The notes under the pieces: model-generated | What the model was told of the DNA's origin: nothing | Seen by the model: only the letters and a program-made list of their open reading frames with translations | The model's database searches: none | Part shown: positions 1-64,000 of the stretch, piece by piece | How the letters are laid out: each line of letters begins with the position of its first letter | Position numbering within the stretch: position 1 is the stretch's first letter | Made by a program: the position numbers and the translations under genes | Assembly: GCF_000299355.1 (NCBI RefSeq) | Contig: NC_018664.1 | Location: 310,001-374,000, forward strand | Direction: 5' to 3' | DNA length: 64,000 nt | Origin: Gottschalkia acidurici 9a | GTDB lineage: Bacteria; Bacillota; Clostridia; Tissierellales; Gottschalkiaceae

Positions 1-1
1 T

Positions 2-2449
2 ACATTTAAAGACGTAAATAAGCCTTATAGAGTAGTGTTTAAGACTAAAATTATCAAATCTATAACACAAAGTAATTATGAGAATACTGCTAATGTAGGT
101 AATATTGGATATTCAGCTTCAGTAAGCTACAATGATTCAGAAAAGTTTGTAGAAAAGTCAGGAAAGCAAAATGGTAAAAATATAGATTGGAAAATTGATG
201 TTAATAAGAGTTTGTCTAGGATACAAGATGCAACACTAATAGATGAATCAACAGGTGGACATTTAGTAAAAGAAGATAGCTTTAAAGTTTACGAAACTAA
301 GAATCCAACAAAAATTCTTGAAAAAGGAGTAGACTATAATCTAGATGTCAGTGAAGAGGTATGGACAGATACATCAAAGACTCAAAATTTTGAATTAAAC
401 TTTACAAATACAATAGATACTATGTACACAGTTGAATATCAAACAGAGATTATAGTGCTAGAAAACGGTACAAATCTTACAAATAAGGTTTATTTTAAAG
501 GTGAAGGGCAAAATCAGCTAGGTAGTCCAGACCAAGGTAATGTACAAATTCGTTTAACAAGTGGAGATGGCTCTGCCATAGGCGAGTTTGGAAGTTTAAC
601 TATAAATAAAGTTGACGGACATGATGAAACTGCTTTAGAAGGAGTAGAATTCACTATATATAACTCAAGAGGAAAAAGCATGAAGACGCTTAACACTAAT
701 AATAAGGGAGTCATATACTTACCGAGTCTTTTTTACGGTGAATACACTTTAAGAGAAACTAAAATGATAGATGGATATCAAGCTCTCGAAGAAGATATAA
801 AAGTAACTATAAATAAAAAGGATACAGAGCAAACAATTAAAAACTATAAATTAGGAGTATTAGAAGTTCTAAAAATAGATGGTAGAGATGATACTAAACT
901 TTCAGGAGGTGAATTTGAAGTTAAGGATTCTGAAGGAAATGTTATAGGTACAATAACTACAGGTATTGATGGAAAGGCTACCCTAGACGGTCTAGAGTTT
1001 GGAACATATACGGTAAAGGAGACAAAATCACCACAAGGCTATGAGCTAGATACTAAAGAATATACTATAGAAGTGACAAAAGAAAAGGTGAATAAACCTA
1101 TATTGCTAGAGGTAAAGAACTATAGCCAAGTTTCACTAGAGATTTTAAAAGTAGATAGCGAAGATGAAAGTAAATTACTATCAGGCGCGGTATTTGAAGT
1201 TAGAGATTTAGGTGGAAAAAGAGTAGGATCTGTTATTACTGATACGAATGGTAAAGGTAAGATAGATAACTTATCACTAGGAAAATATACATTTATAGAG
1301 ACAAAAGCACCTAGTGGATACAAGTTAGATACTACAAGATATGAACTAAATGTAGATGAAAATAGTTCGAAATTAATTGAACTAAAAATACAGAACGAAA
1401 AAAGACCAGAGACACCACAGAATCCAGAAAGTGAATTTGGTAAATTAAAAATAATTAAAGTAGACAGTGAAGACATAGACATAAAACTACAAGGAGCACA
1501 ATTTGAGGTTAGAAACTCTAGTGGTAAACTTATAAAAACAGTGGTTACAGATATGAATGGAATGGCCATTATAGAAAACTTACCATTTGGAGAATATCTA
1601 ATAAAGGAAACAAAGGCACCAAATCTATATAAGATGGATGATACAGAGTACACTGTAACTATAGATAGAAGTAATGTTACTGATGCACTTGAAATTGAAT
1701 TGAAAAACTTTAAGAAATCACAAGACAGCGTTGGAAGACTAAAGATAACTAAGGTAGACAGTAAAGACCTTGCAACGTTTTTATTCGGAGCAGTATTCGA
1801 GATTAGAGATTCTGATGGATATTTAATACAAACATTGATTACAGATAATGATGGAGTAGCCATATCAGAAGAGTTGTCATTTGGAAATTATACAGTAGTA
1901 GAGACAAAAGCACCTATTGGATATAAGCTAAATACCACTAAACATAATGTAACTATAAACGGCACTAATATTGATAAGATAGCTTTATTAGAAGTAAAAA
2001 ATATAAAGTTAACTTCACCACCAATAGATCCAGTAGATCCGACAGATTCAGAAAACAAAGAGAGACCGAGAGAAAAACGAAGATCAAAAGAAAAAGATAA
2101 ACCAACAAATCCACAGGAAGAAAAAATACCAGAGGAAACGACAGATCCAGAACATCCATTATACCCGATAGATTCAGAAAATCCGAATAATCAACTAGAG
2201 ACTGATGACCAAGATGAATCTGTAGATATAGAGAATATAGAAGAATCAATAAAGCCGAGTGAAATAGAGAAACAAATAAAATTAGAAGAAACAAAGGGGC
2301 TGCTTAATGCTAACGCTCAGATTCAAGATGAGACAAAAGCCAAAGAAGTACTACCTAAAACAGGTGAAATGAAAAAAACAGTATTTTATATATTAGGAAC
2401 ATTATTAATATTATCAGGAATATTAATAAGAAAGAGAACATATAATTAA
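2..2449 (+). CDS. LPXTG-anchored adhesin with five Cna-B/SpaA-like domains (5' end outside window)
   Basis: The frame is open from base 2, so the start lies upstream and the GTG at 35 is internal. Counting from that GTG, residues 1-185 resemble the end of a collagen-adhesin-type head. Five repeated Cna-B/SpaA (transthyretin-like) domains follow, starting near 188, 272, 366, 468 and 566. Each opens with a L-x-I-x-K-V/I-D-x strand containing the Lys of isopeptide-type domains and carries an E-T-K box near its end. A Pro/Asp/Glu-rich spacer (about 660-770) leads to a sorting signal: LPKTG at 773-777, a membrane segment and the basic tail RKRTYN. The protein should be linked to peptidoglycan by a sortase, and a sortase gene follows directly. 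Ligand unknown. Confidence 0.9.
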   Translation, partial: TFKDVNKPYRVVFKTKIIKSITQSNYENTANVGNIGYSASVSYNDSEKFVEKSGKQNGKNIDWKIDVNKSLSRIQDATLIDESTGGHLVKEDSFKVYETKNPTKILEKGVDYNLDVSEEVWTDTSKTQNFELNFTNTIDTMYTVEYQTEIIVLENGTNLTNKVYFKGEGQNQLGSPDQGNVQIRLTSGDGSAIGEFGSLTINKVDGHDETALEGVEFTIYNSRGKSMKTLNTNNKGVIYLPSLFYGEYTLRETKMIDGYQALEEDIKVTINKKDTEQTIKNYKLGVLEVLKIDGRDDTKLSGGEFEVKDSEGNVIGTITTGIDGKATLDGLEFGTYTVKETKSPQGYELDTKEYTIEVTKEKVNKPILLEVKNYSQVSLEILKVDSEDESKLLSGAVFEVRDLGGKRVGSVITDTNGKGKIDNLSLGKYTFIETKAPSGYKLDTTRYELNVDENSSKLIELKIQNEKRPETPQNPESEFGKLKIIKVDSEDIDIKLQGAQFEVRNSSGKLIKTVVTDMNGMAIIENLPFGEYLIKETKAPNLYKMDDTEYTVTIDRSNVTDALEIELKNFKKSQDSVGRLKITKVDSKDLATFLFGAVFEIRDSDGYLIQTLITDNDGVAISEELSFGNYTVVETKAPIGYKLNTTKHNVTINGTNIDKIALLEVKNIKLTSPPIDPVDPTDSENKERPREKRRSKEKDKPTNPQEEKIPEETTDPEHPLYPIDSENPNNQLETDDQDESVDIENIEESIKPSEIEKQIKLEETKGLLNANAQIQDETKAKEVLPKTGEMKKTVFYILGTLLILSGILIRKRTYN

Positions 2450-2454
2450 ATTTT

Positions 2455-2484
2455 AAAAGGCAGATTGTATAATCTGTCTTTTTT
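2455..2484 (+). terminator. Hairpin with T-tract between adhesin and sortase genes
   Basis: A 12-base arm (2455-2466) pairs with 2471-2482 across a GTAT loop and runs into six T residues, the form of an intrinsic terminator. It sits only about 20 bases upstream of the sortase start. It therefore probably works as a partial terminator that lowers sortase expression relative to the adhesin, or the sortase has its own promoter. Confidence 0.7.
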
Positions 2485-2507
2485 AATAAAAACAAGGAGA
2501 GTTGAAT

Positions 2508-3110
2508 GTGAAGAGGAGGTTAATCTCAACAATTTTTATAATAGTTGGACTATCCATTATAGCATATCCTAAATCTATGGAGATACGAAATGACTATAAG
2601 CAGCAAAGACTTAAAAGTGAGTGGAGTAAAAGTTTAAGTCTAATAGATAGTGGAGATATAGAAGAGGTGCAGGAACAAGGTAGTAAGAAAGAAGATAATA
2701 AGGAATATAGTAATAGAAACATGGATGGAATACTGAGGATAAGAAAGATCAACTTAGAGTTACCAATACTTAAAGGAGCAACACCGAAAAACCTTAACAG
2801 CACAGTGGCAAGTGTAAATGACACAACTAAGGTAGGTGAAGTCGGAAATTATTCTATAGCTGGACATAGAAGTCATACCTATGGACGAAACTTTAACAGA
2901 CTAGATGAACTTAAAAAAGGAGATAGCATAGAAGTAGAGACTGAAAGAGAAAAATATATATTTATTGTATCAGAAAAGCTTTATGTTGAACCGGAAGAGG
3001 TAAGTGTATTAGAAGGAAATAATAAAGATAAAGAAATAACATTAATTACATGTCATCCTATGATTAATCCAACACATAGACTAATAGTAAAGGGTAAGAT
3101 AGTTGATTGA
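2508..3110 (+). CDS. Sortase (cysteine transpeptidase, class A/D-like)
   Basis: About 200 residues with one N-terminal membrane anchor (residues 4-21) and no C-terminal membrane segment, which argues against a class C pilin sortase. The catalytic triad is visible: His120 in the IAGHRSH motif, Cys182 in TLITC and Arg191 in THRL. It should cut the LPKTG signal of the upstream adhesin and join it to the cell wall. I take GTG at 2508 as start because AAGGAGA at 2494-2500 lies seven bases upstream; the TTG at 2502 is too close to it. Class is not certain from sequence alone. Confidence 0.88.
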   Translation: MKRRLISTIFIIVGLSIIAYPKSMEIRNDYKQQRLKSEWSKSLSLIDSGDIEEVQEQGSKKEDNKEYSNRNMDGILRIRKINLELPILKGATPKNLNSTVASVNDTTKVGEVGNYSIAGHRSHTYGRNFNRLDELKKGDSIEVETEREKYIFIVSEKLYVEPEEVSVLEGNNKDKEITLITCHPMINPTHRLIVKGKIVD

Positions 3111-3332
3111 GAATTTTTATATTGGTATAATGCTTTAAATAAGAGTATATAATATAAAAATATGACTATTAATTGCATGGAAGATGATGTATATGGATAA
3201 TAAATTAAGAAAAACAATATAAAATTAATATAAATTAAATTAATCATATATAAATACATATAAAAGTTTGATATAATTAAAAATGAAGCTTGATTAGATA
3301 AAATTTATTAAGTAACATAGTACTCATAAGGA

Positions 3333-3359
3333 TTAGCACTCTCTAATAATGAGTGCTAA
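3333..3359 (+). promoter_or_regulatory. CIRCE operator (HrcA binding site)
   Basis: The sequence has the exact consensus TTAGCACTC, nine spacer bases, GAGTGCTAA. It lies 46 bases upstream of groES. CIRCE is the binding site of the heat-shock repressor HrcA, so groES-groEL here should be HrcA-controlled. A plausible but weak promoter (TTGATT at 3290-3295, TAACAT at 3313-3318, 17-base spacer) would place the transcript start just before the operator. The rest of 3111-3405 shows no gene. Confidence 0.95.
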
Positions 3360-3405
3360 TAACGAAGTGAAAATAATATTAATATAAATATAAGGAGGGT
3401 CTTAA

Positions 3406-3687
3406 ATGAGCATAAAACCATTAGGAGACAGAGTAGTTATTAAGAAAGTTGAAGTTGAGGAAAAAACTAAAAGTGGTATAATCCTTACTGGATCAGCAAA
3501 AGAAGAGCCACAGGTAGCAGAAATAGTTGCTATTGGAGCAGGAGTACTTAATGATGAAAAGTTAAAAAATGAAGTTAAAGTTGGGGATAAAGTAATATTC
3601 TCGAAATATGCTGGATCAGAAGTTGAAGTGGATGGGGAAGAATATACTATACTAAAAATAGCAGATGTACTAGCTGTATTAGGATAA
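3406..3687 (+). CDS. groES: Co-chaperonin GroES
   Basis: 93 residues, the usual length for the 10-kDa co-chaperonin. It begins with the typical MSIKPLGDRV and has the mobile loop around residues 17-34 (KTKSGIIL). It forms the heptameric lid of the GroEL folding chamber. AAGGAGGG lies just upstream of the ATG. The CIRCE element upstream and groEL 174 bases downstream mark the standard groESL operon. Confidence 0.98.
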   Translation: MSIKPLGDRVVIKKVEVEEKTKSGIILTGSAKEEPQVAEIVAIGAGVLNDEKLKNEVKVGDKVIFSKYAGSEVEVDGEEYTILKIADVLAVLG

Positions 3688-3807
3688 GCAAATAAATTCA
3701 ATAGTAATTTAGTTTATAAATTACTTGTTATTTGTGTACTTAAAAATATTTATAAGAAAGATTTAAAGATTAAATTACCAAGATAATTTTTGTATATTGT
3801 GTTTTGA

Positions 3808-5493
<1,686 letters not shown>

Positions 5494-5544
5494 AACAAAC
5501 TTTAAAAAAGTACGTTGAGCAAAACATTCTTAGAAAATTAAACT

Positions 5545-5602
5545 ATAGATTTGTAAACGGGATGAGAATGTAACTAGTGTCCGTTTACAAATCTATTTTT
5601 TT
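5545..5602 (+). terminator. Terminator after groESL
   Basis: A perfect 16-base-pair stem (5545-5560 with 5581-5596), a 20-base loop and seven T residues follow groEL by about 50 bases. This is a strong intrinsic terminator that closes the chaperonin operon. Confidence 0.92.
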
Positions 5603-5619
5603 ATATACATAATAAGACT

Positions 5620-5647
5620 TTGTTTCTTTGTTGTTTTGTTGTATAAT
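5620..5647 (+). promoter_or_regulatory. Sigma-A-type promoter for guaA
   Basis: TTGTTT (5620-5625) and TATAAT (5642-5647) are 16 bases apart. Transcription would begin near 5654, leaving a leader of about 170 bases before the guaA start. Confidence 0.6.
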
Positions 5648-5718
5648 GATTGTTTACATCGAACTTATTATATGAACAAGAAAAAAATGATATTTTTTTG
5701 AAAAAAAATACTTTTAAA

Positions 5719-5797
5719 ATTTATTCATATAAACTATAATAATTATTGGACATAATAAGTTTGAGGATGGGTAAAACTTAAGTGTAGCGGAATAAAT
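5719..5797 (+). other. Possible structured 5' leader of guaA
   Basis: ATTTATTC (5719-5726) pairs perfectly with GAATAAAT (5790-5797). Inside, ATTAT (5742-5746) can pair with ATAAT (5752-5756), and AAGTTT (5757-5762) with AAACTT (5774-5779), giving a three-way-junction outline. A purine aptamer was considered because the gene makes GMP, but the conserved J2/3 and J3/1 bases of that class are not present. It may be an unassigned regulatory RNA or a chance fold of AT-rich sequence. Confidence 0.25.
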
Positions 5798-5824
5798 ACT
5801 TTTTACTTTAAGAGGAGGTAAAAT

Positions 5825-6814
5825 ATGGAAACAAATCAAGACATACGTAGTAAAGTAGAAGCAAATTGGGACGCAGAAGTATTTGCTAAAGAAACTATAG
5901 AAGAAATTAAAAAGCAAATTGGAGACAGAAAAGCTATATGTGCACTATCAGGTGGAGTAGATTCATCAGTAGCGGCAGTCTTAGTTCATAAAGCAATAGG
6001 CTCTAATTTAACTTGTATATTCGTAGATCATGGTCTTATGAGAAAAGACGAGGGAGACCAAGTTGAAGAGATATTCAAAAAAACTTTTGATATGAACCTT
6101 ATAAGAGTAAATGCTCAAGATAGATTTTTAGGAAAACTAAAAGGCGTAACTGATCCAGAGCAAAAGAGAAAAATAATAGGTGAAGAGTTTATAAGAGTAT
6201 TTGAAGAGGAAAAAGAAAAAATAGGAAAAACGGACTTTTTAGTTCAAGGAACAATATATCCAGACATCGTAGAAAGTAAAACGGATGAAGGTCAAGTTAT
6301 AAAAAGTCACCACAACGTAGGTGGGCTTCCTGAAGATGTGGATTTTGAACTAGTAGAGCCAGTTAAAGCGCTATACAAATACGAAGTAAGAGAAGTTGGA
6401 AGAATATTAGGAATACCAGATAAACTAGTAGACAGACAACCATTCCCAGGGCCAGGACTAGGAGTAAGAGTAATAGGTGAAATAACTAAAGAAAAGTTAG
6501 ATACATTAAGAGAAGCAGACTGGATATTCAGAACAGAATTAGAAGATGCAGGACTTAACAAAGAGATATGGCAATACTTTGCAGCAATACTAGACATCAG
6601 AAGTGTTGGTATGACAGAAGGTGAAAGAACATATAACCACACTATAGCACTTAGAGCGATACACACAGAAGATGCTATGACAGCAGATTGGGCAAGAATA
6701 CCATATGATATACTTGAAAAAGTTTCAAGAAGAATAGTAACTGAAGTAAAAGGAATAAGTAGAGTAGTTTATGATATAACAACAAAACCACCTGCAACTA
6801 TTGAGTGGGAATAA
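5825..6814 (+). CDS. guaA: GMP synthase, ATP-pyrophosphatase subunit only (no glutaminase domain)
   Basis: 329 residues that match only the C-terminal two thirds of ordinary bacterial GuaA (about 510 residues). The PP-loop SGGVDSS is at residues 42-48, and the dimerisation domain with the [11 protein letters not shown] motif and the [11 protein letters not shown] ending is intact. The enzyme adenylates XMP and aminates it to GMP. The N-terminal class I glutamine amidotransferase domain, with its Cys-His-Glu triad, is absent, and the 330 bases upstream hold no frame for it. GAGGAGG seven bases before the ATG supports the start. It resembles the split archaeal type (GuaAb). It either needs a separate glutaminase encoded elsewhere or uses free ammonia. 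Confidence 0.92.
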
Positions 6815-6839
6815 AATTAAAGCAAATATGAGAATAAAG

Positions 6840-6884
6840 AATGGTGGCTATAACTTATTATAAGGTTATAGCCACCATTTTTTA
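6840..6884 (+). terminator. Terminator after guaA
   Basis: A perfect 15-base-pair stem (6840-6854 with 6865-6879) is followed by a short T-run. It ends the guaA transcript before purH. Confidence 0.9.
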
Positions 6885-6991
6885 TTTAATGTTTATATTA
6901 ATGAAGCATAGAGTAGAACAAGTATAGTATTATATATGTTATAATAAGTTAATGAGATAAAGGATTAAAGTATGAAAGGACGTTGCTAGAA

Positions 6992-8527
6992 ATGAAAAGA
7001 GCTTTAATAAGTGTTTATGATAAAACTGGTATAGTAGAGTTTACTAAAAGATTAGTTTCATTGGGATGGGAGATTTTATCTACAGGCGGAACATCAAAAA
7101 TATTAAAAGAAGAAGGAATAGAAGTAGTAGATGTTTCAGATATTACAGAGTTTCCAGAGTGCTTTGATGGAAGAGTAAAGACACTTCATCCTAAAATACA
7201 TGGAGGGTTACTTGCATTAAGGGATAATGAAGATCATGTATCCATGATGAAGAAGTTAGATATAGATTCAATAGACATGGTTGTAAATAATCTTTATCCG
7301 TTTAAAGAAACAATTTTAAAAGAAGGAGTAAGTCATGAAGAAATAATAGAAAACATAGATATAGGTGGTCCATCTATGCTTAGAGCTGCTGCAAAAAATT
7401 ATAAGTTTGTAACAGTTCTAGTAGATCCTAAAGACTATCAAATGGTTTTAGATGAACTTGCTGACAATAAAGACACAAAAGAAGAAACTAGACTATATCT
7501 TGCTAGTAAAGTTTTCAGTCAAACTAGTCACTATGACGCTTTAATCTCTAGTTACTTTAATAAGATTGCTAATATAGACTTTCCAGAAGTAATTTCTCTT
7601 ACATATGAGAAAAAACAAGATTTGAGATATGGAGAAAATCCACAACAAAAAGCAGCTTATTATACTGAAATCAAAGATGTTGAAGGAACTATTGCTAATG
7701 CTAGACAATTGCATGGAAAAGAGCTTTCTTATAATAATATAGGAGATAGCAATGGTGCTATAGAAATCTTAAAGGAATTTGAAGAACCTACAGTAGTAGC
7801 TGTGAAACATGGAAATCCTTGTGGAATAGGAAGTGCAATAAATATAGAAGATGCATTTATAAAGGCATATGAATGTGATAAAGTATCTATATTTGGGGGA
7901 GTAATAGCATTAAATAGAGAAGTTAATGAGAGAACTGCACAACTTATAAATGATATATTTATAGAAATAGTTATAGCCCCTTCGTACAATGAGAAGTCAC
8001 TAGAAATACTTAAATCAAAGAAAAATATTAGAATTTTAGAACTTTCAAACATAGATAAAAAAGACTATGAAAGCTTTAGTATGACAAAAACTTTGGGAGG
8101 ACTTTTATTACAACAAAGAAATACAAAATTATTTAATGATGAAGAAATTAGAGTAGTAACAGATAGAAAGCCTACAGAAAAAGAAATTGAAGATTTATAT
8201 TTTGCATGGAAAGCAGTAAAAGGAGTAAAATCGAATGCTATAGTTGTTGCTAAAGATAAAGGAACTACAGGAGTTGGACCTGGTCAAGTAAGTAGAATAT
8301 GGTCACTGCAAAATGCAATAAGACAGGGTGGGAAGCGAATAAAAGGAAGTGTATTAGCATCGGATGCGTTTTTCCCATTTTCAGACTGTGTAGAAGAAGC
8401 TCACTTAGCAGGTATAACTGCCATTATACATCCTGGGGGATCCATAAATGATGAGGAATCTATAAAGCTAGCGAACAAGTACAGGATTGCAATGATACTT
8501 ACAGGAATTAGACATTTTAAACACTAG
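6992..8527 (+). CDS. purH: Bifunctional AICAR formyltransferase / IMP cyclohydrolase
   Basis: 511 residues, full family length. The N-terminal MGS-like cyclohydrolase domain (about 1-190) starts [13 protein letters not shown]. The C-terminal formyltransferase domain has LRYGENPQQ, the KHGNPCG signature and the SDAFFPFSD motif. It catalyses the last two steps of IMP synthesis: formyl transfer from 10-formyl-THF to AICAR, then ring closure. The ATG at 6992 is preferred to a TTG at 6983, which lies too close to AAAGGA (6975-6980). The gene stands alone between two terminators, away from other pur genes. Fhs, encoded 4 kb downstream, makes its formyl donor. Confidence 0.97.
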
Positions 8528-8580
8528 AAGTAAAATAAAAGTCAAGTAAGAAAATTCTACTGACTTTTATTTTACTTCTA
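8525..8580 (+). terminator. Hairpin after purH
   Basis: A perfect 20-base-pair inverted repeat (8525-8544 with 8561-8580) begins at the purH stop codon. The T-run after it is short (ATTTTA), but stem length and position suit a terminator. The remaining 8581-8780 holds no gene that I can see. Confidence 0.75.
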
Positions 8581-8780
8581 ATTTTAAAAAATTAAAAATA
8601 TGATTAAACACTAACAGTTCTGGATATATATCATATACATAATAAAAAAGGAAAACTAAAAAATATAGTTATTCTAAATGGTGTTGAAATGTGCATAGAC
8701 ACATAATTCAATGTTAAAAAATTCACAATACCAAATATAATTTAGAAATAATAAATATTCAAAAGACAGGAGGAATTGTT

Positions 8781-10817
8781 TTGTTTAAAAGCATAAAGAG
8801 TAAATTAATATCATCACTTCTAGTCAGTATATCAGTATGTGTATTAGCTATGTCTATTATAATGAGCCAAGTAGTGGAAAAGACTATGCGGGATGAATTT
8901 GTGTTTAGCAACAAAAATGAAATATTGAAAGTAGAGAACTTAGTGAATACCTATTTTAATGAAATGTTTAATAATATTAGTATGCTAGCCGAGAATGAAA
9001 TAGTAAAGCAAGCTGATGATACTATAGTTAGTTACATAGATAAGACAGATCCAAGTGGAGAAATAAAGATGACACCTAGAGAAAATGGTGGAATAGAAAC
9101 AGAAATGTATAAGGTATATGAAAATTTTGCTAAGACACATCCTGGTATATCGGATGTATACTTTGCTACAACAGATGGTAGGTATGTTCAATATGCGGAA
9201 GGTTCAGTAAAAAACAATTATAATCCTACTGAAAGACCGTGGTTTAAGAAAGCAATGACAGAACCGGGAAAACCTTTGCAGACAGAAGCATATTATTGGG
9301 CAGGAGCAAACGCAGCAAACGTGAGCGTAGTGTCAACTGTAACCAACAATGCAGGTGAAACTATAGGTGTTCAGGCTATGGATATAGCTCTAAGTGGACT
9401 GACAGACATGATATCTGACATAAAAGTAGGAAAAGAAGGCTATATCATCCTTATTGAAGATACAGGCACAATATTATCACATCCTAAAAAAAGTGACTTG
9501 AACTTTAAAAACATATCAGAAACAAATTTAAAAGAACTAAAAACCAAAGATGAAGAAATAATAGAAATTAAAGATGATAAAGAAGACTACATAATGAGTA
9601 CACACATATCTAAAGTAAATGGATGGAAATACATATCAGTAATACCTAAGAGTGAACTATTACAAAAAACTAATGCTATAAACTATTCTATAATTTCTCT
9701 GGGAGTAGCTATATTATTAATATCATTAATAGTTTCTATTATAATATCTAAAGGAATATCTAAACCAATTCAGAGAATAAGAGATTTAATGAAAGAGGTT
9801 GAAGAAGGTAACTTTAATGTCAGGTCTGAAATAAAAGGAAAGGATGAAGTAGCTCAATTATCTGAAAGCTTTAATAATATGACAGAAAATATAAAAACAC
9901 TAATACAAAGCTCAAAAGTTATCTCAGACGACATAATAGATTCGGCAAATGTACTTTCTCAGATGTCAGATCAGGTCTCTATATCAGCAGAAGAGATAAC
10001 ACAGGCAATATCTGATTTAGCAACAGAAACTTATGAACAATCAACACAAACAGAAGGTATAGTTGAAGCTATAGAGCAAATCACTCAAGAAGTAGAATCA
10101 GTATCAGTTATTATATCAGAGAAAACAAATAATGCTGAAAGTTTAACTTCTCAAGGTATAGAAACAGTAAACATTTTAGATAAAACTATGAAGGAAACAG
10201 TAGATTCATCTGAGCAAGTATCTAGCGCTGTATCAATACTCAACGAAAAATCTACTCATATAGAAGATATAGTAAATATGATAAAACATATATCGGATGA
10301 GACAGGTCTACTTGCATTAAATGCATCTATAGAAGCAGCAAGAGCAGGTGATGCAGGTAGAGGATTTGGCGTAGTTGCAACTGAAATAGGGAAGTTAGCA
10401 GAAGAGTCTAAAAAATCTACTGATGAAATTGAAAAAATAATTGGAGAGATTCAGAAAGAAATAGAGAAGTCAGTAGTAGCTATGGAAAAATCTAATGATT
10501 TAATTGCAGAGAACAGTAAGATAGTTGTAAATACCAAAAATGTATTTGAAAATATAGTTAACAATATAGATGATATAAAGGAAGAGGCTGAAGTACTAAA
10601 CAACGCTATGAAGAAAATGGCTAGAGAAAAAGATCATACAGCGGAAGCTATTTATAAAATAACTTCATCTTCACAGCAGACAGCTGCCACTTCAGAAGAA
10701 ATTACAGCATCGTCTGAAGAGCAAACCTCATCTATTCATACTATAACATCGTCAATTCAAACACTAAGACAACTTTCTAATAGTTTAGAAAGTTCTATAT
10801 CAAAGTTCAGTGTTTAA
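8781..10817 (+). CDS. Methyl-accepting chemotaxis protein with dCache sensor
   Basis: 678 residues: membrane segment (about 10-31), extracellular double-Cache sensor (about 35-295), second membrane segment (about 301-322), HAMP (about 323-375) and a long cytoplasmic signalling hairpin. The conserved tip ([17 protein letters not shown]) is near residues 507-525. It relays ligand binding to CheA/CheW. The sensor has a Y-N-P-x-x-R-P-W-F segment typical of dCache_1, but Phe stands where amino-acid sensors usually have Tyr, and the following Y-x-D is not evident, so the ligand is open. The start is TTG at 8781, seven bases after AGGAGG. No che genes are adjacent. Confidence 0.95.
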
Positions 10818-10960
10818 GAGGGCACTTATTTGGAAGAACTATAAGGTATTTATTTGATTTTGAGGATACATATAGTTCTTTCAATACCAAGGTATGCTAA
10901 GGCTTGTTAACAATTGGTCAAGGGGGTTTTTATTTTATAAAAAAACGCTATTATAATGTT

Positions 10961-10988
10961 TTGCATATATATAATTTTATGATATAAT
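10961..10988 (+). promoter_or_regulatory. Promoter for the formimidoyltransferase gene
   Basis: TTGCAT (10961-10966) and TATAAT (10983-10988) with a 16-base spacer predict a start near 10995 and a leader of about 87 bases. Upstream, 10834-10843 and 10871-10880 form a 10-base-pair stem without a T-tract, probably tied to the end of the chemoreceptor transcript. Confidence 0.65.
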
Positions 10989-11081
10989 GACATTGTGAAG
11001 TAGCCTGAAAAAAATATAGACTTGGGCTTCTTACATAGGTTTATATTTTTTTATATATAACAATAAAGAGGAGGAGTTATA

Positions 11082-12026
11082 ATGTCACAAGAAAAACAAT
11101 ATATTTTAGCTGTGCCTAACTTTAGTGACGGTAGAAGAGAAGATGTAATCGAAGCTGTTACTGGTGAACTTAAAGGAATTGAAGGAGTTAAACTAGTAAG
11201 TGTTGAGCCAGAGCATGATTTCAACAGAACAGTTGTTACTGTAATAGGAGAGCCAGCACCATTAAAAGAAGCATTAATAAAAATGGCTTCTAAATCTATT
11301 GAATTAATCGACATGAGAGAGCAAAGTGGTACTCACCCAAGAATTGGTGCTCAAGATACTATACCTCTATTCCCATTAATGAATGCTACAGTTGAAGAGT
11401 GTGTGAAACTAGCTGATGAAATCGGTAAAGAATTACACGAAAAAACTGGAGTACCTATATTCTATGCTGCGGACAATGCTACTACAGAAGATAGAAAAGC
11501 ATTAGCATTCATAAGAAAAGGACAATATGAAGGATTAAGAGATTTATTAAAAGAAATCAAAGATGATGCTTCAAGAAAAGACGAATATGAGTCAAGAAAA
11601 CCAGACTTAAGTACAGATGGTTTATTATCAGATAAATCAGGAGCTACTATATGTTCAGCTGAAGCAGAAGGATTAACTGCTTACAACGTATTCTTAAACA
11701 CTGAAGATGTTGATATAGCTAAGAAAATAGCTAAAGCTGTTAGAGGACCAAGTGGTGGATTCTCAACTACAAGAGCAGTTGGAATCAAATTCCCTGAATA
11801 CCAAGGAGTTGTTGTTTCTGTAAACATGTTTGACTGTGAAAATACTCCAGTATACAGAGTATTCGAATTAGTTAAACAAGAAGCGGCTAGATACGGAATA
11901 GCTGTAACTGGTTCAGAATTAGTTGGACCAATCAAATTAGCATATGTTGTAAATTCTTTAGAGTACTACCTAGGACTACAAGGATTTAGAATAGATCAAA
12001 TATTAGAAACTCACTTATATGACTAA
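11082..12026 (+). CDS. Formimidoyltransferase (glutamate or glycine formimidoyltransferase)
   Basis: 314 residues, equal to the N-terminal formiminotransferase half of animal FTCD and to stand-alone bacterial forms. VPNFSDGR (11-18) and HPRIGAQD (85-92, with the catalytic His85) are conserved. It moves the formimino group from formiminoglutamate or formiminoglycine to tetrahydrofolate, giving 5-formimino-THF. No cyclodeaminase domain is fused and no histidine-degradation (hut) gene is nearby. Instead fhs follows 123 bases later. In purine-fermenting clostridia the related enzyme acts on formiminoglycine, so the annotation 'glutamate' may be wrong here. GAGGAGG precedes the ATG, and codon use looks highly expressed, like that of fhs and groEL. 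Confidence 0.9.
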   Translation: MSQEKQYILAVPNFSDGRREDVIEAVTGELKGIEGVKLVSVEPEHDFNRTVVTVIGEPAPLKEALIKMASKSIELIDMREQSGTHPRIGAQDTIPLFPLMNATVEECVKLADEIGKELHEKTGVPIFYAADNATTEDRKALAFIRKGQYEGLRDLLKEIKDDASRKDEYESRKPDLSTDGLLSDKSGATICSAEAEGLTAYNVFLNTEDVDIAKKIAKAVRGPSGGFSTTRAVGIKFPEYQGVVVSVNMFDCENTPVYRVFELVKQEAARYGIAVTGSELVGPIKLAYVVNSLEYYLGLQGFRIDQILETHLYD

Positions 12027-12068
12027 TTTATTTTAAGGAATAATAATATTTATACAATTATGAATAAT

Positions 12069-12107
12069 ATTCTGTCTGTTGTCTAATAATTAGATGATAG
12101 ACAGAAT
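12069..12107 (+). other. Intergenic hairpin between formimidoyltransferase and fhs
   Basis: ATTCTGTCT (12069-12077) pairs with AGACAGAAT (12099-12107), and an inner TCTA/TAGA pairing adds to the stem. It is followed by A residues, not T, so it is not a plus-strand terminator. It may stabilise or process a shared mRNA. Confidence 0.5.
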
Positions 12108-12149
12108 AAAAACAACTATAATTCTGAACCGGGGAGGCAAAGAACAAAT

Positions 12150-13820
12150 ATGAAAACAGATATTCAAATAGCTCAAGAAGCTCAAATGAAACATATTAAA
12201 GATGTTGCTGAATTAATAGATATACATGAGGATGATTTAGAGTTATATGGTAAATATAAAGCTAAAGTATCTTTAGACGTTTTAGATCAATTAAAAGATA
12301 AGCCAGACGGAAAATTAGTATTAGTTACAGCTATAAACCCAACTCCAGCAGGAGAAGGAAAAACTACTACTAACATCGGATTATCAATGGGACTTAACAA
12401 ATTAGGTAAGAAAACTAGTACAGCACTTAGAGAGCCATCATTAGGACCAAGCTTTGGTGTTAAAGGTGGAGCTGCTGGTGGTGGATATGCTCAAGTTGTT
12501 CCAATGGCAGACATAAACCTTCACTTTACAGGAGACTTCCATGCTATAACTTCAGCACACAGCTTATTAGCTGCATTAGTGGACAACCACTTACATCATG
12601 GAAACGCTCTTAGAATCGATACTAACAGAATAGTATGGAAAAGAGTAGTAGACATGAACGACCGTGCACTAAGAAAAATAGTTGTTGGTTTAGGTGGAAA
12701 AGCTCAAGGTATAACTAGAGAAGACGGATTTGACATAACTGTTGCATCTGAGATAATGGCTATACTTTGTTTAGCTAATGATAGAGAAGACCTAAAAGAA
12801 AGATTAGGAAACATGGTTGTAGCTTACAACGTAGATGGAGATGCAGTAAGAGCTAAAGATTTAGAAGCTCAAGGTGCACTTACATTAATACTTAAAGATG
12901 CTATAAACCCTAATATAGTACAAACATTAGAAAATACACCAGCATTCATACACGGTGGACCATTCGCAAACATTGCACATGGTTGTAACTCTGTATTAGC
13001 TACTAAATTAGCTCTTAAAACTGGAGATTATGCAGTTACAGAAGCTGGATTTGGAGCTGACTTAGGAGCTGAAAAGTTCTTCGATATTAAGTGTAGATAT
13101 GCAGGTTTAAACCCAGACGTTGCAGTAATAGTTGCAACTGTAAGAGCATTAAAAATGCACGGTGGAGTAGCTAAAGAAGATCTAGGAACTGAAAACTTAG
13201 ATGCATTAGCAAAAGGTATGACAAACTTAGAAAGACATATAGAAAACGTAGCTAAATTTGGTGTACCATCAGTAGTAGCTATAAACGCATTCCCAACTGA
13301 TACTGAAGCTGAAAAGCAATTAGTATTCGATAAGTGTAAAGAAATGGGAGTAGACGTTGCTATATCTGACGTATTCGCTAAAGGTGGAGACGGTGGAGTT
13401 GAATTAGCTCAAAAAGTAATCGATGTTTGTGAAAACAAAAAATCAGACTTCAAAGTGCTTTACGATGTAGAAGAGTCAATACCAGAAAAAATAACTAAAA
13501 TAGCTAAAGAAATATACAGAGCTGACAAAGTTAACTTCTCTAAAGCAGCTAAAAAACAAATAGCTGAATTAGAAAAATTAGGATTAGACAAACTTCCAAT
13601 CTGTATGGCTAAAACACAATACTCATTCTCTGATGACCCAGCTTTACTAGGAGCACCAGAAGGATTTGAACTTACTATAAGAGATCTTGAGTTAGCTGCA
13701 GGAGCAGGATTCATAGTAGCATTAACAGGAGATATAATGAGAATGCCAGGACTTCCAAAAGTTCCAGCTGCAAACAGAATGGACGTTCTTCCAAACGGAG
13801 AAATAATAGGATTATTCTAA
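12150..13820 (+). CDS. fhs: Formate-tetrahydrofolate ligase (10-formyl-THF synthetase)
   Basis: 556 residues, exactly the usual length. The nucleotide loop [10 protein letters not shown] is at 64-73. EPSLGPSFG, the HFTGDFHAI segment and the C-terminal [12 protein letters not shown] are conserved. It joins formate to THF using ATP, or runs in reverse to harvest ATP from 10-formyl-THF in purine and amino-acid fermenters. GGGGAGG lies well placed before the ATG. With the formimidoyltransferase upstream it forms a one-carbon module. Codon choice looks strongly biased, consistent with abundant expression. Confidence 0.98.
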
Positions 13821-13847
13821 TTAATGAATTAATCTGTTAAAAATATA

Positions 13848-13888
13848 AAAAACTATCTAAGTATGCAAATATTTAGATAGTTTTTTTA
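13848..13888 (+). terminator. Terminator after fhs
   Basis: An 11-12-base-pair stem (13848-13860 with 13872-13883) leads into seven T residues. Confidence 0.88.
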
Positions 13889-13962
13889 TTAGTTTAAGCT
13901 ATTGCCATGTACATACATTAATATTAAAATAGAGATATAGATTACTTGAGGAGTTGAGGAGA

Positions 13963-14277
13963 ATGGAGCATCATTCAAAAATTAAAGATGAATATATAGA
14001 TGAACTGTTTGAAGGTATATTGAAATTAAAAAATATAGATGATTGTTACAGGTTCTTTGAAGATGTTTGTACTATAAAGGAAATAAAATCGATTAGTCAA
14101 AGATTACAAGTAGCAAAATTACTAAAGCTTGAAAAGACTTATAATGATATAGAAGAGAAAACAGGAGCAAGTACAGCTACAATAAGTAGGGTTAATAGAG
14201 TATTAAACTATGGTGCTGAAGGCTATGATATGGTGCTTGATAGACTAGGATATAGTAAACATAAGGATAAAGATTAG
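13963..14277 (+). CDS. YerC/YecD-family TrpR-like DNA-binding protein
   Basis: 104 residues with a helix-turn-helix of the Trp-repressor superfamily. The stretch QRLQVAKLL (about 47-55) precedes the recognition segment KTGASTATISRVNRVLNYG (about 67-85). Family members are small transcriptional regulators; some act on amino-acid biosynthesis genes. The ATG at 13963 has GAGGAG (13948-13953) at nine bases. The APH-like gene starts 32 bases after the stop, so the two are probably co-transcribed. The target here is unknown. Confidence 0.85.
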   Translation: MEHHSKIKDEYIDELFEGILKLKNIDDCYRFFEDVCTIKEIKSISQRLQVAKLLKLEKTYNDIEEKTGASTATISRVNRVLNYGAEGYDMVLDRLGYSKHKDKD

Positions 14278-14308
14278 AATCCTAGATAAGAAAAGAGGTA
14301 ATTTATAG

Positions 14309-15310
14309 ATGTTAATTGATGAATTGACGAATGATATAGATATGTATTTAGGATATAGCAATCTTTTAGACGATAAACATAAGGTTATATTTCTAACAGA
14401 AAGTGAAAGTAATATAAATTTTCTAATAGATGTAGGATTGGAGAAGTACATATTTAGACTAAGCAAAAATAGTCAATTGGGATTAAAAAATCAGATAAAA
14501 TATGAATATGATGCTTTGAAAATTTTAGAGAAAAGTTATGTTACCCCAAGAACATTTTTCCTAGATGACTCCACAACCTTTTTCGACTATGGAGTACTCA
14601 TTATGCAATATATAAAGGGAAGACGATTAGAATATCAAAGAGATTTTCATGAAGTTGCAAAAACATTTGGAAAAATTCATTCTTTAAATTTAGATAAAAT
14701 AGACGTATCTAATTTTATAGTAAGAGATGATATTATTGAAGATTGTCTGGAAAAAAGTAGAATTAATCTGAAAAACTTTTTCAAATCTCCTAAAATAGAC
14801 GCTGATGTGAAGATAAAGATTAATGATTTCTTAGAATGGGGAGAAAAAAATAAGAAATGTAAGAAGTTTTTCGAAAAAGATAAATGGCAGGTTATAAATA
14901 ATACGGAGCCTCATTTAGATAACTTTATAATATCAGATAGAAATAGAAAGGCATATCTATTAGATTGGGAAAAACCAGTGATAGCAGATCCTTCTATAGA
15001 ATTATCTTATTTTCTATCACCTATAACTACAATGTGGACAGGTGATTATGCATTTTCTGAAGATGAAAAAGATGATTTCTTTAAAACTTATATAATGTAC
15101 CTAGATAAACGTGATAGGGATATAGTAGAGAGGGTAAAAATTTACACTCCATATATTTGTTTAAAAGAATTATCTAAGTTAGCTAATAGACTTTGGATAT
15201 ATGAACATGATACAGATATAAATACAGATATAAATGAATATAAAAAGCTAAAAGAATATATAAATCTAGAATTTATGGAGTATTTAACTAAAAATTATAA
15301 TCTATACTAG
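14309..15310 (+). CDS. APH/choline-kinase-like phosphotransferase family protein
   Basis: 333 residues with the aminoglycoside-phosphotransferase/choline-kinase fold. A nucleotide-lobe region lies at about 20-105 (FRLSKNSQ, the YEYDALKIL helix, MQYIKGR hinge). The catalytic-loop region reads NTEPHLDNF (about 197-205) and the metal site reads LLDWEKP (about 218-224). In typical members the loop is H-x-D-x-x-x-x-N; here it is N-T-E, so the catalytic Asp is Glu. Kinase activity is therefore uncertain, although the metal-binding Asn and Asp remain. Paired with the TrpR-like regulator upstream. Substrate unknown. Confidence 0.75.
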   Translation: MLIDELTNDIDMYLGYSNLLDDKHKVIFLTESESNINFLIDVGLEKYIFRLSKNSQLGLKNQIKYEYDALKILEKSYVTPRTFFLDDSTTFFDYGVLIMQYIKGRRLEYQRDFHEVAKTFGKIHSLNLDKIDVSNFIVRDDIIEDCLEKSRINLKNFFKSPKIDADVKIKINDFLEWGEKNKKCKKFFEKDKWQVINNTEPHLDNFIISDRNRKAYLLDWEKPVIADPSIELSYFLSPITTMWTGDYAFSEDEKDDFFKTYIMYLDKRDRDIVERVKIYTPYICLKELSKLANRLWIYEHDTDINTDINEYKKLKEYINLEFMEYLTKNYNLY

Positions 15311-15334
15311 AGTATACTTAGAATTGTATACTCT
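15309..15334 (+). terminator. Weak terminator after the APH-like gene
   Basis: AGAGTATAC (15309-15317) pairs with GTATACTCT (15326-15334), followed by a broken T-rich stretch. It may end the upstream transcript just before the efflux promoter. Confidence 0.5.
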
Positions 15335-15389
15335 TTACTTTAATTTTTAAAACATATATAATGAAATCATGACTGACTGTTCAGTCAGT
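15334..15389 (+). promoter_or_regulatory. Efflux-operon promoter with TetR-type palindromic operator
   Basis: TTTACT (15334-15339) and TATAAT (15357-15362) are 17 bases apart. The inverted repeat ACTGACTG-TT-CAGTCAGT (15372-15389) lies across the expected transcript start. A TetR-family regulator is encoded as the last gene of the same operon, so the likely circuit is autorepression of the whole pump operon. Confidence 0.85.
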
Positions 15390-15424
15390 AAATGAGACGA
15401 TAAAAAATCAAGGAGGAATATATT

Positions 15425-16585
15425 ATGAAAGCAAAGAGAGTAATAGCAATAACAGTATTAGCATTATCTTTATCTGGTTCTGTAACTTTAGCATATGCAG
15501 AACAAGATAACGTAAAAGTTGAATCATCTAAAAAGGGTGTAGTAGAGCTTACTCTTAATAAAGCTATAGAAGAAGCTCTAACTAATAATCCAACTATAGA
15601 GCAAAGCAAGCTCGGTGTTGAACAAGCACAGGTAAACTTTGAAGAGACAAGATCTCTTATGAGAAAAAATAGAAGACTTATCAATGATGATAAAGAGAGA
15701 TCTCTTGAGTATCTTAAAGGTGTAAAGCTTTTAGAAATCACGAGTGACTTTTCATTAGTGAATGCTGAAAGAAATCATAATGCTACAATTGAAAATATTA
15801 AATGTGATATAGAAGAGCAATACTTCAGATTATTACAGGCGGAGAAGTTAACAGAAATCAATAAAAATAATATAGACTTATCTAAAGAACTATACAATAT
15901 ATCGAAAAAGAAGTTAGACTTAGGTGTAACAACTAAGCAAGAAGTTCTAAGTAGTGAATTAAACCAGATAAATGCGCAAAATGATTATGATCAATCAGTA
16001 AAGAATTTAAAGAATGCTAAAATGCTATTTAATACGAAGTTAGGATATGATGTTTTACAAGATACAAAACTTACAGATGAGTTAAAATATAAAGAATTTA
16101 AAGTTGAAAGTATAGATGATGCTGTAAATAAAGCACTAGAAAACAGAAATGAAATTAAAGCAGCAGAGTTCAACTACGAATTAGAAAAGTTTAATATGGA
16201 AGTTACTAAAGGGGAATATGCAAATATAACTTATAAGTATAGAGAGCAAGAAGTAAAACTAGAAAAAGCCAAGCAATCATTTGAAGATGCTAAAAAGAAC
16301 ATAGAGATGGAAGTTAGAAGTACTTATTTAGAAATGCTTCAAAAAGAAGAAGAAATTAAAAAAGGACAAAAATCATTAGAACTAGCTAAAGAAGGATTGA
16401 GATTATCAAAATTATCTTATGAAGCAGGTGTTGGTGTTTTTACAGACTTAGAGAAGGCTCAGAATACTCTTATGCAAGCAGAACTTGGATTATATAACTC
16501 AATATTAGAATATAATCTCGCAGTTTTAAAATTTGATGAGGTAACTGGGATAGGTAGATCCATAACTAGTGCACCAAGTATATAA
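15425..16585 (+). CDS. TolC/outer-membrane-efflux-protein family protein
   Basis: 386 residues with a signal peptide (about 1-26, ending AYA) and two long coiled-coil repeats of the OEP/TolC family (about 42-200 and 215-375), including AIEEALTNNPTIEQ and the repeat equivalent DAVNKALENRNEIK. In didermic bacteria this family forms the exit duct of RND and ABC pumps. The adhesin, sortase and sporulation genes here suggest a monoderm, where such proteins are known but their role is unclear. It is the first gene of a TolC-MFP-RND-TetR operon and probably works with that pump at the cell surface. Confidence 0.85.
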   Translation: MKAKRVIAITVLALSLSGSVTLAYAEQDNVKVESSKKGVVELTLNKAIEEALTNNPTIEQSKLGVEQAQVNFEETRSLMRKNRRLINDDKERSLEYLKGVKLLEITSDFSLVNAERNHNATIENIKCDIEEQYFRLLQAEKLTEINKNNIDLSKELYNISKKKLDLGVTTKQEVLSSELNQINAQNDYDQSVKNLKNAKMLFNTKLGYDVLQDTKLTDELKYKEFKVESIDDAVNKALENRNEIKAAEFNYELEKFNMEVTKGEYANITYKYREQEVKLEKAKQSFEDAKKNIEMEVRSTYLEMLQKEEEIKKGQKSLELAKEGLRLSKLSYEAGVGVFTDLEKAQNTLMQAELGLYNSILEYNLAVLKFDEVTGIGRSITSAPSI

Positions 16586-16622
16586 CATTTAGAACAATAA
16601 ACTAAGCAAGGGGGAACAAAAT

Positions 16623-17756
16623 TTGAAGAGAATTGTATCGCTGATTCTGATAATAGCTTTAACTATGGGAATCCTATCTGGATGCAAAGAAAAAGCAAAA
16701 AAAACTAGTAGTGAAGCTGTTGAGCAGGAAAAATACATACCAGTTAATGTGGAAAATGTAGATGCTAGAACAATATCAGAAAAAACCACCTTTAGTGGTA
16801 AAATCATTCCTAATAAAGAAGTAATGGTGTTTCCTAAGATACCAGGAAAAGTTACTAGTTTGAATGCTGAGGTTGGTAAAACCGTAAGTGCGGGTTCAGT
16901 GCTTTTCACAATAGAGCAAGATGATATACAAAAACAAGTTGATCAAGCTAAGAAGTCAGTAGACATAGCATGGTCTAATTATGAAAAAGCTAAAGAACAA
17001 ATAGACAACGCAAAAGTAAACTTTGAGAGAACGAAAGAGCTTTATGAAGAGGGAGCTATACCTAAATCACAATATGAGCAAGCAGAACTTGCAGCTTCTG
17101 ACTCTACATTAAATACTATTAGGATTCAGTGTGAACAAGCAGAACTCGCATATAATCAGGCATTGGACTCTTTAAAAGATACAACGACGGTGGCTTCTAT
17201 TGGTGGAGTGGTTTCAGCAGTAAATATAAATCAAGGTGAGATGGCATCAGGGGCACAACCAGCAGTGACTATAGTAGACGTTAGTAAACTATATGTTCAA
17301 ATAGATGTACCTGAAAATATCATAAGTAAAGTATCTGTAGGACAAAAGGTGGACATAGAGGTTCCATCATCAGCTGAGAAAAAGTTAACTGGTGTAATTG
17401 AAGTAGTAAGTCCTACTACAGACCCTAGAACTCAACTATATCAAGTAAAAGTTCTTATAAATAATGATGGTAAAGCTATAAAGTCAGGGATGTTTGCTAA
17501 AGTATCTTTAAACACTTATTCCAAAGTAAATGTTACTGCAGTAAAGAGTGATGCAGTATTAGAAGATGGCGGAAAAACTTACGTATACTTACTTCAAGAC
17601 AATAAAGCTGTAAGAAGAGATGTAAAAGTGGGATTTGATACAGGAGAATATATTGAAGTGGTAGAAGGACTTAAAAAAGGAGAGACTATCATAACAAAAG
17701 GGCAACAATACGTGGAAAATGGCTCTAAAGTAAAAGTCATTAGGGGTGAGGAATAA
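16623..17756 (+). CDS. RND efflux membrane-fusion (periplasmic adaptor) lipoprotein
   Basis: 377 residues. A lipoprotein signal with lipobox LSGC (lipidated Cys near 21) is followed by the HlyD/AcrA layout: barrel-sandwich half-motif (VMVFPKIPGKV), helical hairpin (about 95-185), second lipoyl half (TVASIGGVVSAVNINQG) and beta-barrel/membrane-proximal domains. It links the RND pump to the outer part of the system. The start is TTG at 16623 behind AAGGGGG. The stop overlaps the RND start by one base (TAATG), pointing to coupled translation. Confidence 0.92.
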   Translation: MKRIVSLILIIALTMGILSGCKEKAKKTSSEAVEQEKYIPVNVENVDARTISEKTTFSGKIIPNKEVMVFPKIPGKVTSLNAEVGKTVSAGSVLFTIEQDDIQKQVDQAKKSVDIAWSNYEKAKEQIDNAKVNFERTKELYEEGAIPKSQYEQAELAASDSTLNTIRIQCEQAELAYNQALDSLKDTTTVASIGGVVSAVNINQGEMASGAQPAVTIVDVSKLYVQIDVPENIISKVSVGQKVDIEVPSSAEKKLTGVIEVVSPTTDPRTQLYQVKVLINNDGKAIKSGMFAKVSLNTYSKVNVTAVKSDAVLEDGGKTYVYLLQDNKAVRRDVKVGFDTGEYIEVVEGLKKGETIITKGQQYVENGSKVKVIRGEE

Positions 17757-20700
17757 TGAATTTATCTAAGATATCAGTTAATAAACCAGTAACTACTATA
17801 ATGGTTGCCCTAATTGTAGTGATTCTTGGAGCTATATCTTTATCAAGATTACCTATAGATTTACTTCCTGAAATGGACATCCCTGTAAGTGTTGTAATGA
17901 CTACATATGAAGGTGTTGGACCTCAAGAAATAGAAGAGCTCATTACTAAACCTCTAGAGAACTCAGTATCTACAGTGTCTAATATAAAGCAAGTAAGCTC
18001 TACATCTTCAGAGGGAGCTTCAATTATCATAGCAGAATTTACTCAAGGCACGGACATGGATTTTGCAGCATTAGAAATGAGAGAAAAGATTGACTTAGTA
18101 AAAGGATTTTTACCACAAGATGCTAAAGATCCAATGGTTATTAAAGTCGATCCTAACTCTATGCCAGTATTACAACTTGCTATTACAGGTAATGAAGACT
18201 TATCTGAGTTACAGACTATAGGTGAAGATACTATACAGCCTAGACTAGAAAGGATTGCAGGGGTTGCATCTGTAAGTATATCAGGTGGATATGAGAATCA
18301 GATAGAGATAATCGTAAATGAAGAAAGATTAAAAGGATATGGATTATCAATAGATAGTATATCTCAAGTTTTAAGAGCAGAGAACTTGAACTTACCGGGT
18401 GGAGAAGTGACGAAGGGTTCTCAGAAGCTTACGATTAGAACTAAAGGACAGTTCACTTCTTTAGATGAGATAAAAAATCTTTCTATTCCATTGTCAAGTG
18501 GTGGAGTAGTAGCTTTAAAAGATGTTTCTGAAGTAAATATGACTTACAAAGATATTAGTTCAATAGTTAAATCTGATGGTAAAAGAAGTATGAGTGTCTC
18601 AATACAAAAACAATCAGGAACTAATACTGTAAAAGTAGTAGAAGCTATACATGATGAAATAAAGAAACTTCAAAAAGATCTACCGGGTGTGAAAATAGAT
18701 GTAGTTATGGATCAGTCAGTTTATATAAAAGATTCAATTAACAATGTAGTTGATAATGCTATATCTGGTGCTGTATTAGCTGTAGCTATACTATATTTAT
18801 TTTTAAGAAACGTTAGATCAACGCTTGTAGTTGCTACATCAATACCTATGTCTATAATATGTACTTTCATACTTATGTACTTTAATGGTATAACTCTTAA
18901 CCTAATGACCTTAGGGGGACTAGTATTAGGGATAGGTATGCTAGTTGACAATGCTATAGTTGTTCTTGAGAATATATATAGATTCAGAGAAGAGGGACAT
19001 TCAAAGATAGAAGCAGCAGTGAAAGGTGCTGGCGAAGTTGGCATGGCAGTAATTGCATCAACTTTAACAACACTGGCAGTATTTCTTCCAATTGCCTTTG
19101 TGGATGGTATGGCAGCTGTTATGTTTAAAGAACTTGCGCTAACTATAAGTATGTCTTTAATAGCATCACTATTAGTATCGATAACTATAGTTCCGATGTT
19201 ATCATCAAAGTTACTAGAAATTGATGAAACAAAAGAAAAAAAACGTCGTGGAATATTTAAAATATTAGGAATATTTGATTTCTTCCATGATATATTTGAT
19301 AAGGTATTTGAAAAGGTAGAAAATATTTATAAGAGAATATTAAGATGGGCATTAAACCATAGAAAATCAACAATATTGATTGCATTAGGAATATTCCTAG
19401 GAACTATATCTTTGATTCCAGCTATAGGTATGGAGTTTTTTCCTAACATGGATCAAGGTGAATTTACGATAAATGTAAAATTACCAGAAGGGTCTGAACT
19501 GGATAAGACTGATAATATAGTACAGCAAATTGAAGGTCATCTTGAGAAAATAAAAGAAATAGATGCTATATTCTCTAGTGTAGGATCTTCCGGAAATCAA
19601 ATGCAAATGGGAAGTAATGGATCTAATAATGGAACTATTAATGTAAGATTGAAAGATTTAAAAGATAGAAATAGGTCTGTAGATCAGGTAGCTGATGAAG
19701 CTAGAAATTTTGTTAAAGATATACCTGGAGCAGAAATAAGCGTTCAAGTAAGTTCTATGACTTCAGGATTTGGTGGAGGAAGTCCTGTTAATATAAAAAT
19801 TAAAGGAGACAACTTAGACAAGCTTGAAATAATTGGAGAAGATGTAAAGGAAATAGTAGAATCTGTTGAAGGAACTAGAGAAGTTAAAAGTAGTATGGAA
19901 GAAGGAATACCAGAAGTTCAAATAGTAGTTAATAGAGAAAATGCTTCGCATTACGGACTAACAGCAGCACAAATTGCGTCATCAGTAAAAGGAAATATAT
20001 CAGGACAATTAGCTACAAGATACAAATTAAATGAAGAGGAAATAGATGTATTTATAAAAGGGGACAGTATATATAAAGAGAGTATATCAAATTTAAGACA
20101 GTCATCTATAAATACACCACTTGGAATAACTATTCCTCTAGAGCAAGTTGCTAATGTAGTAATAGAAAAAGGTCCTATTACTATAGATAGAGAATCACAA
20201 GTAAGAACAATAAGTGTTTCAAGTCAAATAGTAGATAGAGATTTAGGAAGTATAACGAATGATATAGAAGAAAAACTATCAAAATATGATATGCCAGAAG
20301 GGTATACTTATGAATCGGGTGGAGAAAATAAAGAAATGATGGAATCATTTAAAAGTCTATTGTTAGCTTTACTTCTTGCACTTGTGCTAGTATACATGGT
20401 TATTGCTTCACAGTTTGAATCATTATTACATCCGTTTACTATAATGCTATCAGTACCACTTGCTTTTTCAGGTGGAGCTCTGGGGCTATTTGTAACTGGA
20501 AGATCTTTAAGTGTTCCAGCATTTATAGGGGTAATTACACTAGCCGGTGTAGTTGTTAATAATGCGATAGTTCTAATTGACTATATTGAAATTAGAAGAA
20601 AAAGTGGAGAGGAAAGACAAGAAGCCATTATAAATGCAGGGCCAATAAGACTTAGACCTATACTTATGACTACATTAACAACTGTTCTTGGTCTTATTCC

Positions 20701-20884
20701 AATGGCTTTAGGTATAGGAGATGGGGCTGAAGCAATGGCTCCAATGGCAACAGTAGTTGTAGGAGGATTAACTTTATCTACAGTTTTAACACTTGTATTT
20801 GTACCTGTTATGTATACTATGTTTGATGACTTAACTAAATTTATAAAAAGAAAGATATTTAGAAACAAGACAGTAGAAGCTTAG
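17756..20884 (+). CDS. RND-family efflux transporter (AcrB/SwrC-like)
   Basis: 1042 residues, full length for the family. The N-terminal membrane helix with VNKPVTTIM and the LPIDLLPEMDIP motif, two large extracytoplasmic loops, and two sets of membrane helices (around 335-490 and 860-1025) with GMLVDNAIVVLENI and GVVVNNAIVLIDYI are all present. It uses the proton gradient to expel hydrophobic compounds. In monoderm Firmicutes the relatives are SwrC/YerP, which export surfactants. Here it is encoded with a TolC-family protein and a lipoprotein adaptor. Confidence 0.96.
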   Translation: MNLSKISVNKPVTTIMVALIVVILGAISLSRLPIDLLPEMDIPVSVVMTTYEGVGPQEIEELITKPLENSVSTVSNIKQVSSTSSEGASIIIAEFTQGTDMDFAALEMREKIDLVKGFLPQDAKDPMVIKVDPNSMPVLQLAITGNEDLSELQTIGEDTIQPRLERIAGVASVSISGGYENQIEIIVNEERLKGYGLSIDSISQVLRAENLNLPGGEVTKGSQKLTIRTKGQFTSLDEIKNLSIPLSSGGVVALKDVSEVNMTYKDISSIVKSDGKRSMSVSIQKQSGTNTVKVVEAIHDEIKKLQKDLPGVKIDVVMDQSVYIKDSINNVVDNAISGAVLAVAILYLFLRNVRSTLVVATSIPMSIICTFILMYFNGITLNLMTLGGLVLGIGMLVDNAIVVLENIYRFREEGHSKIEAAVKGAGEVGMAVIASTLTTLAVFLPIAFVDGMAAVMFKELALTISMSLIASLLVSITIVPMLSSKLLEIDETKEKKRRGIFKILGIFDFFHDIFDKVFEKVENIYKRILRWALNHRKSTILIALGIFLGTISLIPAIGMEFFPNMDQGEFTINVKLPEGSELDKTDNIVQQIEGHLEKIKEIDAIFSSVGSSGNQMQMGSNGSNNGTINVRLKDLKDRNRSVDQVADEARNFVKDIPGAEISVQVSSMTSGFGGGSPVNIKIKGDNLDKLEIIGEDVKEIVESVEGTREVKSSMEEGIPEVQIVVNRENASHYGLTAAQIASSVKGNISGQLATRYKLNEEEIDVFIKGDSIYKESISNLRQSSINTPLGITIPLEQVANVVIEKGPITIDRESQVRTISVSSQIVDRDLGSITNDIEEKLSKYDMPEGYTYESGGENKEMMESFKSLLLALLLALVLVYMVIASQFESLLHPFTIMLSVPLAFSGGALGLFVTGRSLSVPAFIGVITLAGVVVNNAIVLIDYIEIRRKSGEERQEAIINAGPIRLRPILMTTLTTVLGLIPMALGIGDGAEAMAPMATVVVGGLTLSTVLTLVFVPVMYTMFDDLTKFIKRKIFRNKTVEA

Positions 20885-20900
20885 AGAGGGTGACCAATAT

Positions 20901-21482
20901 ATGTCTAATATAAAAGATAAAAGAAGCAGTATACTACAGGCATGTATTAAAGTATTCTCTCAAAAAGGATATCATAAGGCTACCATTGAGGATATCGCAA
21001 ATGAAGCTGGTATAGGAAAAGGAACAGTTTATTTATATTTTTCAAGTAAAAAAGAATTATTTGAACAAATGATAGAATACTCTTTAGACAGATACTACAG
21101 TGGTATAAATGAAATATTACTAAAAGATATAACCATAAGAGAAAGATTAATAGAATTAGCAAAATTCCATCATAAATATTTATTGCAATATATTAATTTA
21201 GCTCATACAATGATTGGTCAATCAAGTCCAATATCTTCGGATAAAATAAAGTCTATGGCTAATATTAAAAGAGAGAGATTAAAAAATCTTTTATATAAGT
21301 TTATAGATGATGGTATTGCAAGCGGAGATATCAGAAGTGATATAAATAAAGAAATTGCATGGATATCTATTATGTCAACAATAAATCAATACTATGTAGA
21401 TAAATTAAACTATAACAAAGAGTATTCAAGTGATATTGATCCTGTACAATTAGCAGACTTTTTAATGAAGTCAATATCCTAA
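20901..21482 (+). CDS. TetR/AcrR-family transcriptional regulator
   Basis: 193 residues. The N-terminal TetR helix-turn-helix (about 8-55: ILQACIKVFSQKGYHKATIEDIA, then GTVYLYFSSKKELFEQM) is clear; the C-terminal ligand domain is divergent as usual. It starts 16 bases after the RND gene, preceded by AGAGAGGGTGA. The likely operator is the palindrome at 15372-15389 in front of the operon, giving ligand-relieved repression. Confidence 0.93.
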   Translation: MSNIKDKRSSILQACIKVFSQKGYHKATIEDIANEAGIGKGTVYLYFSSKKELFEQMIEYSLDRYYSGINEILLKDITIRERLIELAKFHHKYLLQYINLAHTMIGQSSPISSDKIKSMANIKRERLKNLLYKFIDDGIASGDIRSDINKEIAWISIMSTINQYYVDKLNYNKEYSSDIDPVQLADFLMKSIS

Positions 21483-21488
21483 AATAGA

Positions 21489-21525
21489 AAATAAGTCTCC
21501 GCAGTAAAAACGGAGACTTATTTTT
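21489..21525. terminator. Bidirectional terminator between tetR and yidC-like genes
   Basis: A perfect 13-base-pair stem (21489-21501 with 21511-21523) has T-rich flanks on the plus strand and A-rich flanks upstream, so it can serve both converging genes. Confidence 0.88.
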
Positions 21526-21545
21526 ATTTAATGCTATATAGAAAA

Positions 21546-22181
21546 CTATATTTTTTGTAATCCCTTATTAAAAACTAACCTGTATATAATCTCTTCTAAA
21601 AGGGTTACTAGACTACTAGTTATAAAATATATTCCTAAGGCCACAGGGCTTCTAGACGTTAACATAATTGACATTATAAGAATACTTATTATGTTCTGTT
21701 TTAAAGATATATTTGGATTAGATAACTTTAAAAAACTTATATAGTTTAATAAAGAAGGTGCTATAGAAATTAAAGCATATATAATGGGAATTATATAATA
21801 TGTGTCATAACTTTTTAAACTTGAGACCCATGGAACTAATATTGAGCCTGAATCTATATTTATGGCTTTAACAATTTTAAACAAACTCATTAGAATAGGT
21901 ATTTGAAGTAAAATAGTGAAGCAACCAAATAAGCTTTTGCTATTTTCAGTATAATATTTACTTAGTTCTTCATTCATTTTCTTTTCGTCATTTTTATATT
22001 CTTCTTTTATCTTATTAATTCCATTTGAAAAATCACCTCGTTTAGACATAGATATCTTTTGCTTTATAGATAATGGAATTAATAAAAATTTTACAGAGAT
22101 AGTTAGCAAAGCTATTGATAAACCCCAGTCGTTAGTAAAGGTAAATAATATATTTAAAATACTACTTAATAAATTAGACAT
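21546..22181 (-). CDS. YidC/Oxa1/SpoIIIJ-family membrane insertase, short divergent form
   Basis: 211 residues with about five membrane segments and a charged cytoplasmic hairpin (about 48-80) after the first, as in YidC. It is shorter than usual SpoIIIJ/YidC (about 250) and has no lipoprotein signal Cys. The conserved Arg in the hydrophilic groove of the first core helix appears to be Lys (TISVKFLLIP), a notable change at a key residue. TAGGAGGAG precedes the ATG. It follows a small membrane-protein gene by 50 bases, so it may be an accessory insertase dedicated to that partner. No rnpA/rpmH context, so this is not the housekeeping copy. Confidence 0.85.
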   Translation of the reverse strand: MSNLLSSILNILFTFTNDWGLSIALLTISVKFLLIPLSIKQKISMSKRGDFSNGINKIKEEYKNDEKKMNEELSKYYTENSKSLFGCFTILLQIPILMSLFKIVKAINIDSGSILVPWVSSLKSYDTYYIIPIIYALISIAPSLLNYISFLKLSNPNISLKQNIISILIMSIMLTSRSPVALGIYFITSSLVTLLEEIIYRLVFNKGLQKI

Positions 22182-22231
22182 AAAAATCTCCTCCTAAATT
22201 AATTTTGAGTAAGAAATATTATATCTAATAG

Positions 22232-22459
22232 TTAAGCTGGAAAATAAAAGCGCCAAATCTCATACTTTTCATACGGTATATAGTCCATCTTTTCTAGATA
22301 TATATTGTAATTTAAGAATCTATTACTCTCTGCTTCATAGTTAATTATATTTTTAAATATAATTGGTGATTTCATAGAGCTTATTGCAATATATCCTATA
22401 GAAATAAAACATATATAGAACAGTATAAAACTTAGGAGATATAAGTATTCAAGGTTCAT
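22232..22459 (-). CDS. Small membrane protein of unknown function
   Basis: 75 residues: one hydrophobic segment (about 5-28) followed by a polar, Tyr-rich tail (KMDYIPYEKYEIW). I do not recognise a family. AAGGAGAC before the ATG supports translation. It is the first gene of a two-gene minus-strand unit with the YidC-like gene, so it may be a client or partner of that insertase. The 265-base divergent region 22460-22724 should hold promoters for this unit and for pcrA; no clear operator is visible. Confidence 0.6.
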   Translation of the reverse strand: MNLEYLYLLSFILFYICFISIGYIAISSMKSPIIFKNIINYEAESNRFLNYNIYLEKMDYIPYEKYEIWRFYFPA

Positions 22460-22724
22460 GGTAAAGTCTCCTTAAAAAATATTAGTTAACTATAAACTTA
22501 CAAGTATTATATTACATATTGTAGCTGATAACAACGACATATAAAAGATATATTAGAGTAATAGACAGGAAAAGATAATTAAAAATAGAATGTATAAGTG
22601 GACTTAAATAATCTATAGTTAGTTAAATATAAATATAGAGTTAGAACAAATGTTTTTTAAAATGCAAAAATAGATAAAATTATATATAATATCATATATA
22701 CGAGTTACGAAAGGAGAAAATCAA

Positions 22725-25700
22725 ATGAATTTTCTAGATGGAATGAATGACAGACAAAAGGAAGCTGTACTTGCTACTGAGGGACCCCTTTTAGTCCTTG
22801 CAGGAGCAGGTAGTGGTAAAACTAGAGTGTTAACTTATAGAATAGCACACTTAATAGAAGAAAAAGGTGTAAGTCCTTATAGTATATTAACACTTACATT
22901 TACAAATAAAGCTGCTAATGAAATGAAAGAAAGAATAAAAAAACTTATAGGTGATAGAGTAGATGACGTATGGGCAGGAACTTTTCACTCTATCTGTGTG
23001 AGAATTTTAAGAAGAGATATAGATAAGATTGGATATGATAGAAGTTTTGTAATATATGATACTACAGATCAAAAAACTTTAGTTAAAGACTGTATAAAAG
23101 AAAAAGATCTGAATGAAAAAATGTATGATCCAAACTCAATGCTAAATTTTATAAGTTCTCAGAAAGACAAGCTTATTTCGCCAGAGATGTATATAAAGGA
23201 AAACGATGGAGATTTTAGAGAAAGACAAAAAGGAGAACTTTATGCGCTCTATCAGAAGAAACTCAAAGTAAATAATGCACTAGATTTTGATGATCTTATA
23301 GGGAAAACTATAGAGCTACTAAAAGATAATCCAGATGTATTAGAATACTACCAAAATAAGTTTAAATATATTCTTGTAGATGAGTACCAAGATACTAATA
23401 GAGCTCAATACACTTTAATAAGACTATTATCAGAAAGATATAAGAATATTTGCGTAGTTGGCGATGACGATCAATGCTTAGTTGAGGGCATGAAAGTTAA
23501 CACTCCAAATGGTGAAATTCCTATAGAAAAGCTTTTAGAAAACGATAAAGTGTATTCTCCTTCTGGATGGGGAAAAGTTATGGAAGGAAGTATTAATAAA
23601 GTTATAAAAAAAGAATATAATGGATCTATAGTTAATATAAAAACTAAATCCGGAAAAGAGATAAAACTTACTCCAAATCATATAACTTTTGCTAAATTAA
23701 ATCCTGAAGTAGGAATATATTATGTATATTTAATGTATAAGAAGGAATTAGGATATAGGATTGGACAAACTCAAGGGGTAAGATCTAAAAGAAAAGGCGA
23801 TATCTGTAATGGATTAGCTGTTAGACTTAATCAGGAAAATGCAGACAAGATATGGATATTAAAAGTTTGTGAAAGCAAAGAAGATGCATCATATTATGAA
23901 CAATTATATGCTTTCAAATACAATATACCTACAGTTTTATTCCATCCAAGATCAAGAAGAATTAACTTTAATCAAGAGTATATAAATCGTCTATATAGTG
24001 AGATAGATACTCACAATAACGTGATAAAACTTATGGAAGATTTAATGGTATTTGAAGAATACCCACATCATAGGGCAGGTGCTGTAATAAGAAATAATAC
24101 CTTTAGAAGATTAGTAAAACTAACGTTTTTTGGAGGCAGAGTAACAGGGGAAGAATCAGGATGGCATAGTCATAGAATATGCTTGAATACTTCAGGGGAA
24201 GAATTAAGAGAAAAGGCAGAATCTTCAAAATTTCCAGTAAGAGATGGAAAAAGAGAAACATGGAGGGTAGAGACTGAAAGAAAAGATTATGATGAGATAA
24301 ATGAATATGCTAAAAAGCTAATGGCTTTGCATGATGATTTAGAAGTAGATAGAAGGACTAAACTAACAGAAGATACAGCATTTAATTATATGCCGGCTTC
24401 TCATATAAAGCCTTCTATGAGTATTGCAGTACTTGAAGACAATAAAATAAAAGAGGACATAGTAGAAGAAGTTATTATAGAAGAATATAATGGATTCGTT
24501 TATGATATATCAGTGCCAAACTTTAGACAATATATATCTCAGGGAATAGTAGTTCATAACTCAATATATGGATGGAGAGGAGCAGATATAAGAAATATAC
24601 TAGATTTCGAAAAAGACTATCCTCAATCTAAAACTATAAAATTAGAACAAAACTATCGTTCAACAAAAACTATATTAAATGCTGCGAATTCAGTTATAGG
24701 AAATAACTTAGGTAGAAAAGGAAAAGATCTGTGGACTTCTAATGAAGATGGTAACTGTATCAATATATATAATGCATCAGACGAGCATAGTGAGTCGCAA
24801 TTCATAGTATCAAAGATAAAGGAAATAGTAGAAGAAAAAAGCTTAAATGACTTTGCTATACTTTATAGAACAAATGCCCAATCACGTGTAGTAGAGGAAA
24901 GTTTGATGAGATCCAATATACCTTATAGAATTGTAGGAGGATTAAAATTCTACGATAGAAAGGAAATAAAGGATATAGTAGCTTATCTAAGAGTTATTCA
25001 AAATCCTGTGGACAATATTAGTTTAAAAAGAATAATAAATACTCCTAAAAGAGGGATAGGTAAAACTACAATAGATAAAGTAGAGAGCTATAGTGTAGAA
25101 AAAGGGGAAAGCATGTATAGTGTTATGATAGATGCAGAAGAAATACCAGGGCTTTCTCAAAGAGCTGTTAATAACTTAAAAGACTTCATATCAAATATCG
25201 GAAAATTCATGGCTATGAAAGAATTATTAGGAGTAAAATCTTTGATAGAGAATGTAATAGATTCAACTGGATATATAAGAGAACTAGAACAAGAAGATAC
25301 AATAGAAGCAAGAGGTAGAATAGAAAATATAGAAGAGTTCTTATCTGTTGCTATAGACTATGAAAATAGCAGTGAGGAAAGCAACTTAGAAGATTTTCTA
25401 GCTAATATATCACTTCTTTCAGATATAGATAGATTAGATGAAGAAGAAACAGATACAGTTACACTTATGACTCTACACAGTGCGAAAGGTCTTGAATTCC
25501 CAATAGTATTTATGGTCGGAATGGAGGAAGGTCTATTTCCTTCATCAAGAGCACTTACAGATGAAAATCAATTAGAAGAAGAGAGAAGACTTTGTTATGT
25601 AGGTATAACTAGAGCAGAACAAGAGCTTTTCATGACTTACTCTAACCAACGTATGCTATATGGAAAAACTAACTATAATATACCTTCGAGATTTTTAAGA

Positions 25701-26018
25701 GAGTTACCAGAAAACTTAGTTGAAGGTTGTAATAAAGATAAATCCATTATTAAAGATATAAATAAGGCGAGTAATATGGGAAGTACAAGTAGTAAATATT
25801 TTAAAGGATTTGCTATTGAATATAAAAAACCTGAACCTAAGAAAGTAAGTGGAGCGGGAAAAATAAGCACGGGTTCAAAAGTAAAGCATAAATCATGGGG
25901 AGTAGGAACTGTAGTACAAGTAAAAGGTGAAGGAGACAGTACCGAGGTAACTGTAGCATTTGAAAGTCAGGGAATTAAAAAGATTATGTTAGCCTATGCA
26001 CCTATAGAAGTTATATAA
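22725..26018 (+). CDS. pcrA: ATP-dependent DNA helicase PcrA/UvrD, interrupted in frame by an intein
   Basis: 1097 residues as encoded; removing residues 251-612 leaves a 735-residue helicase, the normal PcrA length. Helicase motifs: Walker A AGAGSGKT (26-33), VDEYQDTN motif II, the Q/GDDDQ-SIYGWRGA motif III split by the intein, QNYRST motif IV, TLHSAKGLEFP motif V and GITRAEQ motif VI. The C-terminal Tudor-like segment (KHKSWGVGTVVQV) binds RNA polymerase in relatives. It unwinds DNA in repair and replication conflicts. The gene starts a pcrA-ligA-gatCAB array common in clostridia. Confidence 0.96.
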   Translation: MNFLDGMNDRQKEAVLATEGPLLVLAGAGSGKTRVLTYRIAHLIEEKGVSPYSILTLTFTNKAANEMKERIKKLIGDRVDDVWAGTFHSICVRILRRDIDKIGYDRSFVIYDTTDQKTLVKDCIKEKDLNEKMYDPNSMLNFISSQKDKLISPEMYIKENDGDFRERQKGELYALYQKKLKVNNALDFDDLIGKTIELLKDNPDVLEYYQNKFKYILVDEYQDTNRAQYTLIRLLSERYKNICVVGDDDQCLVEGMKVNTPNGEIPIEKLLENDKVYSPSGWGKVMEGSINKVIKKEYNGSIVNIKTKSGKEIKLTPNHITFAKLNPEVGIYYVYLMYKKELGYRIGQTQGVRSKRKGDICNGLAVRLNQENADKIWILKVCESKEDASYYEQLYAFKYNIPTVLFHPRSRRINFNQEYINRLYSEIDTHNNVIKLMEDLMVFEEYPHHRAGAVIRNNTFRRLVKLTFFGGRVTGEESGWHSHRICLNTSGEELREKAESSKFPVRDGKRETWRVETERKDYDEINEYAKKLMALHDDLEVDRRTKLTEDTAFNYMPASHIKPSMSIAVLEDNKIKEDIVEEVIIEEYNGFVYDISVPNFRQYISQGIVVHNSIYGWRGADIRNILDFEKDYPQSKTIKLEQNYRSTKTILNAANSVIGNNLGRKGKDLWTSNEDGNCINIYNASDEHSESQFIVSKIKEIVEEKSLNDFAILYRTNAQSRVVEESLMRSNIPYRIVGGLKFYDRKEIKDIVAYLRVIQNPVDNISLKRIINTPKRGIGKTTIDKVESYSVEKGESMYSVMIDAEEIPGLSQRAVNNLKDFISNIGKFMAMKELLGVKSLIENVIDSTGYIRELEQEDTIEARGRIENIEEFLSVAIDYENSSEESNLEDFLANISLLSDIDRLDEEETDTVTLMTLHSAKGLEFPIVFMVGMEEGLFPSSRALTDENQLEEERRLCYVGITRAEQELFMTYSNQRMLYGKTNYNIPSRFLRELPENLVEGCNKDKSIIKDINKASNMGSTSSKYFKGFAIEYKKPEPKKVSGAGKISTGSKVKHKSWGVGTVVQVKGEGDSTEVTVAFESQGIKKIMLAYAPIEVI
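23475..24560 (+). other. Intein in PcrA with GIY-YIG-like endonuclease insert
   Basis: The 362-residue insert starts with Cys (C251, CLVEGMKV) and ends His-Asn, followed by Ser of the host (VVHN|S), the standard splice-junction residues. Block B (TPNH at intein 66-69) and blocks F/G (VYDISVPNFRQY and the final VVHN) are present. Between them, GIY (intein 80-82), YRIG (94-97), Arg-rich GLAVRLNQE and a conserved Glu in YYEQLY (141-145) resemble a GIY-YIG nuclease, not the more usual LAGLIDADG type. It sits in the ATPase motif III of the helicase, a conserved site typical for inteins. Confidence 0.9.
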
Positions 26019-26048
26019 TGTAAATTTAAAAAGTTATTATTATAAATG

Positions 26049-28203
<2,155 letters not shown>

Positions 28204-28231
28204 ATATGTGAAAGGAGTAACCACTTCTAAT

Positions 28232-28528
28232 ATGACTAAAGAAGATATAAAAAATTTAGCTCAAGTTGCTAAACTAGAGTTAAATGAAACAGAATTAGAA
28301 GAATATTATAAAGATTTCAATGATCTTTTAAAGAATATTGATAAAATCAAGGAAATTGATCTAGATAAAAAAATAGAAGATTGTAATGACAGATTTAATA
28401 ATAGCGGAAATATGGAAGAATTTCTAAGAGAAGATAAAGTTTTAGAATCAATGAAAAGAGAAGATATTTTATCCAATACTATAGATGTAGAGAATGGATA
28501 TATTAAGGTTCTAGCAAGAAAGGAGTAA
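28232..28528 (+). CDS. gatC: Asp-tRNA(Asn)/Glu-tRNA(Gln) amidotransferase subunit C
   Basis: 98 residues with the GatC pattern: N-terminal MTKEDIKNLAQVAKLEL and the region around residue 60-85 that wraps GatA. It stabilises the GatA-GatB pair. The frame extends upstream to a GTG at 28190, overlapping ligA, but homology and AAAGGAG at 28211-28217 favour the ATG at 28232 despite the long 14-base spacing. The typical 'D.LREDEV' end is present as FLREDKVLES. Confidence 0.88.
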   Translation: MTKEDIKNLAQVAKLELNETELEEYYKDFNDLLKNIDKIKEIDLDKKIEDCNDRFNNSGNMEEFLREDKVLESMKREDILSNTIDVENGYIKVLARKE

Positions 28529-28532
28529 TAAA

Positions 28533-29849
28533 TTGGATACCTTGATGAATAGTACTATATATAATTTAAAAGAAAAACTTATGAAAAGAGAAGTATCCTC
28601 AGTAGAAATAGTAAAACATTATTTATCTAAGATTGAGGTAAATAATGATAGAACTAAAGAGTTTATTACAATAAATAAACAAGAAGCAATATCAAATGCT
28701 AAAAAGTCCGATATGAAAATAAAAAATAGGGAAAACATAGGACTACTAGAAGGAATACCAGTATCTATAAAAGACAATATATCAGTAAAAGGTATGAAAT
28801 TAACTTGTGGATCTAAACTGCTAAGAAATTTTATATCACCTTATGATGCTACATTAGTTAAAAGATTAAAAAATCAAGGTGCAATAATAATAGGAAAAAC
28901 TAATATGAATGAATTTGACATACCATCACATGGGAGTTCAGCTCGTGATATTTCTAAATATAGTATTAACTCTAGTCAAACTCCACTTTTTATAGGCTCA
29001 TTTACAGATGGGTCTATAGCTGATGCCTCAGGTTATTGGTTCAGACCCACATATGGACTTATCTCTAGGTATGGAGTAGTCCCTTACTCTAACACATTAG
29101 ACTATATAATGACTAAAACTAAAGATGTAAAGGATTTAGGGTTAGTTCTAGATATATTATCAGGATATGATGAGTTAGACTCAACTTCAATAAAAACAGA
29201 AAAAATAGATTATATAAGCTTGTTTTCTGAAGATTCACTAAAAAAAATAGAGAATATGAAGATAGGATTACCTAAAGAATATTTTGATAGTGAGATAGGC
29301 AATAAGAAAAAAGAAAAAGTATTAAATATTGTACAAAATCTAGAGAAGTTAGGGGCAAAAATAGAAGAAATATCACTACCATATATAGAATACTCAGAAC
29401 AATTATGTAAGATAATATCAAGTGCAGAGGCAAGCTCAAATTTATCTAGATTTGATGGTATAAGATACGGAACTAGGACAGAGAGCTATGAATCTATAGA
29501 TGATTTAATAATAAAGACTAGAAGTGAAGGGTTAAGTAATGAAGTTAAAAAAAATATATTATTAGGAACTTACTTTTTGAGTTCATGTAATAATAATGAT
29601 TATTACGATAGGGCTATTAAATTAAAAAATATGATAACGAAAGAAATTTATAATATATTCAATAAAATAGATGTAATTGTATGTCCTGGTGATAATATGA
29701 ACTATACGAGTCTATCAGGAATACCGACAATATCTATTCCATGTGGAGATGTGAGTATGCAGATAACAGGCGATAAATTTAGAGAAAAAGAAATATTAAG
29801 AATAGCTTACTTATGCGATAAGCTCTTCACGAAGAATTTCAATAGCTAA
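28533..29849 (+). CDS. gatA: GatA-family amidase, divergent, lacking the cis-Ser loop
   Basis: 438 residues compared with about 485 for normal GatA. The catalytic Lys (K80 in VSIKDN) and a Ser in the position of the nucleophile (S161 in GSFTDGS; usual GSDTGGS) are present. The glycine/serine-rich loop GGSSGGSAAAVAAG that carries the cis-Ser is missing: about 22 residues are lost between NMNEF (124-128) and RPTYG (171-175). RQPA after the nucleophile is replaced by ADAS, and about 25 residues are lost near the C-terminus. Flanking motifs (SSEASSNLSRFDGIRYG) are well conserved, and the frame is uninterrupted. Ammonia release from glutamine is doubtful. The start is TTG at 28533 behind AAGGAG. 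Confidence 0.85.
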   Translation: MDTLMNSTIYNLKEKLMKREVSSVEIVKHYLSKIEVNNDRTKEFITINKQEAISNAKKSDMKIKNRENIGLLEGIPVSIKDNISVKGMKLTCGSKLLRNFISPYDATLVKRLKNQGAIIIGKTNMNEFDIPSHGSSARDISKYSINSSQTPLFIGSFTDGSIADASGYWFRPTYGLISRYGVVPYSNTLDYIMTKTKDVKDLGLVLDILSGYDELDSTSIKTEKIDYISLFSEDSLKKIENMKIGLPKEYFDSEIGNKKKEKVLNIVQNLEKLGAKIEEISLPYIEYSEQLCKIISSAEASSNLSRFDGIRYGTRTESYESIDDLIIKTRSEGLSNEVKKNILLGTYFLSSCNNNDYYDRAIKLKNMITKEIYNIFNKIDVIVCPGDNMNYTSLSGIPTISIPCGDVSMQITGDKFREKEILRIAYLCDKLFTKNFNS

Positions 29850-29890
29850 GATATATTAAGCTTACCATAAAGAAGAGAGGATGAAAAATA

Positions 29891-31315
29891 ATGAGTTATG
29901 AAGTATTAATAGGTCTTGAAATACATATAGAGCTAAAAACTAAAAGTAAGATATTTTGTAGATGCTCTACTGAATTTGGAAGAGAGCCAAATACTCAGAC
30001 TTGTCCAGTATGTCTAGGGTTACCTGGGATACTTCCCATGCTCAATAAGAAAGTAGTAGAGTATGGTATAATGGCAGGATTAGCCTTGAATTGCAACATA
30101 TCAGAAAAAATAGATATGGATAGAAAAAATTACTTTTATCCAGACTTAGTAAAAGGATTTCAAACTACTCAATACTTTAACCCATTATGCAAAGATGGAT
30201 ACATAGAACTAAATAGTGAAGACATAGATAAAAAAATAAGAATAAAGAGAATACATATAGAGGAAGATACAGGAAAAACAATATATGATGAAAAGGGAAA
30301 CTTATACTTAGATTATAACAGAAGTGGAGTTCCCCTTATAGAAGTAGTAACTGAACCAGATATAAATTCTTCTAAAGAGTTACAACTTTTTCTAAATAAA
30401 TTAAAGTCAATAATAGAGTATACTGAAATATCTGACTGTAAGATGGAAGAGGGATCACTTAGATGTGATGTAAATATTAATCTCATAGATAAAAATACTA
30501 ATAAAAAGACTGAAATATCAGAACTCAAAAATTTGAACTCTTTTAGATCTATAATAAGAGCCACAGAATATGAGATAAATAGGCATACGCTTTTATTGAA
30601 AAACGGAGAAATAGGAAATAAAGAAACTAGAAGATGGGATGAAGGTGAAAGCAAAACTTATTTAATGAGAAAAAAAGATAGTGTAGAAAACTATATGTAC
30701 TTCCATGAGGGTGATATAAAAGAAGTATTGGTAGATAAAGAATTAATATCTAATATAAGAAAGAAGTTACCAGAGTTTAGCTGGGAAAAAAAAGAGCGTT
30801 TTATTAAATATTACAATCTTCCAGAATACGATTCTGAAATATTAACTAATAATAAATATTTATCTGTACTATTTGAAAGCACGAATAAATATACAAATGA
30901 CCCTAAGAGTACGAGCAATTGGATAATGGGAGATGTAATTAGAAGACTAAATGAAGACAATATAGACGTTTTGGATGTAAAATTTAAGCCAGAAGACTTA
31001 GCGGAACTTATAAATATGGTTAATAATAGAGAGATCAGTAATAACGCAGGTAAAAAGGTCTTAAAAGTAATGTTTGAAGAAAATAAAAAGCCAAGAGAAA
31101 TAATAAATCGACTAGGATTATCTCAAATAAATGATGAGGAAAAACTAAAAGATATAGTAAAAGCAATTGTTTTAGAAAATGAACAATCAGTAGAAGAATA
31201 CAGGAATGGAAAAGAAAGAGTATTGGGATTTTTAATAGGACAAGTAATGAAAGAAACTAAAGGAAAGGCTAATCCTAAAAAAGTAAATAAAATCTTATTA
31301 TCGTATATCAATTGA
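29891..31315 (+). CDS. gatB: Asp/Glu-tRNA amidotransferase subunit B
   Basis: 474 residues, normal length: GatB kinase/catalytic domain (1-290) with GLEIHIELKT, four zinc-type Cys (CRC ... CPVC), DRKNYFYPD and the C-terminal YqeY-like tRNA-binding tail ending GKANPKKVNKIL. It phosphorylates misacylated Glu-tRNA(Gln) or Asp-tRNA(Asn) and transfers ammonia brought from GatA. Some usual motifs differ: YFHEGDI where YFPEPDL is standard, and HIEEDTGK for HxEEDAGK. It is thus a somewhat diverged partner of the unusual GatA upstream. Possibly a second paralogous GatCAB, as some clostridia have two. Confidence 0.93.
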   Translation: MSYEVLIGLEIHIELKTKSKIFCRCSTEFGREPNTQTCPVCLGLPGILPMLNKKVVEYGIMAGLALNCNISEKIDMDRKNYFYPDLVKGFQTTQYFNPLCKDGYIELNSEDIDKKIRIKRIHIEEDTGKTIYDEKGNLYLDYNRSGVPLIEVVTEPDINSSKELQLFLNKLKSIIEYTEISDCKMEEGSLRCDVNINLIDKNTNKKTEISELKNLNSFRSIIRATEYEINRHTLLLKNGEIGNKETRRWDEGESKTYLMRKKDSVENYMYFHEGDIKEVLVDKELISNIRKKLPEFSWEKKERFIKYYNLPEYDSEILTNNKYLSVLFESTNKYTNDPKSTSNWIMGDVIRRLNEDNIDVLDVKFKPEDLAELINMVNNREISNNAGKKVLKVMFEENKKPREIINRLGLSQINDEEKLKDIVKAIVLENEQSVEEYRNGKERVLGFLIGQVMKETKGKANPKKVNKILLSYIN

Positions 31316-31620
31316 TGAATTATTATAAGTAATATTGAGAAAATATTAACGACATTATGTCATCAAATATATAAAAAACTATATCAAACGACAAAAAACG
31401 ATAAAATATACTAAAAATATGAGTAAATATTCAGTAGTTAACATAAGGAAATTTTTAAAAGCTAAAAAAAGATTGACTGGCAATTATCAATATTATATCA
31501 TTAAACTTAGTATGTTCTAAATTTATCTGTATGATTTAAATGTCATTTTTTAACTTTTATGATATGAAAAAGACATATAAATATGAAAAAATATAAAAAA
31601 AGACTTGGAGGTGTTTCAAT
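31316..31620 (+). promoter_or_regulatory. Intergenic region with promoter for the opp operon
   Basis: TTGACT (31473-31478) and TATCAT (31496-31501) with a 17-base spacer form a good sigma-A promoter about 120 bases before oppB. No gene or clear operator is visible in the remaining AT-rich sequence. Confidence 0.65.
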
Positions 31621-32541
31621 GTGTTAAAGTATTCTCTTAAAAGAGGCGTAATATCTTTACTAACAATATGGGTTATTATAACTATAACTTTTTTTCTAAT
31701 GCACTCAATACCTGGTGATCCTTTTACAGACCAGAAAAAGATACCACCAGAGATAATGGCGAATTTAGAGGCTAAATATGGGTTAGATAAGCCACTTATA
31801 GTTCAGTATGGTATTTACTTAAAAAATTTACTACAAGGTGACTTAGGAGATTCAATGAAGTATAAGTCAAGATCTGTAACAAGTATACTCACAACTGGAT
31901 TTCCTGTATCGGCTAAATTAGGAGTTGTGTCAGCAGTTGTTGGAGCAGGTTTAGGAGTTGTAGGCGGTATAATAGCAGCACTTAATAGAGGGAAAAAGTT
32001 TGATTACTTTATAATAATTCTTGCAGTTATAGGGGTATCCGTACCCAGTTTCGTGTTCGCAGCACTATTTCAATACTGGTTTGGAAATAAGCTAGGATGG
32101 TTCCCGGTTGCTAGATGGGGAACAATAGCACACTATGTATTACCTGTAATGGCATTAGGATTTAGTATGGTAGCATATATAGCTAGAATGATGAGAACTA
32201 GTATGCTTGATGTTTTAGGGCAAGATTATATAAAAACTGCCAAAGCTAAAGGTCTTTCGCAAAGTAGCATAATAATAAAACATACTATCAGAAATGCAAT
32301 ATTACCTATCATAACTATACTTGGAGCACTTATAGCAGGAGTGGTTGTAGGATCATTCGTAATTGAATCAATATTCGCAATTCCTGGAATAGGTAAATAC
32401 TATGTTCAAAGTATTCAGCAGAATGACTATACGCTTATATTAGGAACAACTGTATTCTACTCAACAATACTAGTAGTGATGATGTATGTAATAGATATAG
32501 TCTATGGATTGGTAGACCCTAGAATTAAACTAGATAAGTAA
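31621..32541 (+). CDS. oppB: Oligopeptide/dipeptide ABC transporter permease OppB/DppB
   Basis: 306 residues, six membrane segments, with the N-terminal KRGVISLLTIWVIITITFFLMHSIPGDPF typical of OppB compressed here to its hallmark SIPGDPF (about 31-37). The EAA loop (RNAILPIITILG) contacts the ATPases. The start is GTG at 31621 after GGAGG (31607-31611); the overlapping ATG at 31619 runs straight into a stop. First gene of oppBCDFA. Confidence 0.94.
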   Translation: MLKYSLKRGVISLLTIWVIITITFFLMHSIPGDPFTDQKKIPPEIMANLEAKYGLDKPLIVQYGIYLKNLLQGDLGDSMKYKSRSVTSILTTGFPVSAKLGVVSAVVGAGLGVVGGIIAALNRGKKFDYFIIILAVIGVSVPSFVFAALFQYWFGNKLGWFPVARWGTIAHYVLPVMALGFSMVAYIARMMRTSMLDVLGQDYIKTAKAKGLSQSSIIIKHTIRNAILPIITILGALIAGVVVGSFVIESIFAIPGIGKYYVQSIQQNDYTLILGTTVFYSTILVVMMYVIDIVYGLVDPRIKLDK

Positions 32542-32557
32542 TGGAAAGCAGGTGAAA

Positions 32558-33493
32558 ATGGTGGAAAAGATTTCTAATATGAATTTGACTGAAGATATGT
32601 TTAAACCAGTTGAAAAAGATATCAAGGATTCTCAAAAAATAGTTAGAGCAAGTTTAACTTATTGGGCAGATGCCTGGAGAAGATTAAAAGAAAATAAATT
32701 AGCAATAGTGTCTTTAGCACTATTAATTGGTATAGTTGTTATGGCACTTATCGGATCTAAAATTAGACCGTTTGCTTATGACTATCAAGATTTTATGGTT
32801 ATAAATCAAGCACCAAATTCAGTTCATTGGTTTGGAACTGATTCACTGGGAAGAGACCTTTTCGTAAGATGCTGGGAAGGGGCTAAAATATCACTATTTA
32901 TAGGACTTGTAGCAGCAGTAATAAATGTTACCATAGGAATCATATATGGAGGAATAGCAGGATATCGTGGTGGATATGTAGACATCGTAATGATGCGTAT
33001 AGTAGAAATAATTTACTCAATACCATCACTTTTATGGGTTATTTTATTAATGCTTATAATGGGACAAGGATTAGCTACAATAATAATTGCAATATCAATA
33101 ACTGGATGGGGTGGAATGGCACGTCTAGTTAGAGGACAAGTATTACAGTTAAAACAAACAGAATATGTATTAGCGTCTCAAACATTAGGAGCAAGTTCAT
33201 GGAGAATTATATTTAAGCACTTAATACCAAATGCTATGGGACCTATAATAATAAACTTAACTTTCCAAGTTCCAGATGCTATCTTTACAGAAGCATTCTT
33301 AAGTTATATAGGACTTGGAGTACCAGCGCCACTTGCAAGCTGGGGAACATTAGCTAACGAGGGAACATTAGCACTTACAATGTATCCTTATCAAATAGTT
33401 TTTCCAGCATTGTTAATAAGTTTAACTATGCTTGTATTTAATGTACTAGGAGACGGAATTAGGGATGCTCTAGATCCTAAGCTTAGAAAGTAG
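32558..33493 (+). CDS. oppC: Oligopeptide/dipeptide ABC transporter permease OppC/DppC
   Basis: About 311 residues: cytoplasmic N-terminal tail, then six membrane segments and the EAA loop (HLIPNAMGPIIIN). The HWFGTDSLGRDLF motif at about 91-103 is typical of OppC. The start is taken at ATG 32558, preceded by AGCAGGTG; GTG 32552 or 32561 are possible alternatives. Pairs with OppB to form the membrane channel. Confidence 0.94.
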   Translation: MVEKISNMNLTEDMFKPVEKDIKDSQKIVRASLTYWADAWRRLKENKLAIVSLALLIGIVVMALIGSKIRPFAYDYQDFMVINQAPNSVHWFGTDSLGRDLFVRCWEGAKISLFIGLVAAVINVTIGIIYGGIAGYRGGYVDIVMMRIVEIIYSIPSLLWVILLMLIMGQGLATIIIAISITGWGGMARLVRGQVLQLKQTEYVLASQTLGASSWRIIFKHLIPNAMGPIIINLTFQVPDAIFTEAFLSYIGLGVPAPLASWGTLANEGTLALTMYPYQIVFPALLISLTMLVFNVLGDGIRDALDPKLRK

Positions 33494-33507
33494 GGAGAAG
33501 AAAAATT

Positions 33508-34536
33508 ATGGATAAAAAGTTACTAGATGTTAAAGATTTAGCAGTATCTTTTGAAACTTATGCTGGCGAGGTACAGTCAGTTAGAGGAACAAGCTTTTAT
33601 GTAAATAAAGGAGAAACTCTAGCTATAGTAGGAGAATCAGGTTGTGGGAAATCGGTAACAGCTCAAACTATAATGAGACTTATACCTATGCCTCCAGGAA
33701 AAATAAAAAGTGGTTCTATAGAGTTTGAAGGAAAAGATTTAACTAAACTTACAGATAAAGCAATGGAATCAATACGAGGTAAGGATATAAGTATGATATT
33801 CCAAGATCCAATGACATCTCTAAATCCTACGATGAAAATTGGAAAACAGATAATGGAAGTTCTTATGAAACATCAGGACATGTCAAAGAAAGAGGCCAAA
33901 GAAAAAGCCATAGAAATGTTACGACTAGTAGGACTACCTACACCAGAAAAACGTGTAGAGCAATATCCTCATGAGTTTAGTGGGGGTATGAGACAAAGAG
34001 CTATGATAGCTATAGCACTAGCTTGTAATCCCAAACTTCTTATAGCGGACGAGCCAACAACGGCATTGGATGTTACTATTCAAGCTCAAATTATTGATCT
34101 TATGAGAGATTTACAGGAAAAATTAGATACTTCTATAATAATGATTACTCATGATTTAGGAGTAGTTGCCGATATAGCAGATAGAGTAGTAGTTATGTAT
34201 GCAGGTGTTATTATAGAAACAGGAACTGTAAATGAATTGTTCTATAACCCACAGCATCCATATACTTGGGGACTATTAAAATCAGTTCCTAGACTAGATA
34301 CTGAAGAGGGAGAGAGACTTATACCAATAGAGGGAACTCCTCCAGATTTAATAGCACCACCTAAAGGATGTCCATTTGCGTCTAGATGTGAACATGCTAT
34401 GAAAGTATGTATAGATGCTTATCCTGAACAAACTAAAATTACAGATACCCATCATGTAAATTGTTGGTTAAAACATGAATTAGCCCCTAAGGTGACAAAC
34501 CCTATAACCAAAGGAGGCCATAAAGATGAAAAATAA
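33508..34536 (+). CDS. oppD: Peptide ABC transporter ATPase OppD/DppD
   Basis: 342 residues: Walker A GESGCGKS (about 38-45), signature FSGGMRQR, Walker B LLIADEPTTALD and the His switch ITHDLG. The C-terminal extension has the oligopeptide-transporter Cys motif (CPFASRCEHAMKVC), linked to an iron-sulfur or metal site in relatives. Starts 14 bases after oppC; its end overlaps oppF by 11 bases. Confidence 0.95.
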   Translation: MDKKLLDVKDLAVSFETYAGEVQSVRGTSFYVNKGETLAIVGESGCGKSVTAQTIMRLIPMPPGKIKSGSIEFEGKDLTKLTDKAMESIRGKDISMIFQDPMTSLNPTMKIGKQIMEVLMKHQDMSKKEAKEKAIEMLRLVGLPTPEKRVEQYPHEFSGGMRQRAMIAIALACNPKLLIADEPTTALDVTIQAQIIDLMRDLQEKLDTSIIMITHDLGVVADIADRVVVMYAGVIIETGTVNELFYNPQHPYTWGLLKSVPRLDTEEGERLIPIEGTPPDLIAPPKGCPFASRCEHAMKVCIDAYPEQTKITDTHHVNCWLKHELAPKVTNPITKGGHKDEK

Positions 34537-35488
34537 AGAAAAAATATTAATAGATATTAAGAATCTAAAGAAACACTTCAATGTAGGCAAAGGTCAGATA
34601 CTAAAAGCAGTAGATGGTATAAACCTACAAATTAAAGAAGGGGAAACACTAGGACTTGTAGGTGAGTCAGGATGTGGAAAATCTACAGCGGGAAGAACTA
34701 TCATAGGTCTTTATGAACCTACTGAGGGAGAAGTAATATTTGATGGAAAAAGTACTAGTAGGTTAAGTAGAGCAGAGAAAAAACAATTTACAAGAGAAGT
34801 TCAAATGATATTTCAGGATCCTTATGCGTCACTTAATCCAAGAATGACTGTAACAGACATCATAGGAGAAGGAATAGATATTCATAAATTATACTCCGGT
34901 GAGGCCAGACAAAAGAAGATATACGAACTATTAGAATTGGTTGGATTAAATAGGGAGCATGCGAATAGATATCCACATGAATTCAGTGGAGGACAAAGAC
35001 AACGTATAGGTATAGCAAGAGCATTAGCCATAGAACCAAAACTTATAGTTTGTGATGAGCCTATATCTGCGCTAGATGTTTCTATACAAGCACAGGTTGT
35101 TAACTTATTAGAAGACTTACAAAAAGAGTTTGGACTAACATATATATTTATAGCCCATGACTTAAGTATGGTTAAACATATTTCAGACAGAATTGCAGTA
35201 ATGTATCTTGGTAATATAGTAGAGCTTGCATCTAGTAATGAGCTTTATGATAATCCAAAACATCCTTATACACAAGCATTATTATCTGCGGTACCTATAC
35301 CAGATCCAGAAGTGGAGAGAAGTAGAAGTAGGATAATGCTAGAAGGAGATGTACCAAGCCCAATTAATCCTCCAGAAGGATGTAAATTTAAAACAAGATG
35401 TAAGTATGTTAAAGATATTTGTGGTAAAGAAACACCAAAGCTTAGAGAAGTTTCGCCAGATCATTTTGTAGCATGTCATATATTATAG
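34526..35488 (+). CDS. oppF: Peptide ABC transporter ATPase OppF/DppF
   Basis: 320 residues with Walker A GESGCGKS (about 47-54), signature SGGQRQRIG, Walker B LIVCDEPISALD, and the C-terminal Cys motif (CKFKTRCKYVKDIC). It forms the heteromeric ATPase with OppD. The start lies inside oppD behind AAAGGAGG, consistent with translational coupling. Confidence 0.95.
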   Translation: MKNKEKILIDIKNLKKHFNVGKGQILKAVDGINLQIKEGETLGLVGESGCGKSTAGRTIIGLYEPTEGEVIFDGKSTSRLSRAEKKQFTREVQMIFQDPYASLNPRMTVTDIIGEGIDIHKLYSGEARQKKIYELLELVGLNREHANRYPHEFSGGQRQRIGIARALAIEPKLIVCDEPISALDVSIQAQVVNLLEDLQKEFGLTYIFIAHDLSMVKHISDRIAVMYLGNIVELASSNELYDNPKHPYTQALLSAVPIPDPEVERSRSRIMLEGDVPSPINPPEGCKFKTRCKYVKDICGKETPKLREVSPDHFVACHIL

Positions 35489-35546
35489 TTATTTAGGCTT
35501 AAATAAAACTAAGTCTTTAAATAAAAAATGGGAGGTATATAAAAAG

Positions 35547-37220
35547 ATGAAATTTAAAAAGCTTCTATCACTAGGGCTAGTTTCTGTTCTATCACTTTCT
35601 ATGGTATTAACAGGATGTGGGGGTAAAGATAACGGAACTGGTGATAAAAATCCATCTAAAGTAGAGACTGAATTAGCAGAGGAACAAGTAGTTAAAGTAA
35701 ACTGGGAGACTGAACCACCAAGTTTAGACCCACAAATTTCTACAGACCAAGTATCAGGATGGATATTAAACAACATCTATGAAGGTCTTGTAAGAGTGGA
35801 TAAAGACGGAAAAATCAAACAAGGATCAGGTTTAGCTAAAAGTTGGAAGGTAAATGAAGATGAAACTGTTTACACATTTACTTTAAGAGACGCACAGTGG
35901 TCAGACGGAACTCCAATAACTGCAGGAGACTTTGAATTTGCTTGGAAGAGAGCATTAGATCCAAAAGTAGCATCACAATATGCTGATCTATTCTACCATA
36001 TTAAAGGTGGAGAAGACTTTAATACAGGAAAAACACCAGATGCTAGTCAGGTAGGAGTAAAAGCACTAGATGAAAAGACATTAGAAGTAACACTTGAAAG
36101 ACCAACACCATTTTTCTTAAACTTAACTTCATATATAACTTTCTTACCAGTGCAAAAAGCTGCTGTGGAAAACTTTGGAGATAAATTTGCATCAGAACCA
36201 GATAAAATGGTATACTCAGGTCCATTTGTAATTAAAGAATGGACTAAAGAACAAAAGTTAACATTAGAGAAAAATCCAAAATACTGGGATGCTGCTAATG
36301 TTAAACTTGAAAGAATAGAAGGCGATATGATAACAGATGCTAATGGTATGGCTAATCTTTATGATACAGACGAGTTAGACGTAATGAGAGTTCCGCCTGT
36401 ACTTGTAGATAAATATAAAGATAGCCCAGATTATCTAATAGAGCCAGATTCAGTAACATGGTATATGCAATATAATCTAGAAAACAAATATATGGCTAAC
36501 AAAAATATAAGAGAAGCATTTGCTCTTTCTATAGATAAAAAGTCACTTGTTGATAATGTTCGAAGAGATGGTTCAATAGTTTCACAAGGACTAGTACCAG
36601 ATAGTATTCAATCTAAACAGGGAGAAATGTTTGGGGAAGTTCGTGGTAATGCATTAAAAGATTATAATTATAATGCTAAAAAAGCTAAAGAATCATTTGA
36701 AAAAGGATTAAAAGAATTAGGTGTAACTAAAGAAGAATTAGAAAAAAATATTAGCTACTTAACAGAAGATAAACCAAATGCTATAAAAGAAGCTCAAGCA
36801 TTACAACAAATGTGGAAGCAAGCATTAGGGGTAGAAGTTAAAATAGAAACTGTATCGTTTAAATTAAGATTAGATAGATATATAAGAAAAGACTTCTCAA
36901 TGACTATGTCAGGTTGGGGTGCGGACTATGATGATCCAATGACGTTTATAAGTCTATTTGTTACAGGCGGAGGAAACAACTATGCTTCTTATTCAAGTCA
37001 AGAATATGATGCTTTAGTTAAAAAGGCTATAGAAAGTAGTGGAGATGAAAGAGTGAATACTATGATTGAGGCTGAGAAATTACTAGCTAAGGATTTACCA
37101 ATATTCCCACTTTATCAAGCAACTAAACTATATCTTCAAAAAGATTATGTAAAAGGTGTAGAAAGACATGCTGCAGGAGCGGATATGAGCTTTAAAAATG
37201 CTTATGTAGTAAAACATTAA
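35547..37220 (+). CDS. oppA: Oligopeptide-binding lipoprotein OppA (SBP family 5)
   Basis: 557 residues: lipoprotein signal with lipobox LTGC (lipidated Cys24), then the family 5 solute-binding fold with the typical WETEPPSLDPQ start (about 52-62), TFTLRDAQWSDGTP and the C-terminal WGADYDDPMTF segment. It captures peptides outside the cell for OppBCDF. It starts 58 bases after oppF behind GGGAGG; placement at the operon end is one of the common arrangements and allows extra expression of the binding protein. Confidence 0.95.
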   Translation: MKFKKLLSLGLVSVLSLSMVLTGCGGKDNGTGDKNPSKVETELAEEQVVKVNWETEPPSLDPQISTDQVSGWILNNIYEGLVRVDKDGKIKQGSGLAKSWKVNEDETVYTFTLRDAQWSDGTPITAGDFEFAWKRALDPKVASQYADLFYHIKGGEDFNTGKTPDASQVGVKALDEKTLEVTLERPTPFFLNLTSYITFLPVQKAAVENFGDKFASEPDKMVYSGPFVIKEWTKEQKLTLEKNPKYWDAANVKLERIEGDMITDANGMANLYDTDELDVMRVPPVLVDKYKDSPDYLIEPDSVTWYMQYNLENKYMANKNIREAFALSIDKKSLVDNVRRDGSIVSQGLVPDSIQSKQGEMFGEVRGNALKDYNYNAKKAKESFEKGLKELGVTKEELEKNISYLTEDKPNAIKEAQALQQMWKQALGVEVKIETVSFKLRLDRYIRKDFSMTMSGWGADYDDPMTFISLFVTGGGNNYASYSSQEYDALVKKAIESSGDERVNTMIEAEKLLAKDLPIFPLYQATKLYLQKDYVKGVERHAAGADMSFKNAYVVKH

Positions 37221-37238
37221 TTTAATAAAATAAAAATT

Positions 37239-37284
37239 GAAAGCTTTTAAACTACCACAAATCTAGTAGTTTAAAAGCTTTTTC
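37239..37284. terminator. Terminator after oppA, shared with the opposing small gene
   Basis: A perfect 16-17-base-pair stem (37239-37255 with 37266-37282) is followed by a T-rich stretch. It overlaps the last codons of the minus-strand gene at 37252, so it probably serves the plus strand mainly. Confidence 0.85.
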
Positions 37285-37443
37285 TTTATCTTTATATTCT
37301 TCACTTTTTTCTTTATCCCTAAAGTAAGGACATTTACTAGAAGTATCTCCACTAGAGGACGTGATATGATTTAGCATACATACACCATCATCTTGGTGTA
37401 AGCAGTTATCGGTACAATTTATATTGAAAACCATCACCTCCAT
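37252..37443 (-). CDS. Small four-cysteine protein (possible metal-binding)
   Basis: About 60 residues with four Cys spaced C-x3-C-x7-C-x15-C (VFNINCTDNC, GVC, KCPYF), then a charged helix. Similar short Cys-rich proteins are common in clostridia and are sometimes mislabelled as hydroxymyristoyl-ACP dehydratase; the pattern suggests a small zinc or iron-sulfur site. GGAGGTG lies between two candidate ATGs (37443 and 37434), so the start is unsure. Function unknown. Confidence 0.6.
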   Translation of the reverse strand: MEVMVFNINCTDNCLHQDDGVCMLNHITSSSGDTSSKCPYFRDKEKSEEYKDKEKAFKLLDLW

Positions 37444-37674
37444 CAAGTAAAACTCAAGCCAAATAATTTTGTTTATAATGATATTTGAATTAAGTTCTAA
37501 TTAATTAAACATACTATAAGCAGTGAACCAATTTTAGTGATTTTCTAAAATTGTAGAAGTTGCTTATTCTTTGGATAATTAGCGACTGACAAGGATTATA
37601 ACTTCTTATAGAAAATATTTTAACCAGAAAATATAAAAATATTATTATAATAAATGGAAAAAGGGTGATAATAA

Positions 37675-38265
37675 GTGTTTTTTTCAGATTATGAGGATAC
37701 AAGAAATATATACCATGTAGCACCAATTACGGATTTAAAAGAAATATTGGAAAATGGAATAAAATATAATGATAAATCAACATATTTAAGCAAATACTTA
37801 GACTTTCATAAATATATAGATAATCATAAAAAGGTAGATATACCTGACTGGGTAAAAAGAGAACATGCAATATATGCAACTATGAATTATCCTAAAGATC
37901 ATGACTGGCATTCCCATAGCGTTATATTGGGTTTGAAAATTAATCCTGAAAGATGTTGGATTGCGAATGAAAGCTTAGCAAATAAAATATATGAGCCATT
38001 TATATTAAAAGATGTAGAAATATTTAATTGTGCCAAAGATTATCTAGATAAAAATGGAGAAAATATGTGTAAGAGATATTGGGAAACATCACTTAGTTTT
38101 TTAGATAACTTAAAGCTAAGAAAAGATAGAGTTGAAGACTATGACGAGGAAGTATTAGTATTTCACGATATAAAGCCGGAAGACATAACTCCAATGTATA
38201 TAGTTTCTGATCATGAGTTCACTACTGTAGAAGGTTGGATTGAGTACTTTTCAAAGAACGTATGA
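37675..38265 (+). CDS. Unrecognised protein with ADP-ribosyltransferase-fold (DarT-like) features
   Basis: 196 residues, soluble. The N-terminus reads IYHVAPITDLKEILENGI, the pattern of ART-fold proteins such as DarT/DUF4433 and RNA 2'-phosphotransferases. The C-terminal EEVLVFHDIKPEDI resembles the AEVLV...I.PEYI strand that carries the catalytic Glu of DarT. The Arg typical of DarT is not obvious and no macro-domain antitoxin is adjacent. The start is GTG at 37675 with AAGGGTG seven bases upstream. The family assignment is by motif resemblance only and could be wrong. Confidence 0.5.
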   Translation: MFFSDYEDTRNIYHVAPITDLKEILENGIKYNDKSTYLSKYLDFHKYIDNHKKVDIPDWVKREHAIYATMNYPKDHDWHSHSVILGLKINPERCWIANESLANKIYEPFILKDVEIFNCAKDYLDKNGENMCKRYWETSLSFLDNLKLRKDRVEDYDEEVLVFHDIKPEDITPMYIVSDHEFTTVEGWIEYFSKNV

Positions 38266-38310
38266 TATAATTAACTTAATAATTTTACAAGTATAGTGAG
38301 GTGTATAGAT

Positions 38311-38886
38311 ATGAAAGATATTAAAAATAGCAAGATTAATAAATTTGAATCAGAAACTAGAACAAGAGAATTAGATCCAAGAGGTAATTTAGAAGCTGTA
38401 GGTTTTTCTGATAATATGACGCTATGTGATATAGGTTCAGGAACAGGATTATTTTTATTTGAGGCTAGTAAATATGAAAATAGTAAAATATACTCTGTAG
38501 AGATGTCAGATATTATGATAGAGATTCAAGAAGAAAGAATTAAAGAGAGAAATATTAAAAACATAGATATAATAAAGCAAGATGTAAATGAAAATAGAAT
38601 AAAGCTAGATGATCAGTCAAGTGATATAGTTATAATGGTAACTGTTTTACATGAGATAGATGAAAAAGATAATATAATAAGTGAAGTAAATAGAATATTA
38701 AAGCCAGATGGAAAGTTTTTAATAATAGAATTTAAGAAACAAAAAACAGATTTTGGACCTCCATTGGAGGAAAGACTATCTAATGACGATATAAAAAAAT
38801 TATGTGATAAACATGATCTGAAGCTTGAAGAAAATACTGAATTAGGAGAGAACTTCTATAGAACTGTATTTCGAAAAACTAAATAA
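38311..38886 (+). CDS. Class I SAM-dependent methyltransferase
   Basis: 191 residues. Motif I is CDIGSGTGLF (about 38-47), motif II SVEMSD, and motif post-I/IV DIVIMVTVLHEI followed by LKPDGKFLIIEFK, the Methyltransf_11/UbiE-like pattern. Substrate unknown. The ATG at 38311 has AGGTG seven bases upstream; the in-frame GTG at 38296 is part of that site. It starts 45 bases after the ART-like gene and may share its transcript. Confidence 0.85.
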   Translation: MKDIKNSKINKFESETRTRELDPRGNLEAVGFSDNMTLCDIGSGTGLFLFEASKYENSKIYSVEMSDIMIEIQEERIKERNIKNIDIIKQDVNENRIKLDDQSSDIVIMVTVLHEIDEKDNIISEVNRILKPDGKFLIIEFKKQKTDFGPPLEERLSNDDIKKLCDKHDLKLEENTELGENFYRTVFRKTK

Positions 38887-38911
38887 AAATGTATTTGTAT
38901 TACAATAAGAA

Positions 38912-38976
38912 ACCCTACTAAATAAAGAAGACAATAATATATGTCTTATAGAGAGAATTTAGTAGGGTAATTTTTT
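38912..38976 (+). terminator. Terminator after the methyltransferase gene
   Basis: A 12-base-pair stem (38912-38923 with 38957-38968), a 33-base loop and AATTTTTT follow the stop codon by 25 bases. Confidence 0.8.
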
Positions 38977-38989
38977 ATATATACAGTGA

Positions 38990-39076
38990 AAATTGTAACC
39001 ATATCTGATAAACTATAAGTAGAAAAATATAATGACAAAGTTTAAAATACGCTCTAATTATCAAATTGTAACCATA
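38990..39076 (+). repeat. Two 14-base direct repeats upstream of the AIR-synthase-like gene
   Basis: AAATTGTAACCATA occurs at 38990-39003 and again at 39063-39076, 73 bases apart, directly upstream of the gene. Spacing of about seven helical turns would suit a looping regulator, but no binding protein can be named. Confidence 0.5.
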
Positions 39077-39098
39077 CAGATTGAAAGGTAGGATGGAA

Positions 39099-40082
39099 AT
39101 GGAAATAGGAAAAGTACCTAATGAAGTGTTAGAAAAATTAGTATTTTCAAATATAAAGAATAAGAGAGAAGAAGTATTAGTTTCTGCTGGAATAGGGAAA
39201 GATTGTGCAGTGTTAGATTTTGAAAAGTATGGCTGTGTAGTATCAACAGATCCTATAACGGGAGCAACTCATAATATAGGAAGTTTGGCGATAAATATAT
39301 CATGTAATGATATAGCATCTAGTGGGGCAGAGCCTATAGGTGTGTTGATGACTATTTTAGTACCACCTAAGACTACAGAAGCAGAACTAGAAGATATAAT
39401 GAGACAAGCAGGGGAAACATCAAAAAAATTAAATATAGAAATAATAGGTGGACATACTGAAGTAACAGATGCTGTAAATAGGGTAGTTATAACTACTACT
39501 GTTATAGGAAGACAACTGAAGGAAAATGTATTGAATGCAGAAGAAAGTATTATTGGAGATAAAATACTTATAACTAAATCTGCTGGTATAGAAGGAACAG
39601 CTATAATAGCTAATGAATTGAAAGAAAAATTAGAAGGAAAAGTATCAGTAGAACTTCTAGAGGAAGCTATAGAGCTAAACGATAGTATAAGTGTAGTTAA
39701 AGAAGGTATGATATCTTCTAAAATAGGAGTTAGATATATGCATGACATCACAGAGGGCGGAGTGATGGGAGCCATATGGGAAGCATCAAAAGCTACAGGT
39801 AAAGGAGTCTTAGTAAATAAAGACTCTATACCTCTAAAAAAGTCTACCATAGAAATATGTAAAGTGTTAGATATAGATCCATATAGACTTATTTCAAGTG
39901 GAAGTATGCTTATAGTGGCACCAAATAAAAATGTAGATATATTAAAAGAAGAACTTAAAAAAGAAAATATAGAATGTACAGTTATTGGTGAAATTGTAGA
40001 AGACGGAATAAAGATGAAAGAAAAAGATCAAATATTAAATATAGATCCACCAGGAAGTGATGAGCTGTACAAAGTTATATAG
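39099..40082 (+). CDS. AIR-synthase/HypE-related protein
   Basis: About 327 residues of the PurM/HypE/SelD superfamily: N-terminal GIGKDCAVLD, metal/ATP motif VSTDPITGATHNIG, IGGHTEVT, and the C-terminal half with MHDITEGGVMGAIWE. Members bind ATP and activate a substrate with phosphate. No hydrogenase or pur cluster is nearby and the FGAM-specific motifs of PurM are not evident, so the substrate is unknown. I choose ATG 39099 (MEIGKVPNEVLE) by family resemblance; 39093 is an alternative. Two copies of a 14-base sequence upstream may be operator sites. Confidence 0.8.
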   Translation: MEIGKVPNEVLEKLVFSNIKNKREEVLVSAGIGKDCAVLDFEKYGCVVSTDPITGATHNIGSLAINISCNDIASSGAEPIGVLMTILVPPKTTEAELEDIMRQAGETSKKLNIEIIGGHTEVTDAVNRVVITTTVIGRQLKENVLNAEESIIGDKILITKSAGIEGTAIIANELKEKLEGKVSVELLEEAIELNDSISVVKEGMISSKIGVRYMHDITEGGVMGAIWEASKATGKGVLVNKDSIPLKKSTIEICKVLDIDPYRLISSGSMLIVAPNKNVDILKEELKKENIECTVIGEIVEDGIKMKEKDQILNIDPPGSDELYKVI

Positions 40083-40084
40083 AC

Positions 40085-40125
40085 ATAACTCCCTATGAAG
40101 GAATAGATTTCATAGGGAGTTATTA
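40085..40125 (+). terminator. Terminator after the AIR-synthase-like gene
   Basis: A perfect 15-base-pair stem (40085-40099 with 40109-40123) lies at the stop codon, with a short T-rich tail. Confidence 0.85.
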
Positions 40126-40178
40126 TTTCTAGTATGTTACCATAATATTAAATAAACATTACAAACGGTATCAATAGA

Positions 40179-40208
40179 TTGACATTAACTTTCACGAAAT
40201 GATATAAA
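40179..40208 (+). promoter_or_regulatory. Promoter for the cell-wall amidase gene
   Basis: TTGACA (40179-40184) and TATAAA (40203-40208) with an 18-base spacer precede the amidase gene by about 55 bases. Confidence 0.6.
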
Positions 40209-40261
40209 TAGAGTAGATACAAACGAAGGATAAAAAATACAATAAGCTAGGAGTGATAATT

Positions 40262-42109
40262 ATGAAAAGGATATTAGTGGCGCTATTCTCTCTTATTATC
40301 TTAATTGGAACAGTGACTACTACTTTAGCAGCAGCTAATAGCAATCCATCAATAAATGTATCTGTAGATGGAAAAAGTATGAGTTTACAAAAAGTTAATG
40401 TAAACTTCAATGACAAGCTTTTAAACTCAGATGTACCACCTATAATGTACGATGAAAGAACATTAGTACCTATTAGATTTGTTGCGGAGAATCTAGATGC
40501 AAAAGTTGCTTGGAATCAAGAATCTCAAGAAGCAACTATAAAGACATCAGATAAAGATATCATCTTAAAAGCAAACAGCTCACAGGTAAGTGTCAATGGA
40601 AAAGTACAAAGCATACCTTATAATGTTCCAGCAAAGTTAGTAAGTACAGCATATTCAGCTAGTGCAAGAACTATGGTTCCATTAAGATTCGTTTCAGAAA
40701 CATTAGGATGTGAAGTAGATTGGGATCAGAAAACACTAACGGCGAACATAAAAAAGGAAAACAAAGTAGATGAAAAGCCATCACAAACAACTTCTAAAGA
40801 AATAACATCAATATCTACAAAAAATATAAGTAATAGCAGTATGCCGCAAATACATATAAATGGAAGTGGGCAACTAGATTATACAACTACGAATTTAGAG
40901 AATCCTTCAAGATTACTTATAGATATAGCTGATGCAAAATTAAGTAAAAATATTTTAAATAAAAATGGAGAATTCCAGGTAGAATCAAATAATAATATAT
41001 TCAAGTCTATAAGAGCAATACAGTTAACAGAAGATAGTGGAAAAGAATCAGTTAGAGTCATAATAGATTTACAAAAAACTATTCAACCTCAGATTGTTAA
41101 ATCACCAGATAGTAAAAATATAACAGTTACATTCTTAAACACTATTAAAGATGTAAAAAAGGAAACCATAAATGGAAAAGAAGCTATAGTAATAGAGAAT
41201 GCTTATCTTCCTAAAACTAATTCATTTACATTATCTAATCCTGATAGGATAGTAGTAGATATTAGAGATACTGACTTAAACAATGTTGATAAAAATATAA
41301 GTACAGATGTAGTAAAAAAAGTTAGATTAGGTCAGTATGATGGAGGAGAATATGCAAGTGGAGAGAAGGTAACAAGAGTAGTTCTTGATATTAGCGAAAA
41401 CTATTCAAATGCCAAGGTTAATATAGAAGCATCAGGGGACAAGCTAATACTATATGTTGAAGCAACTAAAAAAACTAGTCCTCCTATAGATAACAATAAT
41501 AACAATAATAACAACAATAACAACAATAACAATAATAATAATAATGGTAATCAAAAAATCGTTGTTATAGATGCAGGTCATGGAGGGTCAGACTCAGGAG
41601 CATTATCAGCTAGTAGAAATCATAGAGAGAAAGACTTAGCTCTTAAAGTAGCTTTAAAAACTGAACAAAAACTTAAAGATTTAGGATATAAAGTTATAAT
41701 GACAAGAAGTGCAGATACTAGACTTAATGAAAGTACTGTTGAAGATTTAAAAGCAAGAGCTAATGTAGCTAATAATAATAATGCAAGTGCTTTTGTGAGT
41801 ATACACTTTAACTCAGCTACTGCAACTTCAGCTACAGGTATAGAGACTCTTTATCAACCAGGTAAAGCTAAGGACAAGCCTCTTGCCCAAGCTATACAAA
41901 ATGAATTAATAGGAACTTTAGGTGTAGTAAATAGGGGAGTAAAAGAACAGAATCTCTCAGTAACTAGAAACACAAATACTTACGCTGTATTAACAGAATT
42001 AGGCTTTATAAGTAATCCTAAGGACGAGTTAGTTATCGTAACAGAAGATTACTTAGATAAGTGTGCACAAGCAATAGCAAATGGTATACACAGCTTTTTA
42101 AGTAAATAG
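40262..42109 (+). CDS. N-acetylmuramoyl-L-alanine amidase (amidase_3) with stalk and AMIN domains
   Basis: 615 residues: signal peptide (1-22), copper-amine-oxidase-N-like domain (about 30-160, DERTLVPIRFVAENL and a second copy), two AMIN domains (about 185-290 and 300-400), an 18-Asn linker, then a zinc amidase_3 domain (about 433-612). Zinc ligands and the catalytic Glu are visible: IDAGHGG, HREKDL, SIHFNS and LTELGFIS. It cuts the stem peptide from peptidoglycan; AMIN domains usually direct such enzymes to cell-wall sites. The ATG at 40262 has TAGGAG eight bases upstream. Confidence 0.93.
   Translation: MKRILVALFSLIILIGTVTTTLAAANSNPSINVSVDGKSMSLQKVNVNFNDKLLNSDVPPIMYDERTLVPIRFVAENLDAKVAWNQESQEATIKTSDKDIILKANSSQVSVNGKVQSIPYNVPAKLVSTAYSASARTMVPLRFVSETLGCEVDWDQKTLTANIKKENKVDEKPSQTTSKEITSISTKNISNSSMPQIHINGSGQLDYTTTNLENPSRLLIDIADAKLSKNILNKNGEFQVESNNNIFKSIRAIQLTEDSGKESVRVIIDLQKTIQPQIVKSPDSKNITVTFLNTIKDVKKETINGKEAIVIENAYLPKTNSFTLSNPDRIVVDIRDTDLNNVDKNISTDVVKKVRLGQYDGGEYASGEKVTRVVLDISENYSNAKVNIEASGDKLILYVEATKKTSPPIDNNNNNNNNNNNNNNNNNNGNQKIVVIDAGHGGSDSGALSASRNHREKDLALKVALKTEQKLKDLGYKVIMTRSADTRLNESTVEDLKARANVANNNNASAFVSIHFNSATATSATGIETLYQPGKAKDKPLAQAIQNELIGTLGVVNRGVKEQNLSVTRNTNTYAVLTELGFISNPKDELVIVTEDYLDKCAQAIANGIHSFLSK
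41492..41545 (+). repeat. AAT/AAC codon tract encoding 18 Asn
   Basis: Eighteen consecutive AAC or AAT codons form a low-complexity trinucleotide tract between the AMIN region and the amidase domain. The mixed codons would lower replication slippage, but length changes between strains are likely. Confidence 0.95.
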
Positions 42110-42120
42110 CAACAAATAGA

Positions 42121-42146
42121 AAACTCCTTTATAAAGGAGTTTTTTA
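42121..42146 (+). terminator. Terminator after the amidase gene
   Basis: ACTCCTTTATAAAGGAGT is a perfect palindrome flanked by A residues before and six T residues after. Confidence 0.85.
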
Positions 42147-42216
42147 TTTTAAGTATTCATACTTTCTGTACCTCTTTAATATAAATTACTAATGCATTTA
42201 AAAGGAGGCTCAAGGT

Positions 42217-43227
42217 ATGAGAAAAATTAAAAGAATTGTATCTATAGTTTCAATAGGACTAATATCTCTAAGCTTATACGGTTGTAGCTCTATAGATAAG
42301 GTTAAAAGTATGATATTCGAAGAAGATCCTGACGTAGAGTTCATAAGAAGTGATGAGGAGGACATAAAAGTTAGTATGGAATCTAACTTAAGAGAAACGA
42401 TTATATACTATGAAAACGATAAAGGTTATCTAGTTCCTGTAAAGAGGGAAATACCCTGGGAAGAAGGTATAGGGAAGTCTGTCTTAAAAAATATGATAGA
42501 CAGCTCAGCTATAAGGGAAGATATAGAGAAGATAGGATTTAAACCTATAATTCCATCAGGAACTAAAGTTTTAGGAATGACTGTAAGTGAAACAACAGGT
42601 CTTTGTAAAGTTGACTTTAGTAGTGATATTCTTAATTATGAAACAAAAAAGCAAGAGGCAAATTTAGTAAAGGCAATAGTATATACATTAACAGAGTTTC
42701 CTAATATAAAAGAAGTTCAGATAATGATAGACGGAAAAGAGGGTAGTACGCTAAAGCACGGGACTGACATATCAAAACCTTTAAAAAGAGAAAATATAAA
42801 TTTAATAGAAACTTCAGAAGTAAATAATGATGGAGGATATTCTAAAATATTAGTATACTATAAGGGTACTAATGATAAAAAGTATGATCATTATGTTCCA
42901 ATTACAATTCCAGTATCTGCACCAATAGTAAATCCAGAAATGGCAGTAGAGAAACTATTTAAGAAACCTTCTAAAGAACTCTCTGGTTTATATACAGATA
43001 TACCTAATGGTGTAGAGTTTAAGGAAGCAAAGGTAACAGATGATACTATATATTTAAGTTTAGACTTAAAAGATAAAGAGGCTCTGAAAGAGCAAGATGT
43101 TGTTGATAAAATGACTAAAAATATAGGATTAACTTTAAATCAGTTTAAAGATATAAAAAATATAGAACTGCTGGTGGAGGGTAAAAAATTACAGGATACT
43201 GTACCTGCATTCGCTAATGAATATTAG
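42217..43227 (+). CDS. gerM: GerM-type lipoprotein with two GerMN domains
   Basis: 336 residues: lipoprotein signal with lipobox LYGC (Cys23), then two GerMN repeats (about 60-185 and 205-325), each with the alpha/beta pattern seen in LCKVDFSSDIL and IYLSLDL. In Bacillus, GerM is a sporulation and germination protein at the forespore membrane; a sporulation role is expected here. AAAGGAGG precedes the ATG. It heads gerM-rph-rdgB-phosphodiesterase, the same gene order as in B. subtilis. Confidence 0.9.
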   Translation: MRKIKRIVSIVSIGLISLSLYGCSSIDKVKSMIFEEDPDVEFIRSDEEDIKVSMESNLRETIIYYENDKGYLVPVKREIPWEEGIGKSVLKNMIDSSAIREDIEKIGFKPIIPSGTKVLGMTVSETTGLCKVDFSSDILNYETKKQEANLVKAIVYTLTEFPNIKEVQIMIDGKEGSTLKHGTDISKPLKRENINLIETSEVNNDGGYSKILVYYKGTNDKKYDHYVPITIPVSAPIVNPEMAVEKLFKKPSKELSGLYTDIPNGVEFKEAKVTDDTIYLSLDLKDKEALKEQDVVDKMTKNIGLTLNQFKDIKNIELLVEGKKLQDTVPAFANEY

Positions 43228-43324
43228 AGACTAGTAATAAGTAGAAAAAAGAAAAGATATCTGTTATTATTAAGATAAATATGGGAATAATTCTTAAGAT
43301 ACTAATAGTAGAAAGGTGATACGA

Positions 43325-44077
43325 ATGAGAATAGACGAAAGAAAATATGATGAAATTAGAAGTGTTAAGATTACAAGAAATTATTTAAAACATCCTCAGG
43401 GATCTGTACTTATAGAAGTGGGAGATACTAAAGTAATATGTACGGCTATGATAGAAGATAAAGTACCACATTTTTTAAGAGGCTGTGGAAAGGGCTGGAT
43501 AACAGCAGAATACTCTATGTTACCATCATCTACTATAGGTAGAAAAGTAAGAGAATCTAGTAGAGGAAGAATAGAGGGTAGAACACAGGAAATACAAAGA
43601 CTAATAGGAAGAGCACTAAGATCAGTAGTGGATTTAGAGAAATTAGGGGAGAAAACTATATGGATAGATTGCGATGTAATACAGGCCGATGGTGGAACTA
43701 GAACAGCCTCTATAACTGGATCATTTGTAGCTTTAGCAGATGCACTACATAAACTTTATTTACAAAAGAGTATAAATAATATTCCGCTTAAGAGTTTTTT
43801 GTCAGCGATTAGCGTAGGGGTAGTACAGGGAGAAAGTATGCTAGATTTATGCTATAAAGAAGATTCAAGTGCTAAAGTTGACATGAATGTAGTTATGACA
43901 GATAAAGGAGAATTTGTAGAATTACAAGGGACGGGAGAGGAGTCACCTTTTACATTTGATGAGTTAAATGAGTTAATAAAATTAGGTCAGAAAGGAAATA
44001 GAGAGCTTATAGAAAAACAAAAAGAAGCACTAGGAGAAATAGCGAATCTTATAGGAGTAGATGAGAGTAATGAATAA
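43325..44077 (+). CDS. rph: Ribonuclease PH
   Basis: 250 residues with RNase PH motifs: [28 protein letters not shown], the RxxR-rich [15 protein letters not shown] segment and the [18 protein letters not shown] phosphate and metal site. It trims tRNA 3' ends by phosphorolysis. The ATG at 43325 (MRIDER) follows AAAGGTGAT; the GTG at 43316 is inside that site. The end overlaps the start of rdgB. Confidence 0.96.
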
Positions 44078-44683
44078 GAAAAATTTGATTGTTTCAAGCG
44101 GAAATATTAATAAAATTAAAGAAATAAAAGATATTTTAAGTGATCTAAATATAAATGTACTATCAAAAGATGAAATAGGTTTAAAAAACTTAGATGTAAT
44201 AGAGGATGGAAATACATTAGAGGATAATGCTATAAAAAAGGCAGTAGAGATATCTAAGTATACTGATGGCATAGTAATATCAGATGACAGTGGACTGTTC
44301 GTGGACAAATTGAATGAGGAGCCGGGAGTATACTCTGCTAGATATTCTGGAGAAGAAGGAAATGATAATGCTAATAATGTTAAATTACTAAAAAACTTAG
44401 AAGGTGTACCTCTAGAAGAGAGAACTGCAAAGTTTAAAACAGCTATAGCTATAGTATTAGAGGATAAAAGTATAAAAACTGTAGTTGGAGATTGTAGTGG
44501 AAAGATAATATGGGAGAAAAGAGGAGACAATGGCTTTGGATACGATCCTCTGTTTATTCCAGACGGATATGACAAAACTTTTGGAGAACTAGATTCAAAA
44601 ATAAAAATAGTATTAGTCATAGAGCAGATGCTTTAAAAAAGTTGAAAGTAGAATTAAAAAACATATTACAAAGGATGAGTTAA
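44070..44683 (+). CDS. rdgB: XTP/dITP pyrophosphatase RdgB/HAM1, frameshifted near its 3' end
   Basis: It removes non-canonical purine nucleotides (ITP, XTP). Motifs [11 protein letters not shown] (N-terminus), [10 protein letters not shown] and [12 protein letters not shown] are intact. As written, the frame ends at 44636 with the unusual tail [12 protein letters not shown]. After the five-A run at 44603-44607, the +1 frame reads [17 protein letters not shown] and continues to a stop at 44683. That includes the conserved SHR motif needed for substrate binding. One missing A restores a normal-length protein. The Shine-Dalgarno of the next gene lies inside this restored end. Start: ATG 44070 by homology, or 44061 by SD spacing. 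Confidence 0.88.
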
Positions 44684-44684
44684 G

Positions 44685-45164
44685 TTGAAGATAGGTGTTA
44701 TAAGTGATACACATGGCTATATTGATGGATGCCTAGAAAAATTAAAGCAGATAGATAATTTAAATATTATAATTCATTTAGGTGACTATGTGAAAGATGC
44801 GATAAAAATAGAAAATGAATTAGGTAAGAAAGTTATATATGTAAAAGGCAACTGTGACTTTTCAGAAAATAATGTAGAAGAAGATAAATTAATAGAAATA
44901 GAAGGTAAAAAAATATTTATAACTCACGGACATTTATATAATGTGAAAAGTGATATGAATAGAGTTTTTTACAGGGGAAAAGAGTTAGATGCGGACATGA
45001 TACTATTTGGACATAGTCACGCATCTATGAAAATTGAAAGTGAAAATATACTAATATTAAATCCAGGTAGCCCAACTATACCAAGGGGTGGAAGTAAAAA
45101 GAGTATAGGAATTATAGAGATAGTAAATGGAGAAATAAAAAGTGAAATAATAAATATTGATTAA
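44685..45164 (+). CDS. YfcE/MJ0936-family metallophosphoesterase
   Basis: 159 residues with all calcineurin-like motifs: ISDTHG (about 6-11), HLGDYV, KGNCDF, ITHGH and FGHSH. Family members hydrolyse phosphodiesters; the natural substrate is unclear. The start is TTG at 44685 behind AAGGATGAG. It is the last gene of the gerM operon and corresponds to B. subtilis ysnB. Confidence 0.92.
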   Translation: MKIGVISDTHGYIDGCLEKLKQIDNLNIIIHLGDYVKDAIKIENELGKKVIYVKGNCDFSENNVEEDKLIEIEGKKIFITHGHLYNVKSDMNRVFYRGKELDADMILFGHSHASMKIESENILILNPGSPTIPRGGSKKSIGIIEIVNGEIKSEIINID

Positions 45165-45189
45165 AATATAAAAAAATAAATTAAAGTTG

Positions 45190-45285
45190 TTGACATGATA
45201 CTAGATTACATGATAGAATGAATTTTGTCGGACAGAGAGGTTAAAAGATATTAAATGTCGTTTAAAAACTTTAAATATCTTTTAA
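45190..45285 (+). promoter_or_regulatory. Promoter followed by a 12-base-pair inverted repeat upstream of the tRNA cluster
   Basis: TTGACA (45190-45195) and TAGAAT (45214-45219), 18 bases apart, precede TTAAAAGATATT (45241-45252), which pairs with AATATCTTTTAA (45274-45285). The hairpin lies just before the main tRNA promoter, so it may terminate a short transcript or bind a regulator. Confidence 0.45.
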
Positions 45286-45293
45286 AAAAAGTA

Positions 45294-45322
45294 TTGACAC
45301 AAGAAACAAAAGCTAGTATAAT
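45294..45322 (+). promoter_or_regulatory. Promoter of the tRNA His-Lys-Leu cluster
   Basis: TTGACA (45294-45299) and TATAAT (45317-45322) with a 17-base spacer, a near-consensus promoter 25 bases before tRNA-His. Confidence 0.85.
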
Positions 45323-45346
45323 TTATTATTGTTAGCGATTAAACAT

Positions 45347-45424
45347 GGTGGGTATAGCGTAGTTGGTTAACGCGTCGGATTGTGGTTCCGAAGACCGTGG
45401 GTTCGAGTCCCACTATCCACCCCA
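45347..45424 (+). tRNA. tRNA-His (GTG)
   Basis: Full cloverleaf with anticodon GTG. The extra 5' G (G-1 at 45347), paired with C73, is the identity mark of tRNA-His. The acceptor pairs GTGGGTA with TATCCAC and CCA is encoded. Confidence 0.97.
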
Positions 45425-45426
45425 AA

Positions 45427-45503
45427 TGACCTATTAGCTCAGTCGGTAGAGCACCTGACTTTTAATCAGGGTGTCCCGCGTTCGAGTCGCGGATGGGTCA
45501 CCA
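45427..45503 (+). tRNA. tRNA-Lys (TTT)
   Basis: Cloverleaf with anticodon TTT in CTTTTAA, T-arm GCG TTCGAGT CGC and encoded CCA. Only two bases separate it from tRNA-His. Confidence 0.97.
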
Positions 45504-45508
45504 CTTAT

Positions 45509-45593
45509 GCGGGAATGGCGGAATTGGCAGACGCGCTAGACTTAGGATCTAGTGCCGCAAGGCGTGGGGGTTCAAGTCCTCTTTCCCGCACCA
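45509..45593 (+). tRNA. tRNA-Leu (TAG), copy 1
   Basis: Class II tRNA of 85 bases with a long variable arm (TGCCGCAAGGCGT), anticodon TAG, acceptor GCGGGAA/TTCCCGC and encoded CCA. A second copy at 54968 differs by a compensated acceptor pair. Confidence 0.97.
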
Positions 45594-45616
45594 ATTACAT
45601 ATAAAACGAATAAATG

Positions 45617-45650
45617 AACATTTGCTTTTGTTAAGGCAAATGTTTGTTTG
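45617..45650 (+). terminator. Terminator between tRNA-Leu and tRNA-Arg
   Basis: AACATTTGC (45617-45625) pairs with GCAAATGTT (45636-45644), followed by a T-rich stretch. tRNA-Arg downstream has no clear promoter, so read-through may occur. Confidence 0.65.
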
Positions 45651-45671
45651 TATTACGGCGAAAATATCCAT

Positions 45672-45748
45672 GCATCCTTAGCTCAATTGGATAGAGTAGC
45701 TGGCTTCGAACCAGTTGGTTGGGGGTTCGAGTCCCTCAGGATGTGCCA
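45672..45748 (+). tRNA. tRNA-Arg (TCG)
   Basis: Cloverleaf with anticodon TCG in CTTCGAA and stem GCTGG/CCAGT, T-arm GGGGG TTCGAGT CCCTC and encoded CCA. The first acceptor pair is G-T (GCATCCT with AGGATGT), a mild oddity. Confidence 0.94.
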
Positions 45749-45750
45749 AT

Positions 45751-45794
45751 AAAAAATAAGATCAGAATTGAATTCAATTCTGATCTTATTTTTT
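45751..45794. terminator. Bidirectional terminator after tRNA-Arg
   Basis: A perfect 44-base palindrome with A-run and T-run ends lies between tRNA-Arg and the opposing flavoprotein gene, whose stop codon is at its edge. Confidence 0.92.
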
Positions 45795-46263
45795 ATTTAT
45801 AGTACTTACCTGTGCATTCTTTAATCTCAATTTCTATAACAGCAGTACCTTTCACCATATTTTCAGGCAGATCATAGCCAGAAAAGTTTGGTGTAAATTT
45901 ATTTATTATTTTGTTTAATACTTCTCTTTTAAGACTTAAGTCGTCTACTATCTTAGCGTATCCTAATGCAACAATACTATTATATTCAGTATTAGTATCA
46001 CAAGGGTCAGTATCACTTGCTATGAGTCCAAGCATTTCATTAATTTCAAAGCAAACCTTAGGGTTTCTGATTATATTATCAATTTTTTGACCTTTAGGAA
46101 GACCATGTAGATATATTTTTTCATTTAGGTAAACAAAGTGCATTGCAATTGCATAGGGGAATCCATCAGAATTTAAGGTTGCAAGTGTACCTATATGAGC
46201 TCTGTTAAATAGAGAAACTATTTGATCTGAAGTTAATTGATGCTTTTTCATTCTATTTTGCAT
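45793..46263 (-). CDS. Pyridoxamine 5'-phosphate oxidase-family (split-barrel flavin-binding) protein
   Basis: 156 residues of the FMN-binding split-barrel superfamily: HIGTLATLNSDGFPYAIAMHFVY (about 23-45, given here only by its start) and LHGLPKGQKIDNI, with CFEINE following. Relatives are nitroimidazole-resistance-like or heme/flavin proteins; the true PNPOx activity is not implied. GAGGTGAT precedes the ATG. It diverges from a MocR regulator gene 129 bases away, which likely controls it. Confidence 0.85.
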   Translation of the reverse strand: MQNRMKKHQLTSDQIVSLFNRAHIGTLATLNSDGFPYAIAMHFVYLNEKIYLHGLPKGQKIDNIIRNPKVCFEINEMLGLIASDTDPCDTNTEYNSIVALGYAKIVDDLSLKREVLNKIINKFTPNFSGYDLPENMVKGTAVIEIEIKECTGKYYK

Positions 46264-46392
46264 AGCATATCACCTCATATTTTAAATATTTGTTGGATTT
46301 ATTCCATTGGCAATATTATACTATAAATTGGACATATAAAAAGAACCACTTCTGTAATAAAAATAGGATACAGTTAAATATGAGGTGATAAT

Positions 46393-47838
46393 ATGATTTA
46401 TATAAATAATTTAATAAAAACACCACTATATCAACAGATATATCAACAGATAAAAAGTGAGATTATCATAGGAAATCTTAAAGCTGGGGATAAGTTAATT
46501 TCTACGAGAGAGCTAGCAAAGACACTATGTGTATCTAGAAATACAGTAGAGAGAGCTTATTTTCAACTTTGTATAGAAGGTTATGTTATTAGTAAAGTCG
46601 GATCAGGATTTGTAGTTCAAACTATTGATGATAACTTATTTGTAGAATCTAAAGGTACAAGTGACACAACGGCTAATGAAAGTCATAATGAGAATGAAAT
46701 ATTCAATTTGGAGGCTGTAGAAAGTGAAAAATATTATAAATATAACTTTGAGTATGGAAGTCTTGATAGTGAAGGATTTCCGTACTCATTATGGAGACGC
46801 TTAACCTCAGAAGCTTTAAATTCAGAAGACATTAGAGATATTAATAATTATAGTGATAAGCAAGGTGACATTAGTTTACGAATTGAAATAATGAAACATT
46901 TAAGGAAGTCAAGAGGAATACGCTGTAGTCCTAATCAAATTATATTGTGCAGTGGAGTACAACATGCAATTGACTTGATATGTAAGCTCATACCATTTGA
47001 AGAACGTAAATTGGCAATGGAGGAACCAGGATATAATGGAGCAAAAATTGTCTTCAACAATAATGGGTTTGAAATTTTTCCTGTACCAGTAGGAATTGAT
47101 GGAATAAGATTGAAAGAACTAGTAAATTTGAATGTAAAAGCTGTTTATATTACGCCATCACATCAATTTCCTACAGGTGCAATTATGCCTATCCAGAATA
47201 GAAATGAATTGCTTAATTGGGCAACTCAAAACAATGTTTTTATTATTGAAGATGACTATGATAGTGAATTTCGATATAATTCAAGACCAATTCCATCACT
47301 ACAATCTATTAATGTTAATGATAGAGTAATTTACTTAGGCACTTTTTCAAAGGCGTTATCTCCAGGGCTACGTATGAGCTATATGGTATTGCCAAATTCA
47401 TTAATAGCTAGATATAATGATATATTTTCAGGATATTATTCTACAGTTTCATGGTTGCAACAAAAAGTCGTTAGCCTATATATTGAAAGAGGTCACTTTG
47501 AGAGATACATTAGAAAATCATGTTTATTGAATAAAAATAAGCACGATATTTTAGTTAAAACAGTTAATGATGTTATGGGTGACAAGGTAAATATATATGG
47601 AAATAATGCAGGACTACATATCCTATTAGAGTTTTTAAATGGAGAGAGTCAAGACTGGCTGATAAAAAGGGCTAAAGAATATAAGGTAAAAGTATATCCT
47701 ACATATCCATACTGGATAAACGAAGACAATTGTCCCAAAAACATAATTCTTTTAGGATTTAGTTCATTAAGCGAGAAAGAAATAGTTGAGGGGGTTAATA
47801 TATTAAATAAAGCATGGTTTAAAAATATAAATAGGTAA
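46393..47838 (+). CDS. MocR/PdxR-type regulator (GntR HTH fused to aminotransferase fold)
   Basis: 481 residues. The GntR winged helix (about 8-75: LYQQIYQQIKSEI, STRELAKTL, VSRNTVERAY) is joined to a class I aminotransferase domain with EDDYDSEFRY and the PLP-binding Lys in FSKALSPGLRMSY. MocR proteins sense PLP or related compounds and regulate adjacent genes. The divergent flavin-binding gene is the probable target. TGAGGTGAT precedes the ATG. Confidence 0.93.
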   Translation: MIYINNLIKTPLYQQIYQQIKSEIIIGNLKAGDKLISTRELAKTLCVSRNTVERAYFQLCIEGYVISKVGSGFVVQTIDDNLFVESKGTSDTTANESHNENEIFNLEAVESEKYYKYNFEYGSLDSEGFPYSLWRRLTSEALNSEDIRDINNYSDKQGDISLRIEIMKHLRKSRGIRCSPNQIILCSGVQHAIDLICKLIPFEERKLAMEEPGYNGAKIVFNNNGFEIFPVPVGIDGIRLKELVNLNVKAVYITPSHQFPTGAIMPIQNRNELLNWATQNNVFIIEDDYDSEFRYNSRPIPSLQSINVNDRVIYLGTFSKALSPGLRMSYMVLPNSLIARYNDIFSGYYSTVSWLQQKVVSLYIERGHFERYIRKSCLLNKNKHDILVKTVNDVMGDKVNIYGNNAGLHILLEFLNGESQDWLIKRAKEYKVKVYPTYPYWINEDNCPKNIILLGFSSLSEKEIVEGVNILNKAWFKNINR

Positions 47839-47991
47839 TAGACTTTTTAAACTATTTAGAACGAATATAGTAAAATTGATAATTCTCAGTAACAAGATAA
47901 TCAATTACAAGATAATAATTTGAAAGACAATTTTAAATAAATAAGATAAAATATATTATAAAGAGAACATAGATTCTAGGGAGGGAATAAC

Positions 47992-48468
47992 ATGAAGAAT
48001 GCATTTTGTTATGAAACTATGATTGGTAAAATAGTAATTATAGAGAATGGAACGGCAATTACTCATGCATACTTGGGAGAAGATATACCTAATGGTGTAG
48101 ACATTATAGAAACATCCTTATTAAAACAAGCAAAAAATGAGTTAATAGAATATCTTGATGGAAAAAGAAAAAAATTTAATATATCTCTTGAGCCAAATGG
48201 CACAGAATTTCAGCAAAAGGTTTGGAACTCATTAAAAGAAATTCCTTATGGCAAAACTTATAGTTATAAAGATATAGCAGAAAATATAGGTAATGTAAAG
48301 GCATGTCGTGCTGTGGGAATGGCAAACAATAAAAATCCAATTATGATATTTATCCCTTGTCATCGTGTGATAGGATCTAACGGTAAGTTAGTTGGTTATG
48401 CAGGTGGACTAGATATGAAAGAAAAGCTTTTACAAATAGAAAAACAAAATATAGATAAGTTAAGTTAA
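47992..48468 (+). CDS. ogt: Methylated-DNA-[protein]-cysteine S-methyltransferase
   Basis: 158 residues. The active-site Cys123 lies in PCHRV, with upstream helix-turn-helix YGKTYSYKDIAENIG and RAVGMANNKNP. It removes methyl groups from O6-methylguanine in a single-use reaction. AGGGAGG precedes the ATG. An alkylation-repair glycosylase-type gene follows, so the two form a DNA alkylation repair pair. Confidence 0.95.
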   Translation: MKNAFCYETMIGKIVIIENGTAITHAYLGEDIPNGVDIIETSLLKQAKNELIEYLDGKRKKFNISLEPNGTEFQQKVWNSLKEIPYGKTYSYKDIAENIGNVKACRAVGMANNKNPIMIFIPCHRVIGSNGKLVGYAGGLDMKEKLLQIEKQNIDKLS

Positions 48469-48547
48469 GTATCTTAATCTTATATAGTTTCACTAAAGAA
48501 TAACTTATGAATATGAAGAAAGTATACTCATAAAGGAGCATGTGACG

Positions 48548-49231
48548 TTGGAAAAGACAATAAGAGATCAAATATTTGAATTAGCAGATGAAGAATATAG
48601 AAAGTTTCATAGTAAACTATGCCCTGGAGTTGATAATATTGTAGGAGTTAGAATGCCACTGTTAAGAAACCTCGCTAAGCAAATTGCTAAAGGTGATTGG
48701 CGAGAGTATATGAAAATGGCTCAAGATGAATACTATGAAGAAGTGATGTTACAAGGCATAGTTTTGGGATATGTAAAGGTCTACATTGAAGAGTTGCTAG
48801 GTTATATTGAGGAATTTGTTCCTAAAATCAATAACTGGGGTGTTTGTGATAGCTTCTGTAATGGACTAAAGTTCACAAAACAGAATATGGAGCGTGTTTG
48901 GAGCTTCTTAAATCCATATTTGTATTCAGAAGAAGAATTTGATGTACGCTTTGGTATTGTAATGCTTCTTAATTATTATATTGAAGAAGACTATATAGAT
49001 AGAGTGTTACAGCTACTAGACACAATAAAACATGAGGGTTACTATGTTAAAATGGCAATTGCGTGGAATATATCTATTTGCTATATAAAGTTTCCAGAAA
49101 GAACTATGAAATATTTACAAAAGAATAATTTAGATGACTTTACTTATAATAAATCGTTACAAAAAATTACGGAGTCATTAAGGATAGATAAAGAAACGAA
49201 AACATTAATTCGTAGCATGAAACGCAAATAA
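48548..49231 (+). CDS. DNA alkylation repair protein (AlkD/HEAT-repeat family)
   Basis: About 227 residues, predicted all-helical HEAT-like repeats. It has the motifs of the family: GVRMPLLRNLAKQIAKGDW, EEVMLQGIVLGY, NWGVCDSFC and VRFGIVMLLNYY. Relatives excise bulky or positively charged alkylated bases. The start is ambiguous: TTG 48548 is nine bases from AAAGGAG, GTG 48542 only three. Confidence 0.85.
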   Translation: MEKTIRDQIFELADEEYRKFHSKLCPGVDNIVGVRMPLLRNLAKQIAKGDWREYMKMAQDEYYEEVMLQGIVLGYVKVYIEELLGYIEEFVPKINNWGVCDSFCNGLKFTKQNMERVWSFLNPYLYSEEEFDVRFGIVMLLNYYIEEDYIDRVLQLLDTIKHEGYYVKMAIAWNISICYIKFPERTMKYLQKNNLDDFTYNKSLQKITESLRIDKETKTLIRSMKRK

Positions 49232-49634
49232 CATAAATATAGTCTATGTATAAATACTACTTAATTAATGACTATAATTCTATTGAAGTAATTATTTATA
49301 CTTGTGAGGTCTTAATTTTTAATAATTTTTAAAATATTAGAAAGACACTGAGGAAAATAGAGAAATAGGTATAGTAATGATATGGAAAAAATAGATTTTA
49401 TTAAATTTATAAATAAGTTGCAAATATTAAATTAATATTATATACTAGGGAGTGTTGAAAAAGTACGGTTAATATACTTCTGATGTATTTATATGAAAAT
49501 TAGATGTATGAGAGAAGGCCAAATATTAGAAAAAAGGTGAAATCTTAAAAGTTTCACCTTTTTTACTTTTAGATAAATCAAAATATGGGTATCATATAAA
49601 TAGTAGTTAACTATAATAGAAAGGGGAGATTACA
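49232..49634 (+). other. Intergenic region without a gene
   Basis: About 400 bases of AT-rich sequence. The only clear element is the hairpin at 49530-49564. The stretch near 49449-49465 (GGGAGTGTTGAAAAAGT) recalls the ends of some insertion sequences but no matching end or transposase is present. Confidence 0.6.
49530..49564 (+). terminator. Terminator in the gap before the Spo0E-like gene
   Basis: A perfect 13-base-pair stem (49530-49542 with 49552-49564) with A and T runs; it can act on both strands. It does not follow a visible gene closely. Confidence 0.75.
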
Positions 49635-49847
49635 TTGGCTCATAAGAAATGTGACTGTGCTATGACTGAGGTAATATCCAATATTGAACTACAGGAAATA
49701 GAAAGAAAAATAGAAATGCGTAGAAAAAGCTTATATAGTTTAATTGATGATAACTATGACTTTACGGATAAAACCATGGTATTAGAAAGTCAAAAGTTAG
49801 ATAAGCTATTAAATATATATGAAAAATTAAAGAAAACAGTACACTGA
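49635..49847 (+). CDS. Spo0E-like sporulation regulatory protein
   Basis: 70 residues, helical hairpin typical of Spo0E-like aspartyl-phosphate phosphatases, with the signature SQKLDKLL (about 54-61; consensus SQxLDxLI). Such proteins dephosphorylate Spo0A-P and delay sporulation. The start is TTG at 49635 behind AAAGGGGAG. A Cys-containing N-terminus (KKCDCAM) is a minor oddity. Confidence 0.85.
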   Translation: MAHKKCDCAMTEVISNIELQEIERKIEMRRKSLYSLIDDNYDFTDKTMVLESQKLDKLLNIYEKLKKTVH

Positions 49848-49850
49848 GAC

Positions 49851-49883
49851 ACCATTCATTGAAATTTTAATGAGTGGTTTTTT
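49851..49883 (+). terminator. Terminator after the Spo0E-like gene
   Basis: ACCATTCATT (49851-49860) pairs with AATGAGTGGT (49869-49878) with one G-U pair, then six T residues. Confidence 0.85.
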
Positions 49884-49980
49884 GTTTGAAAATTTATTGA
49901 ATTAAGTTCTATTTTGCCACATAATATATTTAGGTTATTTATAGTGTATAAAATCAAGCAGTTAGAGAAAAGGAGCAAGC

Positions 49981-51330
49981 ATGGAAAAGGAAAAACAACA
50001 AGTTAGAGGCATTAGAAGAGATATATTTGCATTAGCAATACCAGCTATATTAGAAATGATGTTACATACTTTAGTGTGGACTGCAGATACAGCTATGGTT
50101 GGAAGACTTGATCCAGCATCTATTTCATCTGTGAACTTAGGTTCTCAAATGGTATTTACTATAAGTAGTATTTTAGGAGGATTAGGTATAGGAGCGACAG
50201 CTTTAGTTGCTAGATACATAGGTGCAAATGATAAAGAAAAGGCAGAAAGAATAGCTACACAGTCTATAGGAATAGGTATAATTATAAGTTTATTAATTGG
50301 TATAACAGGAATATTAACTTCAAACATGATATTTAGAAATATTGTTAAAGATCCAGAAGTTGTAACTCTTGGTACACAGTATTTGGAAATTTTATTTATA
50401 GGAAGTATATTTTTAATTCCTTTACTTATAACAAATGCAATAATAAGAGGTAGTGGAAATACAGTAATACCACTTATATCAGCTGTGGTTGCAAATATAT
50501 TCAATATAGTATGGGACTATATACTTATATTTGGTAAGTTCGGATTTCCAAGACTAGAAGTAAGAGGAGCGGCTATTGCTACAGCAGGTTCACAATTATT
50601 AGGGCTTACAATAACATTAACATTTTTAATGTTAGGGAAAACTGACATTAAAGTGAAGCTAAAAAATATTTTTAAATTTAAGCTTAGAGATATAAAGAGT
50701 ATAGTAAATCTTAGTTTACCAGCTACATTGGAAGTTACAATGAATGAAGGAAGTAGATTAATATCTGCATTCTGGGTAGCACAACTAGGAACGCTAGCAT
50801 TTTCAGGTCATTCACTAGCATCAGCTGCAGAGTCAGTATCATATATGCCGGGCAATGGATTCACTATTGCAACTACTGCTTTAATTGGACGGAGTATGGG
50901 AGCTAGAAACATAGATAGAGCAGAGTTGACTGTTAAAAAATCACAAAAATATGCAGTAATCATGATGGCAGCTATAGCAATTATATTTTTCACTATTCCA
51001 TATCCAATAATGAGATTATATAGTAATAATCTTGATTCAGTAAGCATAGCAGCAAGATGTTTAAGAGTTGGAGCACTTGAACAGATACCTATAGCTATTG
51101 CTATGGTTTATTCTGGGGCACTTAAAGGTGCTGGAGATACTAAAGGGCCATTTAAGATAGCACTTATAATAAATTTATTTGTGAGACTACCTTTGATCTT
51201 TATAATTGTGTTTATAGCAAAAGCAAGAATAGAATATGTGTGGCTGGCTACAGCAATGCAATATGTAGCAGAAGCTATATTGATGAGGATAAGATATAAA
51301 AGAGGAAGATGGAAAAGTATAAGTATATAG
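49981..51330 (+). CDS. MATE-family efflux transporter (copy 1)
   Basis: 449 residues, about 12 membrane segments in two MatE repeats. The N-terminal IPAILEMMLHTLVWTADTAMVG and the middle LPATLEVTMNEGS match the start of each repeat. It exports cationic drugs or metabolites using sodium or proton gradients. AAAGGAG precedes the ATG. A second MATE gene lies at 60508, only distantly similar. Confidence 0.93.
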   Translation: MEKEKQQVRGIRRDIFALAIPAILEMMLHTLVWTADTAMVGRLDPASISSVNLGSQMVFTISSILGGLGIGATALVARYIGANDKEKAERIATQSIGIGIIISLLIGITGILTSNMIFRNIVKDPEVVTLGTQYLEILFIGSIFLIPLLITNAIIRGSGNTVIPLISAVVANIFNIVWDYILIFGKFGFPRLEVRGAAIATAGSQLLGLTITLTFLMLGKTDIKVKLKNIFKFKLRDIKSIVNLSLPATLEVTMNEGSRLISAFWVAQLGTLAFSGHSLASAAESVSYMPGNGFTIATTALIGRSMGARNIDRAELTVKKSQKYAVIMMAAIAIIFFTIPYPIMRLYSNNLDSVSIAARCLRVGALEQIPIAIAMVYSGALKGAGDTKGPFKIALIINLFVRLPLIFIIVFIAKARIEYVWLATAMQYVAEAILMRIRYKRGRWKSISI

Positions 51331-51458
51331 AAATAGAAAGAATAGATATCTGAGAATACACTAATTGAATATGTAAGCAACATTGAGGAATAAACACTGA
51401 GAAATATTAATACTATGATAGCATAATGCATTTGTTTAAATTAAAAAGGAGGAATAAT

Positions 51459-52385
51459 ATGCTATCAAGCAATGAGTTTGTAAGACGATCTTTAGAGGTA
51501 CATATCTTTTTCGCTAGAATTATGAAAGAGCATTCACTTTTTTTACAATTAAGCTTTACACCAAGAGATGCAAGTTTTTCTAGACGTGCAGATGAACTTA
51601 GAATGGAGTTTGACGAACTTTTATGGGACGTTGTATGTTTATCAAATGGTGTCATAAGAAATAGTGTTATTAACTCAGGTGAAATAGTAACACCGTATAC
51701 ATTAAGAGCGGAGAACATAACTTCATATCTTACGGGTGTAAAAATACCAGAGTATATTACAAAGGCAGAAATGGAGTTAAGAGCAGGAACATGTAAGAAT
51801 TTTGACCCTGCATTTGAAAGAGGTGTATGTACACTTAATAATAGGGCAATAGATTTGATAAGATCGATAATAGAATTTAAGTCTAGTGTCTTATCTAATG
51901 TTTTATCATGCAAAATGTTTACGACTAACTATCCATTGATGATAGATCATATTTTAAGGGAAGCTAAGTTATATTTACGAATGATTACTAAGCTTCAGAA
52001 AAGAGAAAATATCGACATAGAAAAAGAAATTTATGGTCAGGAGTTATTCTGGAATAAAATGATGGCAGATCACTCTAAATTTATACGTGGATTACTAGAT
52101 CCTACTGAAGAAAACTTAATCAAATTAGCTGATGACTTTGCCAAAGAATTTGATAAATTAACAAAAGAACTGAAAGCAGCTATTGACAAGTCTCTGCCAA
52201 CGGATAAGATTACTGATGCAATATTTGAAGCTACAAAGAAAGTTCATAATTTTAATACACAAAGTACAAAAGGAATACTAGACTGTGAAATAAGATCTAT
52301 AATAATTCCTTTACTAGGAGATCACGTACTTCGTGAAGCGAATCATTTCATAAGACTATTAAAAAGTTTTCAGGAAGAGGATTAA
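51459..52385 (+). CDS. DUF2935 protein, copy 1
   Basis: 308 residues, predicted helical bundle of the DUF2935 family. Two related halves are visible: FFARIMKEHSLFLQ near the N-terminus and LFWNKMMADHSKFIRGLLDP in the C-terminal half, each with His/Glu that could bind metal, as in ferritin-like proteins. Function unknown. The ATG at 51459 follows AGGAGG; the frame upstream of it is not translated in a sensible way. About 80 percent identical by eye to the copy at 52815, which arose by tandem duplication. Confidence 0.85.
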   Translation: MLSSNEFVRRSLEVHIFFARIMKEHSLFLQLSFTPRDASFSRRADELRMEFDELLWDVVCLSNGVIRNSVINSGEIVTPYTLRAENITSYLTGVKIPEYITKAEMELRAGTCKNFDPAFERGVCTLNNRAIDLIRSIIEFKSSVLSNVLSCKMFTTNYPLMIDHILREAKLYLRMITKLQKRENIDIEKEIYGQELFWNKMMADHSKFIRGLLDPTEENLIKLADDFAKEFDKLTKELKAAIDKSLPTDKITDAIFEATKKVHNFNTQSTKGILDCEIRSIIIPLLGDHVLREANHFIRLLKSFQEED

Positions 52386-52414
52386 TTCTGTATTGCAATA
52401 AAACTAAAGGAGAT

Positions 52415-52462
52415 AAAAAAGGTCATAATTAACTACTTAAGTAGTTAATTATGACCTTTTTT
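52415..52462. terminator. Palindromic terminator after DUF2935 copy 1
   Basis: A perfect 48-base palindrome flanked by A and T runs, so it can stop both strands. The copy after the second DUF2935 gene has drifted. Confidence 0.9.
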
Positions 52463-52512
52463 AATGTCTATGATTTTTTAATCGTCCTAAATATCTCTTT
52501 TATAAAAGATTT

Positions 52513-52740
52513 TTATTCTGTGGACAAAGATTTTCCTTCTTTTTCGAAAAAGCTAACAAAATACACAGATAGTATTATAAGTATTCCACCTAAAACTTGA
52601 GTAATATTGATACTTTCTTTTAATATGAAGAAACTAGCTACCACAGCAACTAAAGGTATTATATTTATAAATAGTGATGTAGAAGATGCACCTAATTGAC
52701 CTAAGGCGTATACATATGTGCAATATTCAAGAGCAGAACA
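52513..52740 (-). pseudogene. Truncated 3' fragment of the EamA transporter gene
   Basis: This reads as the last 75 or so codons of the EamA gene (CSALEYCTYVYALGQLGASS... to a stop at 52513), without start or upstream part. It was left by the tandem duplication. By eye it differs at about eight positions from the intact copy. It has five A residues at 52547-52551 where the intact gene has six, so it preserves the C-terminus FFEKEGKSLSTE, which is probably ancestral. Confidence 0.9.
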
Positions 52741-52814
52741 AGGAATAAATACTAAAAAATATTAATACATATGATAGCATAATGTATTTGTTTAAATTAA
52801 AAGGGAGGAATAAT

Positions 52815-53741
52815 ATGCTATCAAGTAATGAATTTATAAGACGATCTTTAGAGATACATCTATTCTTTGCTAGAATTATGAAAGAGCATTCGTTTTTTTT
52901 ACAATTAAGTTTTACACCAAGAGATGCAAGTTTTTCTAGACGTGCAGATGAACTTAGAATGGAGTTTGATAAGCTTCTATGGGAGGTTGTTTGTTTATCA
53001 AACGGTGTTGTAAGTTCCAGTGTTATTAATTCAGGAGAAATAGTAACGCCATATACATTAAGAGCTGAAAATGTATCTTCATATCTTACTGGCGTAAACA
53101 TACCAGAGTATATTACAAAGGCAGAAATGGAGTTAAGAGCAGGAACATGTAAAAATTTTGACCCTGCATTTGAACGTGCTATATGTGCACTCAATGATAA
53201 GGCAATAAAATTAATAAGGGATATAATAGACTTTAAGTCTAATGTTTTATCGAATGTCTTATCATGCAATATGTTTACATCCAACTATCCTTCTCTAATT
53301 GATCATATTATGAGAGAGGCTAAGTTATACTTACGAATGATTATTAAACTTCAAAAAAGAGAAAGGATTGACTTGAAAAAAGAAAACTATGGTCAAGAAT
53401 TATTCTGGAATAGGATTATGGCGGATCATTCCAAATTCATACGCGGATTATTAGACCCAGATGAAGATGATTTAATAAATATAGCTAATAACCTCGCTAA
53501 TGAATTTGATGAATTAACAAAAGAACTGAAAGAAGCTATTGATAAATCCTTGCCAATTGATGATATTACTGATTCAATTCTTAAAGCTGCAAATAAAGAG
53601 GTTGATTTTAATACACAAGGTATAGAAGGAATATTAGACTGTAAAATCAAATCTATAATAATACCTTTACTAGGAGATCACGTACTTCGTGAAGCGAATT
53701 ACTTTGTAAGATTATTAAAGAGCTTTCAGAGAGAGGATTAA
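52815..53741 (+). CDS. DUF2935 protein, copy 2
   Basis: 308 residues, same architecture as copy 1, including FFARIMKEHSFFLQ and LFWNRIMADHSKFIRGLLDP. Differences cluster in the C-terminal third, while the N-terminal block around SFTPRDASFSRRADELRMEF is unchanged. The ATG follows GGGAGG. Product of tandem duplication; both copies are open and probably expressed from their own upstream copies of the same leader. Confidence 0.85.
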   Translation: MLSSNEFIRRSLEIHLFFARIMKEHSFFLQLSFTPRDASFSRRADELRMEFDKLLWEVVCLSNGVVSSSVINSGEIVTPYTLRAENVSSYLTGVNIPEYITKAEMELRAGTCKNFDPAFERAICALNDKAIKLIRDIIDFKSNVLSNVLSCNMFTSNYPSLIDHIMREAKLYLRMIIKLQKRERIDLKKENYGQELFWNRIMADHSKFIRGLLDPDEDDLINIANNLANEFDELTKELKEAIDKSLPIDDITDSILKAANKEVDFNTQGIEGILDCKIKSIIIPLLGDHVLREANYFVRLLKSFQRED

Positions 53742-53770
53742 TTTTATATTACAATAATACTAAAGGATAT

Positions 53771-53819
53771 AAAAAGGTCATAATTAACTAATCTTAAGTA
53801 GTCAATTATGACCTTTTTT
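53771..53819. terminator. Terminator after DUF2935 copy 2
   Basis: AAAAAGGTCATAATT pairs with AATTATGACCTTTTT around an imperfect centre; it is the drifted twin of the palindrome at 52415-52462 and also serves the converging EamA gene. Confidence 0.85.
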
Positions 53820-53843
53820 AATGCCTATTATTTTCTAATCATC

Positions 53844-54788
53844 CTAAACGTTTCTTTTACAAAAAACTTTTATTCTGTGGATAGAGATTTTTCTTCTTTT
53901 TCGAAAAAAGCTAACAAAATACACAGATAGTATTATAAGTATTCCACCTAAAATTTGAGTAATGTTGATACTTTCTTTTAATATAAAGAAACTAGCTACC
54001 ACAGCAACTAAAGGTATTATATTTATAAATAGTGATGTAGAAGATGCACCTAATTGACCTAAGGCGTATACATATGTGCAATATCCAAGAGCAGAACAAA
54101 ATACTCCTAAATAAAGTATGTTAAGAACGATTACTCCATCTATATCTGATAAATTAGTTTTTTCGAAAAATATGAATGGTATAAAAAATATAGTTCCAAA
54201 TAACTCTTGGTAAAATACTACAGCTAATTGTGAGTATTTTTCATAGAGTTTTTTCGTAGATAAGGTGTAAACAACCCAACATCCAACGGCACCAAACATA
54301 AGGATATAACCTTTAGTATAGTTATGAGAAGCTACAGAGGAAAGATTTTTAAAATCTATATCAACTATTAAAAGAACACCTATAAAAGATAAAATTATAC
54401 TTATTACTTTTACTTTACTTAATTTAGTTTTGAAGAATATAGATTCAAGTATCAATGTAGCTATAGGCACCGTAGCAGTTATTAAAGAAGCACTAGAGGC
54501 AGGAAGTATCTTGACACCATTATTCTCAAATGCGAAATATAAAGTTATACCTATAAGACCTGCTAAGGCTAAGTAAGGTAAATCTCTTTTGCTTACACTT
54601 AGATCTGTTTTCATTAATTTTGTAGCTATAAATAATACCAATGATGCAATTAAAAACCTACTAAATCCTAGAGTCATAGGGGGTACTACCTTAACTGAGG
54701 TTTTTATACTCAAAAAAGATAGTCCCCAAAGAATGGTCGTAAAAATTGCACTTATTATTGCTAATGATCTTTTGTTTTTTGTCACCAT
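53844..54788 (-). CDS. EamA/DMT-family transporter, probable frameshift at the C-terminus
   Basis: 314 residues, ten membrane segments in two EamA repeats (AIISAIFTTILWGLSF and YILMFGAVGCWVVYTL start them). It is a drug/metabolite exporter of unknown substrate. After VYFVSFF the reading frame continues into a basic tail (RKRRKISIHRIKVFCKRNV). The duplicated fragment at 52513 has one A fewer in the run at 53904-53909 and ends EKEGKSLSTE. The tail here is thus probably produced by a one-base insertion and lies beyond the last membrane helix. Confidence 0.88.
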   Translation of the reverse strand: MVTKNKRSLAIISAIFTTILWGLSFLSIKTSVKVVPPMTLGFSRFLIASLVLFIATKLMKTDLSVSKRDLPYLALAGLIGITLYFAFENNGVKILPASSASLITATVPIATLILESIFFKTKLSKVKVISIILSFIGVLLIVDIDFKNLSSVASHNYTKGYILMFGAVGCWVVYTLSTKKLYEKYSQLAVVFYQELFGTIFFIPFIFFEKTNLSDIDGVIVLNILYLGVFCSALGYCTYVYALGQLGASSTSLFINIIPLVAVVASFFILKESINITQILGGILIILSVYFVSFFRKRRKISIHRIKVFCKRNV

Positions 54789-54905
54789 CTTAACATATTC
54801 CTTTCGTAATAAATATTGAGTATTTTTTCTGGCATATAACAGTATAAACTTAGAAATTTTTTTGTAAATGTTACTTATTAAATTAGAGTTTTTTAAAAAA
54901 TAGTA

Positions 54906-54944
54906 TTGACTTTTTCGACAAAAATGTTATAATTATTTTTGTCG
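54906..54944 (+). promoter_or_regulatory. Promoter of the second tRNA-Leu, with an inverted repeat across the -10 box
   Basis: TTGACT (54906-54911) and TATAAT (54928-54933), 16 bases apart. The -10 box is framed by a perfect 10-base inverted repeat, CGACAAAAAT (54916-54925) and ATTTTTGTCG (54935-54944). This could be an operator or chance in AT-rich DNA. Confidence 0.75.
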
Positions 54945-54967
54945 GTAAGGCAATTAAAAAATAATAT

Positions 54968-55052
54968 GCGGAAATGGCGGAATTGGCAGACGCGCTAGAC
55001 TTAGGATCTAGTGCCGCAAGGCGTGGGGGTTCAAGTCCTCTTTTCCGCACCA
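54968..55052 (+). tRNA. tRNA-Leu (TAG), copy 2
   Basis: 85 bases with anticodon TAG and encoded CCA. It matches the copy at 45509 except for the acceptor stem, GCGGAAA/TTTCCGC here and GCGGGAA/TTCCCGC there: one G-C pair changed to A-T on both sides. Confidence 0.97.
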
Positions 55053-55056
55053 GTTG

Positions 55057-55083
55057 ACCAATGGATGATCCATTGGTTTTTTT
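55057..55083 (+). terminator. Terminator after tRNA-Leu copy 2
   Basis: ACCAATGGAT (55057-55066) and ATCCATTGGT (55068-55077), then seven T residues. Confidence 0.9.
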
Positions 55084-55112
55084 GCATATAATAATAGCAA
55101 TATTTAGATTAC

Positions 55113-55166
55113 TTTTATGATATAATGAAGGGTAAGGATAGACACTGGTGATTTTTATGATATAAT
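55113..55166 (+). promoter_or_regulatory. Two repeated -10 regions upstream of tig
   Basis: TTTTATGATATAAT occurs at 55113-55126 and 55153-55166. The second has TAGACA (55139-55144) 16 bases before TATAAT, a good promoter; the first has no clear -35. Tandem promoters for tig-clpP-clpX are likely. Confidence 0.6.
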
Positions 55167-55257
55167 AGAATGGTTAAAAAACTGCAGATAAAATAGAAGA
55201 TCACAGTATATGATACTTATTAAATTATAAACTACCTATGAATGAGGAGGAACATAA

Positions 55258-56543
55258 ATGAGTTCAAAAATTGAAAAAAAAGAAAATAATAAAGTAACTT
55301 TAAAAATCGAAGTAAGTTACGAAGAGTTCGAAAAGGAAGTACAACAAGCATATAACAGAAGTAAAGGAAGATTCAATATACCAGGATTCAGAAAAGGAAA
55401 AGTTCCAAGAAAAATTATAGAAACAAACTATGGTGAAGGTGTATTCTACGAAGATGCTATAAATGGTATATTCCCTAAAGTATATGACGAAGCTATAAAA
55501 GAACATGGACTAGATACAATAGATAGACCATCTTTAGACTTAGACCAAATAGAAAAAGGAAAGCCAGTAGTATTCATAGTAGAAGTAGAAGTAAAACCTG
55601 AAGTTAAATTAGGTGAATATAAGGGTATAGAAGTAGAGAAAAAAGAATATAATGTAACAGAAGAAGATATAGATGCAGAGCTTAAAAATATCCAAGAAAG
55701 AAATGCTAGACTTGTAGAAGTTGAGGACAGAGCATCTCAAGAAGGAGATACTTTAACTATAGACTACTCAGGATTCATCGGAGAAGAGCAATTTGAAGGT
55801 GGTACAGCTAAAAATCAACCACTAGAACTAGGTTCAAACAGCTTTATCCCAGGATTTGAAGAACAACTAGTTGGAAAAAATGCTGGTGAAGAAGTAGACG
55901 TTAAAGTAAACTTCCCAGAAGACTACCATGCACTAGACCTAGCTGGAAAAGAAGCTATATTCAAAGTAAAAATTCACGAAATAAAATTAAAAGAGCTACC
56001 ATCACTTGATGATGAATTAGCTAAAGATGTAAGTGAATTTGATACATTAGAAGAATTAAAAGCTGATCTAAAGAGTAAGCTAGAAGAAGGAGCAGAAAAA
56101 AGAGAGAAAGCTGAATTTGAAAATTCAACTATAGAAAAAGTTTGTGAATTATCAGAAGTTGAAGTTCCAGAGGTTTTAGTTGAAAGACAAATAGATAGTA
56201 GTGTACAAGATTTTGCTTATAGACTAAGATTCCAAGGTTTAGAGCTAGAGAGATACTTAGAGTTAACTGGAACAAAAATACAAGATTTCAGAGAGCAATT
56301 TAGAGAAGATGCACAAAAATTAGTAAAAGGTGATTTAGTTCTAGAAGCTATAGCAGAAAAAGAAGGAATTGAAGCTAGTGAGGAAGAATTAAATACAGAA
56401 CTAGAAAATATTGCAAAACAATACAAACAAGAATTAGAACAAGTTAAAAAACATTTACAGATGAAGATTTAGAATATATAAAAATGGGAATAATTAAGAA
56501 AAAGGCTATAGAACTATTAATGGAAAATGTTAAAATAGCCTAA
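55258..56543 (+). CDS. tig: Trigger factor, frameshifted near its 3' end
   Basis: Ribosome-bound chaperone and peptidyl-prolyl isomerase. N-terminal ribosome-binding domain with FNIPGFRKGKVPRK (about 36-49), FKBP domain (about 155-240) and helical C-domain. As written, the frame stops at 56472 after QMKI. One extra A in the six-A run at 56446-56451 would join it to TFTDEDLEYIKMG...ENVKIA, stopping at 56543, which is the expected end (about 428 residues). The downstream frame is clean and homologous, so this is either a sequence error or a recent lesion. It heads tig-clpP-clpX. Confidence 0.92.
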
Positions 56544-56579
56544 ATATTACTAAAGAAATAAATTACAGGAGGGGATATT

Positions 56580-57164
56580 GTGGCTTTAGTACCAGTAGTT
56601 GTTGAACAAACCGGCAGAGGAGAAAGATCATATGACATTTACTCTAGACTGCTAAAAGATAGAATCATATTTATCAGTGACGAAATAAATGACGTAACTG
56701 CTAGCCTTGTAGTAGCACAACTTTTATTCCTAGAATCTGAAGATCCAGATAAAGATATACAGATGTATATAAACAGTCCTGGTGGGTCTATAACATCTGG
56801 GTTTGCTATATATGACACTATGCAGTATATAAAACCTGATGTTTCAACTACATGCATAGGTATGGCAGCTAGTATGGGAGCATTCCTACTTGCTGCTGGA
56901 GCTAAAGGTAAGAGATTTGCATTACCAAATGCAGAAGTAATGATACACCAGCCACTTGGGGGAACTAGAGGTCAAGCTGAAGACATCAAGATACATGCAG
57001 AAAGAATAATCAAAACAAGAGAGCAACTTAACCAGATACTGAGTGAAAGAACAGGTCAACCTCTAGAAAGAATAGAAAAAGATACTGATAGAGATAACTT
57101 CATGAGTGCTGAAGAAGCAAAAGAATATGGACTAATAGATGAAGTTATAGTTCGTGGAAAATAG
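56580..57164 (+). CDS. clpP: ATP-dependent Clp protease proteolytic subunit
   Basis: 194 residues with the Ser-His-Asp triad: Ser in GMAASMGAF (about 98), His in MIHQPLGG (about 123), Asp in DTDRDNF (about 172). It forms the barrel protease used by ClpX and ClpC. The start is GTG at 56580 behind AGGAGGGG. 43 bases before clpX, and likely one transcript with tig. Confidence 0.97.
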
Positions 57165-57207
57165 TTAGTGAAACTAACTATTATCTTAAAAAAGAGGTGA
57201 ATTAACG

Positions 57208-58479
57208 ATGGCAAAGATTGAAGAAAAGCAACTAAAATGCTCTTTTTGTGGAAAAACTCAGGAGCAAGTTAGAAGACTTGTAGCAGGACCAAATGTGTTT
57301 ATATGTGATGAATGTATAGACTTATGTCAAGAGATAATAGAAGAAGAGTTTGAAGTTGATTTCGAAGTTGATTTTACTGAATTACCAAAACCATCGGAAA
57401 TAAAAGAAACTCTAGATGAATATGTAATACAACAGGAAAAAGCAAAGCGTGCATTAGCTGTTGCAGTATATAATCACTATAAAAGAATAAATAAGAAATC
57501 TTCAAACAATGATATAGAGTTACAAAAAAGTAATATAGTAATGATAGGGCCAACAGGATCAGGAAAGACATTACTTGCTCAGACCTTAGCTAAGATACTA
57601 AATGTACCATTTGCTATCGCTGATGCAACTTCTTTAACAGAAGCAGGATACGTTGGGGAAGATGTTGAAAATATTATTTTAAAGCTGATACAAGCGGCAG
57701 ATTATGATGTAGAAAGAGCAGAGAAAGGTATAATCTACATTGATGAGATAGATAAAATAGCTAGAAAATCAGAAAACCCTTCTATAACTAGGGATGTTAG
57801 TGGTGAAGGAGTACAACAAGCATTACTAAAGATTCTAGAAGGAACAGTAGCAAGTGTACCACCACAAGGTGGAAGAAAGCATCCTCATCAAGAGTTTATA
57901 CAAATAGATACTACTAATATACTGTTTATAGTAGGCGGAGCATTTGACGGAATACAGGATGTAGTACAACAAAGAATAGGTAAAAAATCTATGGGATTTG
58001 GGGCAGAGATTCAAAGTAAAAATGATAAAGATACAAGTGAACTTTTAAAGAATCTTCAACCGGAAGACCTTTTAAAATTTGGTCTAATACCAGAGTTTGT
58101 TGGAAGATTACCAATAATGGTGACTTTAGAACAACTAGATAGAGATGCATTAGTAGATATTCTTACTAAACCTAAAAATGCACTAACTAAGCAATACAAA
58201 GAGCTATTAGCTATGGATGGTGTGGAATTAGAGATAGAAAAAGAAGCACTAGAATTAGTTGCAGAAAAGGCAATAGAGAGAAAAACAGGTGCAAGAGGTT
58301 TAAGAGGAATCATAGAAGAAATAATGCTAGACATTATGTATGAGATACCATCACGAGAAGATATAGAAAAGTGTATTATAACTAAAGATACTATAAAAGA
58401 AAATAAAGAACCAACACTAGTTCTTTCAGAAAAAAGAAAAAACAAATCAACAGAAGAAACAGATGAAGAAACAGCTTAA
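57208..58479 (+). CDS. clpX: ATP-dependent Clp protease ATP-binding subunit ClpX
   Basis: 423 residues: N-terminal four-Cys zinc finger (CSFC and CDEC, about 11-39), AAA+ core with Walker A GPTGSGKT (about 114-121), Walker B IIYIDEID, the GYVGEDVE pore loop and the IGF-type loop (MGFGAE) that docks to ClpP. It unfolds tagged proteins for ClpP. AAAGAGGTG precedes the ATG. Confidence 0.98.
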
Positions 58480-58482
58480 TAA

Positions 58483-58507
58483 AAGGCCCACGACCTGTGG
58501 GCTTTTT
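58483..58507. terminator. Terminator after clpX
   Basis: GCCCAC and GTGGGC pair across GACCT, with A and T runs on either side, so it works for clpX and for the converging LysM gene. Confidence 0.88.
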
Positions 58508-58520
58508 ATGTTTTTCACTT

Positions 58521-59216
58521 CTAAACATTGGTAGCTCTAGGTATACATATATGCCTTCCCTGAACAAATTCACTAGGTGATAGGTGAGGGTTAGCTCTTA
58601 ATAAATCCGAAACTGAAACTGTAAACTTCTCTGCAATACTAGTTAAGTTTTCATTTGCTCTGATTATATAAGAGGTAGTTCCTCTAGGACAAACTGTTGA
58701 TGGTCTTGATGGTGGAATACACAATTTCTGACCAACTCTTAAATTATTAAAGTTTACGCCTGGGTTTGCCTGAACTAAAGAATTGTATGAGACATTAAAG
58801 TTTATAGCGATTTTATGCAAAGTGTCCCCTCTTCTTACTTCATATTCTCTACTTCCAGCAGGGCATCGTCTTTCTCTTCTAGGTATACATATCCTTTGAC
58901 CTACATGCAATGCGTAAGGATCTACGAAAGGATTAGCCTCTCTAAGTTCTCTAACAGTTAATCCATATTGCTGAGCAATTCTATAGAAGTCGTCACCTCT
59001 TCTAACTGTGTGGAAAAATCCATTCGGACAAGTAGACTCACCACCTAATGGCACACATATCTCCTGACCTACAGATAAGTTGTACGGATTAATCGTAGGA
59101 TTCAGGATTAATAGAATTGGAACAGATATGTTAAAATCCATCGCGATTTTGGATAGAGTGTCACCAGGTCTAACTCTATATTTTCTGGTGCCCTCAGGAC
59201 ATCTTATATTTAACAA
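58521..59216 (-). CDS. Protein with four LysM domains
   Basis: 231 residues built of four LysM repeats (about 11-56, 66-111, 121-166, 177-224), each beginning with a Cys-Pro-x-G entry, as in CPEGTRKYRVRPGDTL, and ending in ICVP/ICIP/LCIP. LysM binds peptidoglycan or chitin. No signal peptide is seen, which suggests a spore-coat or mother-cell role or non-classical export. The start is TTG at 59216 behind GGAGGTG. Confidence 0.85.
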   Translation of the reverse strand: MLNIRCPEGTRKYRVRPGDTLSKIAMDFNISVPILLILNPTINPYNLSVGQEICVPLGGESTCPNGFFHTVRRGDDFYRIAQQYGLTVRELREANPFVDPYALHVGQRICIPRRERRCPAGSREYEVRRGDTLHKIAINFNVSYNSLVQANPGVNFNNLRVGQKLCIPPSRPSTVCPRGTTSYIIRANENLTSIAEKFTVSVSDLLRANPHLSPSEFVQGRHICIPRATNV

Positions 59217-59280
59217 AAAAACACCTCCTAAACATACTTATTTTATAGTATTCTAGGAAGTGCTTTATAGTTACAACTAA

Positions 59281-60093
59281 TTAGTTAGTGAACATTTGAG
59301 TCCAGTAAGTAGTACCATTTTTCTCAACATATCCTACACCAATAGTTCCAAAGTTAGATGAAAGAATGTTAGCTCTATGTCCTGGAGAGTTCATCCATCC
59401 AGTAACTACGCTTTGAGCTGAGTCATAGCCTTTAGCTATATTTTCTCCTGCTGTATTGTATTTAATTCCGAATTGTTTCATCATGTCAAATGGACTTCCG
59501 TAAGTTGGTGAAGTATGGCTAAAGTAATTTTTATCGGCCATATCTTGAGATTTAGTACGAGCTACCTTTGATAATTCAGCGCTCATTTTTAATGGAGCTA
59601 AACCTTGTTTACTTCTTTCAACATTTACTAATCTTACAACTTCAGATTCTATACTTGAAACATTAGATGGAGTACTTTGATCTTGATTGTTCTCAGTTGG
59701 AGTAGAAGTATCTGGTTTGCTTGGTTTTTGAGTTTGATCGTTAGTATCTGGTTTATTTGGTTTTTGAGTTTGGTCACTAGTATCTGGCTTACTTGGTTTT
59801 TGAGCTTGATCATTAGTGTTTGGTTTACATGGTTTTTGATTTTGATCATTAGTGTTTGGTTTACTTGGTTTTTGGTTTTGATCGTTAGTGTTTGGCTTAT
59901 TAGGTGTTTTATTCGGACAGTTATCGTTTTTGTTATTTTTTAAATAATACACAAATTTATTGTTACTTGGTAATTTAGATATATCACACTTAGTGTTATA
60001 GTTTAAAGTTTGTGCATTAACACTACCTACGCTTCCTAAAATAACTGTTCCTGCCATTAACGATATAGATATTTTCTTGATAGAATTTTTCAT
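59281..60093 (-). CDS. Secreted CAP-domain (SCP/YkwD-like) protein
   Basis: 270 residues: signal peptide (1-27, ending VNA), a short region with two Cys, a 12-residue repeat linker (65-130), then a CAP domain (about 146-270) with the conserved YFSHTSP, GENIAKGY, GWMNSPGHRANIL and WTQMF motifs. Many clostridia secrete such proteins; YkwD-like forms are tied to spores or surface functions of unknown mechanism. AGGAGGC lies before the ATG. Confidence 0.9.
   Translation of the reverse strand: MKNSIKKISISLMAGTVILGSVGSVNAQTLNYNTKCDISKLPSNNKFVYYLKNNKNDNCPNKTPNKPNTNDQNQKPSKPNTNDQNQKPCKPNTNDQAQKPSKPDTSDQTQKPNKPDTNDQTQKPSKPDTSTPTENNQDQSTPSNVSSIESEVVRLVNVERSKQGLAPLKMSAELSKVARTKSQDMADKNYFSHTSPTYGSPFDMMKQFGIKYNTAGENIAKGYDSAQSVVTGWMNSPGHRANILSSNFGTIGVGYVEKNGTTYWTQMFTN
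59704..59901 (-). repeat. 36-base repeats encoding a 12-residue linker unit
   Basis: Five full units plus a partial one of the pattern x-K-P-N/D-T-N/S-D-Q-x-Q-K-P. The third unit begins with Cys instead of Ser/Asn. Likely a flexible wall-spanning linker and a site of length variation. It is not a CRISPR array: there are no spacers and the frame is maintained. Confidence 0.95.
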
Positions 60094-60507
60094 ATATGTT
60101 GCCTCCTTAGTATTTTATAAGCTTAGTGTGCTTAGCTTTTTTTCAGTATAACATTGAAAAGAAACAAAAGAAAAGTGGAAAATTGTGGACTAAAAATGAA
60201 AAAAGTATGACAAAACGGTAAAAATAAATGATTATAGAGGTTACAAAAAATATATTGGTAAATTATTCATGGGAGATATATATAGTTTTTTGATATATTA
60301 AGTTATTATAAGAAGGATATTTAAAGCTAAGTTGACATTGATATACCCATTTAACTACATAATATTCTTCACAAATGTTAACATAGTAAGATTATTAAAT
60401 CCATTTTATTGGAGTAAGCAGTTTACTTATTTTTATTGATATCTTGTATCTATAAAATACTGATATAAGTTTACAATATAATATATACTAATGAACGGAG
60501 GAGAAAT
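60094..60507. other. Intergenic region without a gene
   Basis: About 410 bases between the divergent CAP-protein and MATE genes. AT-rich, with TATAAT at 60477-60482 as a possible -10 for the MATE gene but no convincing -35. No gene, hairpin with T-run or clear operator was found. Confidence 0.6.
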
Positions 60508-61872
60508 ATGGATCTAATAAAAAAAGACAAAACATTTTATAAAGCTATGTTTTCTATAGCGATACCTGTAACTATTCAAAATTTAATTTCATCATCACTA
60601 AATATGGTAGACACACTCATGGTTACTAAATTAGGATCAACAAATGTAGCAGCGGTGGGACAAGCTAATCAAGTGTTTTTTCTACTTACATTACTCTTAT
60701 TTGGAATAAGCAGTGGGGCGTCTATATTTATAGCACAGTTCTGGGGTAAAAGAGATAGAATAAATATTAGAAGAGTATTAGGTTTAGCAATTATTTTAGG
60801 AGTATCATTAAGTCTAATATTTACTTTTGCAGCTCTACTTTTTTCGAAACAGATAATGAGAATTTTAATAAATGACGCAGAAGTTATAGCACTTGGTTCT
60901 AAATATTTGAAGATAGTTTGTATAAGTTATATATTTACAGCTATAACTTATGCATATAGTGGTGCCTGTAGAAGTGTACGACAAGCAAAGTTACCTATGC
61001 TTATAAGTTTCATCTCTATACTATTAAATACGTTACTAAATTATACTTTTATATTTGGTAACTTTGGATTTAAGGCAATGGGAATAGAAGGAGCAGCTAT
61101 AGCAACAGTAATAGCTAGAATGATAGAATCTTTTCTAATAGTATCAATAATATATAGAGATGAAGGAAATGTACTAAAAGCAAAGATAAGAGAACTTACA
61201 GATATATCATCAAATTTTGTAAAAAAGTTTATCCATACAACACTGCCAGTTATAATGAATGAAGGAATGTGGTCGCTAGGAGTAGTAATGTACTCTATTG
61301 CTTATGCATCTGGAGGAAAAGAAGCTACGGCAGCAGTTCAAGTAGCTATCACTATACAAAATATATTTATGGTACTTTCACTGGGATTAGCAAGTGCATG
61401 TGCTACAATGATAGGTAATAAAATTGGATCAGGTGAAGAAGAGGAAGGAATACTATATGCGAAGAAGTTTTGTGTTATAGGTGCAATTGCCGGAATATGT
61501 TTAGGATTAATTTTATATCTTTCATCTCCGTATATACTGAAGATATTTAGTAGTACATCTCCTCAACTTTATGAAACTAGTAAAAAGGTTCTTGCAGTCA
61601 TATCAGTCTTTATACCTTGTAAGCTATTCACTACTGTTATGATAGTAGGAGTATTTAGAGGTGGTGGAGATACTAAGTATTCTATGATGCTTGAAGTAGG
61701 ATGTGTATGGTTAATAGGAGTACCATTTGCATTTATAGGTGCACTAGTATTTAAGCTACCTGTATATTGGGTTGTGGCTTGTGCATATACTGAAGAAATA
61801 ATAAAGACATTATTAGGAATGCCAAGATTAATATCTAAGAAGTGGGTTAAAAATATAGTTGAAGATATATAG
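60508..61872 (+). CDS. MATE-family efflux transporter (copy 2)
   Basis: 454 residues, about 12 membrane segments in two MatE repeats (IPVTIQNLISSSLNMVDTLMV and LPVIMNEGMWSLGVVMYS). Multidrug or metabolite export. ACGGAGGAG precedes the ATG. Not a recent duplicate of the copy at 49981. Confidence 0.93.
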   Translation: MDLIKKDKTFYKAMFSIAIPVTIQNLISSSLNMVDTLMVTKLGSTNVAAVGQANQVFFLLTLLLFGISSGASIFIAQFWGKRDRINIRRVLGLAIILGVSLSLIFTFAALLFSKQIMRILINDAEVIALGSKYLKIVCISYIFTAITYAYSGACRSVRQAKLPMLISFISILLNTLLNYTFIFGNFGFKAMGIEGAAIATVIARMIESFLIVSIIYRDEGNVLKAKIRELTDISSNFVKKFIHTTLPVIMNEGMWSLGVVMYSIAYASGGKEATAAVQVAITIQNIFMVLSLGLASACATMIGNKIGSGEEEEGILYAKKFCVIGAIAGICLGLILYLSSPYILKIFSSTSPQLYETSKKVLAVISVFIPCKLFTTVMIVGVFRGGGDTKYSMMLEVGCVWLIGVPFAFIGALVFKLPVYWVVACAYTEEIIKTLLGMPRLISKKWVKNIVEDI

Positions 61873-61977
61873 GGAAATATGCAAATAAATTTTGTCGCAT
61901 TTCCTGGGAAATTAAAATATGTTGAGATAAATTAATATTTAAACTTAATTTATCTCAATATAAAGGAGGATAAGAAA

Positions 61978-63756
61978 TTGAAAGTAAATGAAAAAATAAC
62001 ATCACTTAGAAAGCTGATGAAAGAAAAAAATTTAGATGCATACATAATACCAACCTCTGATCCACATCAAAGTGAATATGTTCCAGACTATTGGAAAGGG
62101 AGAGAATGGATTTCTGGATTTACAGGCTCAGCTGGAACTGTAGTTGTAACTATGAAAGAAAGTGGACTATGGACAGATGGTAGATATTTTATACAAGCTG
62201 AGAAAGAGTTAAAGAGTAGTGAAATAAAACTATATAAAATGGGTCAAGATAAAGTTCCAAGTATCAATAAATATCTAGAAGATCAGCTGGAATCTTCATC
62301 ATGCGTAGGATTTGATGGAAAATTATTTTCATATGATCAGGTAAAGAATATGAAGAAGACTTTCAAAAAGAAAAATATAAAAATAAACTCAAGCTATGAT
62401 TTAATTGGAGAACTATGGGGTGAGAGACCTCAACTACCTAATGAAAAGATATTTACACATGATGTAAAATACTCAGGAAAAAGCGTAAAGGAAAAATTAG
62501 AAGTAGTAAGAAAAAAAATGAAGGAAAAAAATGCAGATTTTTATGTGCTAAGTTCACTAGACGATATAGCTTGGCTTTTTAATATAAGAGGTAGAGATAT
62601 ACCTTGTAATCCTATAGCTATATCCTATACTTTAGTATCTACCAATAATGCCACATTGTTTATAGACGATACAAAGCTTACGTCTAGTGTTAAAGAATAT
62701 TTATGTAAAAATGGAGTAGAAATAAAAGAATATAGTGATATAAAAACTGTTATGGAAAAGCTAGATTGGAAGTCAAATATATATCTGGATTCTTCTAAAA
62801 CGAGTGTATGGCTTCATGACAGTATTCCTTCAACATGTGAAAAAATATATGGAAAAGATATAGTAATGAATTTAAAGGCTATAAAAAATGACATAGAAAT
62901 AGAGAATTTTAAAAAATGCCAAATAAGAGATGGTGTAGCTATGGTTAAATTTCTTTGTTGGCTAGATAAAAATATAGGAAAAGAGAAGATAACAGAATTA
63001 TCTGTAAGTGAAAAGTTAGAAGAATTCAGAAGACTAGGTGAAAATTATATAGAACCAAGTTTTGAGACTATATCTGGATATAAAGATCATGGAGCAATAG
63101 TCCATTATAGTGCGAGTGAAGATAGTCAATACATATTAAAAAATGAAGGGATGCTCCTGCTAGATTCAGGAGGACAATATCTAGATGGAACTACTGATAT
63201 AACAAGAACTATAGTCTTAGGTAAGGTGACAGAAGAAGAAAAGAGAGACTTTACATTAGTTCTGAAAGGAAATATTTCATTAAGTAAAGCTAAATTTTTA
63301 TATGGAACAACAGGCTCAAGATTAGACATATTAGCAAGACTTCCTTTATGGGAACAGGGTCTAGATTTTAAACATGGCACAGGACATGGTGTAGGTTATC
63401 TGTTAGGAGTACATGAAGGTCCACAGAGGATTTCATATGCACATAATGACATTAAACTTGAACCAGGAATGCTTATTACTAACGAACCAGGACTATACAA
63501 AGAAAATAAGCATGGTATAAGAACCGAAAATATTTTGTTAGTTACAGAAGATAAAAAAACTGAGTTCGGAAAGTTTATGAAGTTTGAAGTTACTACATTT
63601 TGTCCTATAGATTTAAATGGAGTATCTGTAGAACTACTTACTGAAGAAGAAAAAAGATGGTTAAATGAATATCATAAAGATGTATATGAGAAGCTATCAG
63701 TTTATTTAAATGAAGAAGAAAAAGAGTGGTTAAAAATAAGTACTAGGGAAGTTTAA
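61978..63756 (+). CDS. Xaa-Pro aminopeptidase (M24B, three-domain type)
   Basis: 592 residues, the three-domain form similar to eukaryotic aminopeptidase P1: two creatinase-like N-terminal domains (LWTDGRYF near 62-69) and a C-terminal pita-bread domain. Metal ligands are visible: Asp in LLDSGGQY and TDITRT, His in HGTGHGVG, Glu in NEPGLY and RTENIL. It removes the first residue from X-Pro peptides, fitting peptide uptake through Opp. The start is TTG at 61978 behind AAAGGAGG. Confidence 0.94.
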   Translation: MKVNEKITSLRKLMKEKNLDAYIIPTSDPHQSEYVPDYWKGREWISGFTGSAGTVVVTMKESGLWTDGRYFIQAEKELKSSEIKLYKMGQDKVPSINKYLEDQLESSSCVGFDGKLFSYDQVKNMKKTFKKKNIKINSSYDLIGELWGERPQLPNEKIFTHDVKYSGKSVKEKLEVVRKKMKEKNADFYVLSSLDDIAWLFNIRGRDIPCNPIAISYTLVSTNNATLFIDDTKLTSSVKEYLCKNGVEIKEYSDIKTVMEKLDWKSNIYLDSSKTSVWLHDSIPSTCEKIYGKDIVMNLKAIKNDIEIENFKKCQIRDGVAMVKFLCWLDKNIGKEKITELSVSEKLEEFRRLGENYIEPSFETISGYKDHGAIVHYSASEDSQYILKNEGMLLLDSGGQYLDGTTDITRTIVLGKVTEEEKRDFTLVLKGNISLSKAKFLYGTTGSRLDILARLPLWEQGLDFKHGTGHGVGYLLGVHEGPQRISYAHNDIKLEPGMLITNEPGLYKENKHGIRTENILLVTEDKKTEFGKFMKFEVTTFCPIDLNGVSVELLTEEEKRWLNEYHKDVYEKLSVYLNEEEKEWLKISTREV

Positions 63757-63781
63757 TCATTTATATATTTTTATTTAAAAC

Positions 63782-63832
63782 AAAAGTCATAAGATAAAGG
63801 CAATAAGTCTAAGTCTTATGACTTTTATTTTT
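63782..63832 (+). terminator. Terminator after the aminopeptidase gene
   Basis: AAAAGTCATAAGA (63782-63794) pairs with TCTTATGACTTTT (63814-63826), then a T-rich run. Confidence 0.88.
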
Positions 63833-63976
63833 TAAAACTTAAAGATTAATCTAGATTGATATAAAAGTATATCTAGAGTATCAAAGCAAAGTTAATATTA
63901 AAGAATAGGGAATATAAGTCGATAATATGGTTAATTGTACAAAATATAGGAGAATAGCTTATAGGGGGATAGCTTT

Positions 63977-64000
63977 ATGGATATTAAACTAAACGAGAAT
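63977..64000 (+). CDS. Start of a gene cut by the window edge
   Basis: ATG at 63977 with AGGGGG (63963-63968) at a suitable distance begins MDIKLNEN, then the window ends. The product cannot be recognised from eight residues. Confidence 0.55.

Follow-up and report, generated by a model that had tools for sequence, protein, structure and literature searches.

The stretch of DNA analysed here (the window) comprises 64,000 nucleotides of Gottschalkia acidurici 9a and carries on its forward strand an open reading frame of 1097 aa (22725-26018) that was identified as pcrA by profile TIGR01073, with 1002 bits against a cut-off of 911.2. The frame is interrupted by an intein of 362 residues (ORF residues 251-612, 23475-24560) that runs from Cys1 to a terminal His-Asn, is followed by Ser, and is inserted at VGDDDQ/SIYGW (the slash marks the splice junction), which we take to be helicase motif III. 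A first-pass annotation had given the same length, boundaries and junction residues, and these were exact by ORF reading and by profiles. The features of the locus are as follows.

22725-26018, + strand: pcrA, intein-containing precursor, 1097 aa (TIGR01073 over cut-off)
22725-23474, + strand: N-extein, 250 aa, last residues VVGDDDQ
23475-23702, + strand: N-terminal Hint half, intein residues 1-76, with Cys1 and T66-P-N-H69 (profiles, model, conservation)
23709-23930, + strand: predicted GIY-YIG-type nuclease domain, intein residues 79-152 (AlphaFold model, conservation, hhalign positive with a broad and negative with a narrow alignment, VIA)
23727-23729, + strand: Tyr85, putative equivalent of the GIY tyrosine (85/85 copies; register from the UPF0213-type alignment)
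23754-23765, + strand: Y94-R95-I96-G97, putative altered YIG motif (R95 and G97 in 85/85; hhalign)
23823-23825, + strand: Arg117, first helix of the nuclease domain (84/85)
23898-23900, + strand: Glu142 in the last helix, which hhalign pairs with the Glu helix of UvrC (84/85)
23967-24074, + strand: two helices and a YPHH segment, residues 165-200, P197 in 85/85 (model, conservation)
24081-24374, + strand: alpha/beta domain, residues 203-300, probable DNA-recognition domain (models)
24381-24560, + strand: C-terminal Hint half, residues 303-362, ending in His361-Asn362 (profiles, model, conservation)
24561-26018, + strand: C-extein, first residues SIYGWRGAD

The intein is far from a singleton and belongs to a large family in which decayed, mini and empty alleles occur, wider than the first-pass annotation had stated. 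A profile of the insert gave matches in 106 fetched loci, reduced to 102 rows and 95 distinct intein sequences (partial, mini and decayed ones included) after removal of re-fetched copies; seven row pairs are one sequence fetched twice, and conservation is counted on the 85 distinct full-length copies. All 97 rows with both junctions share one insertion point in a UvrD/PcrA-type helicase, Q/[SC][IV][YF], with Ser or Cys as the +1 residue. Named carriers belong mostly to the Bacillota, Elusimicrobiota and Chloroflexota, the others being a single Candidatus Moraniibacteriota and a carrier recorded as Actinomycetota. Among species genomes, 131 relatives of the insert were detected and 80 of these kept, and a draw of 398 genomes from the phylum gave four matches: the window's own, two clear ones and a weak one (L120, E 1e-3). 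There was no second copy of the insert in the own genome, where the sole other match (L002) had an E value of 0.06.

Across 60 whole genomes including the window's own, PcrA was present in all, the intein being full-length in 12 (split over two contigs in G057), decayed in two (324 residues), reduced to a mini-intein in four (206-208 residues) and absent from 41; G059, where the gene is split over two contigs, was left out of these classes. All 41 empty sites read as uninterrupted VVGDxDQ/[SA][IV][YF], and intein-free alleles, which the first-pass annotation had proposed to look for, are thus present.

By sequence and model, the window insert is a class-1 intein with a predicted Hint fold. Intein profiles scored over their curated cut-offs (Pfam Intein_splicing, 50.2 vs 35.8 bits; TIGR01445, 45.3 vs 24.5; TIGR01443, 17.4 vs 15.6), and Cys1, T66, H69, H361 and N362 were present in 85/85 full-length copies. 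In the AlphaFold model of the whole intein, built from 60 sequences (mean pLDDT 93.9, pTM 0.90), the Hint part resembled solved inteins with Z values of 15.6-21.0 among the matches listed, the comparison with 2in9 giving Z 21.0 and rmsd 1.6 over 132 aligned residues; the structure search with the whole intein was dominated by this part. At 0.307, the G+C content of the intein does not differ from that of the gene (0.310) or the window (0.308), and composition is thus uninformative on a recent arrival.

Residues 79-152, which follow the N-terminal Hint half, most plausibly form a divergent GIY-YIG homing nuclease, as predicted from the model and from conservation. GIY-YIG domains have the element order strand-strand-helix-strand-helix, with the two motifs on strands 1 and 2, an Arg on helix 1 and a Glu on a later helix. 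The model shows this order (DSSP strands 82-89, 93-100 and 125-132; helices 113-120 and 135-149), with the candidate motifs on strands 1 and 2, Arg117 on helix 1 and Glu142 on the later helix, followed by helices 167-176 and 179-189 and then by an alpha/beta domain at 204-295. Modelling of the nuclease insert alone gave a similar fold (pLDDT 90.7, pTM 0.80). The structure prediction recommended in the first-pass annotation therefore yielded a topology that fits GIY-YIG, and the unrelated fold that it had named as a refutation did not appear. The GIY-YIG fold is described as three strands and three helices in the available part of a 2006 survey (PMC1564403).

The GIY-YIG-like stretch contains many of the invariant positions of the intein. 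Tyr85, Arg95, Gly97, Glu121 and Trp127 were invariant in the 85 copies, and Arg117 and Glu142 were each found in 84 (L096 lacks Arg117 and L013 lacks Glu142). The first-pass annotation had listed GIY, YRIG, Arg and Glu in the order of GIY-YIG nucleases; all four are present as stated (GIY 80-82, YRIG 94-97, Arg117, Glu142), but the literal GIY is an unconserved neighbour, and the conserved equivalent would be Y83-V84-Y85 according to the alignment with UPF0213-type proteins. Position 94 is merely aromatic (Tyr in 78 copies, Phe in seven) and position 95 is always Arg, for which reason Arg95 is read as the occupant of the YIG tyrosine place. That YRIG replaces YIG and may mark a distinct branch, as the annotation had suggested, was borne out by the presence of this Arg in 85/85 copies and in ten extracted phage and plasmid members, and by an hhalign register that puts YRIG on the FKIG of T5orf172.

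Searches against known nuclease families gave a mixed answer. The Pfam GIY-YIG profile (PF01541) matched the window copy with 12.6-13.6 bits, pairing window residues 82-145 with positions 2-68 of the 78 in the profile; the HMM search proposed in the first-pass annotation thus returned the expected family in the right place, but below its cut-off of 22.6 bits. The same profile matched 18 of 60 family members (best E 0.0013). As the YIG tyrosine is absent and the score is under the cut-off, the domain is filed outside canonical PF01541, and the element is classified from sequence and model as a class-1 intein with a predicted divergent homing nuclease of the GIY-YIG superfamily. Among the families listed for these 60 members, there was no Pfam match to T5orf172 (PF10544) or MUG113 (PF13455), none to an HNH family (25 families listed), and a single one to LAGLIDADG families (LAGLIDADG_3 in one member, E 0.09, below cut-off, insert residues 140-191). 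The insert of the window was without a match in NCBIfam, where scattered single or double matches occurred among the 60 members, and its profile search of solved structures returned two matches only, both noise. A Pfam YwpF match in 24/60 members (best E 3.2e-4) was taken as noise, as were other scattered Pfam matches, and a PHROGs homing endonuclease family in 4/60 members (best E 0.008, among 53 families, 25 of which are listed) was treated likewise. Elsewhere in the genome, the best PF01541 match (L128, C2:2551678-2551899) contains two internal TAA codons and is perhaps a short or broken gene.

In hhalign comparisons, the nuclease alignment of the 60 members did no better against UPF0213-type GIY-YIG proteins than column shuffles, the scores against the UvrC, UPF0213-type and T5orf172 sets being reached by 6, 7 and 14 of 100 shuffles, respectively. 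Between known GIY-YIG families, this test did detect the similarity (0/100 shuffles each), and the failure of the narrow alignment is therefore a real negative. A broader alignment, which combined 20 rows (every third of the 60) with the ten phage and plasmid members and was built after the narrow failure, hence not blind, gave scores that were reached by 1, 1 and 0 of 100 column shuffles against UvrC, UPF0213-type proteins and T5orf172. For the first two, the top shuffle equalled the observed score, and the hhalign probabilities were still only 17, 8 and 3% for the three sets. The register was at the Glu helix for UvrC, over nearly the whole domain for the UPF0213-type proteins and at the two strands for T5orf172.

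Structure comparison of the insert with the PDB by VIA gave seven rows over the nuclease part among the matches listed, with Z values of 4.0-5.0, all under 8: UPF0213 1zg2 (5.0), restriction enzyme 9u75 (4.8), UvrC 1yd6 (4.5) and 1yd4 (4.0), and Slx1 6seh (4.4), 6sei (4.3) and 4xlg (4.0). The seven are GIY-YIG proteins, with 9u75 a putative one; the UPF0213-type loci used here came from the PF01541 search; the title of the UvrC structure names GIY-YIG, and Slx1 and UvrC are both named as GIY-YIG proteins in the available part of the 2006 survey (PMC1564403). Foldseek found no PDB match to the insert below E 0.001 and placed LAGLIDADG meganucleases first (best E 0.026, probability 0.21, rmsd 16.7); a LAGLIDADG origin of the alpha/beta domain would fit these weak Foldseek rows, whereas VIA ranked eIF1 and shell proteins. 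Among viral models, a GIY-YIG-like endonuclease (E 3.8e-4, rmsd 20) and a group I intron endonuclease (E 6.6e-4, rmsd 17) superposed poorly, with an uncharacterized protein between them (E 3.8e-4 to 6.6e-4, rmsd 17-21). The best three viral-model matches, a protein without a name, a helicase and a protein named methyltransferase, were taken to carry the same insert.

The nuclease is under purifying selection. In a crude dN/dS comparison of 12 pairs (NG86), eight pairs of intact copies gave 0.05-0.14 for the nuclease, with synonymous sites near saturation in several; L062/L096 gave 0.07 (L096 being the copy without Arg117), L098/L100 and L017/L019 gave no value, and L014/L018 are mini-inteins without the nuclease domain. 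Between L065 and both L067 and L070, the nuclease shared 79-80% identity as against 65% for the Hint part. The decayed pair L017/L019 carries the substitutions Tyr85Cys, Arg95Lys, Gly97Lys and Arg117Leu, with the splicing residues and Glu142 kept, and the four mini-inteins have lost the nuclease and kept a shortened alpha/beta stretch.

The history of the intein departs from that of its host gene. The window intein and that of Tissierella simiarum (L037) are sisters in the intein tree (99/97), a grouping rejected by the helicase (p-AU 1.3e-11), and the helicase clade was mildly rejected by the intein (p-AU 0.042), both clades having been named for the AU test after the trees were seen. This conflict indicates that the intein moves between lineages. 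In the helicase tree, the sisters of the window, of L005/L006 and of L009 are L020, L025 and L032, respectively, all three of them intein-free, and presence and absence require at least seven changes of state among 29 rows. The helicase genes of L009 (full) and L032 (empty) agree at 724 of 750 bases to the left of the site and at 1355 of 1400 to the right, or about 97% DNA identity, with no sign of a co-conversion tract in this flank comparison.

The residues around the insertion site (window 23463-23474 and 24561-24575) read DDDQ/SIYGW in 17/17 intein-bearing alleles (full, decayed and mini) of the related genomes as against 8/41 empty ones. The remaining empty alleles depart from this sequence at the third-last position before the junction (E, A, S, N, G, P or F), at the position preceding the aromatic residue (K, S, A or R) or at both positions. 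Counted by independent pairs on the 29 tree rows, four to five of six differed in the same direction and none in the opposite one (sign test, p 0.06); among the 97 rows as a whole, the intein occupies many other site sequences. The difference could stem from resistance to cutting, from requirements of splicing or from co-conversion of the flanks.

Relatives of the nuclease module were also found in phages and plasmids. Two viral contigs have an intein in a helicase at VGDPLQ/C, and a tblastn search of 50,697 phage records with the insert gave 67 matches at E <=1, three of them over 80% of the query, including E. coli phages of the phi92 kind, SPO1-like Bacillus phages, Vibrio phage RYC and Streptococcus phages. 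Distant relatives sit in cyanobacterial plasmids too, and a search with the Nostoc plasmid member matched 66 phage and four plasmid records at E 0.01. The ten members extracted share [VT]YLM, [FYW]R[VI]G, an Arg, W[VI][LI] and a Glu in the next stretch, and by eye the segment at residues 165-200 is present in phage members as well. A plasmid protein of Thermobispora, recorded as an AAA family ATPase and by eye a UvrD-type helicase, carries the module. In Streptococcus phage phiD12 (L223, 894-2987), the module lies within an intein-like insert (Cys ... THN/C) of a second kind of host protein, recorded there as a ParB-like nuclease and in sister phages as an adenine-specific methyltransferase or DNA methylase. 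Matches were obtained in 15 Streptococcus phage records.

Several other open reading frames were noted in these loci. A free-standing ORF that is by eye a canonical GIY-YIG protein (GIYQIINN...VYIG; L034, 2368-3003) directly precedes an intein-bearing phage helicase, and an HNH-like ORF, also by eye, stands at the corresponding place in L033 (2303-3019). A Providencia rettgeri plasmid has an open stretch with the nuclease motif and no gene listed (L225, 1932-2264), which may belong to an intein or be a remnant. A nuclease match in a 485-kb uncultured phage (L226, LR745208.1) lies in a stretch of 4318 bases with no ORF of 150 aa listed under table 11, which may reflect a reassigned stop codon.

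Among the closest known elements are the UvrD-type helicase inteins of SPO1 (gp34.33, 275 aa) and CampHawk, whose records annotate an intein in the helicase. They occupy the corresponding helicase place (VGDDDQ/C...HN/SMYSF in CampHawk) and contain the same nuclease module as the window intein, in the form VYLM...FRVG...R...EA...E, but at 275 aa most of the alpha/beta domain is missing by length. The rows of the records and the available part of the CampHawk announcement name an intein and give no nuclease type for it. LAGLIDADG inteins such as PI-SceI and PI-PfuI, which run through a homing cycle, likewise combine a Hint fold with an inserted nuclease and differ from the present family in the type of that nuclease, the sub-threshold LAGLIDADG match being confined to one of 60 members. 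Endonucleases of group I introns of the I-TevI type share the predicted nuclease type and the expected life style, but are intron-encoded or free-standing and have a canonical YIG, whereas the window domain is fused within an intein and has Arg. The T5orf172/MUG113 branch resembles the window family in having a basic residue where canonical members have the YIG tyrosine, although this is Lys instead of Arg; the present family further differs by its location inside inteins and by the absence of PF10544 and PF13455 among the families listed. T5orf172 is described as a GIY-YIG subfamily with one Glu-dependent nuclease in the available text of PMC10448857. The split class 3 intein AceL NrdHF is also associated with a GIY-YIG-type nuclease, encoded there by a separate gene between the split halves and in another host gene, in contrast to the fusion within a continuous class-1 intein seen here (PMC7891396, as far as its text is available).

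In the available parts of the literature, intein nucleases are mostly LAGLIDADG (PMC5050341), GIY-YIG is counted among homing families in general with LAGLIDADG the commonest in inteins (PMC7765530), and the 2006 survey states that the GIY-YIG type had not been found in inteins (PMC1564403). A term look-up for words starting with 'GIY' gave none in PMC5050341, PMC8966425 and PMC10663303, and the accessible parts of PMC3943268, PMC5874633 and PMC7824862 held nothing nearer to a GIY-YIG domain in an intein. No description of a GIY-YIG domain fused in a continuous intein was found in this literature, largely without subscription papers, so that priority is not established. If the assignment is true, the branch adds a nuclease type to those of inteins, makes compact natural Hint-GIY fusions available and makes SPO1 a phage for a direct test of intein homing by a GIY-YIG enzyme. 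The full, decayed, mini and empty pcrA alleles within one bacterial order are a ready set for tests of the homing cycle.

The window element is very probably a mobile class-1 PcrA intein that homes by means of a divergent GIY-YIG endonuclease domain in which Arg stands at the YIG tyrosine position. Once the precursor has been translated, the two Hint halves (residues 1-76 and 303-362) would excise the intein and restore PcrA; the excised intein would bind an empty pcrA site, probably through the alpha/beta domain (residues 203-300), and its GIY-YIG domain (residues 79-152) would break the DNA at or near the VGDDDQ/SIYGW codons, after which repair templated by the intein-bearing allele would copy the intein into the empty gene. 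For the family as a whole, we consider it likely that this is an undescribed, old and mobile GIY-YIG branch, with Arg for the YIG tyrosine, fused in continuous inteins, which occurs mainly at one site of UvrD/PcrA-type helicases in several phyla and in phages such as SPO1, has reached at least one other host protein (of the ParB/methylase type in Streptococcus phages) and passes through full homing cycles, hosts being partly protected by changes of the site. Counted against this explanation are the PF01541 score below cut-off, the failure of the narrow hhalign alignment, the PDB Z values under 8, the first place of LAGLIDADG in Foldseek, the missing YIG tyrosine, the Glu142 kept by decayed copies and site residues that can be explained otherwise.

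Since the YIG tyrosine is replaced in every copy and structure matches are low, the fold could be real and the change from Tyr to Arg could have made it a DNA-binding, non-cleaving module, with the intein persisting by descent and occasional recombination. This appears unlikely, as the six T5orf172 rows compared also have Lys and not Tyr at that place, the GIY-YIG Glu is reportedly required by one T5orf172 nuclease (PMC10448857, available text), each of Tyr85, Arg117 and Glu142 persists in 84-85 of the 85 full-length copies, the decayed pair loses Tyr85, Arg95, Gly97 and Arg117 together, and the intein and helicase histories conflict. The same conflict, well supported in the trees, argues against an ordinary non-mobile intein whose scattered presence reflects loss from a common ancestor, as do the full and empty alleles of L009 and L032 in nearly identical helicase genes and the repeated changes of state. 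Exteins and inteins both broadly follow phyla and loss does occur, as seen from the mini and decayed copies, yet this explanation seems very unlikely. The least likely of the explanations weighed here is that the nuclease is of another type (LAGLIDADG or HNH), with GIY-like motifs by coincidence and the alpha/beta part a degenerate LAGLIDADG half. It draws on the meganucleases in the first PDB rows of Foldseek and on the one LAGLIDADG_3 match, and is opposed by the lack of HNH and of further LAGLIDADG matches among the families listed for the 60 members, by the many invariant positions of the GIY-YIG-like stretch and by the retention of just this stretch in short phage inteins such as that of SPO1.

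The surroundings of pcrA in the window were also read. The next gene (26197-28203) encodes an NAD-dependent DNA ligase by reading of its translation, and a membrane fusion protein of the HlyD type, an efflux pump of the AcrB type and a regulator of the TetR type lie in a row ahead of pcrA (16623-21482). Further downstream, two adjoining DUF2935 genes (51426-52385 and 52782-53741) share 80% identity over 319 residues and form a tandem duplication.
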